Assembly (NCBI RefSeq): GCF_000151315.2
Contig: NW_011887301.1
Location: 1,097,618 to 1,161,617, forward strand
Direction of reading: 5' to 3'
Source: Capsaspora owczarzaki ATCC 30864
Lineage: Eukaryota > Opisthokonta > Filasterea
DNA: 64,000 nucleotides
A program made the position numbers and the translations under genes. The first letter of the stretch is position 1; each line of letters begins with the position of its first letter. The notes beneath the pieces are model-generated. The model did no database searches, was not told the DNA's origin, and was given only the letters and a program-made list of their open reading frames with translations. Of this stretch, positions 1 to 64,000 are shown piece by piece.

Positions 1-583
1 AAAAAAGCAAGGGGAAGTATATTGAGCTCTGAGTTCCTAGTGATCGCGAGTGCATGGTCTGTTGGAGCGCCCCAACGAATGCCAAATTAATGCCGTGCTG
101 CCACGCATGTGTCTGCGTTGCATGTGCCCAAGAAATGATACAGCGTCAAGATAAGTGCATGATTTGCCGAGTCCTTCCGACCACCTATGAAACTGGCAAA
201 TTCAACCAGACTTTTGTTCCGTGAGCCGTTTTGTTTTTTGTTTCTTGTTGATAATGATGTAGATCATGATGTTGCTGTTGCTGCTGTTGATGTTCAAACA
301 ACAAATCCATAAAAGCTGTCGAAAACCAAACATCGCTCAAAGACTCTGCGGACAATGAGATTGTCGAGCTAACAACAATTAAGATGAGTGTTGTCAGTGG
401 ACGTCGCAGTAAAGCGGTGGAGATGCAACACGAATGAAGAGCACATAAATAGGGAGAAATTCGAAACGAATATGAATCAGTCTAAACGGCTCAGCGCAAC
501 ACGCACTCATTCCTCACATTTAAAAAACACAGACTGAAACACAAAAACTTTCAATCAACAGCAACTTTGACTATGCAAACAGC
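1..583. other. Intergenic, no gene seen
   Basis: I see no open frame with family resemblance here. The stretch is AT-rich and lies 3' of the minus-strand CHMP5 gene, so it probably holds that gene's 3' untranslated region and terminator. Confidence 0.5.
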
Positions 584-2175
584 TCAGAACGAGGCAGGGA
601 CCTCTGGCAGGCCGAATTCGTCCACTGCCACGGCTTTTTGACCGCTCGCAGGGGAGGACAGCTCGCCGGTTGGGGCTGCAGGAGCTCGCGTCGCATCGTC
701 CAGATAGCTTGTATCGCTCTCGGAAGCAAACTCGTCTCCAAGCATGTCCAGCTCTGTGAAGCCACGAGTGCATCAATGCAAGAGCCAATTACAGGTGAGA
801 AGTGTGCAGGAGGACGACGAGCAATGCGATGGTTTGACAATGTTTCTCACCAGCTTCAAGATCTGCTTCGTCCACGTCTTCTCCGAGCCCATACGATCGG
901 GACAGTGATTCCTGAACTTCGTTTGCCTGATCGAGCAAGTCCTCCATCTCGTCTTGGATGTCCTGTGGTGGTCGTCAGCGAGTGAACGGGTTTGTGAGGT
1001 TTCTTCTAGTCCGAGGAGATTTGCCACACTGTGCCAAGCAATTTCAACCATCCACCAACCTCAATCTTGTCAATGTTGATCTTTTTGTACTGGGTTTTCA
1101 TTTCCTTGACGCCAACCTTCATGGCGTTGACCTGAGTTCAAACAACAGAAAAAAAAAAGCAACAAACAACAGATGAGTTGGTGCCTTGACGACCTGCTTT
1201 TCAAACACAATGAAACAAGACAAGTCAGCAGCAAAACTTCCATACCGTGGTGATGGTGTCTTTCATTGTCTGAGTGGCGAAATTGGCCTGTTCCATATTG
1301 AACGACTGCTGCATCAATTGGTCGCGCTGCGCCTCGTACATGCGTTTTTGCTTCAAGACACGCATGGCCCGTTGCTTGAGCAGTTGCTGCAAGTTTCAAA
1401 ACAGCCCCCCCCCAAATTACAAGCATCATGATGAGTTTCGCAGCCTAAATCTCAGAAGCACAGCAAAAAAATGAAGCGCTCAGAAAAGATGGACCGCCTC
1501 AACGAGTCCGGCTGCGCAAAACCCAACGGCGCAACAAACTCGGACAATCCACACTTGGAGTGCATCCTGTTCTCTCACCTTGCCATGTCCGTCTCGGGTC
1601 TTGGCGAGCTGGTCCTTGTACTTTTTGAGCTCGACGTCGAGCTTTTCAATCTTCTTCTCAATGGACTCGCCACGCGCGTCCGTCTGTCAACAGCAGAATT
1701 CACAACATGAACATGAACATGAACATGGCACACAGATTTCAGAAGTGAGTGTCGGTGAGTGTCGAGTCGAGTCCAATGGTCTGTCATTGGGAAAGGCGGA
1801 TGGTGACGCAAACATCGGTCGGTTCGCCGTTCTCAAGCAGCGCCGCCCCACACGAGCGAGAGACGCGGTGTGTAATGCTGGGCTGATGACCAGCTTGGCA
1901 AGAACAAAAAACAACAAAACAAAACAAAACGAGTGGCGTCGGAAGTGCTCGACGTAAAGGCAGCAAGAGCAGCAACGGAACTGCTCAGGTTGATGCGGCC
2001 GCTGGTCTCACTCGTTCCATCACACACTTCGAAGAGGAGGAGGAGGGGGGGGGCAAACAGAATTGACAAGAAACAAAAAGGGGGAGGGGGTTTCGTGATG
2101 ACTTGCGTTGGAGATGGCGTCGGTGAGCGTTGGCGGGGGCTGCGTTGGCTTGCCCATGCCAAACATGCGCTTCAT
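584..2175 (-). CDS. CHMP5: CHMP5 / Vps60, ESCRT-III accessory subunit
   Basis: A Snf7-family protein of 222 residues, close to the usual 219. Exons in coding order are 2175-2107, 1683-1579, 1386-1246, 1131-1060, 962-851 and 753-584, and all phases join cleanly. The start reads [20 protein letters not shown], typical of CHMP5. The middle is the basic then acidic helical hairpin. The end has the SYLDDA and [12 protein letters not shown] motifs that are diagnostic of CHMP5 and contact LIP5/Vta1. Known role of the family: it acts on endosomal membranes with LIP5 to tune Vps4 during multivesicular body sorting. The first intron (1684-2106) has a GC donor (GCAAGT), the only choice that keeps phase. 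The gene diverges from the tetraspanin gene. Confidence 0.93.
1684..2106 (-). other. GC-AG intron in CHMP5
   Basis: The donor after codon 23 reads AAC|GCAAGT on the minus strand and the acceptor is GACAG at 1684. Nearby GT sites break the frame into the conserved exon 2. At 423 bp it is long for this window. Confidence 0.75.
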
Positions 2176-2627
2176 TTCTGAGAATTGGACGATGTAAAAA
2201 AAAAAAAAATAACAGAGTGATCTCCAAGTGTGACAAGTGAGGAGAGTATATTATGGCAGCGACGAATCATCACTACATGCAGAATTCGTTTGATCCGTGT
2301 CTTTTGTCTGTAGTTTTTTTTTTGTCTTCTCGTCTTGCTCGATGCACCTGCCTTGCTCGATATCGATGCACCTGTCTTGCTCGATGCACCTGTCGTTGCA
2401 TGTTTGATAGCCCTTGTGCGCTTGCGAATGTCTGCGGTCGGAAATGGATGGTTTTTCTTGCGTGTTTTGCGACTCCTTCTTCACAATAAACCACCTCACC
2501 TCCCTCACTTCCAGACATGTTGTACAGCTGTAATTTTATTTCAAATACACACACTGGTTCTTTTTGCCATTCCACTTCTCAATTCGTCGTCGTTGCCATC
2601 ATCTCAGTCTTCATTATTTTCGTCAAG
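2176..2627. promoter_or_regulatory. Divergent promoter region between CHMP5 and tetraspanin
   Basis: The 452 bp between two divergent start codons must contain both 5' untranslated regions and promoters. It includes an A tract, T tracts and the small tandem repeat at 2334-2393. No TATA box could be assigned with confidence. Confidence 0.5.
2334..2393 (+). repeat. Three-copy tandem repeat with E-box-like core
   Basis: Three units of CTTGCTCGATGCACCTG[C/T] lie in tandem; the middle one has six extra bases (ATCGAT). Each carries CACCTG, an E-box variant. The position inside a divergent promoter suggests regulatory use, but that is inference. Confidence 0.6.
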
Positions 2628-4800
2628 ATGGTCAAAAACGCCAAGTGCTCGAAAGCCTTCCTCATTGTCTACAACTTGTTTTTTGTGGTACGTTCGTTCA
2701 TTGTCTTTGTGTTCTTTTCAAGCGTGCGAGTTGAGCATGACTGAGCAGTCATGACTGGCTCTCTGCTGAGCGCGTGGCTGAGCGCATGAGCAATAAAACC
2801 ATGTGTGAAAAACCAAGAACTGACTTTTTTTTGTGTGTGTGTGCTTTTGCTTTGCTGTCAAACACGACAACACTTTGTTTGACCCTTCTACTGCTGCAAC
2901 ACTGTAGCTGCTTGGCGGCGGCATGCTCGGGTTGGGCATCTACGGGCGCGTTGGCTACGACCAGTCGCTGAGCCTGCTCACCGAGGACAACCTCAACAAC
3001 GCCTGCTACGTGCTGATTGCATGCGGCGCGGTCGTCTTCCTCACCAGCTTCCTCGGCTGCTGCGGCGCCATGGCCGAGAAGACCTGGATGCTCAAGATTG
3101 TAAGTCAGAGAGCGCGAGAGAGAGAGAGAGAGAGAGGGACAGTGAGGGGTGAGAGTCGAAGTGAAGATTCAAAAAAAAAAAAAAAAAAAAGAAGCAAAAC
3201 CCAAATCAAGGCGGGCTTCGTTGCGAAGGGGGCAAGGCAACACTGTGGGGGGAGCGAGCGAGCGAGCGAAAAGGGGGGCCGCAGGGGAGCTTGAAGAAGG
3301 AAGAAGAAATGGAAGGGCGAGCAAAGCGACATGCTTCCGAGCAGAGGACGGCTGTCGAGGAGAGACCGCGTAAAAATCGATGATGATCTACGCAAAGTGT
3401 ATTGTTTTGGGTATTGTTTTGGGTTTTTTCTTTTTATTGTGTTTTGAGACTTTTTGCTTTTTCTCTTTCGTGATGCGGTTTCTGCTGCTTCGACTTTTTG
3501 ATCTGTCTCCTCGACTTTGGTGGGGAACACGTCCTTTTGTTTGTGTTGAACAGCAAAGCAACAACAACAACAAAAAAGGGGCGGTCACTTTTGATCTATT
3601 TGAACGAACCGCGATTGTTTTTTTTTTTTTTTTTTTGTCTGTGTTCTTTCTCTTTGATCAGCAGAACTGCTGCTTCTGCTTTGTCGCGTCTTCTGCTGTG
3701 ACTGACTTGACAAGCATTGGGGAAGCGGCAAATGAGCAAGAGCGATTTGTTGCTAGGAGGTGACATTCGTGGAGGAGGGGAAGGAGGGGGGCGGGATGTC
3801 AACGATGACGAAAGGCTCGCCACAGTTCTTTCAATGGAGCGGCCATCATTCGGTGACCCCGTGTGATGTGCTTTTGCCAAGATTTTGCTCGAGCTTTTCG
3901 ATTTTGGAATGGAAGGAGGGGAAGGAGGAGAAGGAGGAGGTGTGTCAGTGTGTTTGATCCAATGCAATGGGTGACACCTGCTCAGATCTAAACCGCCTTT
4001 TCGTGTTGACTAAATTTGGTGCGTTCGCATTTGCTTGGTCTGTAGTACACTGTCATCATGACCATCACCCTCCTGCTTGAAATTGCCATCGCTGTGCTCG
4101 GCTTTGTCTACCGCACCAAGGTTTGAAGGATTTGTTTGACAAACCTCAACGAAAACACACCCGAAACGCATTCGCTCATCAAACTCAACTTGTTCGAACA
4201 GATGAACGGCATTGTCACGGACCAAATCACCGACCAAATCACCAAGGCCAAAGCGGGCGACGCCAACGCCATCAACCGCATGGACGTGCTCCAGAACGAT
4301 GTAAGCCCACTTTTTGTTCCCCCCCCCCCTCCCAATTCGACATCTGGACATTGCACTCACCGGTGCCTCCTAACTGACTCTTTTCTTCTTGAACAATTCC
4401 TTAGTTTACTTGCTGTGGTATCACCAGCTACAGTGACTGGAACCCCCAGACTCCTCCCCAGTCTTGCTGCGAGCACAATGAGAGCTCCCCAACTTGCGGC
4501 TCGACCACTTCCAATCTTTACGATCGCGGCTGCGCTTCCGAGTTCTCGAGCTTTATGGAAACCAACCTCCTCGCTATTGGCATCACTGCTGTCATTATTG
4601 CTGTTCTTCAGGTAACCAATCCGATTGTTGCTTCGTTGTTTCAGGCATTTTTTTTTGTGTGTGTGTGTGTGCTTGTACGGTTTCGTGGCTCATTCATGCT
4701 GATCGACTTTCCATTTTCTCGCTCTTTCTCCCTCCAACAGCTGATCTCCATCTCCGCTGCTCGTTCTGTGTACCATGACATTGAGGGCACCTACGCTTAA
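2628..4800 (+). CDS. Tetraspanin
   Basis: Four-pass membrane protein of 230 residues, the usual tetraspanin size. Exons are 2628-2687, 2908-3099, 4046-4120, 4202-4300, 4405-4611 and 4741-4800, all in phase 0. Helix 1 spans exons 1-2, helix 2 is followed by the FLGCCGA turn, and helix 3 is exon 3. The large extracellular loop carries the signature CCG (FTCCGITSY) plus a second CC and further cysteines. Helix 4 ends exon 5. The tail is short (ISAARSVYHDIEGTYA). Known family role: organises membrane microdomains with partner receptors and adhesion proteins. The phase-0 exon layout and CCG motif make the call firm; the subfamily is not clear. Confidence 0.93.
3115..3200 (+). repeat. GA microsatellite and A tract in tetraspanin intron 2
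   Basis: A run of GA repeats (about 3115-3136) is followed by about 18 As near 3172. Both lie inside the 946-bp intron 2, the longest of this gene. No coding signal was found in that intron. Confidence 0.8.
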
Positions 4801-5105
4801 AAGTGCAACTCTGGTTTTTGTTTGTCCTCGTTTAGTCTCGATTTTCGCGCTTCCCAAGTGTTCCTTTGGCTTGTTGCCTTCGCCTTCTACTTCTCAGAGC
4901 ATTGTTTTGTTTGTGCCTAGATTGTGAGATTTGCTCCGGCCGCCAAGGTTAGTTTCGCCAATGAACTTTTGCTTTGGTTGAAATTTTATTTTTTGAAGTG
5001 TATCCAACATAGAGCGATTCAAACGCCACATCTCGGCGAGACTCGTTGGGTCGAACTTGAACATGCCAACCCTCGCGCATTTGTCGGATGATGGGATGAC
5101 GCGCT
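4801..5105. other. Convergent 3' region, tetraspanin and receptor gene
   Basis: The 305 bp between two convergent stop codons must hold both 3' untranslated regions. No gene seen. Confidence 0.5.
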
Positions 5106-7922
5106 CTAGGCATCGTTGTTGACTTCAACGTTTGTGTACACAACGTCCGAGGTGGAAGTCTGGACGTGCGGATTCTCGTAAGCGGGCAGCTCTGCAACCG
5201 GGGAGCTGGAGCTTGAGCTCGGAGCTTCGTACGCGATCGAGTGCCTCGCTGCATTGCTGTTCGAGTTGCTGTAGAAAGGGTGTTCCGGCACTGGCGGAGG
5301 ACGGATGGAGTCGTACAACCCTTCCCCAGACTGCTGATCGCTGCCAAGCCGATGGGTCTGAGCCAGAAATTCGGCCATTTTGGCCGACGCAAACGGATTT
5401 CCGCTGGGACTCGCTGCGTTGGTGTGCAGTGGAGGATTGTTCGCCTCTGCATACATGGCCGCTTCGTTCCCATGATCGGAAAGAGGATTGGCCAGCATGG
5501 CTATCGTGGACATGGGAAGGTCCACAGTTTCAGAGCGTGCACGTCGAGATGATAGAGCAGCTTCAGGCTTGCGGGCATTGCGGCGGCGGCGACGCGCAAC
5601 CAGCACAAGCACGAGGATGAGGACAATCAGGAGCACACCAGCAACAACCACCACAGGAATAATGACAGCCTTGTCGATCGAGCTCGCTGCTGCAACGCTG
5701 CAACGAGCGTTCGTCGCGTTCGTGCACACCACGTTCGCATAAGCACAGTCGGGTACAGCCGCGCAGGCCAAGCATTGCTCGGCGTCACCCGCAGTTGCGT
5801 TTGGCGAAATGTACGTGGTGGACTTGCAAGTCTCGCAAATCGAGTCATCCAGAGAAGTGCAAGTCACAGAAGCGCAGTTCGTCACGTTAGTGCAAGCGCT
5901 GCACGTGCGGTCGGTCAGATAGGTGCAAGCAACCACCTCAAACTCGTTGGAGGCGCACTCAAGACACGAGTGACACGTCGCGCTCGTCGTATTGTAGAAC
6001 GTGCCGACAGGGCACTGCACGCACACAGAGTCGGTGGTGTCGGTGCACGATACTTGAGCGCAGTTTTCAAGCGGCGTGCATTGCGTGCAGTTTCGGTTGG
6101 TGGCATGCGTGCACGCTTGCGACTCAAACGTGCCAACCTCGCAGGTGTCGCACGCCGCACACGCGTCTTGAGATGGCAGAGCAACGTCAGAAGAGCCGGG
6201 CACCAGGTAATGCTCCGAAGCACAGGCAGAGCAGCGGCCGTTGATTGGCGAGGTGCAGGAAACTGGCACATTGCAATTGCCAATGGCAGTGCAGACTCCG
6301 CAAACACGATCGACGGATGGACTGCACGGGGACAGCGAAAAGTTGCCCACACCGCAAGACGCGCACGCAGTGCAAACATCAGACACTCCTGAGCGCAGAG
6401 TCAAGTAGAAATCCGTCGCACAAGTGTAGCAGCGGGTGTTGCCAGCACCATAGCAGGTCTGCTGAGATGCGCAGTTTGAGACCGATGTGCACGAAGTGCA
6501 AACTCGGTTGGTCGACGTGGTGCAAGCAACCGATTCAAACTGGCCCAGTGCACATGTGCTGGCGCATGGCGAGCAGACATCAGCACCGCCAACAGTCGTC
6601 CGATAATAGCCGGATGCGCACGCCGAGCACTGTGAGTTGCCGCTTGTCGTGCACGTCACTTGTCCAACACAGTTTGCAACGGACGTGCATGTGGTGCAGA
6701 CGCGATCAGCTGCGGCGCCGCACGCTGCGCTTTGGAACTGACCGACAGCACAGCTGCCCGAGCAAGGAGCACAGCGATCGGGTGTGGATCCGGTTCCAGC
6801 AATCAAGTAAAAGTTGCTGGCACACGCAGTGCATCGAGAGGTACTGCTGGATGAACACGAAAGCGTGCCTCCACAGTTGGCGATCGCTGGGCATGCCGTG
6901 CACACTCGGTTGCTTGCCGTCGTGCAAGGGGTTGTTTCAAAAGTTCCTGTGGTGCAGGCCGCAGTGCAGCCCTGGCACGTGTCGCTCGAGGCACCCGCCA
7001 CTTTGTAAAAGTTCGCGGCGCAAGTCGAGCAGCGCGAGTCCGTGCTCGATGTGCATGTTGTGCTCGAGGCGGCGCACGAGGTGACGGCAGTACACGAAGT
7101 GCAAATGCGGTTGCTCGTGGGAGTACAATCCTGCGATTGAAAGGAGCCAGCAGAGCATGCGGACGTGCAAGAAGTGCAGGCAGTTGCAGACGACGAATCA
7201 TGGTCCCATGTTTCAGTGCCGCAAGTGGTGCACGTCGTGCCGGCTGCGGGCGCATAGTTTCCAGGAGGACAAGTGATCGCCGCGGTGGCAGAGTTGGAAT
7301 CGTGATCAAACGAGCCCGCGGGAACGTTAAAGTTGGTGCAGGGTCCAGCCTTGGCTCCGGTTGAAGTGTCCGTGCCCGCGCTGCAGGCAACACAGGCTGT
7401 CTCAACCAACGAATCGTGATCCGTCATGCCAGCAGGGCACTGGAAATTAAACACAAACTGACCAGTGGTCAGTCTGTCGGAGTTTGCATTGGTTCGATCG
7501 CCCGCGTACCGGCACAAGTGCAAGTAGTAGAGTGTGCCGGAAGTGGCAGGGAATGAGATGGTTGATTGGCGGACGCAGCTGTCGTCGGCCAGCTGGTTGA
7601 GATTAGTGCCAAAATTATTGACGCAAGAGCCACTCGAAAGAAAAATGATTGTGTCGTCAGTAGTCAAGGAGCATGTGGTCGTGTAGATGGTTCCCGCGGT
7701 TGCTGGTGTGTACTGCCAGGTCAAACACTTGCCTCCACCACTGCCAGTGATGGCGGTGTTCTCCCACGGCGCGTTGTACTGGCCAATGGATCCGCTATAT
7801 GAGCGTGCCGCACCACTAGACCCGGTGAACGCTGGTGCGCCAGAGCATGAAGCGGATTGTGCGCGGGCCGAGTGAACGGCACAGAGCACAACCAGCAGAA
7901 TTGCCAGTCGCAACGTCGCCAT
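5106..7922 (-). CDS. TNFR/EGF-like cysteine-rich receptor, single-pass, with tyrosine-rich tail
   Basis: A single-exon type I membrane protein of 938 residues. I start at 7922 because that methionine opens a clean signal peptide (MATLRLAILLVVLCAVHSA); an in-frame ATG at 8039 would add 39 residues. After the signal come about 130 residues of a Ser/Thr/Gly-rich N-terminal domain, then roughly ten cysteine-rich repeats of 40-50 residues with a recurring NRVCT.CT pattern, like TNFR or ephrin-receptor-type cysteine modules. A transmembrane helix lies near residues 752-777, stopped by RRRRR. The tail of about 160 residues has six tyrosines in MYAEA, LYDSI, FYSNS, AYEAP, AYENP and VYTNV, plus a PPPVPEHP proline motif. 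YxN fits Grb2-type SH2 sites and YAEA a Src-type site. Ligand and partners are unknown. Confidence 0.85.
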   Translation of the reverse strand: MATLRLAILLVVLCAVHSARAQSASCSGAPAFTGSSGAARSYSGSIGQYNAPWENTAITGSGGGKCLTWQYTPATAGTIYTTTCSLTTDDTIIFLSSGSCVNNFGTNLNQLADDSCVRQSTISFPATSGTLYYLHLCRYAGDRTNANSDRLTTGQFVFNFQCPAGMTDHDSLVETACVACSAGTDTSTGAKAGPCTNFNVPAGSFDHDSNSATAAITCPPGNYAPAAGTTCTTCGTETWDHDSSSATACTSCTSACSAGSFQSQDCTPTSNRICTSCTAVTSCAASSTTCTSSTDSRCSTCAANFYKVAGASSDTCQGCTAACTTGTFETTPCTTASNRVCTACPAIANCGGTLSCSSSSTSRCTACASNFYLIAGTGSTPDRCAPCSGSCAVGQFQSAACGAAADRVCTTCTSVANCVGQVTCTTSGNSQCSACASGYYRTTVGGADVCSPCASTCALGQFESVACTTSTNRVCTSCTSVSNCASQQTCYGAGNTRCYTCATDFYLTLRSGVSDVCTACASCGVGNFSLSPCSPSVDRVCGVCTAIGNCNVPVSCTSPINGRCSACASEHYLVPGSSDVALPSQDACAACDTCEVGTFESQACTHATNRNCTQCTPLENCAQVSCTDTTDSVCVQCPVGTFYNTTSATCHSCLECASNEFEVVACTYLTDRTCSACTNVTNCASVTCTSLDDSICETCKSTTYISPNATAGDAEQCLACAAVPDCAYANVVCTNATNARCSVAAASSIDKAVIIPVVVVAGVLLIVLILVLVLVARRRRRNARKPEAALSSRRARSETVDLPMSTIAMLANPLSDHGNEAAMYAEANNPPLHTNAASPSGNPFASAKMAEFLAQTHRLGSDQQSGEGLYDSIRPPPVPEHPFYSNSNSNAARHSIAYEAPSSSSSSPVAELPAYENPHVQTSTSDVVYTNVEVNNDA

Positions 7923-9108
7923 CTTGTTGCGCTCGGTCGTTTTGGTCTTTGAGAAGCTGAGGTAGAAATCGAGCGCCTGCGAGCACAAAAGAGAAAAACA
8001 AACAGTGCGATGCGACGATGGGACAATGTAGATCTTCATGGTGAGTTGAACAGTTTGTGTTGGGAAGAGATCGGTTCACACAAAACAAAAGGGATAAAGT
8101 CGCAACGAATCGCAGCACCATGTCCACACTCTCAAGTCATAACTGTCCAATGGTTGTGGAAGAAACAGTAGCGGCAACAAATCCGGAAGACCGCGAGAAG
8201 TTTGTTATCAGTTTGTTTATTAACACAACCCCATGGCAATTATTCCCCTTTTGTACCACCCTGCCGTTCACTGTCTCGCCGACCCTGCCCTCAACCAAGC
8301 AAAAAGGTCATAAAATGACCAAGTGAAAACAAGTGGCTGGCGGAGTGCCTGTGCACAAGTTGATGAGGAGCCCCCTTTCCACAAACAACCTCGGATCAAA
8401 TCGAAAACCCAACAAAAAAGGAACATAATGAAGAAACTCAAACAAACCGCAGCCGACACGATCGCACGAGTCAGTGCCAAATGCATGCCGTGATCAGCCA
8501 CATGTTCAGCGATTCCCGTCGAAGAGTTTTTCAGGGAGAGAGAGAGAGAGAGAGAGAGAGAGCATTGAACAAAACATGGACAAAGCAGATCTCGCTTACA
8601 AAAAAAAAAAACGAAACCGCGAGGCTGAAGAAAACAACAAAACCAACAAAAGAAGCAACGATAACAAAACAAAAAACAACGAGTGGACTGGTAATTATCA
8701 ACCAGAAGCGTCTTTGTTTTCTATTGGTCCTCAATTGCAGTTGTACAAAAAGTAGGTCTACATGTGTGTGTGCTCAACGCAGGCATCACTACAACGCATG
8801 GCCATGTTTCTTCAATGCCCATGCATTGGTTTGAAAGCGGCAGTCAGCAGACACGCGCGTGGTTGGGGCAAACCTCAAACCTCAACAACTGCCACACGTG
8901 TTCCAGTTCTGCTTCGACCTCACAGCCAAGTCCTCCTCACGATGGCCGTTCCAAGATAGAAAGGCGATTATCGCGGACATGAAAACGGCCTTCTGCTGCC
9001 GCAGTGCACATGCCGCCAACTAGTGCGTTCTGATCCGAAAACATGACATTCCGACGCTTGGAGAACGCTGAAACTGTCGTCGCGTAGGTCAAGCATCGAC
9101 AAGATTGC
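7923..9108. other. Intergenic between receptor and Pol kappa
   Basis: No convincing gene. It must hold the receptor's 5' region and the Pol kappa 3' end. A GA microsatellite lies at 8535-8562 and an A tract near 8600. Short frames here match nothing I recognise. Confidence 0.5.
8535..8562 (+). repeat. GA microsatellite
   Basis: About 14 uninterrupted GA units. Confidence 0.9.
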
Positions 9109-9310
9109 TCAGCTTATCTTGTTTTGCCGCTGAATCATTCGCTCCAATGTAGTAGATGTACTCGATTGTGGTGCTTGTCTGCCAGTGAAATGAACCAAAA
9201 CCAAAAGTAAAGGGTTGATAAGGAAACAAAAACCAAAAAACGAGCAAAAAACAACCACAAACCAACCCTTCACCTCTTTGTTGTCCCAGATGTGACGCCA
9301 GTTCTTCCAA

Positions 9311-9347
<37 letters not shown>

Positions 9348-12242
9348 ATCATCATGCTGTAAAATTCGCTTGATGGTCTGCTTCGTGAGGCACTCATCGA
9401 CATGATCAGTAAACTCAACCAGGTTCTGGCAGACTTGTGGCCTTTGACAGATCGGACAAACGTGTGATGGTTGGCTAGGAGTATTAGCTGCAGTGGATGA
9501 AGAATCGGCGGCACTCGGATCCAGCCGAGGGCGCTTGAAAGCCGCTGCAGTCTGCTCTGTTAAGCGATGCTTCATCGCTTGGTACATTGTTGTTGCCGTG
9601 TGGATGCGACCGTTGCTCACAGGTGCGCTTCCAAGACTTGGAAGTGCCCCTCTTGAGGAGGCGGCTGTCCCGACTTGCTGGCCGTTTGGGTGTGATGCGT
9701 TGTCCAGAGACGCCGAGTCGGCCGCAACCGCAGCCCAGTCATCCTCGTCGTTATCGCCGTCCTCGGCATCACTATCGTCCGAAATTTCAATGGCATCGTT
9801 GGAACACACCCTTTGCCTTTGCCGCGCTGCTGCCTTACGATCTTTACTGGCATTGCGCGCTTCAATCTCGGAAGTCAGATGCCTCGAGCTCAAAGCGAAA
9901 AACCGCTCAATGCCGCTGGCCTTGGCGTGGGCAGTGCTTGGCGTGCTGTCCAGTAGCTCGCCCTCGCCAGCGCCCGGGGTGGAACCAATCGTGTTGCTGA
10001 TAGAGGAAGAAGAAGAAGGAGGAGGAGGCTCGGTAACGAGCGCAGACAACCGCACCCCCATCAAGCGGAGTCGCAGCGGCCCGCCTGCGCGCTCGCTCTG
10101 CTGGATTTCGTCCTGCAGAATCTTTGAGGCCAATTCAAACATCTCTGAGGCAGAGGAAATGTACCGCTGTGAGGAGGCTGCGCGGGTAAACATGCGAAAA
10201 TCCACCATTTTTAGCTTGACGGTGACGGTTCGGCCGCGAAGCTTGCACGAGTTCACATCAGCCGCCAGCTTATGGCACAGCTCTTCGCACTTGGCCAACA
10301 GGGCGGTGGGCGTGTTGATCTCGCGAAAGGTGCGCTCGACCGAAATGCTCTTGCGATCATTGTCTGGAACGGCAAAGCCAAAGCCAAACGCTGCCGTCGG
10401 GGTGGCGACTGCATCGGCTTTGACAGCCTCTTCGTACCGACTAGACCCAGCACCGAGTGACACGCGCAGGAAGAAATCAAACGAAATGGGGGAGAAGAGC
10501 TGAAACAGGTCGTACCGGTGCGCAAACATGTCCTCGCAAGTCACAATGCCCAGCCCATTGAGCATGCGCTCTGTCACCTTGCCAATGCCAGACACTTTGC
10601 GGACGGGCAGCTTGGCGACAAAGGATTTCAGCTGTTCCAGATCGCCAGGCAAGTGGTACTGCCCATTCGGCTTGTTCAGATCGGAGCAGATTTTGGCGAG
10701 CATGCCGTTCGGCGCAATCCCCGCGGAGGCGGTCAGCTGCGTGGCAGCCTGGATTTTGCCCCGAATCTCTCGCACCACGTCTGCCGAGGATACGCCGTCG
10801 GGAACCACTTGGCGCATATGTCGCGTCAAGTCCAGATACGCCTCGTCGAGACTGGCAGCGGTAAAGTGCGGATCGTACTGCGCCAGAATCTCGCGTACCT
10901 GCGTACTGACTTGGGCGTACTTTTCAAAGTTTGGGCGCACAATCACCAGCTCGGGGCAGAGTTTCAGGCCAATGTAGCCGGGCATGGCGCTTCGGACGCC
11001 AAACTTTCGCGCGACATAGTTCGCGGTGCTGAGCATGGACTGCGAGCCAACTGCCATGGGCTTGTCGGCCAGCGACGGGTCGTCTCGCTGCTCAACGGCT
11101 GCAAAGAACATGTCCATGTCCAAGTGGACAATCACGCGGTCCAGGTTGCGGGCCGCCTCCATCAGGTTGACTTGCCTGTCGACCGTTGCGTAGATATGCC
11201 GAAACTTTTGTCGCAGGATGGCGGTGGCGGGTGCGGCCGTTTGTGGCGCAGAGCGTGATGACCAACTGTCAGGAGCAGACTCGAGTGAGCGAGCGGACGA
11301 CGAAGAAAGTGCGGTGGATGAAAAAGCAGAAGCAGAGACGGCGGTAGAAGATGAAGAAGAAGAAGAAGAAGAAGAAGAAGAAGACCCGACGCCCAGTGTA
11401 GCCGACGTGGAAGCAGATGACAATGCTGCCGACAGAATTTCCGCAAGCGGATCATCGGGGTAGGCAGCGACCACAAGCGCCATTTCGCGGCGAATCGCGG
11501 CGAGCTGCGAGCGCAACGACTCCAGCCGCTGCGTGACGGACGCGTCTTTGCGCACTTCGTTCTTGAAAAAGCGCGAGTTTCTGGACGCCTCGTAGATGAT
11601 TGCATTCGCTCGTTGCTTGTCGACGCTCTCAAGGCCGGCCTTGTCCTGGTTGAGGGAAAGGCGCGAAATCAGACCGCTGTTCTTTTCCGCCAATGCCAGC
11701 CCCACCACCACCGAGGAGCGGTTTGCGACCTCCGGCGGCGGTGATTTCAAAGCAGAAGAGTATCGGCTGCCATCGCTCAGACCTGGTTGCTCGGTTTCCA
11801 TGCTTGCGCCAGAGGGTGCGTCGGTCTTGCTCAGGCCGTCATCATCAGCGCCGTTGCCTGCATTCGCTCGCACGACCGGTGTGCTTGTCGCATCCGCGTG
11901 TGATCGCTGCGGCCACCTTCGCAACGGTCTGCTGGCCACTCCAGCTGTTTGAACCGGTGCATCTGCGGCTCCGAGTGTTGACCCGAGCAGCGCAAACGCC
12001 GTCTCAGCGGCCGGCTTCAGCAGCGCCTGAGCGAGTCGTCCTGCTTGCTCCTCCTCTGCTAGCTCCTCTGCTTGCTCCTCTGCCTCTGCCTCTGCGTCTG
12101 CGTCCAGATCGCTCCAGCTCGTGTCGTCCAACCAGTCCAAGTCCTCCCGCGGCTGAATCGCCTCGTCGTCGTCGTCGTCTTCGTCCGCTTCCATTGAACC
12201 TGAACTGTCAGGAGTTCTTGTCTGAGCCGAATACTGTTTCAC
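9109..12242 (-). CDS. POLK: DNA polymerase kappa (Y family)
   Basis: Translesion DNA polymerase of the DinB/kappa group. The main exon is 12242-9274 (about 990 residues). Residues 1-200 are acidic and disordered. Around 225-375 lie the kappa-type N-clasp and a poly-Ser insert. The palm begins at LDMDMFFAAVE near 374 (first metal Asp and steric-gate aromatic). It continues with SMLSTANYVARKFGVRSAMPG and SLDEAYLDLT (catalytic DE), then HhH, thumb and little finger. Near residues 920-955 is a UBZ4-type zinc finger (HVCPICQ...HVDEC), which binds ubiquitin on PCNA. The open frame ends at 9270 after a poly-Gln run. A good donor at 9273 (GAG|GTGAAG) and acceptor at 9179 would swap the last residue for a new exon at 9178-9109 ending LERMIQRQNKIS. 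Start choice among early methionines is uncertain. It diverges from NAA35 by 126 bp. Confidence 0.93.
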
Positions 12243-12368
12243 TTCACCACAAAAATGACTGAAGCTCGGCTTCCCAAAGTAAAGTGTGAATCTGAGCGAA
12301 TCGGTACTTTGCCTTTTGTTTGCTGTTTCTGAGCAGATCAGTTCTTTCTTTGCTTTTCCATTTCTGCA

Positions 12369-15300
12369 ATGTCCTCCAGCGATGGACTGCCACCCACCGC
12401 TGCCACCGCTGCCACCGCTGAACCATCAGACCTCGCTGCTGCTGCTATTGCTGCACCCTCATCGTCATTGTTGCACCAGCAGCAGCAGCAGCAGCAGCAG
12501 GGTCCTCGGACTGCGCGCAGTGTCGTGAGCTGGACCGACCAGTCCCACCACCTGCGCCGCTTGGCTGGCGATCTGGCGCCCGGCGAGGTCGCGCTGCTGC
12601 CTGGGATTACGCTGCACCGCTTGGTCGCTGCACTCCAGCTCATGGACGCCAAGATGGACGCCGGTCAGTCTCCCTTCAGTGGGTGATTTGGGGCTGCAGT
12701 GCACTCACTTGGACTGTTGGTGACTGTTAGGGTGCGTGCCATTGGCAAGGGGTCAGGCGGCCACGTTGGACGACGCGCTCGATCGAAACTTGCTCAAGAC
12801 GAGCGGATTTACACATGCCGAGCGGATTGGACTGATGGACGCGCTGCTGGCGTGCGAGGCTGCGTGGCTGGGCGGGACGCAGCTGCCGCAGTCGCTCTTC
12901 ACATGCATGTACTTGCACAAGACGCCCAGCGCAATCACGGCAGATCCCATTCTGATGCCAGTGCTCACGGCCATCTTGAGGACGTGCGAGCACATCCGAA
13001 TGATTGTCATGCGCGCAGACGTGTACCATGAGGAAGACATTCCGCTGCAAACCCACGGCTTTACCACCTGCAACGAGATCTCAAACGGCAAGATGGCGCA
13101 CATGCTGCAAGATGTGGAGCGGCATTTGCTGGCAGAACTGAACGGACTGCCGGCCGACAGCACCGCCGCCAAGGAGGTCGCTGCGCTTCGGGCGCGCGTC
13201 GGCTTCCGTCGCAGCTTCTTCAAGGCGCTCGTGGCATTCGACGCCATCAAGTGCGAGCAACTTGACAGTGCCAGGCAGCTGGTCAAGGAAGCGGCACAGC
13301 ATCTCGCAGTGATTCGCGACACCCTTGCGCTCGGCGAAGGCATTGGCCCTTGCGAGCAGCACGCCGGCCAGTCCATCCACTCCTTCCCCAACGCCGATGC
13401 AACAGCCACGCCGCCGCGCCCAGGCAGCACCCTTCCTTCCAACCCATTCATTGTTCCCTTCTGGTTGGCGTCGCAGCCACTGGCCGCAAGTCGCATTCCC
13501 ACCCGTCCCGCCGCGTGTGCGCTCTTTGGCACCATTTTGGACGAGTTGCTGTTTTCAAGTCGCGTGACAGAGTGCACGACGCTTGATCATGCGTTGGTGA
13601 GTCGTCGAGGGGGCGGTTTGTGTTTGTTGTAATCTTTTGTTATCATTGCGCTCAACAACACCGACATTGCTCGCTCTGATTCGCCATCTCACCCGTTGCT
13701 TGGTCCAGGATTTCGTCATGCTCTTCAATTCTCGGGATCCAAACGTCCTGTCCCGCTCCCGCCTCCATGCGACACTGATTCAAATGCGAAATGTCGTTTT
13801 CGGGCTTCACCCGCTTTCCGAGTGGATTGCAGCGTCAGTGACCACGTTTTGCAACCCGCTCTCGCTCGTCCCGGCCGCCTCACCCAGCGACTTTTCCGCC
13901 AATGATGTTGTCAAGGCGCAATTGAAGACCGCTCTGGCGTGTTGTGAGAAGGTGAGCCCGCAAGCACCCCCATTCTCCTCTTCACTCGTGACGGTTGTTG
14001 GCTCATGGTAATTGCCTTTTTGTTCTGTTTGCTCTCGCCTGCTTGTCGTGCTCCAGGTCGTCTTGCACATTTTGCGGGCAGTTTCGCTGAATCGAGGGCG
14101 CGAGCGAAGGCGGATTGCTAGAATGCTCTCCACACTTGAAGAACTTCATGCGGACGTCGAGCAGTGCGACTTTGAAATCTACCACCTCTGGCAGTCTCAA
14201 TATGTACAGCAAGCGCCGTCGTTCTATCAGCTTTTGCTTTTGTTTTTGATTTGTACTCATTTTCCTCTCTCTCGCCTCTTCCTCCCTTCTCTTCTCTTCT
14301 CTTCTCGCTTCAGGCCACCCCTGAACAACTTGCAGAAATCGACGTCAGTGCACCCAAGGTGGACCAAATAGGCACATGGGTTCTCAACCTCAAGCTGATG
14401 ATGTGCGAGCGATTCGTGCTGCATGGTTTCCGGCTAAATCTGTTTGCACCTCGTGAGCAAGGCACGATGCTGCGCTACGCCGACTACCTCTTCAGCTGCG
14501 ATGTTCAGATGTTTGACCATGTGATTCAGTTCCATTTCCGTCAGCTTGAGCTCAACAGTAAGGGGGCCCCCCTGTTGTTTGTTCTTTTGTCGTGTGACTT
14601 TTGCAAGCTTCACCTCCACACTAATCCTCTTTTTTTCGGTCTTTGCCAGTGAAAACCGCCGCACGACGAAAATCGGCCAAAGCAAAAGCAAAGAATGTGC
14701 TTGCAGAATGGCTGGAAATCGTTCAGCTCCTCCGCAAGGTCCCACAACTTGTTCTCAAAGCGCTTCAGGTGGCTCACTCTGGCCTCGTGCACGCCGGCAT
14801 GCTCGCGCCTCCACACGGCATTTTTGACGTGGAAGAAGTGCGCTACTTGCGACGTGTGATGCCCTTCTTTAGCCTGGCTTCTCCCGCCCCGGTGACGTAT
14901 GAGGCGTACCGAGCGAGTCAATCGCAAGACGCCAATGTCCGTTCGCCTTTCATTTCTGATCATGGGGCGTTTTGTTTTGGATTGGAAGGGAGGGACACGT
15001 GCAGTTCGTTTTTTAACTTTATTTTGTGTTTGTGTGTGTCTCTGACCAACAACAGTTTGATCAAATGCTCAAGACGGCTGTCGAGTTGCTCACCTTTGCG
15101 CGCCCAATGCTGGAGCGCCTGTTGCCACCGCCCACCGCACTCACACCGGCGCAAACGGCACTCCCTGCCAATCAGAGGCCCGGTTCGCTGCATGGCACCT
15201 GGAAGCACATTACATGCCTGCCAGACATGTGGATGGAGGCAAGTAGCTTTGACAGACGCCATGGTTTTGTGTTGTTTTGCGTCCTTGGACTCACTTGGCG

Positions 15301-15485
15301 AAAACCAATCGCAGGAGCTTAACGCGTTGCTCAAGGTCATCAAGATGAACCTCGTGGTTCTCGGCCTGGTGCGTGCGCCGACGTACAACAAGAGCGCGCA
15401 ACAAGCAGTGCTCGATTTTCAGCTGCATCCGTGCTACCCGATCGTCCGCTTGGTGAACAGACCTTCTCCGCCCAAGGATGTTTGA
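12369..15485 (+). CDS. NAA35: NAA35 / MAK10, NatC acetyltransferase auxiliary subunit
   Basis: A protein of 811 residues (human about 725). Exons are 12369-12663, 12731-13596, 13709-13951, 14057-14203, 14314-14557, 14650-14936, 15056-15238 and 15315-15485; phases agree throughout. Recognised by the MAK10 core around LMDAKMDAG at the first junction. Later signs are the helical repeats with FCNPLSLVP and LNRGRERRRIARML. NatC co-translationally acetylates the N-termini of proteins starting Met-Leu, Met-Ile, Met-Phe or Met-Trp; NAA35 is the scaffold that binds the ribosome and the NAA30 catalytic subunit. The N-terminus has an extra Ala/Gln-rich stretch with a CAG run. Intron 7 (15239-15314) has a GC donor, and the donor of intron 6 is a weak GTCCGT. 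Confidence 0.9.
15239..15314 (+). other. GC-AG intron in NAA35
   Basis: The donor reads GAG|GCAAGT and the acceptor CGCAG. The nearest GT site (15243) would put a stop codon into the last exon, so the GC donor is favoured. Confidence 0.75.
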
Positions 15486-16860
15486 TGTCGCTCTGTTTAC
15501 CAATACAAGTCAACCAGAGCAACAAAACCAGCCGAGAAGAAAGTCCAGAAAAAGAGCAAAAACTGAAAGAATATTTTTTGTTTTTGGGGAAAGGGTATGT
15601 CGTCGACGCATGAAACAAGTCGTTTCCATAGAATGGGGAAAGCTTGCGATTAAGTCGTTCGTCGCGTATGGTGGCGCGATTGTTCTGTTCATGAAGGAGA
15701 CACTGTCACCAGCTCTTCAAAAAATACGCGCCTGAAACAAAAGACCACGCTGCTGATCATCGCTTTTTCCAGAGAAAAGGCATTCAGGTCCAGCATGGCT
15801 CCTTGATATCCTCGGTTCGCACCCGGCCTTCCAGCACATCGACCATAACGGCGGCATCCTGAGAGGCACAGAGCTACTTCGAGGCCAATGGAAAGTAGAG
15901 CGTTTCAAAAAGCGCGCGCTTTTTTGGCGGTTTTTTTTTTCTTTTCAGAGTCTTTATCATTTTCCATGCGATCAATGCTCATCGGGTCCTTCCAAAACTC
16001 CCAACGTGCCGAAGCAAAATCCCTCCCGCCAAAACACCAAACTCTCGCAGTGAATGCTTTGCTTTTTTCAACTCTCGACTGTCATCGCTTCCAAGCAAAC
16101 GAAAAACACACAGCAAAGACTTGTCTGCAAAAACAAACGGACTGCAGCAAAAAAACTAGAAGCGAAAAAAATCAAAAAAAAAAAAAAAAAAAAGCACATG
16201 GCTTTTTTCAGTTTTCTTCTCTTTTGTCTCTTTCGTTCGTTCGTTCAATGCTGGAAAGTCAGATCCGCAGTGCTGCTTTTGTGCGCAAACGAAGGTCTCT
16301 GTTGTTGTTGAAGTGTTTCAGTCGCCGAAGAATGAAAGTGAGGGCAAAAAGGAGAAGGCAACACTGTTTGAAAGAGCGACGAATTGGAAGTCAAACAGAA
16401 TCAAAAAACGGCAGCAAAAGGGAAAAAAATAGAGGAAAACGCAATGGAAAAAGCATTGAAAAGCACATTGAAAAAAAAAAACAGGAAAATAAAAAAAAAA
16501 ATAACCACCAAAAGGTAGCTGAAAAACAGGCAACAGTCTGATAGGGAAGAAAACGCAAAATAGAAACAGTTAGTAACGAGTTAAACCGCATTAGAACGAA
16601 ACAAAAAAAAGCAACAATTGATTATTTTACCATTCAAGACTGAGCGAAAACCGACGCTTCCTTCTTTGGAATTACTGTCGCTGATGAACACGGTTTAGCT
16701 TCAAAAAGTGAGCCCGTTTGTGATGATCAGTCTGTATTACTGTACTGTTCTGTTTGGAAAATCCAGTAATGCTGGAGATGGACGAGAGGAGGAACACAAT
16801 CCGTTCGTTTTTCAAGATGTTTTCAGCTTTGAATCCCCCTCCCTTCCCCCCTTCCTCCCA
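15486..16860. other. Intergenic, A/T-tract rich
   Basis: About 1.4 kb with many A and T homopolymers and no recognisable gene. It should hold the NAA35 3' untranslated region and the promoter of the downstream IPT-LRR gene. Confidence 0.5.
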
Positions 16861-19800
16861 ATGTCCTTTTCAATATCGAACGAATATCATCATCATCATC
16901 ATCACCATCATGCAATTTCTGCTCAGCTCGGCTCAGTCGACAATTCACTTTCGCATTTGATCGCAGTTGAAGCGCGGACGCCGAATTTGGTAAGCGTTCG
17001 ATTCTTTGTGCTGACGCTATGGATATGGATATGGATATGGACTCTTTGTCGCTGCGTGTGGCTCAATGCATGGCAGCACTTTGCCCTACTAGGCTTTTGT
17101 GACGTCTCCCCAATGGAGTACCCGGCGTGGACGTGCTTGTACAGCCGCGACGCGAGGCGTGCTGGGGCACCACTCGCCACTGCCGCGCTCGCCATCCACA
17201 CAGACGCGCCCATCCAGCTCCAGGTGAGTGCTGCTCAATGGTTTGTGTGGAGATGAGTTTTGCGATGGGCGAGTCGGCAGTCCGGTCAAAGTCATCATCC
17301 ACCTCGACCCCTTCAATTCTACTCATTTCGCTCGCTGTCGCTCAATGACCATTCTGAATTGGGGGTGTTGTGTGTGTTCAGTATGGAAAACACTTTCATG
17401 GACGAAAGCGCGAAATCAAGGACTTTCCAGTTGTGTCGGTACAGCTCGTCTCGAGCGCTACAAGCTCAGTCTCGTCAAGCAGTAGCAGCAGCAGTAGCAG
17501 TAGCGCATCCTCATTCAACAAGAATAGTAGTGCTGCCATGCCCAAGGACAGTAAAAGTATCGTGACGGAAGCGCTGACGGCGCGCGATGTGCCGCTCGCG
17601 CCAGGCCGCACCCTCAAACTGGGCTTGAGGCTCATCAAAGGCAAATCGCCGTTTGCACTGCTCGCAGATCCGGCTCGGTTTGTTGCTGGCTGGGATGCAC
17701 GCGAGCATCGTCCGGATGTGTTTAACGGCGGGGCTATGGTTGGCCACTTTCTCACGAGCGAAGTTTCCGGCAAGGGTCACAACAAGACCGAGTTTCATGT
17801 CGAGGTCGCCTTGTTTGAATGCGACGCCACTGCAAATCTTGTTGTAGATAGCAGCAGCTCCTCTTCTGACGCGGGCAGCGGGCCGTTCATCTCGCTGTCT
17901 TCCACCGACAACGCCGAGCTGCTCTTTCTCTACGTTTCGAAGGGATTTTACGTCAATTCCCGCACCCAAAAGGCTGGTGCGGACGCGGGCGATGCTGATG
18001 CGTCGCTGTTGGGCACTGATGGATTCGATCTGCCTGCTACAACAGCCAAAGAATTGCCATCGCACTCCACCGGCCGACACCAATTTATGCTGGATTTGTC
18101 AGGCGGCCGCCCGCCCCAACAACAACAGCAGCAGTCCCAGCACCTTCCTTCAACCTCACCACAATTCTTGTCTTTTGCAACTCCCCAACCCGTGACGGAT
18201 GCCGACGTTGGCGACTTGCTGGCCCCTGCGTCGGCTGGATTATTGGACGATCCTCTGCAAGGACTAACGCCCTCGCTGGCCACTCCAGGAACGGTGTCTG
18301 GCTTCCTGAGTACTTTCCAACAGCAGTCATTCGGCTTTACACCCTCGCCGATGGTGACAGAGGACACTGTATTAGCTTTGCCCACCTCCGCCTCCATCCA
18401 AATGGGACGAACGTCCGACAACGATGACGGTTTCTTTTCTACCCTCGGAGAGCTGCTCGACCCTGCACTTCCACTTGGCATTCCTCTCGACACGCCGTCA
18501 GATCTGCACATACCATTTCCCGAAACGCCCCACCTGGCACCACAGCAACAACAGCAACAACAACAGCAACAGCATCTGCTTCAACCACAGCCATTGGACA
18601 CACCTCTCGGACTCTCTGCTTTCTCGGCGCTGCCGCTTGGTGAGATGCCGACTGAGCGCGACTTGCCCCTCCAAGTCGGTACGCCGCTGAGCAGCACAGC
18701 CTCTCTACTCTCCGACAAGTCTGCTGCCGCCTCGCCCTCAGCCTATTCAATGTCGTCAATGTCATCATCAAGCATTAGTGGCGGAGTGTCCTCTTCCATG
18801 ACTGGCGACGATGTGCCGACCGTGGATCTCGATGCTCTCGTTCGCTCGCTGTCTGTGACGGAACACCGCCAAAGCGTGAGCGCCATCACCATCTATCTTA
18901 GCCCCAAATCGGGCCGCGAGGGAACCGAGATTATCCTGGTCGGGTCGCTGGACTTTCCTCTCGATGTCTTTATCAACTTTGGTTGGCTGTTCTTGCAATG
19001 CGAAGAAGTTATTCCAGGGCAACGGCGCGTTCTCAAGCTTAGGCAAGTGGGCATTTGTTTGTGTTTGTGTTTGCATGGATGGCAAAAAAATCCCATCATC
19101 CCCAGCGTCTCATTTTGCACATCTGTTTGTTATATATTTGCTCCGCAGTCATGTTCCATCGTATGAAGCCGCCGTCTCGGGATTGGTCAATCGTAACGAT
19201 TACAAGCGGGGCTGTGTGCCCGTGTCGGTTTTCTCGTCGGACTTGCAGTCGGGCTCGACAAACACGGAAATCTTCACGTATGACACGTTCCAGGAGACGG
19301 GCTTGGACCGCCCTCAAACGCGCCGTGGTCGTGGGGACGACGATAATGACGACCCCGAGTACCGCGACCGCGCGAAACGCTTCCGCACACTTGACGTGAT
19401 GGAACGCATGCTGCGCTCGACGCACCAGCTGGAGCAGTCCTCATCCAACCTCTCGTCCATCATGCAAGGGTACACGACCACCAGCCATGCGTCCAATCGG
19501 CTGCTCCATCTCATGTCGCTTGATTTGCGTGGCAAGTTGGAATCCCAGGCCGAACAGCTCGCAGTGCGCTCCGCCATCCATCGCGAACTGATGGAGCGCT
19601 CCGTTTTGGCCGCCCTGCACCATCTGCGAGACATCTGGCACTCGGGAGACATGAATGGCCTCGACTTGGACGGGATGTCGCTTCTCCATTATGCAGCCAT
19701 GGGCGGCCGAGACATGCTCGTACAGTTCATTCTGCAGCATGGTGGCGATGCTGGCGTCCTCGACAGCCGTGGCAGGCCGTACACCCTACCGACCGGGCCC

Positions 19801-21957
19801 ATCCGCGCAGTGCGTTCTCCGCGGTCTGGCGCTTCGCCGTCGTCCTGGCTGCCGGCCGACCACTCATTCAAGCACTCTTGGCGGCACTCGGTTGGAGATG
19901 CATCGTCAGGGTCCCTGAGCCCCAAGCTCAGTGGTGCGACCTTCTCCTCCTCTGCGGCACCCGAAGTGTCAATCACCACAGCCGCAGCGTCTCTGGTGTC
20001 GCACAGCGCCCCTGCGTCGCACATTCCGACTCGCCACGCAAGTCCCGCAGTGGCCGAGCCTTGGCTTCAGACACCCATCTCGGGCCAAGTCCCACCGCTG
20101 CCCACCAACGTGTCCGCTGCCGCGGCCGCTCACGCCCTGTTGCCTCGCAAGCGCTCTTCCAGCGATGCTCGCTCATCGGTCGGTCCGGTCGACAGTGGGA
20201 GCGCAGCTTCCGGCGAGGTCTCGCACGGTGTCCCCGCCGTTCAGGAGGTCGCGTCAGCCGTGGGCCTGGATGAAACGGGCACCAATACCAGCAGCAGCGC
20301 TCCTCCGCCGCCTCCTCCTCCTCCTCCCCAAGCTGTGCTGCCGACAACATCGGAACCCACACGTCCAGGGGTGCCAGCTGCTGGTCGACCGCTTGCTGCA
20401 CGCGCTCGACCCCACTCGTTCCACTATAGCTTGCTTCGCCCCCAGTGTCACGCTGCCCAGGTGCAAGTGGACGCTCTGTCAACCCGATTGACGGCGCTCC
20501 AACTGGAAGGGCGATTTTCGCACCTCGCACCCGACGGCGGCACGCTTGAGAACAGCGCGACAGCTTCTGCAAACCTTTCACCCGCCACCCAAAGCCTGCT
20601 ACAAAGCCTCCCGACCGACCTTCAGGCGACCATTTCTGCCTCGAGCGACCTCACATCATCCAATCCTACGCACATTTCCCAGCTTGCGGAACTGGCAGAA
20701 TTGGTGCGAGCGTTGGGCTTGTCGAGCGATGCCCTCTCTTCGCTCATCTCGCTCACCGGGCTGCCCGAGAAGCTGACGGTGCTTCCACTCTCCAACAACC
20801 ACCTCAAAACCCTGCCCCGAGAAATTGCGCAATTCAAAAGCCTCGAAATGCTCCTTCTCGACCACAACCAGCTGTCGCGTGTCGACTATGTGCACTCCTT
20901 GCCAGATCTCGCCAAATTGTGGTTGCACAACAACTGGCTCGAGAGTATTCCGTTCGGGCTTTGCCAGCTCAAGGGGCTGAAGACACTCCTTCTCCACTCC
21001 AACCAAATCACAACCATTCCGCCTGAATTTGGAGAACTGGCCGAGCTGGAGGTGCTGTCCCTCGACCACAACCTCCTTACGTCCATTCCCCCTCATTCGC
21101 TCGGTCGTCTCACGCGCATGGTCAAGCTGAACCTGAACAATAACCAACTGACAGGCCTGCCTGCCGACATTGGCAATCTGACGAGACTCAAGACGTTGAG
21201 TCTGCACGACAACTGTTTGAGCTCGTTGCCAACCAGCTTTAGCGCGTTGGCCAATGTCAAGCGCCTCTCGTTGGCAGGCAACCGCTTCGCCACGATTCCT
21301 GTCGAAGTCTGTCGCCTTGCCAGCTTGGTCGAATTGAATATGGATAACAATGCAATCACCGCCATTCCTCCGGCTCTTGGAGAGCTTGGTCAGGAGCTGC
21401 ACACCCTCAGCCTGGCTCACAATTTCCTGACACAGCTGCCCGGTTTGAGCAAGCTGGCAGGCCTGCGCAGCTTGGACGTCTCCTTCAACAAGCTGACCAA
21501 GCTGTCCCCTGAAATTGGACGCATGACGCGGTTGAACATTCTTTTGCTGAATGACAACCAGCTCGTGACCTTGCCTCCCACCATCCGCATCATGGCCAAA
21601 CGATCGCTCAAGGCTCTCCGCCTTGCCAACAACCCTCTGTACAGCGGCGTCGAGTCGCTCACGCAAACGTACGAGATCCCCTCCTTGTTTGCCCTCTGTG
21701 CGCAAAAGATCTTTGAATGTGATCGGCAGGAGGATTTAGCCTCGTTGACGCCGGGGGTTTTGGCATACCTCAAAAATCCTCGTCGCTGCTTCATTTGTGC
21801 GCGCCACTACTTTGAGTCTCCTGCTCGGTTTGTGTCGTTTGTCAACATTGGCGGTATGCGCGTCCCGCTGGACTATGAACTGTGCTCTATTCGCTGCGTT
21901 GGGCGCGTGCAACGTGGGTTTGTGCGCTCCGACAAGTGGAAATTTGCGTTTGACTGA
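16861..21957 (+). CDS. IPT/TIG - ankyrin - leucine-rich repeat fusion protein
   Basis: A modelled protein of 1581 residues. Exons: 16861-16989 (start uncertain, includes an eight-His run), 17077-17223, 17382-19042 and 19149-21957. The N-terminal third is unrecognised, with poly-Ser and poly-Gln inserts. An IPT/TIG immunoglobulin-like fold (ITIYLSPKSGREGTEIILVG) crosses the exon 3/4 junction, followed by a helical segment and one clear ankyrin repeat (MSLLHYAAMGGRDMLVQFIL). A long disordered Pro/Ser region then leads to about ten 23-residue leucine-rich repeats of the Ras-suppressor/SHOC2 type (20760-21660). The end has a cysteine cluster (CFICARHYF...CSIRC) like that of LRRC58. IPT plus ankyrin recalls Mga2/Spt23, CAMTA and Rel proteins, so DNA binding or transcription control is possible but not shown. 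The last exon is open from ankyrin through LRR, so the fusion is not from gene-model joining. Confidence 0.8.
19043..19148 (+). other. GC-AG intron inside the IPT domain
   Basis: The donor is CTTAG|GCAAGT and the acceptor CCGCAG. Joining gives AG+T (Ser) and keeps the IPT strand pattern (LKLSHVPSYEA). No GT donor gives the right phase. Confidence 0.78.
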
Positions 21958-22186
21958 TGTTCGAGAGCTTTGCTGTCCAAAGTCCATTTTAGTGTTTATA
22001 AGAACAATAACAAAATTGAATAACTCAGATTTGGTGCAGATTTTGGTGCGGTTTTTTTTTTTAATTGCATGCACGTCACAAAAAATACAGCACAGTACAG
22101 GTTACAAATACATCAATGTCAGAAGGTGTCAACCAAACTCTTAAACGCTACTGAAAGCAACAGAAAAAGCACCTCCTCCCCTGCGC
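21958..22186. other. Convergent 3' region
   Basis: The 229 bp between the IPT-LRR stop and the NUB1 stop hold both 3' ends. Confidence 0.5.
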
Positions 22187-25084
22187 TCATTGCAACTTGG
22201 CCAGCAAGGACTGATAAAAGTGTGCGACAGACTCCTCTTCGTCGAGATTCATGTCAAGATAGGCGAGAGAATCTTTGGAAATGGTGGGCAAGATTTCGTT
22301 CGCAATCACTTGGCGGGTGTGCTCGGTATCGTCCATAAACCCATCGTCGTCGTCGTCGTCGTCGCTGTCAACGGGCGTGGCACTGGCTCCGGAACCAGGG
22401 GTGGCAGGAGCATCCTCAACCCCAAACTGCTCCTTTTGAAGTCGCTCGAAGGCGCGGTTGAGATCGCCGTCGCACTCTGCCAACGTCTGCTGGATGCGCT
22501 CCGCTGGCATGTAAATGCCCATCGAAGACAGCAATGCGGTAAGGTCGCCGAGGTTGCCCGTACCCATCCTGGCAGCAGGCGAAGGCGGAGCCGAGCCGGA
22601 GGAGCCGGCAGCGCTCGTCCGTCGGCGATGATGCGTGGGCTTGGCGAACAGCTGCGGGCATGTGGTCAGGAGCTGCATGGCAATCTCCAGGTTGTTGTTG
22701 GCCTGTCGCAGCGCAGCGCCGGCGGCGTGCTTGGGGAAGCCGGTCGAGTGCAGGTACTGGAAAAGATTGACGTCAACCCACTCGCCCCGAGTGGTGCGTC
22801 CCAGCCGACGCTGCAACTCGCGGTTGAAGCGGCTTTGCTCGTGTTGCTCGCGGTGCGTTTGCTCCTGCTGCCGGTGGGCAAAGTGGAGCTCGAGGGCGCG
22901 GGAGACGTCGTTCGGCTCGCGAAGCGCGACGCGAGCCTGCGTCGACGTCAATCCCATCGTCATGAGCTGCTCCACCGCTGCCGGGTCGGGCTTCATGCTG
23001 GTAATCTCACGAGTCACCTCCTCGAGCAGACGAGAGCACTCGGCACGCGCCGACACGACGGCCGAAGCGACTGCTGTCGGGTTTGAGCCTGATGCTGCTG
23101 GGCGGCGCGCAGCCGTCTCGTGGAAGAGCACGGCAGCCTTGAGCAGCTTGAGACGAACGAGAAAGACCATTTCTGGGGGCACGGCACCCTCGCGGGTTCG
23201 CCGCAGACGCTCCAAGTTGGCACCGTAGCTGCGCTTGAGCGTTGCTTCGCAGGTGGCAAGTCGGCGCGTGGCGTCCGGCAACGAGGTCACGTCGCGGAGC
23301 ATCAAGTAGCAGTACACAATGTCGAGCTGGAGGAGACCCAGGTTGTCGACGTTGTCTAGAATGTCGCTGCGGCATTTGGCAAACTCTGCGTCCGCCTCCA
23401 GCAGGAATGTGAGGGCAGACGAATAGAGACGCTGTCGCTCAATCTCCACTGGCTGGGGCAGCGCGCGCTGTGGTGACGCCAGAGGTGCGAGTGCTGCAGC
23501 AGCGGCTGTCAATCCTTGATTGGTAGAAGTGGTGGTAGTGGTGGTGGTGGTGGTGGTGGTGCTGGGGGTCGCGGACGCCGATTGCGGCAGCGGCGAGCTT
23601 GGCAAGAATGTGGGCGGGAAGAGCGGCGGCGCCGTCGTGTACAGACCTGCGCTCGGGCTGCTCGGGACGCTTGATGCCGGGCTCGATGGCTGGCTGGCGC
23701 GCGGGCTCGACAGTCTGCTGNNNNNNNNNNNNNNNNNNNNNNNNNNNNNNNNNNNNNNNNNNNNNNNNNNNNNNNNNNNNNNNNNNNNNNNNNNNNNNNN
23801 NNNNNNNNNNNNNNNNNNNNNNNNNNNNNNNNNNNNNNNNNNNNNNNNNNNNNNNNNNNNNNNNNNNNNNNNNNNNNNNNNNNNNNNNNNNNNNNNNNNN
23901 NNNNNNNNNNNNNNNNNNNNNNNNNNNNNNNNNNNNNNNNNNNNNNNNNNNNNNNNNNNNNNNNNNNNNNNNNNNNNNNNNNNNNNNNNNNNNNNNNNNN
24001 NNNNNNNNNNNNNNNNNNNNNNNNNNNNNNNNNNNNNNNNNNNNNNNNNNNNNNNNNNNNNNNNNNNNNNNNNNNNNNNNNNNNNNNNNNNNNNNNNNNN
24101 NNNNNNNNNNNNNNNNNNNNNNNNNNNNNNNNNNNGCTGCGTCGCGGACGCAGCCAGCCGGCGGTGCTCGTCCTCGCGCTGGCTGTGGCTGGCGGGCGAC
24201 TCCATATGGTCCACCGCAGCATCCAGCGCGACGGGTGTGAGGACGGCCATCGCGCGCACCGTCGTCATGACCACAGTGGGTGTAGTGCTACTAGCAGCAG
24301 CAGGTGAGATTGGCGTCGATGATGCGAGCGCAGGAGCGCTGCTGCTGCTGCTGTGGCTGGGCGTCGGAGTGGTTGGCGGCGATGGCTGTGGCGGGAGCTT
24401 GAACAACGTGGCGAGCGTCATGTCGGCGTGCTCACGGGGCAGCTCAACCATGGATGATGATGATGATGATGAGGATGAGGATGCGGATGCTGATGGGGTG
24501 GCAGAGACAATGCGGCCGGCGGCAATCAGCTTGACTGCGTACGCTGACGTTGCTGGCTGACTGTTTCGAGCGGCAGTGACAATGCTCTCGACCAGCCACT
24601 GCACCGACGCGCTCGACTTTGCAGCGATGGTCACAGACGACGGCAGTAGTGGTGCTTTTGGAGCAGCGTCGGATGTGGTGGTGGTGGTGGTGGTGGTTGA
24701 CGAGGAGGATGTGGATGAGGCTGAGGATGACAGGCGAATCACCACAGTGAGGTCGTCGGGTGCTGCAGCGCGCTTGGCGAGCTTGTCCAGCGCATGCAGA
24801 CGAAGCCCTTCGAGAATGTCGCAGATTGCATCGACAGAGTTAGAAGTAGAATGAGAAGGAGTAGTAGTGGTGGTGGTGGTGGTGGTGGTCTTAGAGGTGG
24901 GAGTGGCAACTGAGGCGGCGGTCTGAGCGGCAATCACCGTTGCGTAACGCGAGCCGAGCGCAGAGAGCGCAGCAGTCGCAGCGGAGGCGTCTGCAGAGGT
25001 GCCTGCAGTGTATGGTGCAAGCCACAGTTTGACGCCTTCCGTCCGCAGCAGACTGAGCACGGCGGGTTTGAGCGAGTCAGCCAT
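22187..25084 (-). CDS. NUB1: NUB1-like NEDD8 ultimate buster (UBL-UBA protein)
   Basis: Adaptor that in animals binds NEDD8 or FAT10 conjugates through UBA domains and delivers them to the proteasome. The start at 25084 gives MADSLKPAVLSLL; an upstream in-frame ATG at 25312 is less likely. The N-terminal half has a divergent ubiquitin-like region (around AYAVKLIAAGRIV) broken by Thr and Ser runs. The conserved core has GLLQLDIVYCYLMLRDV and KRSYGANLERL. Three UBA-like domains follow (MTMGLTSTQARVAL, LHSTGFPKHAAGAAL, SSMGIYMPAERI). The tail ANEILPTISKDSLAYLDMNL matches the NUB1 C-terminus. A 415-base assembly gap lies in the middle, so full length (nominally about 965 residues) is unknown. No introns were needed. 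Confidence 0.85.
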   Translation of the reverse strand: MADSLKPAVLSLLRTEGVKLWLAPYTAGTSADASAATAALSALGSRYATVIAAQTAASVATPTSKTTTTTTTTTTPSHSTSNSVDAICDILEGLRLHALDKLAKRAAAPDDLTVVIRLSSSASSTSSSSTTTTTTTTSDAAPKAPLLPSSVTIAAKSSASVQWLVESIVTAARNSQPATSAYAVKLIAAGRIVSATPSASASSSSSSSSSSMVELPREHADMTLATLFKLPPQPSPPTTPTPSHSSSSSAPALASSTPISPAAASSTTPTVVMTTVRAMAVLTPVALDAAVDHMESPASHSQREDEHRRLAASATQXXXXXXXXXXXXXXXXXXXXXXXXXXXXXXXXXXXXXXXXXXXXXXXXXXXXXXXXXXXXXXXXXXXXXXXXXXXXXXXXXXXXXXXXXXXXXXXXXXXXXXXXXXXXXXXXXXXXXXXXXXXXXXXXXXXXXXXXXXXSRLSSPRASQPSSPASSVPSSPSAGLYTTAPPLFPPTFLPSSPLPQSASATPSTTTTTTTTTTTSTNQGLTAAAAALAPLASPQRALPQPVEIERQRLYSSALTFLLEADAEFAKCRSDILDNVDNLGLLQLDIVYCYLMLRDVTSLPDATRRLATCEATLKRSYGANLERLRRTREGAVPPEMVFLVRLKLLKAAVLFHETAARRPAASGSNPTAVASAVVSARAECSRLLEEVTREITSMKPDPAAVEQLMTMGLTSTQARVALREPNDVSRALELHFAHRQQEQTHREQHEQSRFNRELQRRLGRTTRGEWVDVNLFQYLHSTGFPKHAAGAALRQANNNLEIAMQLLTTCPQLFAKPTHHRRRTSAAGSSGSAPPSPAARMGTGNLGDLTALLSSMGIYMPAERIQQTLAECDGDLNRAFERLQKEQFGVEDAPATPGSGASATPVDSDDDDDDDGFMDDTEHTRQVIANEILPTISKDSLAYLDMNLDEEESVAHFYQSLLAKLQ
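23721..24135. other. Assembly gap (Ns)
   Basis: 415 unknown bases inside the NUB1 coding region. Both flanks are Ser/Pro/Thr-rich low-complexity coding sequence, so a repeat probably blocked assembly. The size keeps frame but may be an estimate. Confidence 0.99.
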
Positions 25085-25787
25085 GTTAAAAAATGAAGGA
25101 GAGGGAAAAAAAGTAGAACAAGAGACTGAGCCAAGTCCAAGTTTGGTTTGACACTTTTTGGAACTTGGTCGGTCATTACGAGATAGTCTTATGATGTACG
25201 ATTGTGTTGATGAAGGATGATCACGAAATAATCGCCTTGAAAATTTGAGAAAGAAGCCTCGACAACTGTTTGAGCTTTTGAGCTGTTGCTGCCCTTTCGT
25301 TATTCCTTCCATTCTGCAATTTCAAAGCACTTTTCTTCGTTGTTCACTCGTTTTGAAACAAATCAACTCCAAACTCAGCTTTCTAAGCAAAATAAAAGTT
25401 TCAGTCTCTCTTTTTTTGTTTTTCGTATCCAAACAACAAAAAGGTTTGCATTTTCACATCTTTTTTTTTTTTTTTTTTTTTGTATGGCTTTCCATTGCAA
25501 GATGCGGTTTTTTTATTTTATTTTTTGAAAAGTTGAACAGCCATCCCTGGTATTTCTGCTGTCTGCCATTCGCGCTGGAGGAGACCTGTGTTTGGCATTG
25601 CGTGTGTCTGATGTGTGATGTGGTGATGTGGTGATGTGTGATGTGTGAAGGAGACGAGGGCTTTTCCCTCTCTTTGAATCTGTATTCTCACTCTCACTCG
25701 TTCTCTCGTTCTCTCTCTCCATTGTGAAAGTGCGTCCTCCTCCCCTGTATTTTTCGCACGAGTCTGCGCCATTCCCTCTCTTCCTCA

Positions 25788-25821
<34 letters not shown>

Positions 25822-26596
25822 GTCCAAGTGTGGATGTGTTGGTGGTGTTTGGTGGTGCGAAGGTGATCCATCTTTCCGCTGCCAATCTGTCGCTCTTTTT
25901 TTTTTCTTTTTGCATTCAGCCCTCCCTCCCCTCCCCTCGCTCTCCTTGCTCACCCCATCAGCTCCTCTTTGCGCTCAACATGCATCCCCGGTTTTTCATT
26001 CACCGTGTGTTTCTGTTCTTCCCCCTCTTCTATGGCTTCCTTCCTTCCAACGTCGCTGTACTTTGTACTTCAATCTGTTGTGTTGGTTGTAATGGTCTTT
26101 TTTTTTTTTTTTTTTTTTTCTAAGCGAGAACCGTTTTATTTTTTTTATTTTTTTTTTTTTTGAAACCGCTTTTTTCGTTGCTTTTTCCTTTCCATCTCGT
26201 CTTCTGCGCTTTCGCTCTCACTGCATCGCGCAGTCCCCCTCCCCCTTTCATTCCCTCTCTAACTAGCTCTCTCTCTCTCTCTTTTTCTCTCTCTCTGTGC
26301 ACACACTCGCTCTCGCCTGCGCGCTTTTTGATTTTTTCAATTTCAAACTGTACTCTTTTTTTTTTTTTTTTTTTTTTTGAATTTGTGGCTTTTTTTTTTT
26401 TTTTTTTTTTGTTGTTGTTGTTGTTGTTCACTTGTCACTCCTCTCAACTCGCTCTCACTCACTCTCTTCCTTTGATTCTTGCTTGTATTCGTTTTTGTTT
26501 GTATTTGATTGTTGTTTCCCGATTCTCAGGCGCATTTCTTTTTGGTCGTCAAGATTGGATATTTTTTTTTCAAAGTCCAGCCAAACCAAAGAGAAC

Positions 26597-26638
<42 letters not shown>

Positions 26639-26741
26639 CCTTTGGATTCATTCCAGTTAGCTTTTTTTCCCCCTTCCTTTTGAACCAGCAGGCTCGCTGG
26701 ATCGCCGCCGCGCGTGTGTTTTGTTTCCGACTGCTTCGGGG
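25085..26741 (+). promoter_or_regulatory. Divergent intergenic region, pyrimidine-rich on plus strand
   Basis: Between the NUB1 and RasGEF starts. From about 25460 to 26640 the plus strand is dominated by T tracts (up to about 48 Ts at 26600-26638), CT repeats (25789-25818, 26270-26300) and mixed C/T runs. It probably includes the RasGEF promoter and 5' untranslated region, perhaps with an untranslated intron. No gene seen. Confidence 0.5.
25789..25818 (+). repeat. CT microsatellite
   Basis: About 15 CT units in the NUB1/RasGEF intergenic region. Confidence 0.9.
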
Positions 26742-29700
26742 ATGAGCTCGTCGTCAGTGTTTCAGCTTGACGGAGTGACGACGACGCACTCGACGGTCGG
26801 GTCGTCCGAAGAGTCTGCGGAATTGCTGCTGAACGATGACACTGCTGCTGATGCTGGTGGAGTGGTGTCAGACGGCGTCGCACATCTCCCACCACCACCA
26901 TCATCATCATCACCATCATCTTCACCATCATCCTCGCCAACAAGAAGCGCCAAGGTAGCAGCAGCCACGGGCGCAGGCGAACACGCACATGCGAGCGCCG
27001 CTGATGCGACCACAACGCAACCGCAAGCACCTCACACCACCACCACCACCAACAATACCACCACCACCAATACCATTCCAAGGAGCGGCAGTCGAAGTGC
27101 TCTGACTAACGGCGGCTCGGGCAGCACGTCCATGTCGGACGTCACGCAAGGCGCCAAGCCAACAACCGAGCTGCAGCATCACCAGCTCCACGCAACCCAG
27201 CACAGCACACTGTCAGAGCTCGAACTGGCCGTCATTCGCTCGGGTCGCCGCGCGAGTGGTGGTGACTTGTTAAACTCGGCCGCCGCAGCCCAAGCACACG
27301 CCCAGCAGCAACACGGCAGCAGTGGCAGCGTCAATGATGCAGACGGTGCTGGTGCTGGTGCTGGTGCGTCGTCGCGATCGGGCTCGGGCTCGGACGTGCG
27401 AACAATTCCAGCCATCTCGACGGCAACCCGCCGCGCGCCAAACCGCAATGCATATATTGGACGACCAGCGTCGTTTCATGCTGGAAATCTATCGTCCATG
27501 TACGCTGGTGCCGTCGGGCGCGCAGCAGCAGCATCATCCTCTTCGGGCTCGGCCAATCCAAACAGCGCAGCAATGGCAAGTCGATTCGCTCCTCCACTAC
27601 CTCAGCGCCAGTCGTCGCTGGGACACATTCCCGCAGTGGTATCCATGACCTCGGCAGCGCCTGCATCCCCGCCACAGCCGTACTATCCAGTGACGCGAAG
27701 TCCGTCCACATCGGCGGCAAGTCTGAGCTTTCTGGCACAGTATTCACCAGGAACATCACGCCGGGGTGCCACCAGCGCCTCCTCTCCGCAAAGTGGCAAA
27801 TCCTCCGCCGAGACATCGCCCAGCACTGTTCGGAAAACCCCTCCAGCGACCTTGCCAAAACCGAAAAATCGGCCAAAATCCATGACGTTTGGAGACCCAT
27901 CCCTCTTCCACCAATCCGCCGAGACACTTGCGAGCGGGTCTTCATCGTTAACAGCTTCGTCTACATCATTAGCAGACGACAAATCCATGGCTCAACAACC
28001 GCAGTTCAGCAGCAACGCAGCCCCAATTGATGTGTCTGAAGCAGCAGTAGCAGCAACAACAACAACAACAACAACAGACTCTCAGGAAGCTGCTCGTGTT
28101 GCTGCTGTTGCTGGTGATGACAATCCCATTTTGGTGGCAATGACCGCCGCGGCAGCCGCCCTTGCCGTTCTGACAGGTTCCGCCTCGACAACACCCGCAG
28201 TAGGAGCTGAAGTTGTACCAGAGCCCCAGTCGGATCTTTCCATCTCAGCCGACCAAGCGCATGCACCAAGTGAGGCTCCCGCCCAATCTTCGACTGTTGT
28301 GCTGCTGCCCGTGCAACCACCAGCATCCACATCGGAAGAAGCTGCACCCAGTCTGACCGTCGAGGCCAATCAGGAGCAGCCTAGTGAGCCCCTGACTGCC
28401 GCCCCCTCCGCCGCCACAAACTCGGAGCAGCACACTTCAACCGCGCAAGAGCAACCGCAAGAGCAACCGGCAGTCAGTAGTCCGACAACCGACGCTTCGG
28501 CCGCTCACGAAACTCCTATTGATTGTGAAGAAAAACCAGCAATCGACGAACAATCTCTCCCCGCCGTTTCTGCACCCCCTCAGTCATCCACCGACAATGC
28601 CGCTGATCCTGTTGATCAGTCAGCAACAACATCTGCACAGCTGGATGCCGTGACTGAGGCGGCAGTAGCTCCAGCAGCTGTGGAGGTGGTGGCTGCTCAG
28701 CCATCCGAAACTGCTACCGCCGAGGCTGTTGCTCCAGTTCCTGTTGAGGCTACGACGAGCAGCGTTGCTACTCCTCAGGTCCAGAGAAGTGCCACTCCGG
28801 AACCCGCAGCCGCCGCTACTACTGCTGCTGCTCCCGTGGCTGAGGCTAGTTCGACGAATGATCTGTCTACCTCGCCGTCAGAGCTCTCACGGCACGGTAC
28901 TGGTCGCGCTGCCCTCACGTCGCGTGGTCGTCGCGCCGATTCGCTTTTGAACGAGGACGCCTCATCGCCAGGCAAGCGGAGATCTGGCCCTCCTCCCGGG
29001 ATTGTCGAGAATAATTCCGAAACAATCACGCCAGACACGTCGGCACCGGCGGCTCCCACCTCTACATCTGCGGGTCCTGTAACCAGTGCCCCTGTAACTC
29101 CAGCGCCATCTACCACATCAGCGGCATCTTCGCTGGCCGCTCCTGCCGCCATTCGTTCCAACCTGAACGTCTCGTCCGAGTCCATGGACACGCGCTCGGT
29201 CCATTCTCTTCCTGATGAGCAGACCATCGCGGAGGGAGTGCGTGTTGCGCTCGAGGACGGAAAGACGGTCGTCGTTGCCGGGTCTCTTGCAGGGCTCGTC
29301 GGTCAACTTGCCAACGAGACTGGTTCCTTCGACACGGACTTTGTGCACAACTTTTTGTTGACCTACCGGTATTTTGCCACGCCCGAGGCGCTCATGGATG
29401 AGTTGCGTGCACGGTTTGAGTCGGCGGCCAAGCTCGACGCTGTGGGCTCCAAAGAAGTGCAGATGCGCGTCGTGAACGTGATTCGCAAGTGGTTGACAGC
29501 GCATTGGTACGATTTCGCCAACCGAATTGATCTCATCCAAAAGACCGTCGACTTTACCGAGTACATTACCAAGCAGTCCAACGTCAAGGTTCTCGGCCCA
29601 GTTGTGCGCAAGCAACTCGAGCAGATCCAAAAGCAGGCCTTGGCGCAAGGCGGCGTGGTCATGCGCAAGTCGGCCTCTGGTGTGAGTGTCGCCACCGGCC

Positions 29701-31613
29701 CAGACCCATCCATTCCGTTGAGCGACAAGGCGATCAAGCAGTTCAACTTTTGCGAGGTTTCGCCTGAGGAGTTTGTCGAGCAAATGACCCTGATCGAGCT
29801 CAACCTGTTCAAGCGGATTGGTGCGAACGCTCTGACGGGACAGTCGTGGACCAAGACAAACAAGCCAGAACGTGCGGCTCCGCTGATTCAGCTCATTGAG
29901 CGCTTCAATCGCGTGTCGTTCTGGATTGGCACCGAGATTGTCAACGAGACCAACCCAAAACAACGCGTGGAGGTTTTGCGGCGCGCCATTCAAATGGCCG
30001 TCCATTGCCGAGCGATCAACAACCTTAACTCGTGTCTGCAAATTGTCGCCGCCCTCAACATTAGCTCGGTGCAGCGCCTCAAGCTGACCTGGAAGGCCTT
30101 GCCCGCCAAATCGCTCAAGGACTGGCAAGATATCAGCTTCCTGATGGACACGAGCAAGGGCTACGCCAACTACCGCAAGCACCTCACGACCATCAAGCTG
30201 CCCATCGTGCCCTACATTGGCATTCATTTGAATGACCTGGTGTTGTTGGAAGAGGGCAACCCCGATTTCTTGCCTGACGGGCTGGTCAACTACCGCAAAA
30301 TGAACATGGTCGTCAAGGTCATTCGCGAAATTGAAGTCTACCAAACGTCGTCCTTCCCCTTCCGGGAAAACCCCGACCTGCAGGCCTGGCTCCTTTCGGG
30401 CGCTCCAGCGCTTGATGACAATGCCCTGTACAAGCAGTCGTTGATCTGCGAGCCCCGCGTCTCGTCGGCCGTCCCAACCTCTGCTCCGTCGTCGCCCTCG
30501 CGCTCGCAAGAACGTCCGTCGTCCGAGTCCAACTCGGCCACTTCTTCAGCGTCCAGCTCGCCGCACACCGGCGGCAAGGATGAAGACAGCCACCTGGGCT
30601 TTGGTCGCGATGCCATCACGCGTCTCTCCAAGCGCTTTAGCGTCTACCGCAGCAAGACGAAAACCAAGAAAGACGGCAAAGAGAAGGATGGCAAAGAGGC
30701 CGAGGTTGCCGGCGCGGCAGGAGCCGTCGCAGGCGGCATCTCTCCCGACGTGGCCGATCGTCTCCGCAGCCGGCGTCAAACGAGCTCGCCAAACTTGTTT
30801 GGCTCTGTTCGGCGGTCCAGCCAGGGCTCCACTGGAAGCGTGTCGGACGACGACGACGAAGCCCCTGTCAATCCTCGACGAGACAAGCAACGGAGCGACA
30901 GCGCCGGTGCCGCAACTGGGTTTTTCGCAGGTCTCCCCAACGCAGCTGGCGGGTACAAGCAACGCTACCAAGAGTTGGCGCTTGCATACTCTGACTTGCT
31001 CAACAAGCACGCTGCGCTCGAGGCCAAGTACGATGCCCTCAAGGCGTCGACGAAAATGCTGCTCAACAAGAGCTCGGCGCTCGAGGCGCAGGTCCAGGAG
31101 AACAACAAGGAGAAGCAGTACTACAACCAACTCATGTCGCTGCACCACATGCTCCTGAACGGGCGCGACAACTCCCCGGGCAGCGTGTCCTCGGCGTCGT
31201 CCATGTCGAGCTTGAACGAGGACGCCATTCTCGCTGCCACCACCATGCTGCACAATGAGTCCCTCGCCGCTGCACAAGCCCAGCTGTCTGCCAGTCCGCT
31301 GTCCTTCTCGTTCGACTCGCCTGCGGCGGCGCCGTCCTCCAATCGCCTCTCGACCATCACGATTGAAACGACCGACAGCTTCGACCCGGCCATTGCCGAA
31401 GCCAACAGCGGGCGTAGTTTGAGTACCTCGTCCTCGTCGACGTCTGTCAACCGCCCGGTCCCAGCCGATCCCGCGGCGCGCACGACCGCCTCATCATCCA
31501 TTCCTCCCCCGGCAGAGCTATTTGCAACTGCTCGCGATGACGCAGCCCTTCGCGAAGTTTCTGAAATGTGGAACAGCGCAACGCACCGTGTCAAGCGCGA
31601 TTCAATGGTGTAA
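26742..31613 (+). CDS. Ras guanine nucleotide exchange factor (RasGEF_N + RasGEF)
   Basis: A single-exon protein of 1623 residues that should load GTP onto Ras-family GTPases at membranes. I start at the ATG giving MSSSSVFQLDG. Residues 1-820 are disordered and rich in Ser, Thr, Ala, Pro and Gln. The REM/RasGEF_N domain is near 825-940 (VVVAGSLAGLVGQL, FVHNFLLTYRYFATPEALM). The catalytic CDC25-like domain is near 990-1235, with the conserved FNFCEVSPEEFVEQMTLIE, RFNRVSFWI, RAINNLNSCLQIVAALN and PYIGIHLNDLVLLEEGNPDF. A basic segment follows, then a coiled coil near 1403-1475. No other signalling domain (DH, PH, RA) was seen, so its input is unclear. Confidence 0.93.
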   Translation: MSSSSVFQLDGVTTTHSTVGSSEESAELLLNDDTAADAGGVVSDGVAHLPPPPSSSSPSSSPSSSPTRSAKVAAATGAGEHAHASAADATTTQPQAPHTTTTTNNTTTTNTIPRSGSRSALTNGGSGSTSMSDVTQGAKPTTELQHHQLHATQHSTLSELELAVIRSGRRASGGDLLNSAAAAQAHAQQQHGSSGSVNDADGAGAGAGASSRSGSGSDVRTIPAISTATRRAPNRNAYIGRPASFHAGNLSSMYAGAVGRAAAASSSSGSANPNSAAMASRFAPPLPQRQSSLGHIPAVVSMTSAAPASPPQPYYPVTRSPSTSAASLSFLAQYSPGTSRRGATSASSPQSGKSSAETSPSTVRKTPPATLPKPKNRPKSMTFGDPSLFHQSAETLASGSSSLTASSTSLADDKSMAQQPQFSSNAAPIDVSEAAVAATTTTTTTDSQEAARVAAVAGDDNPILVAMTAAAAALAVLTGSASTTPAVGAEVVPEPQSDLSISADQAHAPSEAPAQSSTVVLLPVQPPASTSEEAAPSLTVEANQEQPSEPLTAAPSAATNSEQHTSTAQEQPQEQPAVSSPTTDASAAHETPIDCEEKPAIDEQSLPAVSAPPQSSTDNAADPVDQSATTSAQLDAVTEAAVAPAAVEVVAAQPSETATAEAVAPVPVEATTSSVATPQVQRSATPEPAAAATTAAAPVAEASSTNDLSTSPSELSRHGTGRAALTSRGRRADSLLNEDASSPGKRRSGPPPGIVENNSETITPDTSAPAAPTSTSAGPVTSAPVTPAPSTTSAASSLAAPAAIRSNLNVSSESMDTRSVHSLPDEQTIAEGVRVALEDGKTVVVAGSLAGLVGQLANETGSFDTDFVHNFLLTYRYFATPEALMDELRARFESAAKLDAVGSKEVQMRVVNVIRKWLTAHWYDFANRIDLIQKTVDFTEYITKQSNVKVLGPVVRKQLEQIQKQALAQGGVVMRKSASGVSVATGPDPSIPLSDKAIKQFNFCEVSPEEFVEQMTLIELNLFKRIGANALTGQSWTKTNKPERAAPLIQLIERFNRVSFWIGTEIVNETNPKQRVEVLRRAIQMAVHCRAINNLNSCLQIVAALNISSVQRLKLTWKALPAKSLKDWQDISFLMDTSKGYANYRKHLTTIKLPIVPYIGIHLNDLVLLEEGNPDFLPDGLVNYRKMNMVVKVIREIEVYQTSSFPFRENPDLQAWLLSGAPALDDNALYKQSLICEPRVSSAVPTSAPSSPSRSQERPSSESNSATSSASSSPHTGGKDEDSHLGFGRDAITRLSKRFSVYRSKTKTKKDGKEKDGKEAEVAGAAGAVAGGISPDVADRLRSRRQTSSPNLFGSVRRSSQGSTGSVSDDDDEAPVNPRRDKQRSDSAGAATGFFAGLPNAAGGYKQRYQELALAYSDLLNKHAALEAKYDALKASTKMLLNKSSALEAQVQENNKEKQYYNQLMSLHHMLLNGRDNSPGSVSSASSMSSLNEDAILAATTMLHNESLAAAQAQLSASPLSFSFDSPAAAPSSNRLSTITIETTDSFDPAIAEANSGRSLSTSSSSTSVNRPVPADPAARTTASSSIPPPAELFATARDDAALREVSEMWNSATHRVKRDSMV

Positions 31614-31751
31614 AACGGTGAGGAAGGAAAGGGGGTTTTTTTTTTAAATTTTTGTTGTTTTGGTCTTTGCTTTGTTTGTGTATGTTTTGTATTGTTTTGT
31701 TTTCAATTTATTTTGTATTCCTTATTCACAATGATGATTTTTGTCTCCTCT

Positions 31752-32136
31752 GAGCTCTCCTAAAACGAGCAATTGAAATTTGCAGTTCAGTCTTCCATCC
31801 GACTGCTTTAACTTTTCAACCATGGTTAAAGCGACGACAAAGAAAGGCGCTGTGGACAATGATGGTACACAAGCATGTGTTTTGTCTTGTTGTGTTTGGG
31901 GTGCGATGGTCTGGCATACGAAGGCACTGGTTGTTGAATCATTGGGTTTTGCATGGAACACTTTGGGGCCAACTCTGTCGACTCACTCACCCTTGCCATG
32001 CTGTGCCCAGAATCGGTCATTCTCGACTACTTGAACAAGCAAAACAGGCCGTACAGTGCGAGTAAGCCACCACTCCCCACCCCAGCAAGACCAGATTAAA
32101 GCACCATAGGGACTTGCAGCAGACTTGCAACATTGC
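31752..32136 (+). repeat. Direct repeat copy A (HOP2 5' end plus NTPase 3' end)
   Basis: This 385-bp segment matches 33306-33691 at roughly 95% by eye, in the same orientation. It holds the HOP2 upstream region, exons 1 and 2, the start of intron 2 and the last dozen codons of the antisense NTPase gene. Confidence 0.93.
31822..32061 (+). pseudogene. Duplicated HOP2 exons 1-2 (fragment or alternative first exons)
   Basis: Exon 1 copy 31822-31864 and exon 2 copy 32011-32061 keep start codon, splice sites and the same encoded residues as the downstream gene (33376-33615); visible exon differences are silent. Exons 3-7 are absent beside it. It is either a dead fragment or an alternative promoter with first exons that splice over about 1.9 kb to the exon at 33991. 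Confidence 0.8.
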
Positions 32137-33082
32137 GAAATTCGGCATCCTCAACACTGGCAAAAGGCCGGCTGCCGAAAAGCTCGCACAGACGTGGGAT
32201 ACCTCCAGTAATGCGATGCAAGTCTGCCATGATATTGTCGGAAATGCGGACAGGGGGATTACGAGAGAGCCAGGTTTGCTGAAGCACTTGTGTCTCAGCG
32301 TGGCTGAGCGGTCGAACCATCTGTTTGCAGGCGTGAGCCTCTGCATCGCGGAACACTCCTCGCGCAGCGTCCAATGGGTCGAACGATGAGCTCACGGCTG
32401 CCACGAACATTGACACGCCAAAACGAGCACCCATGAAGCCAAGCGATTGCAAAGGATGGTCTTGAGGCAAGCCTGCAACGACGACAGCTGGGTCGAACAT
32501 GGCATTCCACTGGTCGAGAATAAAAAGCGAGCAGAAAGTGGTTGTTGCAGCACAGTAATCACAAACGGCGTTCCACGCAGCAAGCGCAACTCCATGAGCA
32601 CGGATGGGAGCAATCGCAGGCCGAAGAAGAGCCAGCAGATCCGCGTACTGTGGCAGGTTCAACAACGGACGGTTGAGCATCTCAAGTATCCGGCACAAGC
32701 TAGCAGCGGCTGGGTCTGGCCTCAGGCGAGCAATACTGGCCGTTGATGCAACGTAGAGTACAAATAACGGGCGCTGCGGGCTCTCTGGAGGTTGGCGGAG
32801 CTGACGTGCAGTGTAGTCCAACGCCCGAACCAACAGAATGAACAGGACGGTGCTCTTACCAACGCCTCCAGAACCGGTGAGATAGGCGTTGGCCGGTGCG
32901 TTGACGGCAGTGGTAATGTTATCTAGTAAATGCAAAGCGAGGCTTCGCGGCACCAACTCTAGAGGATGTTCGACTGTAATCACGTTGGCGCGATCGGAAA
33001 TCTCGGCTGGCAACTCCACTCCGCTAGTAGCATCCACGTCCTGGCGTGTGATGCGACACACATTGTCGACCCTGTCGCCCAT
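32096..33082 (-). CDS. P-loop NTPase, possibly Crinkler/RHS-type family
   Basis: An intact 328-residue frame. It has Walker A (GSGGVGKST, residues 70-78), a Walker B-like SLFILDQWNAMF (about 185-196) and a late GGIPRLCELFG motif near 298 that resembles the sensor region of STAND/RHS NTPases. The DQxNA form after hydrophobic residues is, as I recall, common in the NTPase of Crinkler and retrotransposon-hot-spot families; this is low-confidence recognition. No N-terminal targeting domain or C-terminal nuclease is visible. It lies antisense between two HOP2 5' repeats, and its last codons are part of the repeat. It could be a mobile or multicopy gene. Function unknown. Confidence 0.6.
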   Translation of the reverse strand: MGDRVDNVCRITRQDVDATSGVELPAEISDRANVITVEHPLELVPRSLALHLLDNITTAVNAPANAYLTGSGGVGKSTVLFILLVRALDYTARQLRQPPESPQRPLFVLYVASTASIARLRPDPAAASLCRILEMLNRPLLNLPQYADLLALLRPAIAPIRAHGVALAAWNAVCDYCAATTTFCSLFILDQWNAMFDPAVVVAGLPQDHPLQSLGFMGARFGVSMFVAAVSSSFDPLDAARGVFRDAEAHACKQMVRPLSHAETQVLQQTWLSRNPPVRISDNIMADLHRITGGIPRLCELFGSRPFASVEDAEFRNVASLLQVPMVL

Positions 33083-33305
33083 CTGTTATGATCAGAGATC
33101 GTTCTACGAGGGTCCGAGTATTGGGTTGATGATAAGTGTAGTGAAAAACTTTCAGGCACACAAAGCGACGAGTGGCAAAATAGCCAAACAGATCAACAGA
33201 TCAATGTGCCTCACGTCAGACGCCTCGAATCCCCACTTTTAAAAACGACTCGGATTCGAGTTGTTTCTCATGAATTTATGCTGTTCTCAATGGAAGCAGG
33301 GGTTA

Positions 33306-33691
33306 GAGCACTCCTAAAACGAGCAATTGAAATTTGCAGTTCAGTCTTCCATCCAACTGCTTTAACTTTTCAACCATGGTTAAAGCGACGACAAAGAAAG
33401 GCGCTGTTGACAATGATGGTACACAAGCATGTGTTGTGTTTTGTTGTGTTTGGGGTGCGATGGTCTGGCATACGAAAGCGCTGGTTGTTGAACCATTGAG
33501 TTTTGTATGGAACACTTTGGGGCCAATTCTGTCGACTCACTCACCCTTGCCATGCTGTGCCCAGAATCGGTCATTCTCGACTACTTGAACAAGCAAAACA
33601 GGCCGTACAGTGCGAGTAAGCCACCACTCCCCACCCCCAGCAAGACCAGATTTAAGCACCATGGGGACTTGCAGCAGACTTGCAACATTGC
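33306..33691 (+). repeat. Direct repeat copy B (HOP2 5' end plus NTPase remnant)
   Basis: Matches copy A at 31752-32136. Its last about 41 bases (33651-33691), now inside HOP2 intron 2, match the 3' end of the NTPase gene, but the stop codon is altered (TAA to AAA on the minus strand) and the match ends abruptly. Confidence 0.93.
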
Positions 33692-34870
33692 TCGTCGTTC
33701 CGCTTCTCAAACACCCAGAGGTCGTGTCCCCCTCCTCAGCTTATCGTGTGGTGGTCACTAGTAGCTTTATCGCTAGTGACCTGCTCGCTGTGGGCCGCGG
33801 TTGAGCGCGCAAAACAGAGACGCTCAACTTTGGAGGATTGGTTTTTGGCGGGAAAAACTTCATGTTTCACTTTTTTTTTTTTTTCCATTTCATGCAACTT
33901 TGCGTTCATTCTGTGCGTTCTCGTCCCAATCTCAACCCCCTGCCTTCGCCTTGTTTTTTGGTTTTTTTGATTTGACTCGTTGAAACGCAGTCGACATTTT
34001 CAACAACTTGCACGGCGCGGTTGGCAAAACGGCAGTCACGAAAGCGCTCGCGTCGCTCACAGCCGGAGAGAAGATTATCGAAAAGGAGTACGGCAAGCAG
34101 CATGTCTATTGCCCAAGACAGGTATGGCGACCCTGCGCTGGTTGTTGTGATTGCAGGATGGATGGTTTGTGTTTGGCTCATCCTTGCCTTTTCCGACTTT
34201 AGGACCAATTCGAAATCCCCGATGAAGCCGAACTCGACCAGCTCGACCAAACGATCGACGAGCTCAGGGATCAGTTGCGCGAAGAGAGTGCTGCGTGCAA
34301 AGCATTGGAAGGAGGTGGGGTTGAACAAGAGCCTTTCGGTAGTTGCACTTTTTCCTTCTCTTCTTCAAGTCTCACTATTTCGTTTCCCTCCCTGCAGACG
34401 TAAAGGTCTCTGGCGCATCGATGAAAACCGTCGATATCATTGCTCGGGTGGCAGCGCTGCGCACCAAGAATGCAGCCAACATGGAGCGCTTGGAAAAGCT
34501 CAAAACTGGCACCAAGCTGGTTTCTTCGGCTGAAATTGCTCGTGTACGTGGGACAAACATGCGGAATGCATGACCACCCGTTTGTTGGTGTGTACTTACC
34601 AGCACTCTCTACAGGTTAAGAAAAACTACACCACCGCTCACACGGCCTGGCGGAGTCGAAAGAAGATGGTAACTTTTTCGCTTCTGTTTTCGCTTCTCTA
34701 ACTAACTCTGCAACGAAACTCACGTACCTGGTCTCGAATGCTAGTGCATGAATGTGATCGACCAGGTCATGGAATCCTACCCCAAACCCAAGGCCCATCT
34801 GATAGACTTGGTCAAGATGGAAACAGACGAGGAGGTCGGCGTGAATTTTGCCAGCATGCCTGCCCCGTAG
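33376..34870 (+). CDS. PSMC3IP: HOP2 / PSMC3IP meiotic recombination cofactor
   Basis: A protein of 228 residues (human 217). Exons are 33376-33418, 33565-33615, 33991-34121, 34203-34338, 34398-34543, 34615-34668 and 34745-34870. The winged-helix DNA-binding domain is VILDYLNKQNRPYSA, then IDIFNNLHGAVGKTAVTKAL and KEYGKQHVYC. A leucine-rich coiled coil follows, for pairing with MND1. The end carries AWRSRKKM and ETDEEVGVNF, as in animal HOP2. Known role: the Hop2-Mnd1 dimer helps Dmc1/Rad51 capture homologous duplex DNA in meiosis. Exon 4 could also end at 34318 (GAG|GTGGGG), same phase, removing about seven residues. The 3' end converges on USP48 with 133 bp between stops. Confidence 0.92.
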
Positions 34871-35003
34871 TGCACATTCAGCCACTGCTGCAATGTCCAG
34901 CAAATGAAGCGACAGGCTTGTTTTTGTCGAGAACACAGTTGTTAATAATACACAGGCTACCAAAAATAAGTTCATCAAAAGACAAGCACAATCCGAAATT
35001 TCC

Positions 35004-36991
35004 TCAAAGTGAAAGCAATCCAGTTCCTGTTCCATACCACACAGAATGGTGAGCATCATGCACTCGATCATCGCCAAGGACAGAAATCACTGTCGTACCT
35101 TTGAATCCTGTCTCGATCTTGCCTCGAGCGGATGTATCAGCTGTGCAACAGACGCAGAAGAACAATGTCAGAAAAATCCAACAAAGAAAAAAAAACTTTC
35201 AAATGGAAAAACCGCAACCGCACCTTCTTCCGCGATAATCGCCTCGAGATCGGGCTGCGAATCCACTTGATCGATAGCAAGCTCGAGCACGCTGCTTGGG
35301 GCTACATGGAGCTGGGCAAGCGTGAGCGTGTCTCCGCGCAGCTCTCGCTCACCATCGAAAACGTGCTGATCGATCGGTGCTACTTGGAACTTTGTCATGA
35401 TCTGCAAGTGCCAAAAAAACCAAAAAGGAAAGTTTGAACAGCGCTCAGACGACATATCAATCATGCAACTCACTTCTCCAGCCAGCCACTCACGACCACT
35501 GACCTCTAATTTGAGCTTTTTCAGCGTGTCGGTGCTTGAAACAAACACCTTGTGTTGTTTGCCGCGACGGCGCGAAGCCTTACGTGTGCCGAGAACAGAG
35601 AATCTACCCTGGGACGGCGTGGATGGCGACTCGCCTGCTGTGGACGGCGGGTTGTCGGGGCTGGCCGGTGCTGGTACGATGGCCGACGCGCTACCCCAGG
35701 GCATGACTGCGGGTTGGCGCGCGCGTTCAACAGCCTGATGGTGAACTTGAGACCACTCCGACTTGGCTAGGTGCACGACCGTGAATGGTGAGTCGACATA
35801 AATAAAACGCGCCTCTTCCTCTGTCTGCCGAAGCCGGCCAATACAAGACGTGCAGGTTGGAATGACGGATGCCCAGCAACGCGCAACGGGGTCGAATTGC
35901 AACATGACAGCGCGAGGCGTGGCTCCAGCAGAGGAGGAAGACGCTGCTGCCGTGATTGCTTCATCCGCGATGGCAACCCCGTCCTGAACATCACCGGAGG
36001 ACAGACTGTGGTTGTTGGGAGTACTGGAAACGGCTGCTGATTCGCGTGGTTTCGAGTACCATTTCACCAGCAAGTCCCACTCGCGTGGCCAGACAAGGGT
36101 GTATCGAGCAGGAGAGGGCATTTCAGCACCCAGCATCGGGTCGATGGCGTCCAATGGCGCAATCACCAGCTCAGAGTGGTGGCAAAACAAGCTGTCGTTG
36201 GTCAACACGCCTGGAAGAACTGCGCCTTTGGGTTTGCGTAGCACAGCCCTCCACTGGTCCAAAAAGACCGACTCCACCGCGAAAACATTGACCGCGAAGG
36301 CAGCCAGAACTGGATTGCGTCCAGCATGGCCGTTTTCTGGCTCGGCGGCATGACTCGCAACTGCTGGCCGGGAGCGAGCATCTGCGCTGTCGTCCACAAG
36401 GTCAATGTCTTCGTCGTCGTGAGCAGCAAACACTGCGTCTGCTGCCAACTGCCGCTGGACGACATCTGGAACTCGCGCCGGCTCGCTCGCGTGCAAGACT
36501 GGCCGATGCGTGTTCTTGTACAAGGCGCTGAGCAATGACCGCTGCTGCGCCAAATCGGCGTGGACCTGGGACGCCGCCAAGTGATTGGCAGAGTGCGAAG
36601 CAAGGCAAAGGCTGCAGTCGGGCGTCGTCGCTGGAATGGGCTGGACAGTGCTGCTGTCGGGCCAATGGATGGGAAGGAGATGCCAAACACCCAAGGGCAC
36701 AGCCGTTCGAGGCGCGATGGATTCCGGCACCAGATTGCCGTGCCGGCAGATCAACTCGCCGTTGAAAAGAGTCGAGCTCGACTTGGCAGCTGGCTTGTTG
36801 GTAGACGAGCTTGGTGGCAGCTCACCCAGGTCGATTGTAGCAACGGCAGCAGCAGCATTTGCGTCAGCTGAACGGAGGGCGTTCGGCAAGATGGAGACGT
36901 CTGGAGCCTGTTGGAAGACGACCTCGTCATCGTCGCCAGCATCACCCCCGTGAGTGCCGTTGGTGTGCTCGAGCTTCATCAATGGTTGCTG

Positions 36992-37066
<75 letters not shown>

Positions 37067-40000
37067 CTCGCCATCTATTTCCATGGCCGTGGCAGACGAG
37101 GGAGCCGGGTTGTCCAGCATCACCAGCTTTGCTGCAGTCGCGTTGAGGGCTGTCAGGGCAGACTGATCGCGCTCTTTTTGGCGCTCCATATCCTGCTCGG
37201 CGATAATCTGACGAGCTTCCAGTTGACGCGCCTGTTGCAAGTCTTCCAGACGACTTTGCTCCGATCGCGCTTGCTCGGATTGTGCGGAGGTCTTGAGACG
37301 GAGCCAATCTCGCATGCTCTGACGGCCAACCCATGCGCAGTCCTTCAAAGAAGCCGGGCTCGGAGCGCCTGCAGCTGCCTCCACGATCTGCTTGACATGC
37401 AGCTGATCGGCCGTCAGCTGATTCGCCGTAGAGCGCACGTGCCACTCACGGACGACGCATTCCCGGCACAAGGCCTCTGGTGCTGTGAGTCGCGGTCCTC
37501 CGCCGTAGCGCTTGTACAAGGCTTCGGCCGTGTCCGAGCGGATGAACTTGAAATGGGCAATCGCCAGCGGATCCACCTTGTCGTGGTCGCAGAGAATCGC
37601 CGAGTTGTTCACTGCGGGGACTGCATCGCGATCGACGCGTGTTAGCCAGTTTCGAAGCCAATCCATCGAGATAATGTCAAACGCGCCGCCATCGTCGGCA
37701 GTATTCTGTTGCAGCAGCGGTGGCTGCGGGGCACTTTCCGAAATGGTCGTGACATCGTTGCCATCATCGACTTCGACCTCAACATTGACGTCCTGCAGCA
37801 GCTGCTGCAGCGCATGCGCACTCGGATGACGAACTGGTCGCGCGAGCGCGTTAAACCATCGGCGAGAGGCCAGCTTGCTCTCCAAAACGGTGCGCAGCAT
37901 CTGCTGCTTGCGCTGATTGTAGGCGATGACGTGTCGGCCCAGTTCTTCGTTCATTTGACGGATGGCATGCATGGCCGCCTGGTAAGCGGACGAGGGTGAG
38001 CGGTTGGTGCTCGAGTCTGCTGGCTGGTCGACCGACGCGACGTCGTCCATGTCCACGTCCATGGGTTGGCTAACCGACTGCGGTTGGTCAACGGCGCCCG
38101 CGAGCTCCTTGTCTGATCCTTCGCGGACGTAGACAAGCATGTATGCCTTGCCTGAGCGATGGTGGTGAGGAGGAACTTGGTCGGCGGTCGCATCACGGCG
38201 AGGGCGTTTGCCTGGACGAGCCGCTTCGTCGTCTTCGCTGGCAATGACCTCGGCCAGCACCAGTGCTGCTGTTGCTGTTGCTGCTGCTGCTGCTGTTGAA
38301 GATGGTGTTGATGCTGACGGTAGTGGAAACTCACTCGAGTCACTATTGGATGCTTCTGTGGGTTTATGTGTTGGCGGCACTCCGTCCAGACTCGAAATAT
38401 CAATCAATTCGATGCCCTGCGGCTCGGTACTGGCCACATCCACAACCATCGCACTGGCCTTGGGGTCGCGCGCTTGTTGGCTTGAAATTTCAATCACGGC
38501 ATCTTCCTCTTCGGCTTGGGCGCGAGTCCGCTTGCCTCGTGTCGCGCTCTGAGACGCTTTGGCGGGCCTGCCCTTCCGCCCAGGTGCCTTGCGGACAGAC
38601 TTTGTTGCCTCCTTGCTCGCATACTCTTCATCGCTGGAGTGGTCTGACGTCACCCCGCTCAATTCCACATCATCGGAACCGGCTTGCAGGAGCTGAGCAA
38701 CGATGAGGTCGGAGTCATCGCCATCGTCTGCGAGAAAGTCGGACGAGCGATGACTTGGCGGGTTGTTCGACTTGGTGGGTCGCTTGCGCGCACCACGGCC
38801 AGCAGCTGTTGTGCTGCCCGTGTTCCTTTTGCTTTTACTTTTGCTTTTACGGCCCGTTGAGTTTGCCTTCGACGTGCTCTCGACGCTTGTGTCGCTGCCG
38901 TTCTCAAGCTCGCTCGCTGCAGCATTGGCGGCCGCAGCAGCAGTGTAGGAGGTGTAGCCTCGCTCGTGATCCATTTTGGTGCGAGCAGTCTCGTCGTCCA
39001 TGACAGTGACGTGCTCGTCATCAAACGTCCACCACACGTCAGCCGAATTGGAAGTCGGAGACTGCGACAGGCCTCCAAGAGCTTCGCTACCATTGGAACT
39101 GCTAGAACCACCAGCGCCACTGGACACAGGGCGATGTGTGCCATTTTGGCCGAGGAGTTGGCTGCTGCAGCTGCTGCTGCTGCTTGCGTCCGCGCCCAGC
39201 GTTGCCGCCGACTCGGTGGCTGGCGCTCGAACATGAGCGAAATAGTGACCGGCGTTGGCGGAATTGCCTCGGTGAAGCAGCACGGCCTTGAGCTTGTACT
39301 TGATTGTGGTTGTGGGCGCAGAGGCAACAAAGCGGTCTGGGGTCAGAACGAGCTCGTCCGGGAAGGTGATTGGGTTGACCAGTTTCTTCTTGTTGTGTGC
39401 TACAGGATCGTAAATGTATCGTAGCAGGTGGATGTTGAGGACTGGCGGCATCTCGCGCAGGCGCATAAACCGCACGGCGTCTTGCTTTGCATTGCAGCTT
39501 CCGCAAAAGTACTTGTTGGATCCGTTGAGTTGCTCTTTCTGCAGGAAGGGGAGAAGTGGTTATGCAGGCAACACAAAACCGGCAAGCACAAAAGTCGATC
39601 GTCAGTCAAAACCAGACACAGTCAAATCCCAAGAAAAAAAACGAGGCCAAAAACGAGGCCAAAACAATAACAAAAACAAGAAGTGCAGTGCGTACCGCAA
39701 GCATGGAGTTTAGACAATCATCCAACGTTCGATGGCCTTGGACGGGCACCTCGAGCTCAAAGAACGGAGAGTCTCGCACAGACTCGGTCTTGCACTGGAG
39801 ACATTGCGTCACATACACGTACATGCCACGAAATTGGCTTTGGACAATGTGGCGGACGGTGGCATCAGGCTGGTCGTTCACCTCGCGCTCGAGAAGCGTC
39901 AGAAACAGCTTGTTGAACTCTTGCGCGTCCTGTTGCTCATTCTTCTTGAGGCCAAGCGTCTCAATCAAGGCCAGGGGATCGACGAAAGACGTCCTGCTGT

Positions 40001-40809
40001 GGAGCAGGCGCATGAAGAGCGCTTGCAATTGAAAGCAGGCGCTCTTGTCGGGCTGCAAGTGCCGTAGCCGTTTGGATTGGCTTGGATTGTAGGCCAAAAT
40101 GGCTCTTCGAAAGCTTTGGTTGTGGAACAAGACCTGCAAAAAGCAGTTGGCATAACAGGTTGCGCCGTGGTTGCGCAGACCAGCGTATTCTCCAGCCGGT
40201 CGAAGGGAGAGTTGCGGATCTGGCCCGAGAATGGACAGGATCTTGGACTGGGGAGAAAGTGTCAGGTTGAGTTGTTTGCAAGGGAGATTCAGGGATTGGG
40301 ACAAGGGGTTTGAAATGGAAAGGGGTGAGTGAGTTTCGGTCGAGTTTGGACAATATCATCCCCAAAAATCCCAAAATCCCAAAATCCCAAAACATCGGCT
40401 CCAGTACATACCTCTACTTGTCGAACATCGTCGTCAGTGATTTCAGGCACGTCGGGAAAGAGTTCAGTGGCAGACACGGACTGGCCTGCTTGGTCTGATG
40501 AGGTCACGCCGGACGCAGCAGCAGCAGCAGCAGCAGCTCGTGCCGTCGCAGCAGGTGCGATGACGGCCGTTGCAGGGATGGCGTCCTTCGATGACGCCTC
40601 GCTCGTGTTGGATTGCGAACGAGCTGAGGATTGCTTGGCAGACGCGCTCCTGGACGCACTTCGTCGTCCTTTTGGCTTGCAATCGAGCGATGCCTCGCCA
40701 TCCAACGGTCCCTCGGCCGTTGCATCATTGACCAGCATTGCCTCGCTTGGCACCGTGGCAGCCAAACTCGTACTAGCAGCGCTTGGCATTTCGTTGCTGG
40801 ATGCCTTGA

Positions 40810-40840
<31 letters not shown>

Positions 40841-41212
40841 GGACTGGGATTGCTGACGGCGCTCGGCAGCGCGCGCGCCAACCGCCGTCTCTGCAGACCA
40901 TCGCAGGCCCGTCTCGCCCAGATGGCCCACGCAGTTGGGATTGCTCGTGCAATTCTTGCGGTGTCCAGCCAGGCTCGCAACCGGGTTTGCCCCAGCGTCC
41001 GACGCAGCCAATGCAGCCGTCGAGGTCTCAGCGCCAGAACCAGCGCCGTCCGGACTTGATGCTGAAGCCACGTCAAACCGCTGCACGGGGCAGACTGGGT
41101 GGTCTACGCGAAACGCGCAGTTGATGTGTGCCTGTGTAATGTCCTGCGCACGGGACACCTGGCCAACCCATGCCCAAGCAGCGCGCTCAGTTTCTCTGGC
41201 TGTTGGCGCCAT
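35004..41212 (-). CDS. USP48: USP48 ubiquitin-specific protease
   Basis: A deubiquitinase of about 1900 residues (human 1035). Exons in coding order: 41212-40412, 40247-39696, 39538-35504, 35401-35224 and 35140-35004, all in phase. The start resembles human USP48 (AAWAWVGQVSRAQDITQAHI...CTSNPNCVGHLGE). The catalytic Cys box is HGATCYANCFLQVLF (Cys near 298) and the His box NAGHYFAHV (His near 549). QQDAQEF and zinc-type CxxC pairs are present. A long middle follows with acidic/Ser insertions and DUSP-like segments. The UBL-like end comes from exon 4, and exon 5 ends ETGFKGTTVISV, close to the RGFKGT motif of animal USP48 and plant UBP26. Known substrates include histone H2A and NF-kB p65; here unknown. 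A poly-Ser run is encoded by a GAC repeat at 37000-37066. Confidence 0.92.
37000..37066 (+). repeat. GAC trinucleotide repeat in USP48 exon 3
   Basis: Over 20 units, read as TCG (Ser) on the coding strand. It creates spurious poly-Asp, poly-Arg and poly-Val frames in other phases. Confidence 0.95.
40360..40388 (-). other. G-quadruplex-like motif in USP48 intron 1
   Basis: On the coding (minus) strand four G runs of 3-4, separated by loops of 5-6 (ATTTT type), begin about 23 bases after the 5' splice site. Confidence 0.55.
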
Positions 41213-41734
41213 TTTTTGACGGACCCGTGTGTCTTGGCTACCCCTGCTCTCTTATTACTTGGCTTTGTGTTCTTTTGTGATGCTGTTACGATGGTCTGGC
41301 AACAAAGATCTTGCTGGAGCTTTTCTGAGGTCTTTTGGTGGGAAGGGGGGATGCTGGTTGGTTTGGTGGCGGTTCTGCCCAGCAAAGAACAGAAACAAGA
41401 CTGCGACTGCAACGGTGCAATCATGCGCATCAGCAATGCTGTTGTGAATGAAACACAAACCCCAGCTGTGAGTTGATCTCGACAGCAAAACGCTTGCCGA
41501 GTTGGAAAGACGCGGGGGAACAATCCTGCTCCCTCTTGCACACCCAAACTCACTAAACTCACTGCAACTTTAAACACACGCAATTAGGATGAATCAAATT
41601 AAAATGTAGTGTTGGCTGAAAACAATGGGAATAAAGAGAGGGCATTTTCAAAACAATTTCAATTCCAGCAACACTCGGCATCTCGAGGGGATCGACACGC
41701 CGATTAGAGTTGAAGGGACCGAGGGGCGTAGTGC
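41213..41734. other. Intergenic between USP48 and ADP/ATP carrier
   Basis: Tandem minus-strand genes. The region holds the carrier's 3' untranslated region and the USP48 promoter. No gene seen. Confidence 0.5.
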
Positions 41735-43520
41735 TTATTCGCCGCCAGCGCCACCCTCGAAGCCGAGGAGCTTCTGGAACTCGTCGTAGAGGACGAGGAC
41801 GATGGCACCACCAGAGCCACGGATGGCGTTGGTGAGGGCACCCTTGAAGAAGGCGCCGGGGCCCTCCTTGGTGGCAATCTTCTTCCAGCAGTCGAAAGTC
41901 GAGGTGTACAGAATGTCCTTGCGGCCAGCTTGCATCATCATGCGGCGACGGACAGTGTCGAAGGGGTACGAGACAACGCCGGCAACAGTGGTGACACCCT
42001 GGGCGATGAGCCAGGTTTGCCAGATGGGGGCCTTCTTGGGATCCTTGAGGAGAACGGTCTTGGCAGTGTCGAAGCCGCCGAAGAAGGCAGCGCGGTAAAC
42101 GATGATGCCTCCGACGGAGACACCGAAGCCACGGTACAGACCCTTGAGGCCGTCCTGTTTGGTTTGGGAGAGACAAAAGAAAAAAACAAAGAGTTGTAAG
42201 TTGGTTTGTTCATCAAATTTCAGACAAAAGAAAAGAAAAGGCGAAACAAAAGGATCAAACGTCAAAAGTGCGAGAGCGAGATGGGGGAAAACAAGGAAAA
42301 ACAAGGAAAAAAACCAGGAGCGTGATTTGATTCCCGCGTGGTCCGCGTGGTCGAGATTGGCCGAAAATGATTTGTTTTTTTCAATTTGAGTCTGATTTGT
42401 AGCAAGTTGCCTTGCGCGAATCGGGCTCCAACCGAGGCAGAAAAGCCAAGTCACTGGATTCACTGTCCAAGCGCAGAATCCAGCAAACAGCTCGTCCTCA
42501 CAGCTCAAGCAGTTCGGCAAAAAAACAAAAGCAAAGAGCTGCCGTTCTTTTTTTCGTTTTTTTTTTTTTTTGAAAAATTCAAAAGATCGCCTTTTTTTCC
42601 TTTTTTTCTTCTGTCTTGGCAGTAGCGCGCGCCTCATCCACACTGATCTCGAGATCAAGCGATGGACCAAACACATGCCCACTCCAATCGAACCAACAGC
42701 AGCTCGAAGGATGGCGCAGTGCCCGAGCTGCGATGGTCGAAACGAAGCGAAGGAACACAAAAAAAAAAAAAAAAAGCGATCGCAAAAAAAAAAAAGGAAA
42801 AACCCATGTGCTCTTCTCTGGCTGGTCGCTGCTTCGCTCGTACGCGAGGCAGGGCCGTACCAGAGACGCAAACGCATAGTGAAAAGAGGAATCACCCAGA
42901 AACACCAAGAGGAAACGCCCGAAAGACAAAGGAAGGCGCGTTCAAAAAGAAAAAGGAAAAAAAAAAGGCAATTTGCAAAAAAAAAAAAAAAAAAAAAATT
43001 AACAAACCTGCTTGTAAATGGTGGAGATGCAGTTGCCGAGGCCAGTGAACTGACGAGCGCCGCCGGTGCCGACGTCAGCAGCAAGACGGGTACGGGCAAA
43101 GTCGAGGGGGTAGACGAAGAGGAGGGAGGTGGCACCAGCAGCACCGCCAGAGGCGAGGTTGCCGACGAAGAACTTCCAGAAGTCAGTCTTGGGGTTGTGG
43201 CGCACAAAGATTTGCTTGTACTTGTCCTTGAAGGCAAAGTTAAGAGCCTGGGTAGGGAAGTAGCGGATGATGTTGGCAGCGTTGCCGCGCCAGAGGGAGG
43301 CGAAGCCCTGCTCGCGGGGAATGCGGACGAAGGCGTCGACCATGCCCTTGTACTTCTTGTCGGCAGCGATCTGGGTGGAAGCATCCTGGACCTGGAGGAG
43401 GAGCTTGACACGCTCGATCGGGGCGACGACGGTCTTGGAGATACCACCGGCAACACCGCCAGCAGCGAGGTCGAAAAGGAAGGCCTTAGCCTGAGCCATA
43501 GTCTTGTCGTCGATCGACAT
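41735..43520 (-). CDS. ANT: Mitochondrial ADP/ATP carrier
   Basis: An inner-membrane exchanger of 310 residues, the normal length, which swaps cytosolic ADP for matrix ATP. Exons: 43520-43008 and 42154-41735, phase 0. Three mitochondrial-carrier repeats each carry the Px[DE]xx[KR] signature ([34 protein letters not shown]). RRRMMM is specific to ADP/ATP carriers. The single 853-bp intron is long here and full of homopolymers. No presequence, as expected. Strong GC-rich third-position codon bias, with repeated CTC and AAG, suggests high expression. Confidence 0.96.
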
Positions 43521-45044
43521 GATTAAATGTGTTTTGAAAGAAAGACTGAAGTTTTCGCTGGATTGATTTGGGCAACAAAAAAATGAAAAAATAAAATAAA
43601 ATGAAATAAAATCAAAACACGTGGAACCCCACGCTGACCACAAGAAGCCCACGAGTCGCCCCTTGGTTCGGAGGGGGGGTGCGGTTGCTTGCTGGTGGTG
43701 GTAGTGGTGGCTGGTGTCATCGAGCTGGTTTTGCAGCACTGCAAGGGTGGAGTCCAAGCGGGAGCACAGGCGCGACGCAGTGCCGAGACTGAAAAACAAC
43801 CAGCAGTTTCAAAAAATCAAGCTTTTTTTTTTTTGCTTTTTTTTTTCTTGTTTCCAATTGAATGGACGGCGAATTGACTTCGTGGTAATGCGCGGTCCAT
43901 ATCGCAAAAATCAGCAACCACCACACACACGCATTGTGGCTACAACACACAACGAGATCCAGCACAATGCAGTGCAATGCAGTGGCTTGTGAATGAGAAT
44001 TTGAGACGCGTTCCTGTTGTGAGATTACAATCTGATCACACAACGATCGGTCACTCGCAGTTGCAAATTTGATTGGTCGTTGGGACGTCTGAGACGCTCT
44101 GCCCAACCGCCTAGCCGGCGTGAGATGATCGCGTGCCCAAACCCCGCCACCCCACAGCTCGCCAAGTGGCCAAGTGGCGGTTTTGAGGCAAAAGACGGCG
44201 AGTTGTGGGAAAAAGTTTTCGGATTTCAAAGCCGGAGCAAACAAGCTCGCGATCGCACGTATGCCAGCCCTTCCCATCCATAATTCGTTATCCAGTGTGT
44301 GTCAAATATAATTGTGGATCTATTGTGCATCTCTAGGCGGCGTGGATTGTCGATGGCACTGTCACAGCGCGACAACCAACAATTCGATTTCAGTGTTCGA
44401 GTGTACAGCGCAGCGGCGTTGCTCAATTGCGCTTAAACTTTCTCAGAAAATTAGCCCTTTGTAGTGTTGTAGGTTGCAAGTTGCTGGACGAGATCGGACG
44501 AGTTGTGTACAATCCACGGTTGACAACTTCCAATGAAACCCTTTGTTTGGCCATCCACCTTGAGCATGTATGGTACCCGCTGAATTTTTTTTCAAAACGC
44601 CTGATTTCTCGACGTGCAGCACCACTTCATCAAACGCCACTCTTCACAAACACCCAGTATTGATGAGTGGCGTCCATCCGCGCCTCACTCGCTCACAAAG
44701 AAACGTCAAACCAATTCATTTGTTCAGTTTTCAATCACTTTTACCACTACTGCGACCACAGCAGAAACATGCACTTGGAACCAAACACGTAAAATTTGAC
44801 AACACCATACAGGTAAACATCAGGAACAAAAAAAAACAATCAGCGAGCGACTAAAAACATACTGGGGTTGGCAACACTTCACAAAAGACGCAGAGAGGCA
44901 CAACCGCCTCCCCAAACACGTCATTGTAATAAAAAAAGAAAGCAATTAGACAGAGGCAGTTTCGAGTCAAGCAAACAAACGAGCGACTGGCCACCGAGGA
45001 CCAGTGCTTGGGCATATCGGCAAAAACGCAAATCCAGCAATTAA
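43521..45044. other. Intergenic between ADP/ATP carrier and synaptobrevin
   Basis: About 1.5 kb. It contains the carrier's 5' region and the SNARE 3' end. Short frames occur on both strands but none shows family motifs or clean splicing. Confidence 0.5.
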
Positions 45045-46006
45045 TTATTTCCAAGGAGCCGCCCACAGCACGATAGCACCGATGAGAATGAGCACGACTA
45101 CGACCAAGATGATCATGAACTGTTTGGGGGCAGCAGCAAGAAGAGAGAAAAAGCGAGGACAAAGCCAGCGACAGACGACAGAAAAAGTCAACATCTTGCA
45201 ACAAACACCAGAACAACAAGGCCTTGAGCAACCCACCTTAATGTTCTTGTACCACATCTTCCTCTTCAACTTGCGAGAAGTGGTCTGAAATCGCTCGGCG
45301 CCATCACGAAGAGCCTCAGACTTGTCCTGGATGTCGGTGAGCTTGGCATCGCGCTCCAACACCTAGCACGAGGAGTCAAGCGAAAAAGCAAGGTAAGTTT
45401 GCAGAAGGAAGCGACAGACACCAACGCTCAGAGGAACAGGTGCCGCAGTACGCAGTACGAGCACACCGGCAATTCCAAAAAAAAAGAGAAAAAAAAACCG
45501 CCCTTTTTACCTTTTCGACGTTGTTCTTCATGATGCCGACAACCTCATCGACTTGGTCTTGAGTTTGTCGGAGGCGATCGTTTGATCCAGCGCTGGTGCT
45601 GGGACCACCGCCTGCTGCTCGGCTGGAAATGGGCGAAAACGAGGAATAAGTAAGTCACTGTGAATTGCGGCATCACATTGCGCGCGCGCGATATCAACAC
45701 AGGTCTGACAGGGAATCCTCTCCCCTGCTCCGACGTGCATAAGCCCGAGTGCGAGAAGCAAGTAACAACCAGCGAGGAAGCTAAGCACAAAATGCGAAGT
45801 CCAAACCTTAGCTTTCGCGGTGCAATGACACCCCCACACTCCAACTTGCGGCACAAAGCTCAAGCAGCACATTCAATCGCCGTGACAAAACCCCCCAAGA
45901 GATGTGTCGGAACGAGTGAGCAAAGACAAGGCGGTCAAAAAGCGATTTTTTTTGTTTTTTGAAGCCGTTGAAAGTGTCAATCCTACTCGAACCTGAGGTT
46001 GGTCAT
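45045..46006 (-). CDS. Synaptobrevin / VAMP R-SNARE
   Basis: A tail-anchored vesicle SNARE of 108 residues. Exons: 46006-45993 (14 bp), 45622-45511, 45362-45237 and 45119-45045. The SNARE motif reads [18 protein letters not shown], then VLERDAKL, where Arg is the ionic zero-layer residue. Next come the [13 protein letters not shown] juxtamembrane segment and a hydrophobic C-terminal anchor ([19 protein letters not shown]). Very close to animal VAMP1-3 and yeast Snc1/2, so plasma-membrane or endosomal fusion is likely. The 14-bp first coding exon (MTNL plus two bases) is inferred from phase and is the weakest part; the remainder is firm. Confidence 0.9.
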
Positions 46007-46561
46007 CGCTTTTGACGCTTGGGCTCGCACTGCCGCACTCCCAATTCAGCGACACCACTCAGAACAAGATGTCCCCAATCGGCCCGCACCAATGGGCACC
46101 TTGCGCTTGGTCGCCCACTCTCGCTTCGTGCGGCTCCAGCAGCGACCGGTCGCTCGATGCTGGAAAAACAGGGTTTTTTGTCTTTTTTTTTTTTTTAAAA
46201 AGAAAAAAAAAAAACGAGGCAGGTTGTTTTTTGAAGAGAGCTGCTTGTTGGGCGTAGCAACACCAGCGCGGGTGAAGGGAGACTCGCATAACCCAATTCC
46301 ACATCGCTCTTCATGACCGTGGGGACTGCTCCACCACGACAGGACGAGTCAGCCGCGTTCAAGCGAATTTTCAAAAAAAAAAAAAGAAAAAAAAGAAAAA
46401 AAAAATAGAGTCATTGATCTTTGACTGCTGCTGTTCCAGCGCGACACGACGGGCCCATCCAACCCAAGGATCGCGATGCCGACGATGCTGGTGCGGACCC
46501 AGCGGGGGGAGAGACACAGAAGCGGGATCCGAGCGCGCGCAGAGAGAGCCACAAAGGCGTT

Positions 46562-46603
<42 letters not shown>

Positions 46604-47368
46604 TTGGGTAGGACCTGTTCGAACAAAAGAAAAAAAAAAAAAAAAAACCGAAGAACGCCAGCCAGACAAGGTCAGTTCAGCAGACTACATTCACCACAAC
46701 AACTCAACGACAAGCGAGACAAAAAGGTCTACATGAAGAAGAGAGGTTAAAAAGCGAGATAGGATGAAGGAAGGGAAAAAGGGAGAGGGGGGAACAAAAA
46801 AACCGGCGAAACGACGGTGACGCGAGCGGAAGAAACGCCAAAACAGCGTCAGCGTGAAACAATGAAAAACGAAAAAATTCGCTCTTCTTCCACTTCTTAC
46901 ATTTGTAATTGGTGGGTGAACTTTTGGAAAAAAAAGGGGGAATGAGTGAAGAATGTTTTCAGTGATGAAGGATTGGAAACACTGAACTGACACAGAGGGA
47001 GAGAGAGCGAGAAGAGAGAAGAGAGAAGAGGAAGCGAAAAAGTATAAATCAATAGAATTGAAAGTGCGATTTGACAGAGCATCAACAGTCGGTGAAATCT
47101 GAGCGAAAGACGAATCAGAGTTGAAAGGGGAAAAGTTCTCAATGCTGAACGGAGGCGGGCGAGAGCGACGCAAATGGATGGCGATGAGTCGGTCGATCGT
47201 CAATCGCAAAGAAATTCCAGAGTAACCATTCATTCATTGGAAAAAAACACAACCCCGCTGCCGGGATGCTCTGTTTACTTTCAACAACAAATCACAATCA
47301 AGACAAAAACAAAGCAAAACAAATCAAAATCCTACTCTGCAGGAAGGGGGGGGGGAAAAAAGAAATCA
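46007..47368. other. Intergenic, homopolymer rich
   Basis: Long A and T tracts (for example about 40 Ts at 46563-46600). No gene recognised. Minus-strand frames here are low-complexity Phe/Ser/Leu translations. Confidence 0.5.
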
Positions 47369-49127
47369 TCACTCGAAACGCTCGACGTCGGCGGTCGGAT
47401 CCGGCCAGGCGCAGTTCGAGCCGCAAGGAGGGTAGGGCAGCGTTTGCGGGAGAATGGAGACACCCGACGTCACCTTGAAGGGGTCGACGAGGGCAATGAG
47501 CGAAATGTTGTACTCGGCCTCAATGAAGAAGCCAGTGTAGCCGACTTGGGGCGCAACTTGCTGTCAATGTGAAAGCAAAAAGCAGACGAGTAATCATCGT
47601 GAGACATGGGGGGTTTCAACAACAGATCGCCAAAAGCTCGCAAACTCTTTTTCGTCTGTGACCTACCTGAGCAATGTACACGCCGTTGCCTTGGTCGACA
47701 AGCTCTTGGGAGAGCCAGAGACGGACATCAATGCACTTGGGGTCCTTGAAGTTGGCGCACTTGATGATGCGGAAGTCGCGAGCTGGGCCGGGGTGGTGGT
47801 TGTGGTACATGACGACCTTGGTGGGCAAGACCTGGGGGCTGAGGTGGCGATAGGTAATGGTGGTGCCGTCGGCGGAAATCTCCCAATCGGCCTGGGGGCG
47901 GGGGTGGTTGTAAATCATGGTTTCCACAAATGAGAGGACCTGGTCAGCAACCTCCAGCTGGTGGCCCGTGAGCGAGTGCTCGGCGTTGGGCACAACACGG
48001 AAGAGCTTTTCGCCCTTGAGGCCGCTCCACATGTAGTCGATGCTATCGGGCAGGAAGAACTGAGATGGGTGTAGAAAAGGTGGAAAAGGTGGAGAAAACA
48101 AAACAAAAAAAAAAAAAAAAAACCCCACACCAGCATCAAACACTCGTATAAGCACACACCAACCAACACTACCTGCATCCACTGATATCCTAAAAACCAA
48201 AACAACAACAACAACACTCACCTCGTCACCAGTGTCGCAGACAATCAGCTTGGGCATGACAAGGCGGTCGGCATAGTTGAGGGGATCGAGAGCAGCGAGG
48301 AGATCGACAAAGCTCTGGGTGTTGAGGTAGTGGATGCATCCAGCGTTCATGTAGTCGTCAAGGGCAAAGGAAAAGTTGCCGTAGGCCTGGAACATGGTGT
48401 TCATCTGGGGAACGAGGTTGCCGAAGGGGGAGACGATCGGGACAATCCCAACGACGCGCTTGTCGACGGCGCCGGTGAGCCAGGTGGTCCATCCGCGCTT
48501 GGAGGCGCCAGCAACAATGAACTGGGTCGGAGCAATCGCCTTGCCGCCGAGCGAGCCGACAAACGAGGTCATCGTGTCGAGGGCGCGCACAGACGCCTTG
48601 GTCATGGGCAGGTGGGCGAGCCAGAACGAGTCGTTCTTGTTGAAGATAAAGTGCTCCCAGGTGAAGGCAATGATGGCATCCTCCGAGCGCGAGGCCTGGG
48701 TCGGGTCTGAGGTGAAGACAATCGGCTCGTTGGGGATGGAGGTCAGGTGGGCCGCGACAACGCGCGATGTTCCGCAAATGATCGACACCAGAGCATCTGG
48801 GTCGGGGGCGTTGCCGTTCTCGTTGGCCGAGCCGCCACCATCAATGTACAGCAGACCCAGAGTCGTGTGCACGGGGTAGTCCGGCACGCAAACTTGGAGC
48901 CAGTGGGTCCAAACGGGCTTGTTGGTGTCGTTGGCCGTGAGCCACGTCTGCGAGGTCATGAAAATGTTGTATGTGACATAGTCGGGGCCCTTGACTTGGT
49001 TGACCAGCTTGTACGCGTACGTCGAGTCGGGCTTGTTGACATAGTCGTCAAGCGGAGTGGCGGCCGCAACAGCGACAATGGCAGCCAGCGCCACCGTCAC
49101 TGCGAGTGCAGTCACGCGCGAAACCAT
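47369..49127 (-). CDS. Secreted PhoPQ-activated-protein family (PqaA/AprA-like)
   Basis: A protein of 496 residues. Exons: 49127-48222, 48059-47667 and 47560-47369, all phase 0. A signal peptide (MVSRVTALAVTVALAAIVAV) points to secretion. The body is the PqaA family, an alpha/beta-hydrolase-like fold found in Salmonella and in Dictyostelium AprA. Conserved blocks: TWLQVCVPD, EDAIIAFTWEHF, VAGASKRGWTTWL (nucleophile-elbow-like), DTGDEFFLPDSIDYMWS and VVPNAEHSLTGHQ. A Ser-Asp-His set can be pointed to in the last three, but activity is not established for the family. AprA slows cell proliferation as an autocrine factor, a possible parallel. ATG at 49127 was chosen over 49151 because it opens the signal peptide. 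Confidence 0.9.
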
Positions 49128-49222
49128 CGTGAAAAAAAAAATCTGATGCAAAACAAAAACGAGTTGAGGATGAGAACAAAGGAGAAGGTGAGTTGATCAC
49201 GACGAACGACAAAGATCAGCCA

Positions 49223-49256
<34 letters not shown>

Positions 49257-50316
49257 AAAAAGATCTGCGCAAGCCATAAAAACACAATGAAAATTCAAGT
49301 CAAAAAAAAAAAAAAAAAAAAACCACCCGCATGTGTTTGAGTGGAGCAGCGACGAGTTGGACGACGCGTCACACAGCGCAGAGTGAAGCACTGGCTGAGT
49401 GAGGTGCCAGTGGCCAAGCAGCACGAGGTGCACGGCGTCGAAGCGAGGCACAGTGGGGACAGTGGCAGATCACGAGGCGAACAGCGAGAGAAAAGAAAAA
49501 CAAAGCGAGAACAGTTGGAGCGTTGAGTCGGTCGATGAGCACATCCGTGCGCGTGAGACTGTGCAATGGATACAAGTGCAAGAGATGATGCGAGTTGGGT
49601 TGCATTGGGCAGTGGGACGCGGCAGCAGCAGCGCTCAGAGAAGACAAGACAAGTGAATGGGCAAAAGATTCCAAAAAAAAAAAAAAAAAGAGCGGCAGGA
49701 CGAAAATGTTGCGCACTGCGAGTTTCGCGCAGCCCACTACTGTGTGTTGCTTGTCACTGGTCCAGCCAGCCATCCGAGTGTTGAAGAATCACAGCACAAC
49801 AAGCAAAACAGAGACAACGAAAACAGCGCACGCATTTGACAGGACAAACGACGAAAGACGAAAAAGTCGAAGGAAAATAGAACGAAACTCACAAAAACAA
49901 ACAGAAGAGTGGATCATTTATTTTTTAAATTTTAAGATATTTTTCGTTTTTAATGGAAATTCTGATTCAAATTTGATTGATTTGTTCAAGTTGCTAATTG
50001 CAAAACGGACGCAATCATTTCGTAAAAGCGCAAGTTTACATTGGAAGTGGGTTGGATGCCAATGCTGATCAAAAGACGCGAAGGGTGAACTTTGAAAGAG
50101 CGTTTTGTTTTTCAGCCACAGAAATCTACAACCAAATGCAACACCATCGCTCCACAAATCAAAACACGAGAGCACTTTTCAATCATAGCATTCAGAACCC
50201 AAACACTGAAAAGCAACAGCAAAGCACAACAACGCTCGAAAGCACATTTTTGCACGACACACAAACAAGAATTGGCAATTTCGCAAAAACAACAAGACAA
50301 AGCTTTTGATTGGTTT
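49128..50316. other. Intergenic, A-tract rich
   Basis: Contains A tracts (49220-49252, 49300-49322). No gene recognised. It includes the 3' end of the HAM1-like gene. Confidence 0.5.
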
Positions 50317-52834
50317 TTACTGTGCACGCGAAATGCTCTGCTGCTGCTGCTGCTGCTGCTGGTCAGCTTGGATGGTGGCGCGACCAGGTTCGGCAAAGAT
50401 GGACGGCCGCTGGTCAATGGTGACCCGCTTTTGCGGAATGTGCTCGAGTCGCTCGAGCATCTTTTCTACAGGAAGAGGTCCACGATTGAAGGGCTGAGCA
50501 CCGTGGTTATCCACCTTTGAAGCGCGAAACATTTCAAACGGCACGGAGGCCGCAGCCTTGCCCGAGATGAGCTTGGTGGCAAAGACCGCGGCAACGTTGC
50601 CGTCCTGCGAGGCCTTCTCGCGGAGCTTGCGACTGATGCTGAACATGGCGCGGTTGAGCACACCGCAAAACTCGCCAATCATTTCCGTGCTGCGCTCAAT
50701 CACGCTGCGTTCGATGGCGTGGCGGATGCGGCGGCGCACGCCACGGCTGCCGAGCATGCGCGGATGGTTGACATCCGTGCCAAAGGCCAGAGTCAGGTCC
50801 GAGATCACAAAGTCCACCGTCACGCCCGTGAACAGCGCAGGCAAGCCGGGGGTCTTGAGGGTGCGCAGCCACAGGGTCAGGCGACCGCCCTCGCCGCCAA
50901 TGGCAACATCCACCGTGCCACTGTCGCTCCTGCGCGGCCAGTTCTTCTTCTCGATGGCAAAGCACACGTTGCGCAGCTTGGCATAGAGGCCGACAATGTC
51001 CACCTTGATGATGGTCTCGTTGGGAGCCGTCGACAGCGAGTACAGGCTCAAGTCCGTGTCCGAGAGCGTCTGGATGTGAATGTGCTCGGGCAGAATGTCG
51101 CGCGCCGACATGGTGAGGTTGTCCACGGCCCAGTCAATCTTCTTGGACGAGCCGCTCATCGCCGGGAGCGGCAAAAAGTCCAGCTGGTCCATCACAATCG
51201 AGGCAACAACGTTGCGAATGTGCGAGATGGTGGTCAGGTCAAAGTGCGTCTTGTCGTGGCGATCAGAGTAGACAAAGTCGCCGGCTAGTGCGTACACGTC
51301 CTGCGCCAAGTGAATCAGGCGCTCGTTGGTGCGAATCGCATCGAGCAACACACGGCCCTCGCGCTCTGCCGTCTCGAAGGTCGGGTGTTGTCGGTAGCGG
51401 TTGCCCATCATGCGGATGCGGGTCAGGGTTGCGCGAATGCGCTCGCGTGCGTACTGCACGTCGTTTGGGCGACGGTACATGTCAGGATCGCGCGTGAGCA
51501 CGTCCAGCAGCGACTTGATGCTGTCGATCAAAACTTTGACATCCTCGTCCGAGGCAATGCGCTGCGACAGGCTCTCGATGGCCGCGGCAAACTGCTCAAT
51601 CGAGCGGCCGCGCGCCAGGCACGCAAACACGTTCAGAAGGTCGGCGCGCACCTTGTGCAAGTGCTTGGACAGCTCGGTCTTGCGCTTTTCCATCGAGGGA
51701 CCGGCTTCAACGCCCACGCCCGCCGACGCACCAAACGTGGTGGTAAGGCTGAACTTGGACTTGGCAAAGTCGTCCCAGACCTGCTCGGAGATCTGGAAGA
51801 AGGCGTCAATGCCACGGCGCATCTCGGGACGCTGCGCAATCATCTCCATGACCTCCATGACAGCCTGCACGACCTGCTCGTCCGACATGGTGGAGGAAAA
51901 GTGATGCGAGCGCTTGCTGCTTGCACCGCCTGGGGTCGACAAGGCGCGAATCGCCGCGCGGTCCTTGCCCTCCAGTCTCAGCTCGTCGCTCATGTCCGAG
52001 TCCTGAACTCCGCCAGCCATGCGTGAGGTGCTAGCTGGCTGATCGTCGGGCTCCTCGACGGTATACGCCCTCGCTTTGCCCTTGCCCCCCGAGACTTCCA
52101 GCGACGAGTTCTGTTGTTTTGTTTGTTTTTGTTGGAGAGGATTGTAGTTCAGTGAGCTCAACTTCCATAAACAAGCAAAAAAAAAAAAAAACAAACAAAA
52201 CCAAAACAAAACCGGACAATGAACGTTTTTGGTTCTTTACCCAAGAGTCCATGTTCAAAGTGTCCAGGTCTTTCGCAGTCAGCGCCTCAATCACGGCCTT
52301 GGCCAAGGTGGTCACTCCGCGGCGGAAGTCTGCAGAGCGGAACAACAGGCCACCAAACACACGGAAGCTCTTGGACAGGGCGCGGAACTGGGCGCGCTGG
52401 CGCTTCATCTTTTCGCGGTCTTCCTGACCTACACCACGAGCAATCGCCTCGGCCTCTTCAGCTTCGCGTTCCAGATCGACCTCGCCTTCGACCTCGTTGC
52501 TGAAGCCCTTGATGCCGCCGACAGCATCCACCGATTCGCGGATGTGAGTGGTGAGCTTCTTGAGCTCCTGCTGCAAGTCGTGCGCGTCGAGGAGGCTCGT
52601 GGCTGTCGTGAGCAGGCGCTCCAAATCCGCGAGCATCTTGCGGCCAGACTTGGACTCGACCTCGCCACGGTGCGTCTCAATGGATGCATTCAACTTGGTT
52701 GCCGCAAACCGGACATCGTCCATCGAAGGAATCTTTCCCTTGGCAAGTTGCTGGACCACTTCAACCGAGACGTTCTTGCGTTGCGTATGCTGCGCCTGAG
52801 CCACTTGCATCAGCAGTTGTTCGTCAATCGCCAT
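50317..52834 (-). CDS. HAM1-like (hyphal anastomosis) lipid-binding-fold protein
   Basis: A protein of 795 residues. Exons: 52834-52241 and 52110-50317, phase 0. The N-terminal half is helical, with repeated RRGV/RRGIDAFF segments. The C-terminal half has the HAM1-like C-terminal pattern: IDWAVDNLTMSARDILPEHI, IVGLYAKLRNVCFAIEKK, SDSGTVDVAIGGEGGRLTL, then FVISDLTLAFG. This resembles the BPI/LBP-type tubular lipid-binding fold. Named from fungal proteins; biochemical role is not known, and lipid transfer is inference. No signal peptide, so probably cytosolic. The acidic segment after the junction (EEPDDQPAS) is low complexity. Confidence 0.75.
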
Positions 52835-54041
52835 GGTTGAGGAGAGAGGAAATCAACAAAAAAAAAACCGGAGACAACGCAAAACTCTGTAGCACAACAA
52901 GAAACAAAGCAGTTGACGAAAGAACGTCAGTCCGACGTTCGCTTTTTGGAACGATAATGTGCACATTTCGATTCGAGACGGAGTTTGTCATCGAGGTGGC
53001 TGTTGTGACGGCGGCGGTTGGCGGGAAAAAGGCGAGAGAACGCCAACGCGTTCTTTGTGTTTTTGAGCGTTTTTTGGTGCTAAGCAAGTCTCAACCCTTC
53101 CAACAATGATCGCCCGAAATCGAGAAGTAATATCGTGAATATTGCTAACGTCAAAACACTTTGAGCGACAATTAGGGTGCTCCGAGGAGGGGGAGTGCAG
53201 GTTGGTCGCGGTGAGAAGAATCGCCGTGGCGCAAACACCAAATAAAGGCGTTTTGTTGAGTTTTCTCTTCTCCTCCTCCTCCTCCTCCGCCGGTATCTGA
53301 GCGTGCAGCCAGTTCCAGCCATCGACCCCACCAGTAAAATTACAGCAATCACAGCCACTTTGCACATTGCGGGGTTGCGAGGGGTGCCAGGACCTCCCTT
53401 CGGTACCGACACGGTGGTCACGCAGCCCGCATTTTTGGTGTTTTTGTTTGGTTGCACTTTTTTTTCGTTCGCTTTTGTTTTTTGTTTTCCGAATCGAGTG
53501 CACTGCCGCACCGTTTTATTCGGTGCTTCCTACTGATCGCCCACCTCCCCAAAGTTCATGTTCAGGTCGGAGCGAAAAGTTCTCGTGTCCAGCTGCGATA
53601 ACTGCGCGTTGATTGAAGGGTCCAACCCCGTTTCCCGCGACTCGCGTCTCCAATAGAAGTGCATGCAAGCGCGATGCAAAAGCTGCGTGATGTGGTGATC
53701 GGCGTGCCTTTTCTAAATCTAGCGAAAGTCAGTCGACCAAAGGCAGAAAGAATAAAAGAGAAATGAACAAAGCCTAATCTGTGTCAGCGCCAAGAATTAT
53801 TGGCGACTGTAGCTCAGAGGTCCTTCAAAAAAGACGCGCATGCAACAAAAAGAACACAATTGAGAAGCGTTGTCGTAGAAATAATCTGAAAAAGCAAAAG
53901 TTCACAGGAGGCGAATGTTGTTGGAAAAATGGACAATCTTGTTTCAAAATCTCAAACACGCTGTTACGACACACAAAAACGCATCCAGAAAAGCTGCTGG
54001 ATTTGTCATAGGACATCACAGTCGTCTAGCGCAATCTTCAA
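52835..54041. other. Intergenic between HAM1-like and lysyl-tRNA synthetase genes
   Basis: About 1.2 kb. Short frames, one with an Arg run and a hydrophobic stretch at 53080-53511, have no family support. A tRNA-like TAGCTCAG at 53812 lacks the rest of a tRNA. Confidence 0.5.
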
Positions 54042-56779
54042 TTAATGCTTGGCGGGGGCAGCGGCGGGAGCGGCAGCAGCAGCAGCAGCGGGTTGCTCGT
54101 TAATCTCGGGCTTCATGGCGGGGAAGAGCAAAACTTCCTTGATGTTGTTCGAGTCGGTCAAGAACATGGTCAGACGGTCGAGACCCATGCCCCAGCCACC
54201 GGTCGGGGGCAGACCAAACTCGAGCGAGGTGCAGAACACCTCGTCAATAACTTGTGCTTCGTCGTCACCAGCAGCCTTATCCTGAAGGAGAAAAAAGCGT
54301 TTGCGAAACAACAAAATTAGCGATGTTGACCAGGGAACGAACATCGAGGGTTGAAAAACAAATCAACAACAAATCACAAACCTTGGCCTGGTCGTCGAAC
54401 ATCTTGCGCTGGTAAATGGGGTCGTTCAACTCAGTGTAGGCGTTGCAAACCTCCTTCTTGCTGACGAACAGCTCGAAGCGCTCAGTCAGACCGGGGATGG
54501 AGCGGTGCCTGTCAAGCGACAAAAGAAGGCAAGTTAGTCTCATAAGTCGAATCTACAGAACTTGTTGAAAAGAGGCAAAAAAAAAAAATCAATGGCAAAC
54601 ACGTACCACTTGGCAAGAGGACTCATGAGCTGCGGGTGATCGCAAATGAAGGTCGGGTTGATGCACTCAACCTCGAGGAAATCACCGACGAGCTTGTCAA
54701 GCAGACGAGCGCTGGTGCGCGGTGGCGTGCACTCGACGTTGTGCTTGATGCACAGCTCGCTGAGGAACTTGTTGGTCGCTGGCAGGCCAGAGAGGTACAG
54801 ACAAACAAGCAGACACACGCACACAAAAAAGTCAGCACCGGAAGACCAACCAAACTAAACAAAACAAAACCAAAAATCGAAAACACGCACAGTCCGAAAG
54901 CAGTTGGTCTGCTGGTGGGAACTTGACGTTGAGCTTCTTCTCGAGATCGGCAATCATGCTGAAGCGGCGGAAGGGAGGGGTAAAGTCAATCTTGATGGCA
55001 GGCTCAGTGGGGCCTTGCGGGTGGTACTCGATGACGTATCCGCCAGTAATGTACTTGACCATGCCAGAGAGGAGGGTCTCGGTGATGGACATGAGGTCGT
55101 TGTAGTCGGCGTAGGCCATGTAGAACTCGCAAGTGGTGAACTCGGGGTTGTGGGTGAGATCGATGCCTTCGTTGCGGAACTGGCGGCCAATCTCGTACAC
55201 GCGATCGAGACCACCGACGACAAGCTGCTTGAGGTAGAGCTCGGGGGCAATGCGCATGAACAGGTTCATGTTCAGGTCGTTGTGGTGGGTGATGAAGGGC
55301 TTGGCAGTGGCACCGCCGGCAATCATGTTCATCATGGGGGTCTCAACCTCGAGGAAGCCGAGCTGATCGAGGAAGCGGCGCAGGTAGTTGATAATCTTGT
55401 TGCGGACGACAAACTTGTTGCGGGTGGCGTCGTTGAGCATGAGGTCGAGGTATCGCTGGCGGTATCGGAGCTCCTGGTCCTTGAGGCCAAAGTGCAGGGT
55501 CGGCAATACTCGCAGGCAGGGCGACAGCAGGGTGAGCTCGACGGGGAAGATGCTCAACTCGCCACGCTTGGACTTGCCAGGGTGGCCACGAACGCCAATG
55601 ATATCACCACGGCGGAAGCGGGCGTTAATCTTGCCAAAGTCGCCCTCCAGGGTGCGAGCATCAGCCATAACCTAAAGAAATGTTGCGAGATGATGCAACA
55701 CGTGTCAGAAACATGGTTGTGTCAGGGCGTTTTCTGGTGAGAATGTGAACGAGCCAAGCAGCACACACACAAAAACCGGCAGACATGTCCACGCTGAAAA
55801 TCGACTGCTTTGAAGCAGGAACCATTTCAGCAGGAGAGTCTGTTGTTTTTGCACACATACCTGAATCTTGACGCCCTCGCCGCGGAGGTCGTAGAAGATG
55901 AGCTTGGCGCCAGACTCACGCTTGGAGTAGATGCGACCAGCGACCGAGACGGTGACATCAGTGAGCGACGAGCCCTCAGCAAGTCCGCCGTACCTGCGCA
56001 ATAACAGAGGAGAGAGTGAGTGAGAGAGAGTGAGAGTAAGTGAGTGAGCCACGTTAGCACAGTGAGAGGAGGAAAGAGACACACGAGGGTGGAATAGTCC
56101 ACGGACTCAACAAATGGTAGCACGCAGCCACACGGATTAGTGAGCGCCGCGTATGATAATCTCCGCGCGTGTGTCCATTTTCCAATACCTCGGATTTCTT
56201 TTTTTTTTTCTTTTTTTTTTTTGGTTTTTGTTTTCTTTCCACTTGAATCCGCACTGTTCCGGTCCAGCCGTTCTGAAATCGCTCCACCTTGTTGCGATGT
56301 GAATGGTGCGACAGTTCGAATACAAGAGTGGCGACTTGCGACGCACTCGCAGAATGGGCAATGCATTGAAGCCCCTCCATTGAAGAAGCGCATGTGCGCG
56401 ATCTCGCTTTTTTATTATTTTTTATTGTTGATCTTCCATTGTGTTTTGTCTCTGAGTTTGAATCGCTGTCTTCTGAGCGACTTTTGTGCCGAGTAACGTT
56501 GTCGTGAAGTGTGATTCAAACAAAAGCTTGGTCGAACGGGAGCGAAGAACGAGAGAGAGAGAGAGAGCGAGAAGGGACGTACTTTTCAATATACTCGGTC
56601 AGACCGGTCGAGACGGTGAACTTGTGTGGGTAGGCAGGGATGCCCTCCGCAGCGAGCTGCTGGACAGCCGCGCAACGGTTGTTAAAGTACGCGCGGGGAT
56701 CGATTTCCTCGTCCGCAGCAGCAGCAGCAGCAGCCGGAGCAGCGGCAGCCGGAGCCTTCTCTTGCTTGGCGCCAGACAT
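54042..56779 (-). CDS. KARS1: Lysyl-tRNA synthetase, class II
   Basis: Charges tRNA-Lys with lysine. 549 residues in six exons: 56779-56583, 55993-55861, 55671-54891, 54778-54607, 54508-54382 and 54281-54042; phases agree. An Ala-rich start is followed by the anticodon-binding OB fold ([22 protein letters not shown]). Class II motif 1 lies around [10 protein letters not shown], motif 2 around [20 protein letters not shown], and motif 3 is [12 protein letters not shown]. The C-terminus [19 protein letters not shown] is nearly identical to the animal enzyme. No mitochondrial presequence is seen, so this looks like the cytosolic form. It diverges from the next gene by 161 bp. Confidence 0.97.
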
Positions 56780-56940
56780 TGTGATTTCGTAGAATGGAAA
56801 AGATAGAGTGAAATTCTACAATGAATGTTATTCCCTGTTTTGAGTGAGAAGGATGTCAATGATCAAACATCTTTTATTTTGATAGTTTGCTTGCTCAGTT
56901 CTTTTTTTTTTTGTTTTTGTTTTTTTGTAGGTCTGATTGA

Positions 56941-59900
56941 ATGAGCGATTCGGTGGAAGCGAGCCAGAGCTCGAGTCAGAGCCAGAGCGAGAGTCAGCCA
57001 GTCGCTGCTCCAGCTCCAGCCAGTCCTCCGGCCACCGCTGCCGCCGCCGTCACCGCAGCATCGCCTGCACCAGCACCAGCAGCAACGCCTTCTCCCACTC
57101 CCGCCACAGAATCCGCCGCCGCCGCCCCAGCCGCCCCAGCCGCCGAGCAGCAGCCTGCAGGTGAGATTCTCCCTTCGAAAGCCCTTTTCGATTGCGGCTC
57201 CTTCTCTGCGCTCCGCTCCGTTCGTCTGCGCTGCCACTCCAAAACGCGCCATGCAAAACAAACGGAAACAACCCGTCGTTCGAAACACAATCGTCTTTGT
57301 GTTGAAACGTCGAACGACTGAACGACTGAACTTTTTTTTTTTTTTTTTTTTTTTTCGTTTGTTTGCTTTGTTTCATCATTCAAAAAAGCAGCAAAATTTC
57401 CAGCGATCTTTTTTTTTTTTTTTCGAATTTTCGCTCGATTTTTTTGATTTTGATTTTGCTCACTTTTTTTGTGTGTGTGTTTTTGATTGAAATGCTTTGG
57501 TTTTGAAAACAACGAAAACGATGGGAAATTTAGGAACATCAGCGTCGAGCGAGCAGACAAAGAGCGCGACGGGTGGCGAAGTTACAACGACGACTGCCGC
57601 TGGTGACGCGACTGCCCAGGCAGCCAGCAGCCCGCAGCCGCAGCCGAGCGATGGCAACACATCTGGCGCTTCTTCTGCTACGAACGCGGCGCAGGACGGC
57701 GGCAAGAAGGACGCTGCCAAAGCGCCGCGGGAACGGCCGCCGCGCGAGCCAAAGCAAGCGCGAGCGCCAAAGGAGCCCAAGGACGCCAAGGACGCCAAGG
57801 ATGCCAAGGACGGAGCAAAGGACGCCAAGGAGCCCAAGGACGGAGCAAAGGATTCAAAGGAGCCGAAAGACGGAGCAAAGGAGCCCCGAGCACCCAAAGA
57901 GCCCCGAGAACCTCGAGAGCCCCGAGAACCCAAGGCCGCAGCTGCACCCAAAGAGCCAAAGGATGCCAAGGATAAGGCGTCGTCGTCGCAACAAAAGCCC
58001 GCCGCCAAGGGAGCTAAAGACACCACAGAGGGCAAGCCGGCAGCAGCGAAAGACAGCAAATCTGGCGTTCCCGCACCGTCCGGTGGTTTGCAGCATGCCT
58101 CGTCGTCCTCCTCAAAGGACCGTGCTTCTGCTGCTGCTGCTGCTGCTGCTGCGACGACTGCATCTGCGCATGCATCCACCAACAGCACCTCGCATCACGA
58201 CCGCTCGCATCGGTCTGGTGCGACCACCGCTCCCGCCACATCATCCGCCGCCGTCTCCTCACACACGTCACACACGGCTCCATCAGCGGCAATTCACGCC
58301 TCTCCACAGCTCCATCACAGCACGACCTCCCCGGCTTCTGTGCCGGTGAATGAGCTCCAGCAACACAGCGTGCTCCACTTGGTCTCGTCAGGGCGCTACA
58401 ATGAGCGCAAGCGTCGCGTGCTTGTGGTGAACGACGTTCGGGGCAAGCTTTCCCTGCTCGTTCAGCTTGCACAGCACGAGCAGGCGGACATTGTGATCAA
58501 CACTGGCAACTTTGGCTTTTACGACGACACGAGCTACTCGACCATGTTGTTCAAGGATTTGCAAAACCGCATCGTCAAGTCCACCCGCAACATCCAGACC
58601 AAGACCTTGACCAGCGAAATGAACGAGCCTGATCTGCGCAAGTACGGCCGCACCAACCACAGCTTGAGCGAGCTGCCCCTCTATCTTCGCGGCGAGCGCA
58701 CTCTCCATGTGCCCATTTACACCATCTGGGGCCAGCACGAGGATGTGCGTGTGCTTGAAAAGTTCCGCTCTGGCGATTACGCCGTCAAGAACCTGCACGT
58801 GCTGGACGAACGAAACTCCTTTCGCATTGACAATCTGCGCCTGTTCGGCTTGGGCGGCGACCTTACTTACAGCAAGTTGCTCGACTCGGGCACGACATCC
58901 TCCATTGCTGGCGACAACTGCCGAGCATGGACGACCTTTCTTCAGATCGCCGAGCTGCTGGCCTTGGCTCGTCAGACCCAGGATCCAGCGATTGTGCGTC
59001 CAGCAGCCACCCACTCTGGTGCGTCCCATTCCGCTGCCCCGCGAGACCCGATCCCGGTCACCAGGATTTTGGTGAGCCACGTTGGCTCTGGTGCCGATGC
59101 TTTGATTACGCGCATTGCTTCCGAAATCCATGTGAGTTTTGTGGCCATTTTTTTTTGTTGTTGCTGTTGTTGTTGTTGTTGTTGTTGTTGTTGCTGTTGT
59201 TGTTGTTGTTCTTTTTGCGGCAAGATTGTGGGCTCACGGCTGCGATTGATGTGGCGGGATTTGTCCAACTGTAATAGGCCGACTACACGATCAGCGGCAG
59301 CGTCCTCAGCACCTCCTGCTTGTCGTACACAAACTCGCAGGTCATGTCCCAAGAGCTGTACCATGCTCGACTGGCAACTTGCACCGAGGCCCTTCAGACC
59401 ATCTGGAACCAGGTGCACGAGACTCTCCGTCAAGGCTGCACACCTGAAGAACTCGGTACGTGTTGTCGTTTGCTCGATTTGCAGATGTTGTGTCAACAAT
59501 GCAAAATGTCCTGACAAACCGTGTACTGTTGAATTCTTTGTTGTGTTTTTGGCTGCTGTGGCGTTGGTTTTAGCTCTTATTTCGTCGGTGATGACCATGG
59601 TGCGCCAACCCGTGACTGACGCCAGTTGGTCCTCCACTGTTCACCACATTCTGCCCAGCTGGGAGACTGGATATGCCGTCCTTGCTGTTGACCAGAAGGG
59701 GCGCATTGCTTCTGAGATGTACTCTGAAGGTAAGCCAGTTTATCTGACGAATGCATGGTTTCCGTCGAAAGCAGAAAAGCTCACCGACACATGCTTTTGT
59801 TGTTGTTTTTTCAAGGTGTCGACCGCATCAAGCGTCGTGCTGCACCGGAGACCGCCAAGCACCACACACGCGCGAGCTCGTCCATTGTCACCAACCTTCC

Positions 59901-60758
59901 TGGCCGCACGAATGGCGAAACTCGCGAGCGTCGGGAACCGCGCACTGCACCGACTTCCACCAGCGCTGGGCACGCGCACGCTGCTCCCTCTGGTGCTGCC
60001 AGCAGCGGCAAAGACTCCGCACTTCAGTTCCCCTTTACTGCGTTCATGAAGCCCGTTCCTTCCACCACCACGGAGGAGCAGATTCGCGATTTCTTTGCTG
60101 GTTTGCCGGTACGACGTGCATTGTTATTGTCTTTTTTGCTTGTTTCTGTTGCCTTTTGAAGAAGGACTCAACACTGAGCATTTTTGATTTGTTCGTTTTA
60201 CGTGCAGATCACAAGCGTCTACCTTGTCAATGCCAGGGGCTTTGCTCACGTCGATTTCAATGATGCTGACGCGTTGCTTGCTGCCATCAAATTGACAAAC
60301 ACGGTAGGAGATTGTTCTTGAGTGATTTTCTCATTTTCGTTTGGTGCTGCCGTCACTTATTTTCCACACTCGTTGTTCTTGGGTTTTTTTCTCCTTCTCC
60401 TTGACAGAAATTCCTCGGCGGAGAGGAAGTGTCCATCGAGATTTCGCGTCCCCATTGTACGTTTTCAAGTTGAACTTTGACCTGTTTCCCCCCCCCTCTC
60501 CTCTTTTGAAACACCCGACTCATTTTTTTCACTTGTTTCACTTTTGTTCTCCTTGTCACAGCTACGAAGCCTGGAATCCGCCCAGCGTTGGGAGGCAGCA
60601 GCTCTTCTACCGGTTCCAGCCAGAATTCGTCCTCGTACAACGGAAGCACGCCCTTATTTTCGCAGAGAGGCAGCCGCTCCGAGTACAGCGGCGAGCGCAA
60701 GCCGCGTGAAGGCCAAACGTCGGCTGCTGGCCACAAGGATTCCCGTCCCTCCAAGTAA
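56941..60758 (+). CDS. Degenerate calcineurin-like phosphoesterase (DUF2433-like) with C-terminal RRM
   Basis: A protein of 928 residues. Exons: 56941-57160, 57534-59131, 59278-59455, 59574-59729, 59816-60108, 60208-60303, 60408-60456 and 60562-60758. Residues 1-360 are Ala/Pro then Lys/Glu/Asp/Pro-rich repeats (KDAKD, KEPKDGAK). About 360-610 is a metallophosphoesterase-like domain as in fungal DUF2433 proteins. Metal-site motifs are altered: NDVRG where DxH is usual, TGNFGF where GDxxD is usual, WGQHED where GNHE is usual. About 788-863 is an RRM (FPFTAFMKPVPSTTTEEQIRDFF, ARGFAHVDFNDADALLAAIKL). It may be an RNA-binding pseudoenzyme; no catalysis is claimed. Exon 1 is supported by phase (G+GA), but ATG 57521 could be an alternative start. 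Confidence 0.82.
59157..59211 (+). repeat. GTT/GCT trinucleotide repeat in intron
   Basis: Lies in intron 2 (59132-59277) of the phosphoesterase-RRM gene, between donor and acceptor. Confidence 0.85.
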
Positions 60759-61062
60759 CACCTGTTACCCCAAACAAATCTCCCTTTCGTTTCGATTTCT
60801 CTTCCCGCCTCTTTCTCGCCCCTTCTTTTTTTTTTTTTGGTTCACAGCTGCCATTTCTGAAACAGTGTTTTGCTTGTAGAACGTGTCCCCTGTTTCTCCA
60901 TCACAATTACAAAAAGGGCAAACAAATCAGACTCTATTCACACTTTTTCATTCTCACACGTTTGCAAGAACAACAAGAGCAGCACTAGCAACAACCAGCT
61001 CAAGCTGCCCTGCAAAAAAACAAACCATGCTCCTACATTCAAGGACCAAGAACTCGAGCTGT
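60759..61062. other. Convergent 3' region
   Basis: The 304 bp between two convergent stop codons. No gene seen. Confidence 0.5.
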
Positions 61063-62461
61063 TCAAATCAGAGTGACATCCTCGCCTTGCACAAGGCGGC
61101 TCTTCATGCGCCAAATGTCCTGAATCTTAATGTGCTCGTCAGTGCGCAGCTTGGCCTTGGCCATTTCCTCAATCTCGCGGGCAAGCTCCTCGCGGGGGCC
61201 GCCCGTGACATCAATGTACGAGCACTCGCCGGCAGAGGCATAGTGGCCGCTGATGGCCTTGCGGTAGCCCGAGGTCTTGTTGGCGCCGGAGCCGTGGATG
61301 AGAATCGGGTGGAAGAAGACCGTGTCGCCAGGTTCCATCTCGAGGTAGACAAGGTCGCCCTTCTCCTGCTGCGCCGACTTGATGCCGTGGTAGGCCTTGT
61401 TCACGCCGCCCTCCCACTCCGGGTAGCCGTGCTCGAGAAGCTCGCCCTTGTGGGTGCCCGGGAGAACGACGAGGCAGCCGTTGGCGCGCGTGACTGGCTC
61501 CATCGCAGTCCAGGAGCAGCAGATGCGGTTGGCAGGCTCCATCGGGAAGTAGACGAGGTCCTGGTGGAGCGGATGGCGGCCCGTGGGGCCCACATCCGGG
61601 GGCTTGTTGATCAGCATCGTGTGGATGGTGCGAATGTTGGGCCCAGTGAAGCACTGCACGTACTTGAGCACCTCGGGCAGCTGGCAGTAGCGGAAGAGGT
61701 CGGGATCGTCCTGGAAGTCCTGCACCTTGGTGACGGCGCGCTCGCCCTTCAGGCCCTTTTGCTTGGCCAGCGTCACGTCGCGCATGACGGTGGTGGTCGA
61801 GAAGCGTTCCTTCTCGCCGTTGCAGAGCTGCGGAAAATTTGGAAAGGCGACAAACACAGAGTGAGAGGTCGCGAATTTGGATTTCCAAATGGTGACGGGT
61901 GGATGTTTACCGCAACAAAGTGATCCTTGATTTCATTGAGGACGCTGGGATCGATGAGTTTCTTGACCAGCAGGAACCTGTGAGCAATAATTCGTACCAG
62001 AATCTGAGCTGCCTGTATTTCCGAATTCTGGATGAAAAATGCGAGAGATTTCCCCCTCTCCATTGAAGCCTGTTGCTGTGGAGGTGCAAAAAAACAATCT
62101 CTGTTGTTGATGTTTACCCATTGTCTTCGTAGAACCGGCGTTGCTCGCGGGTGAGAATGGTCGACGCAATGTCATGAGTGTACTTGAGCTTGTTGCCCTT
62201 GGCTGGCTGCTGCGTCGTGAGCGCAGCGGCAGCGCAGTCAGCGGTTCCGAACGACGCATGTCTAAGGCCAACAAACCAACAGGAAGTTCGAGGTCAGTGG
62301 TCGGAAGGTCGGAGCAGGAAGACGGAAGAAGGAAGCGGGGAAGGAAGCGGAAGAGGAGGAGCATCAAAAGCGGAAGTGGGCGCTGCGCCACCCCGCTCCC
62401 GCCGCCGCCGCCGCCACGATGCGCCGCAGAATCGCGTTGGTGAAGGTGCGACATGTGTTGA
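61063..62461 (-). CDS. PHYH: Phytanoyl-CoA dioxygenase (PHYH) family
   Basis: An Fe(II)/2-oxoglutarate oxygenase. It is very close to human PHYH, which 2-hydroxylates phytanoyl-CoA in peroxisomal alpha-oxidation. Firm exons: 62261-62118 (LTREQRRFYEDNG), 61977-61911 (FLLVKKLIDPSVLNEI) and 61827-61063. The iron ligands are HQD in GRHPLHQDLVYFP and the distal His in HPILIHGSGANKTSG; the 2-oxoglutarate Arg is in GYRKAISGHY. NGCLVVLPGTHKGEL and EWEGGVNKAYHGI match PHYH block by block. The 5' end is unresolved. A possible first exon at 62461-62415 keeps phase but has a poor donor (GTGGCG), and no clear PTS2 peroxisome signal is visible. Confidence 0.88.
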
Positions 62462-63463
62462 CATGTGCTGCGCAATACACGCTGAGGGGGGAAAAGCAAC
62501 ACAAACACGAATCCAATGGTAATAAATAAAAATAATCATAAATTGCGAAGATAAATAAACGCCGGCTCAAATTTTGTACTGTTTTTGCGTTGAACGACGA
62601 GCGGAGCGGAGCGGAGCGGAGATGGAAGGGGGGAGAAATACAATGTGTTGGCAAAGAACAACAAGGTAAAATAATAAGGAGGGGAGGGCGTTACTGCGGC
62701 GCGAGGTGTCCGAGAGTGACTGCCAGACGAGCAGCAGCGGACGAGGAGGACGAAGAAGACGAAAAAGACATTGAAGGAGGGGAAAAAGACTGAAAATACA
62801 ACAAAAAATCGCCAACAACTTCCGCCTTCTTCCGCCTCGCGTCCAAACCGGCGAGAGTGGCGATATTGCGAATCAAGGGCAAGTGCTCGCTCTGACGCGG
62901 CATCAGATGTGACGTGGAATTTGGCGAGCAAGCCGAGCGTGGCGTCTTGTGTTTTTGATTGTGAAAGATAAAAACACACAAGCTTCGTTTCGTTTGATCT
63001 GAGTGCGCCTGTCGGCTTTTGCTGAAACCCTGAGAACTGCAACACAGTTCCTCCCAATCATCACCAAGTTCTTCGTGCAGAGTTCGAGAACATCGCGTAA
63101 AGTGCAATAGCGACTCTTCAGACGCCACCACATTGATGCAAATAGGTTACAACCAACTAACTCACAAGATGGCGAACGAGTGATGGGATTAAATTGAAGT
63201 ACAAACACGCAGGGCTAAAAGGCAACCAGGCAGCAATCAAGCAACCCGGATGAAGCCCCCCACGAACCAAAAAAACAACAAGAAGAAAACAAATCGATCA
63301 AAACGCAAGCAAAATGTACAAGCAGTCCAAAAACCCTTGTCCTTTGTTCACACTGACGGAAAGCCTAATGGGACACAGATAGGCTGACAACGCGAAGGGG
63401 GGGGGGGAACAGAAAACAAGAGCACGTCCTTGCCTAGAAAACCACGAGGATTGGTTTTTGTTT
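62462..63463. other. Intergenic between PHYH and subtilase
   Basis: About 1 kb. Holds a short GAGCG repeat (about 62601-62620) and no recognisable gene. It includes the 3' untranslated region of the subtilase and the PHYH promoter. Confidence 0.5.
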
Positions 63464-63791
63464 TTAGCAAGACAGGTAGAGGAGCTTGTTGGGGGAGCCA
63501 GTGCCCGAGTTGGTGACCACGTCGAGGGTGGTGGTGGCAAGGAGCTCGGCCTCAACCTGGGCGGGGGTCCAGGCGAGGTTGGCAGAGAGGATGGCAGCGG
63601 CAACACCGGCGACGGCGGGGGAGGCCATCGAGGTGCCCGAGATGGTGTTGGTGGCGGTGGTCGAGCCAATCCAGGTGGAGGTAATGTCCTGGCCGGGGGC
63701 AAAGACATCGACGCAGGTGCCAAAGTTGGAGAAGGAGGCGCGGGCATCCTTGATGGTGGTGGCGCCAGTGGTGGTGGCAAGAGGGGCGGAG

Positions 63792-63826
<35 letters not shown>

Positions 63827-64000
63827 ACCGGCGGCGACGGCGGCAAAGACGCCAGCCTTGACGAGGTTGTCCATGGCAGTGTTCATGGCGGTGGACTTGG
63901 AGCCGCCGAGCGAGAGGTTGGCAACGGAGGGCTTCTTGTTGGCCTTGGCCTGAGCGGCAACCCAGTCAACGCCAGCAATGACGCCAGCAGTGGAGCCAGA
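63464..64000 (-). CDS. Subtilisin-like serine protease, proteinase K type (3' part, cut by window end)
   Basis: Open frame from the window edge to the stop at 63464, about 178 C-terminal residues. The catalytic Ser box NTISGTSMASPAVAG and the oxyanion-hole Asn in AVAAGNENQNAC are present. VANLSLGG and CVDVFAPGQDI are typical of the S8A proteinase K group. The Asp and His boxes, prodomain and signal peptide must lie beyond position 64000. Family members are usually secreted or vacuolar. No sign of breakage in the part seen. Confidence 0.93.

What the first reader, a model, noticed from the sequence alone, without database searches (positions are those of the whole stretch)
31752..33691. HOP2 5' end duplicated as direct repeats flanking an antisense P-loop NTPase gene
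Copies A (31752-32136) and B (33306-33691) are about 386 bp and nearly identical, including HOP2 promoter, exons 1-2 and splice sites. Between them lies an intact antisense NTPase. The repeat extends into the last about 41 bases of the NTPase gene, and copy B keeps that remnant in HOP2 intron 2 with its stop codon lost. So the NTPase 3' end and the HOP2 intron were joined before the duplication. Recombination between the repeats would excise about 1554 bp containing the NTPase and leave a single HOP2. This looks like a nested or captured selfish gene inside a meiotic gene.
Basis: partly seen in the sequence, partly recalled or inferred. Interest (0 to 1): 0.78.

Follow-up and report, generated by a model that had tools for sequence, protein, structure and literature searches.

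The report
Repair scar doubling HOP2's front end
A duplicated start of the recombination gene HOP2, with half of another gene between the copies, looks like a DNA break that was patched by copying from a second HOP2 gene and its neighbour elsewhere in the same genome; it is an instructive repair scar rather than a selfish gene.

Summary
The repeat is real: 31752-32136 and 33306-33691 are 96.4% identical, the only off-diagonal match in the window's masked self-comparison. The interpretation changes once the genome is searched. A second, complete HOP2 lies on the same contig, head-to-head with a full-length 622-aa P-loop NTPase. The window's "intact" NTPase is that gene's first 316 codons; its last 12 codons and stop are antisense HOP2 intron 2. 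Divergence from the second locus is a mosaic: copy A introns 10/221 and introns 3-6 16/285, against 16/1169 in the NTPase-LTR-spacer block and 0/480 across most of copy B and the adjoining intron 2. Best reading: a resident HOP2 paralogue broke in intron 2; one end copied about 1.5 kb from the other locus (HOP2 5' end, spacer, solo LTR, half the NTPase) and was end-joined to the other end. Copy A is the severed old 5' end; copy B rebuilt the gene. Both HOP2 loci encode the identical 228-aa protein. This fits long-tract gene conversion with end-joining termination. Selfish capture is not supported. No reads or outgroup were available.

The parts
31752..32136 (+). Copy A: severed 5' end of the resident HOP2 (about 70 bp before the ATG, exon 1 31822-31864, intron 1, exon 2 32011-32061, first 75 bp of intron 2)
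   Evidence: its introns differ from the second HOP2 locus at 10/221 sites
32135..32138 (.). Junction unique to this place: HOP2 intron 2 joined to NTPase codon 316, 2 bp (GC) shared by both parents
   Evidence: Comparison with both parent sequences
32096..33082 (-). Truncated NTPase ORF, 328 aa: 316 native residues (33082-32137) plus 12 residues and stop read from antisense HOP2 intron 2 (32136-32096)
   Evidence: the full-length relative is 622 aa
33084..33205 (-). Old solo LTR without its first 8 nt, in NTPase orientation, ending 1 nt before the NTPase ATG
   Evidence: 73% over 135 columns to the LTR-like end of L038, which follows a coding end that I read by eye as integrase-like; related sequence at 37 further places of 40 matches scored. 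No target duplication seen
33083..33305 (.). LTR plus spacer between NTPase and HOP2, copied from the second locus
   Evidence: 2 differences in 223; continuous with NTPase and HOP2 at the second locus
33306..33691 (+). Copy B: HOP2 5' end copied from the second locus; now the 5' end of the complete gene
   Evidence: Introns 0/146 and 0/76 different from the second locus; but a 5'-UTR patch at 33356-33381 matches A, not the second locus
33382..33861 (.). 480-bp tract identical to the second HOP2 locus, read as gene conversion, possibly later than the block copy
   Evidence: 0/480 against 16/1169 in the neighbouring block; P about 0.0013 under a uniform rate
33376..34870 (+). HOP2 (PSMC3IP/TBPIP), 228 aa, exons 33376-33418, 33565-33615, 33991-34121, 34203-34338, 34398-34543, 34615-34668, 34745-34870
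   Evidence: Splice model from GT-AG sites and homology; Pfam TBPIP E 1.5e-23 and LZ3wCH E 1.2e-10; solved relatives 4y66 and 2mh2. No transcript data

Best explanation
The locus is the scar of a DNA break in intron 2 of a resident HOP2 gene, repaired from a paralogous locus. Earlier, HOP2 existed as two paralogues: one between a RasGEF and a ubiquitin-hydrolase gene (the window), one head-to-head with an LTR-fronted full-length NTPase at C10:702.6-706.3 kb. A break (or collapsed fork) fell in intron 2 of the window HOP2. The right-hand end invaded the paralogue and copied leftward through HOP2 intron 2, exons 2 and 1, the spacer, the LTR and 316 codons of the NTPase, about 1.5 kb. It then left the template and was end-joined to the left-hand end, with 2 bp shared at the join. 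The old 5' end remains as copy A; the copied 5' end (B) restores a complete HOP2. Shown: the second locus, the truncated NTPase, the unique junction, the mosaic divergence, and two open genes for an identical protein. Inferred: that a break started it, which end invaded, and that this was one event. Which paralogue came first is not known. The NTPase fragment is most likely a passenger.
For: The block 32137-33691 is collinear with L004 4871-3312 (other strand) across NTPase, LTR, spacer and HOP2, so it was copied with HOP2 already attached. Divergence from that locus is two-layered: resident parts 26/506 (A introns 10/221, introns 3-6 16/285) against NTPase+spacer 16/1169 (Fisher P 2e-5); with the latter restricted to synonymous sites plus spacer, 8/459, P 0.005. 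Region-matched, intron 1 differs from the second locus at 8/146 sites in A and 0/146 in B (P 0.007). The junction shares 2 bp. HOP2 is 228 aa and identical at both loci: 7 synonymous and 0 amino-acid differences. The copied length lies within published long-tract gene conversion, which can end by end joining with microhomology (PMC5104497; abstract and introduction read).
Against: In the 5'-UTR patch 33355-33381 the second locus differs from B at 9 sites and a 4-base gap; B matches A at 8 of the 9 and at the gap, and is private at 33355. This needs a later clustered change at the second locus or an A-to-B conversion. The 480-bp identical tract needs a further conversion if rates are uniform. 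Later conversion could also have lowered the divergence of the NTPase block, so the layers are no strict clock. The regions were marked out after seeing the alignment, the counts are small, and A introns alone against synonymous sites plus spacer give only P 0.042. Two shared bases at a join are common by chance. No outgroup, no reads, no second assembly.
Confidence: 0.7

Rival explanations
1. One segmental duplication carried the whole block (half the NTPase, LTR, spacer, complete HOP2 to its stop codon) from the second locus to the window; copy A arose later by tandem duplication of the block followed by loss of its left part.
For: The whole stretch 32135-34866 aligns in one piece at 96.2% to the second locus. 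A tandem duplication with ends at 32137 and 33691 would make exactly the A/NTPase junction.
Against: It predicts equal divergence of the NTPase block and the downstream introns; observed 16/1169 against 16/285 (P 9e-5), which would need later homogenisation of the block. It needs an extra deletion to leave only copy A.
Confidence: 0.18
2. The NTPase is a selfish or mobile gene that inserted into HOP2, with the repeat as a by-product such as a long target duplication.
For: The family is dispersed (14 matches of 18 candidates scored, in 13 genes), partly as gene-sized copies with different flanks. Its layout recalls Crinkler-RHS-type proteins, whose prokaryotic NTPase-REase kin are linked with transposable elements (PMC5289972, passages). 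An LTR abuts it. One family copy (L024) has a 19-nt, 84% inverted pair 3 kb apart with LTR-like ends, not followed up.
Against: The window copy lacks the last 306 residues. Its HOP2-side edge is the same at the second locus, so it is not an insertion point here. A and B are not equally distant from the second locus (8/146 against 0/146 in intron 1). Apart from the L024 pair, the edges inspected for three other duplicated pairs and one tandem pair showed no clear terminal repeats or target duplications.
Confidence: 0.05
3. Assembly artefact: reads of two HOP2 loci were joined wrongly.
For: High similarity of the three copies; no reads or second assembly could be checked.
Against: Each copy has private differences, the two loci have no shared DNA in the flanks compared, and a wrong join would not by itself give layered divergence along the block.
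Confidence: 0.05

Closest known systems
Long-tract gene conversion / break-induced copying with non-canonical (end-joining) termination
   Same: One-ended copying of kilobases from a homologous donor past the end of homology, then joining to the second end with little or no homology (PMC5104497; abstract and introduction read)
   Different: The published reporter uses the sister chromatid; here the inferred donor is a diverged paralogue about 425 kb away on the same contig, and the event is read from sequence only
Crinkler-RHS-type (CR) NTPase-REase proteins, including trypanosome retrotransposon hot spot proteins
   Same: P-loop NTPase part (YL.G.GGVGKS, DQWN) followed by a conserved C-terminal block (D499, Q519, S521, Y525, H528 invariant in 13 of 13 rows of A2); dispersed multi-copy family; LTR-like sequence beside some members
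   Different: Pfam gave only weak AAA/STAND matches (first member below cut-offs; best E over 13 members 0.0017) and RHSP was not among the 8 families listed at E<=0.1; NCBIfam gave nothing useful for 3 members; the AlphaFold model was unusable (mean pLDDT 48). The nuclease reading of the C-terminus is recalled, not tested
HOP2 (PSMC3IP/TBPIP), meiotic recombination accessory protein
   Same: TBPIP winged helix and LZ3wCH domains above Pfam cut-offs
   Different: Two loci encode the identical protein in this genome

Membership tests
HOP2/TBPIP | N-terminal winged helix (PF07106) and C-terminal leucine zipper with capping helix (PF18517) | tested here: met
   82.9 bits (cut-off 22.8) and 41.7 bits (cut-off 26.1)
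Long-tract gene conversion with end-joining termination | A homologous donor that holds the whole copied tract in one piece | tested here: met
   L004 4873-2097 collinear with window 32135-34866
Long-tract gene conversion with end-joining termination | One homologous side and one non-homologous junction with microhomology or added bases | tested here: met
   Junction 32136/32137 shares GC, though 2 bp is weak; the other side runs into HOP2 homology
Long-tract gene conversion with end-joining termination | Copied tract younger than the flanking resident sequence | tested here: met
   16/1169 against 26/506, P 2e-5; later conversion could contribute, and the 5'-UTR patch of B runs against it
Long-tract gene conversion with end-joining termination | Origin in a double-strand break, with copying by repair synthesis | not testable with these tools
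   Inferred from the product only
Crinkler-RHS-type NTPase-REase | Match to a family model (Pfam RHSP or similar) | tested here: not met
   Only weak AAA/STAND matches in 13 members; nothing useful in NCBIfam for 3 members
Crinkler-RHS-type NTPase-REase | PD-(D/E)XK nuclease fold at the C-terminus | tested here: inconclusive
   Structure model of relative P0001 mean pLDDT 48; motif reading recalled
Selfish or homing gene inserted in HOP2 | A complete element at the new site, with edges that are new insertion points | tested here: not met
   Truncated at residue 316 of 622; its HOP2-side edge is the same at the second locus

The most novel reading that the evidence does not exclude
The full-length NTPase beside the second HOP2 is a DNA-cutting, Crinkler-RHS-like selfish gene that breaks HOP2-linked sites and spreads through the host's own repair; the window is an aborted homing event in which copying stopped half-way through the element.
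Probability: 0.04. Interest if true: 0.75.

Novelty: new member of a known kind. Interest (0 to 1): 0.33.

Why it matters
It is a readable natural example of paralogue-templated break repair that doubles a gene's 5' end, brings in a neighbour's upstream region and half-gene, and still leaves the broken gene whole. The same geometry can be mistaken for a nested gene or a transposon insertion when only one locus is read. That the gene is HOP2, itself a recombination factor, and that two loci keep an identical protein while introns 3-6 differ at 16/285 sites, make it a useful test case for concerted evolution in a unicellular eukaryote.

Tried and rejected
Target-site-duplication model: rejected because the NTPase/LTR/HOP2 order and the HOP2-side edge already exist at the second locus and A and B are not equally distant from it.

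Retrocopy: rejected, the HOP2 introns are kept at both loci.

Mobile element with terminal repeats: edges of three duplicated pairs of other NTPase family members (L026/L027, L028/L029, the inverted pair on C4) and of one tandem pair (L023) were read by eye, and four regions (L026, L028, L024, L023) were searched for inverted repeats; most pairs found were of simple sequence. One pair in L024 (3522-3540 and 6549-6567, 19 nt, 84%, LTR-like ends) was not pursued.

Structure and homology of the NTPase: AlphaFold on a relative (P0001 with three further rows) gave mean pLDDT 48, so no fold search was made. PDB by sequence: none for the window ORF at E<=1, one weak ATPase match for the family profile, E 0.017.

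LTR enrichment near NTPase genes: random control regions were drawn but could not be fetched, so no enrichment is claimed. HOP2 copy number by profile and the LTR count could not be obtained (search unanswered, calls below); the count of two HOP2 loci plus copy A rests on DNA similarity.

Corrections on the way: a first region count used exon borders that were slightly off (tests); it was redone, and only one search is used for intron figures and P values. The first exon joining had an exon 2 border wrong by one base and was redone. The first extraction of a second LTR failed and was redone. The output was cut, and its comparison was repeated. In A2 several family proteins (L010, L011, L012 among them) were started at a later Met, which cut off an N-terminal stretch; two shorter members (L016, L017) and the window copy were left out of A2.

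Full report
Observation. The two copies are at the stated coordinates and are 96.4% identical over 386 columns. They are the only off-diagonal match in a low-complexity-masked comparison of the window with itself at E<=1e-8. Both hold HOP2 exons 1 and 2 with splice sites. The gene that starts in copy B is HOP2: 7 exons, 228 aa, with the TBPIP and LZ3wCH domains above Pfam cut-offs and two solved relatives.

What the window alone could not show. A search of the window's own genome (27.46 Mb, 29 contigs) found a third copy of the repeat at C10:703811-704200, about 425 kb from the window on the same contig. It is the 5' end of a second, complete HOP2 gene, head-to-head with an NTPase ORF of 622 aa. 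Window 32135-34866 aligns in one piece to that locus at 96.2%. Homology ends at the HOP2 stop codon on one side and inside the NTPase on the other. The window NTPase follows the 622-aa protein to residue 316 and then reads NVASLLQVPMVL-stop from antisense HOP2 intron 2. So the NTPase is a fragment, and the shared 41 bases are HOP2 intron, not NTPase. The stop codon is present in A and absent in B and in the second locus because of one base difference.

The mosaic. Differences from the second locus: copy A introns 10/221; downstream introns 3-6 16/285 (4/81, 3/59, 1/71, 8/74); NTPase fragment 14/946; LTR plus spacer 2/223; copy B introns 0/146 and 0/76; the run 33382-33861 0/480; the tail of intron 2 (33862-33990) 3/125, with length changes in T runs besides. 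Resident parts against NTPase+spacer: 26/506 against 16/1169, Fisher P 2e-5; with only synonymous NTPase sites plus spacer (8/459), P 0.005. The A introns alone against that last set give P 0.042, the weakest of these tests. Intron 1 alone: A 8/146, B 0/146, P 0.007. The regions were marked out after the alignment had been seen. Copy A and the downstream introns are thus about equally far from the second locus, and the middle block is nearer. This is expected if A and the downstream exons are the two halves of one older HOP2 and the middle was copied later.

Results against this reading. In the 5'-UTR patch 33355-33381 the second locus differs from B at 9 sites plus a 4-base gap; B matches A at 8 of the 9 and at the gap, and is private at 33355. 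A clustered change at the second locus after the copying, or an A-to-B conversion, would explain it; I cannot choose. The 480-bp identical run is too clean for the rate of the neighbouring block (P about 0.0013), so conversion between the two HOP2 genes probably continued, and such conversion may also have made the block look younger.

Selection. The two HOP2 proteins are identical, with 7 synonymous and 0 amino-acid differences, and different stop codons. The NTPase fragment has 8 nonsynonymous and 6 synonymous differences over about 709 and 236 sites, a ratio near 0.44 that cannot be assigned to one copy. Copy A exons 1-2 joined to exons 3-7 would encode the same HOP2 protein through a 1,929-nt intron, so the locus may have two alternative first parts. 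Whether either is used is not known.

Mechanism. A break in intron 2 of the window HOP2, invasion of the paralogue by the right-hand end, leftward copying of about 1.5 kb, and joining to the left-hand end explain the boundaries in one step: A ends where the left end was, the junction is non-homologous with 2 shared bases, and B runs into the resident gene by homology. This is the geometry of long-tract gene conversion ended by end joining; the introduction of PMC5104497 describes tracts of up to about 10 kb copied from the sister chromatid and microhomology at such joins (abstract and introduction read). The break, the direction and the single-event claim are inferences.

The NTPase family. 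The window ORF finds 14 matches in its genome, of 18 candidates scored, in 13 genes (two rows are one gene). Open frames are 464-787 aa outside the window copy. Thirteen proteins (10 from the genome, 3 unnamed database relatives) align with an invariant P-loop core, a DQWN motif and a conserved C-terminal block. The layout recalls Crinkler-RHS-type NTPase-REase proteins (PMC5289972, passages read; the motif reading is recalled). Profile tests did not confirm membership and the structure model was unusable. Other family members also exist as dispersed gene-sized duplicates.

The LTR. The 122 bp before the NTPase start match, at 73%, the LTR-like end of L038, which follows a coding end that I read by eye as integrase-like. 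Related sequence occurs at 37 further places among the 40 matches scored. It is present at both loci, so the simplest order is that it predates the block copy. It may provide the NTPase promoter; untested.

Organism. A search for HOP2, MND1, Capsaspora and meiosis together listed 2 papers, neither about this duplication by title and start of abstract; that does not show that it is unpublished.

Verdict. On checking, confidence in it was set at 0.70 rather than 0.72, because the 5'-UTR patch and the unrooted comparison weigh more than first written.

Noticed in passing
33084-33205: Old solo LTR ends 1 nt before the NTPase start codon at both loci; NTPase transcription may start in the LTR.
   Followed up: partly
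L024 6436-6566, L026 6195-6326, L027 6232-6364, L029 3262-3310: A second, 132-bp LTR-like repeat (TGTTACGAAC...GTCGTAACA) lies near other NTPase family genes (the L029 match is only 49 nt). It brings trypanosome retrotransposon hot spot genes to mind, but no background rate was obtained.
   Followed up: partly
L028 and L029 (C11:730122-731992 and 649850-651726): Two 97% identical inverted copies of an NTPase gene with open frames of 464 aa, both ending before the C-terminal block.
   Followed up: no
L010, L011, L012, L014, L015: Open frames of these NTPase family members begin with a SAP-like stretch. Pfam SAP was listed weakly for 2 of 13 members (best E 0.019), but in L010, L011 and L012 the stretch had been cut off before that scan. 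It would suit a DNA-binding protein.
   Followed up: partly
33355-33381 against L004 3652-3622: A 27-bp HOP2 5'-UTR patch differs at 9 sites and a 4-base gap between the two HOP2 loci inside otherwise near-identical DNA, a clustered change.
   Followed up: partly
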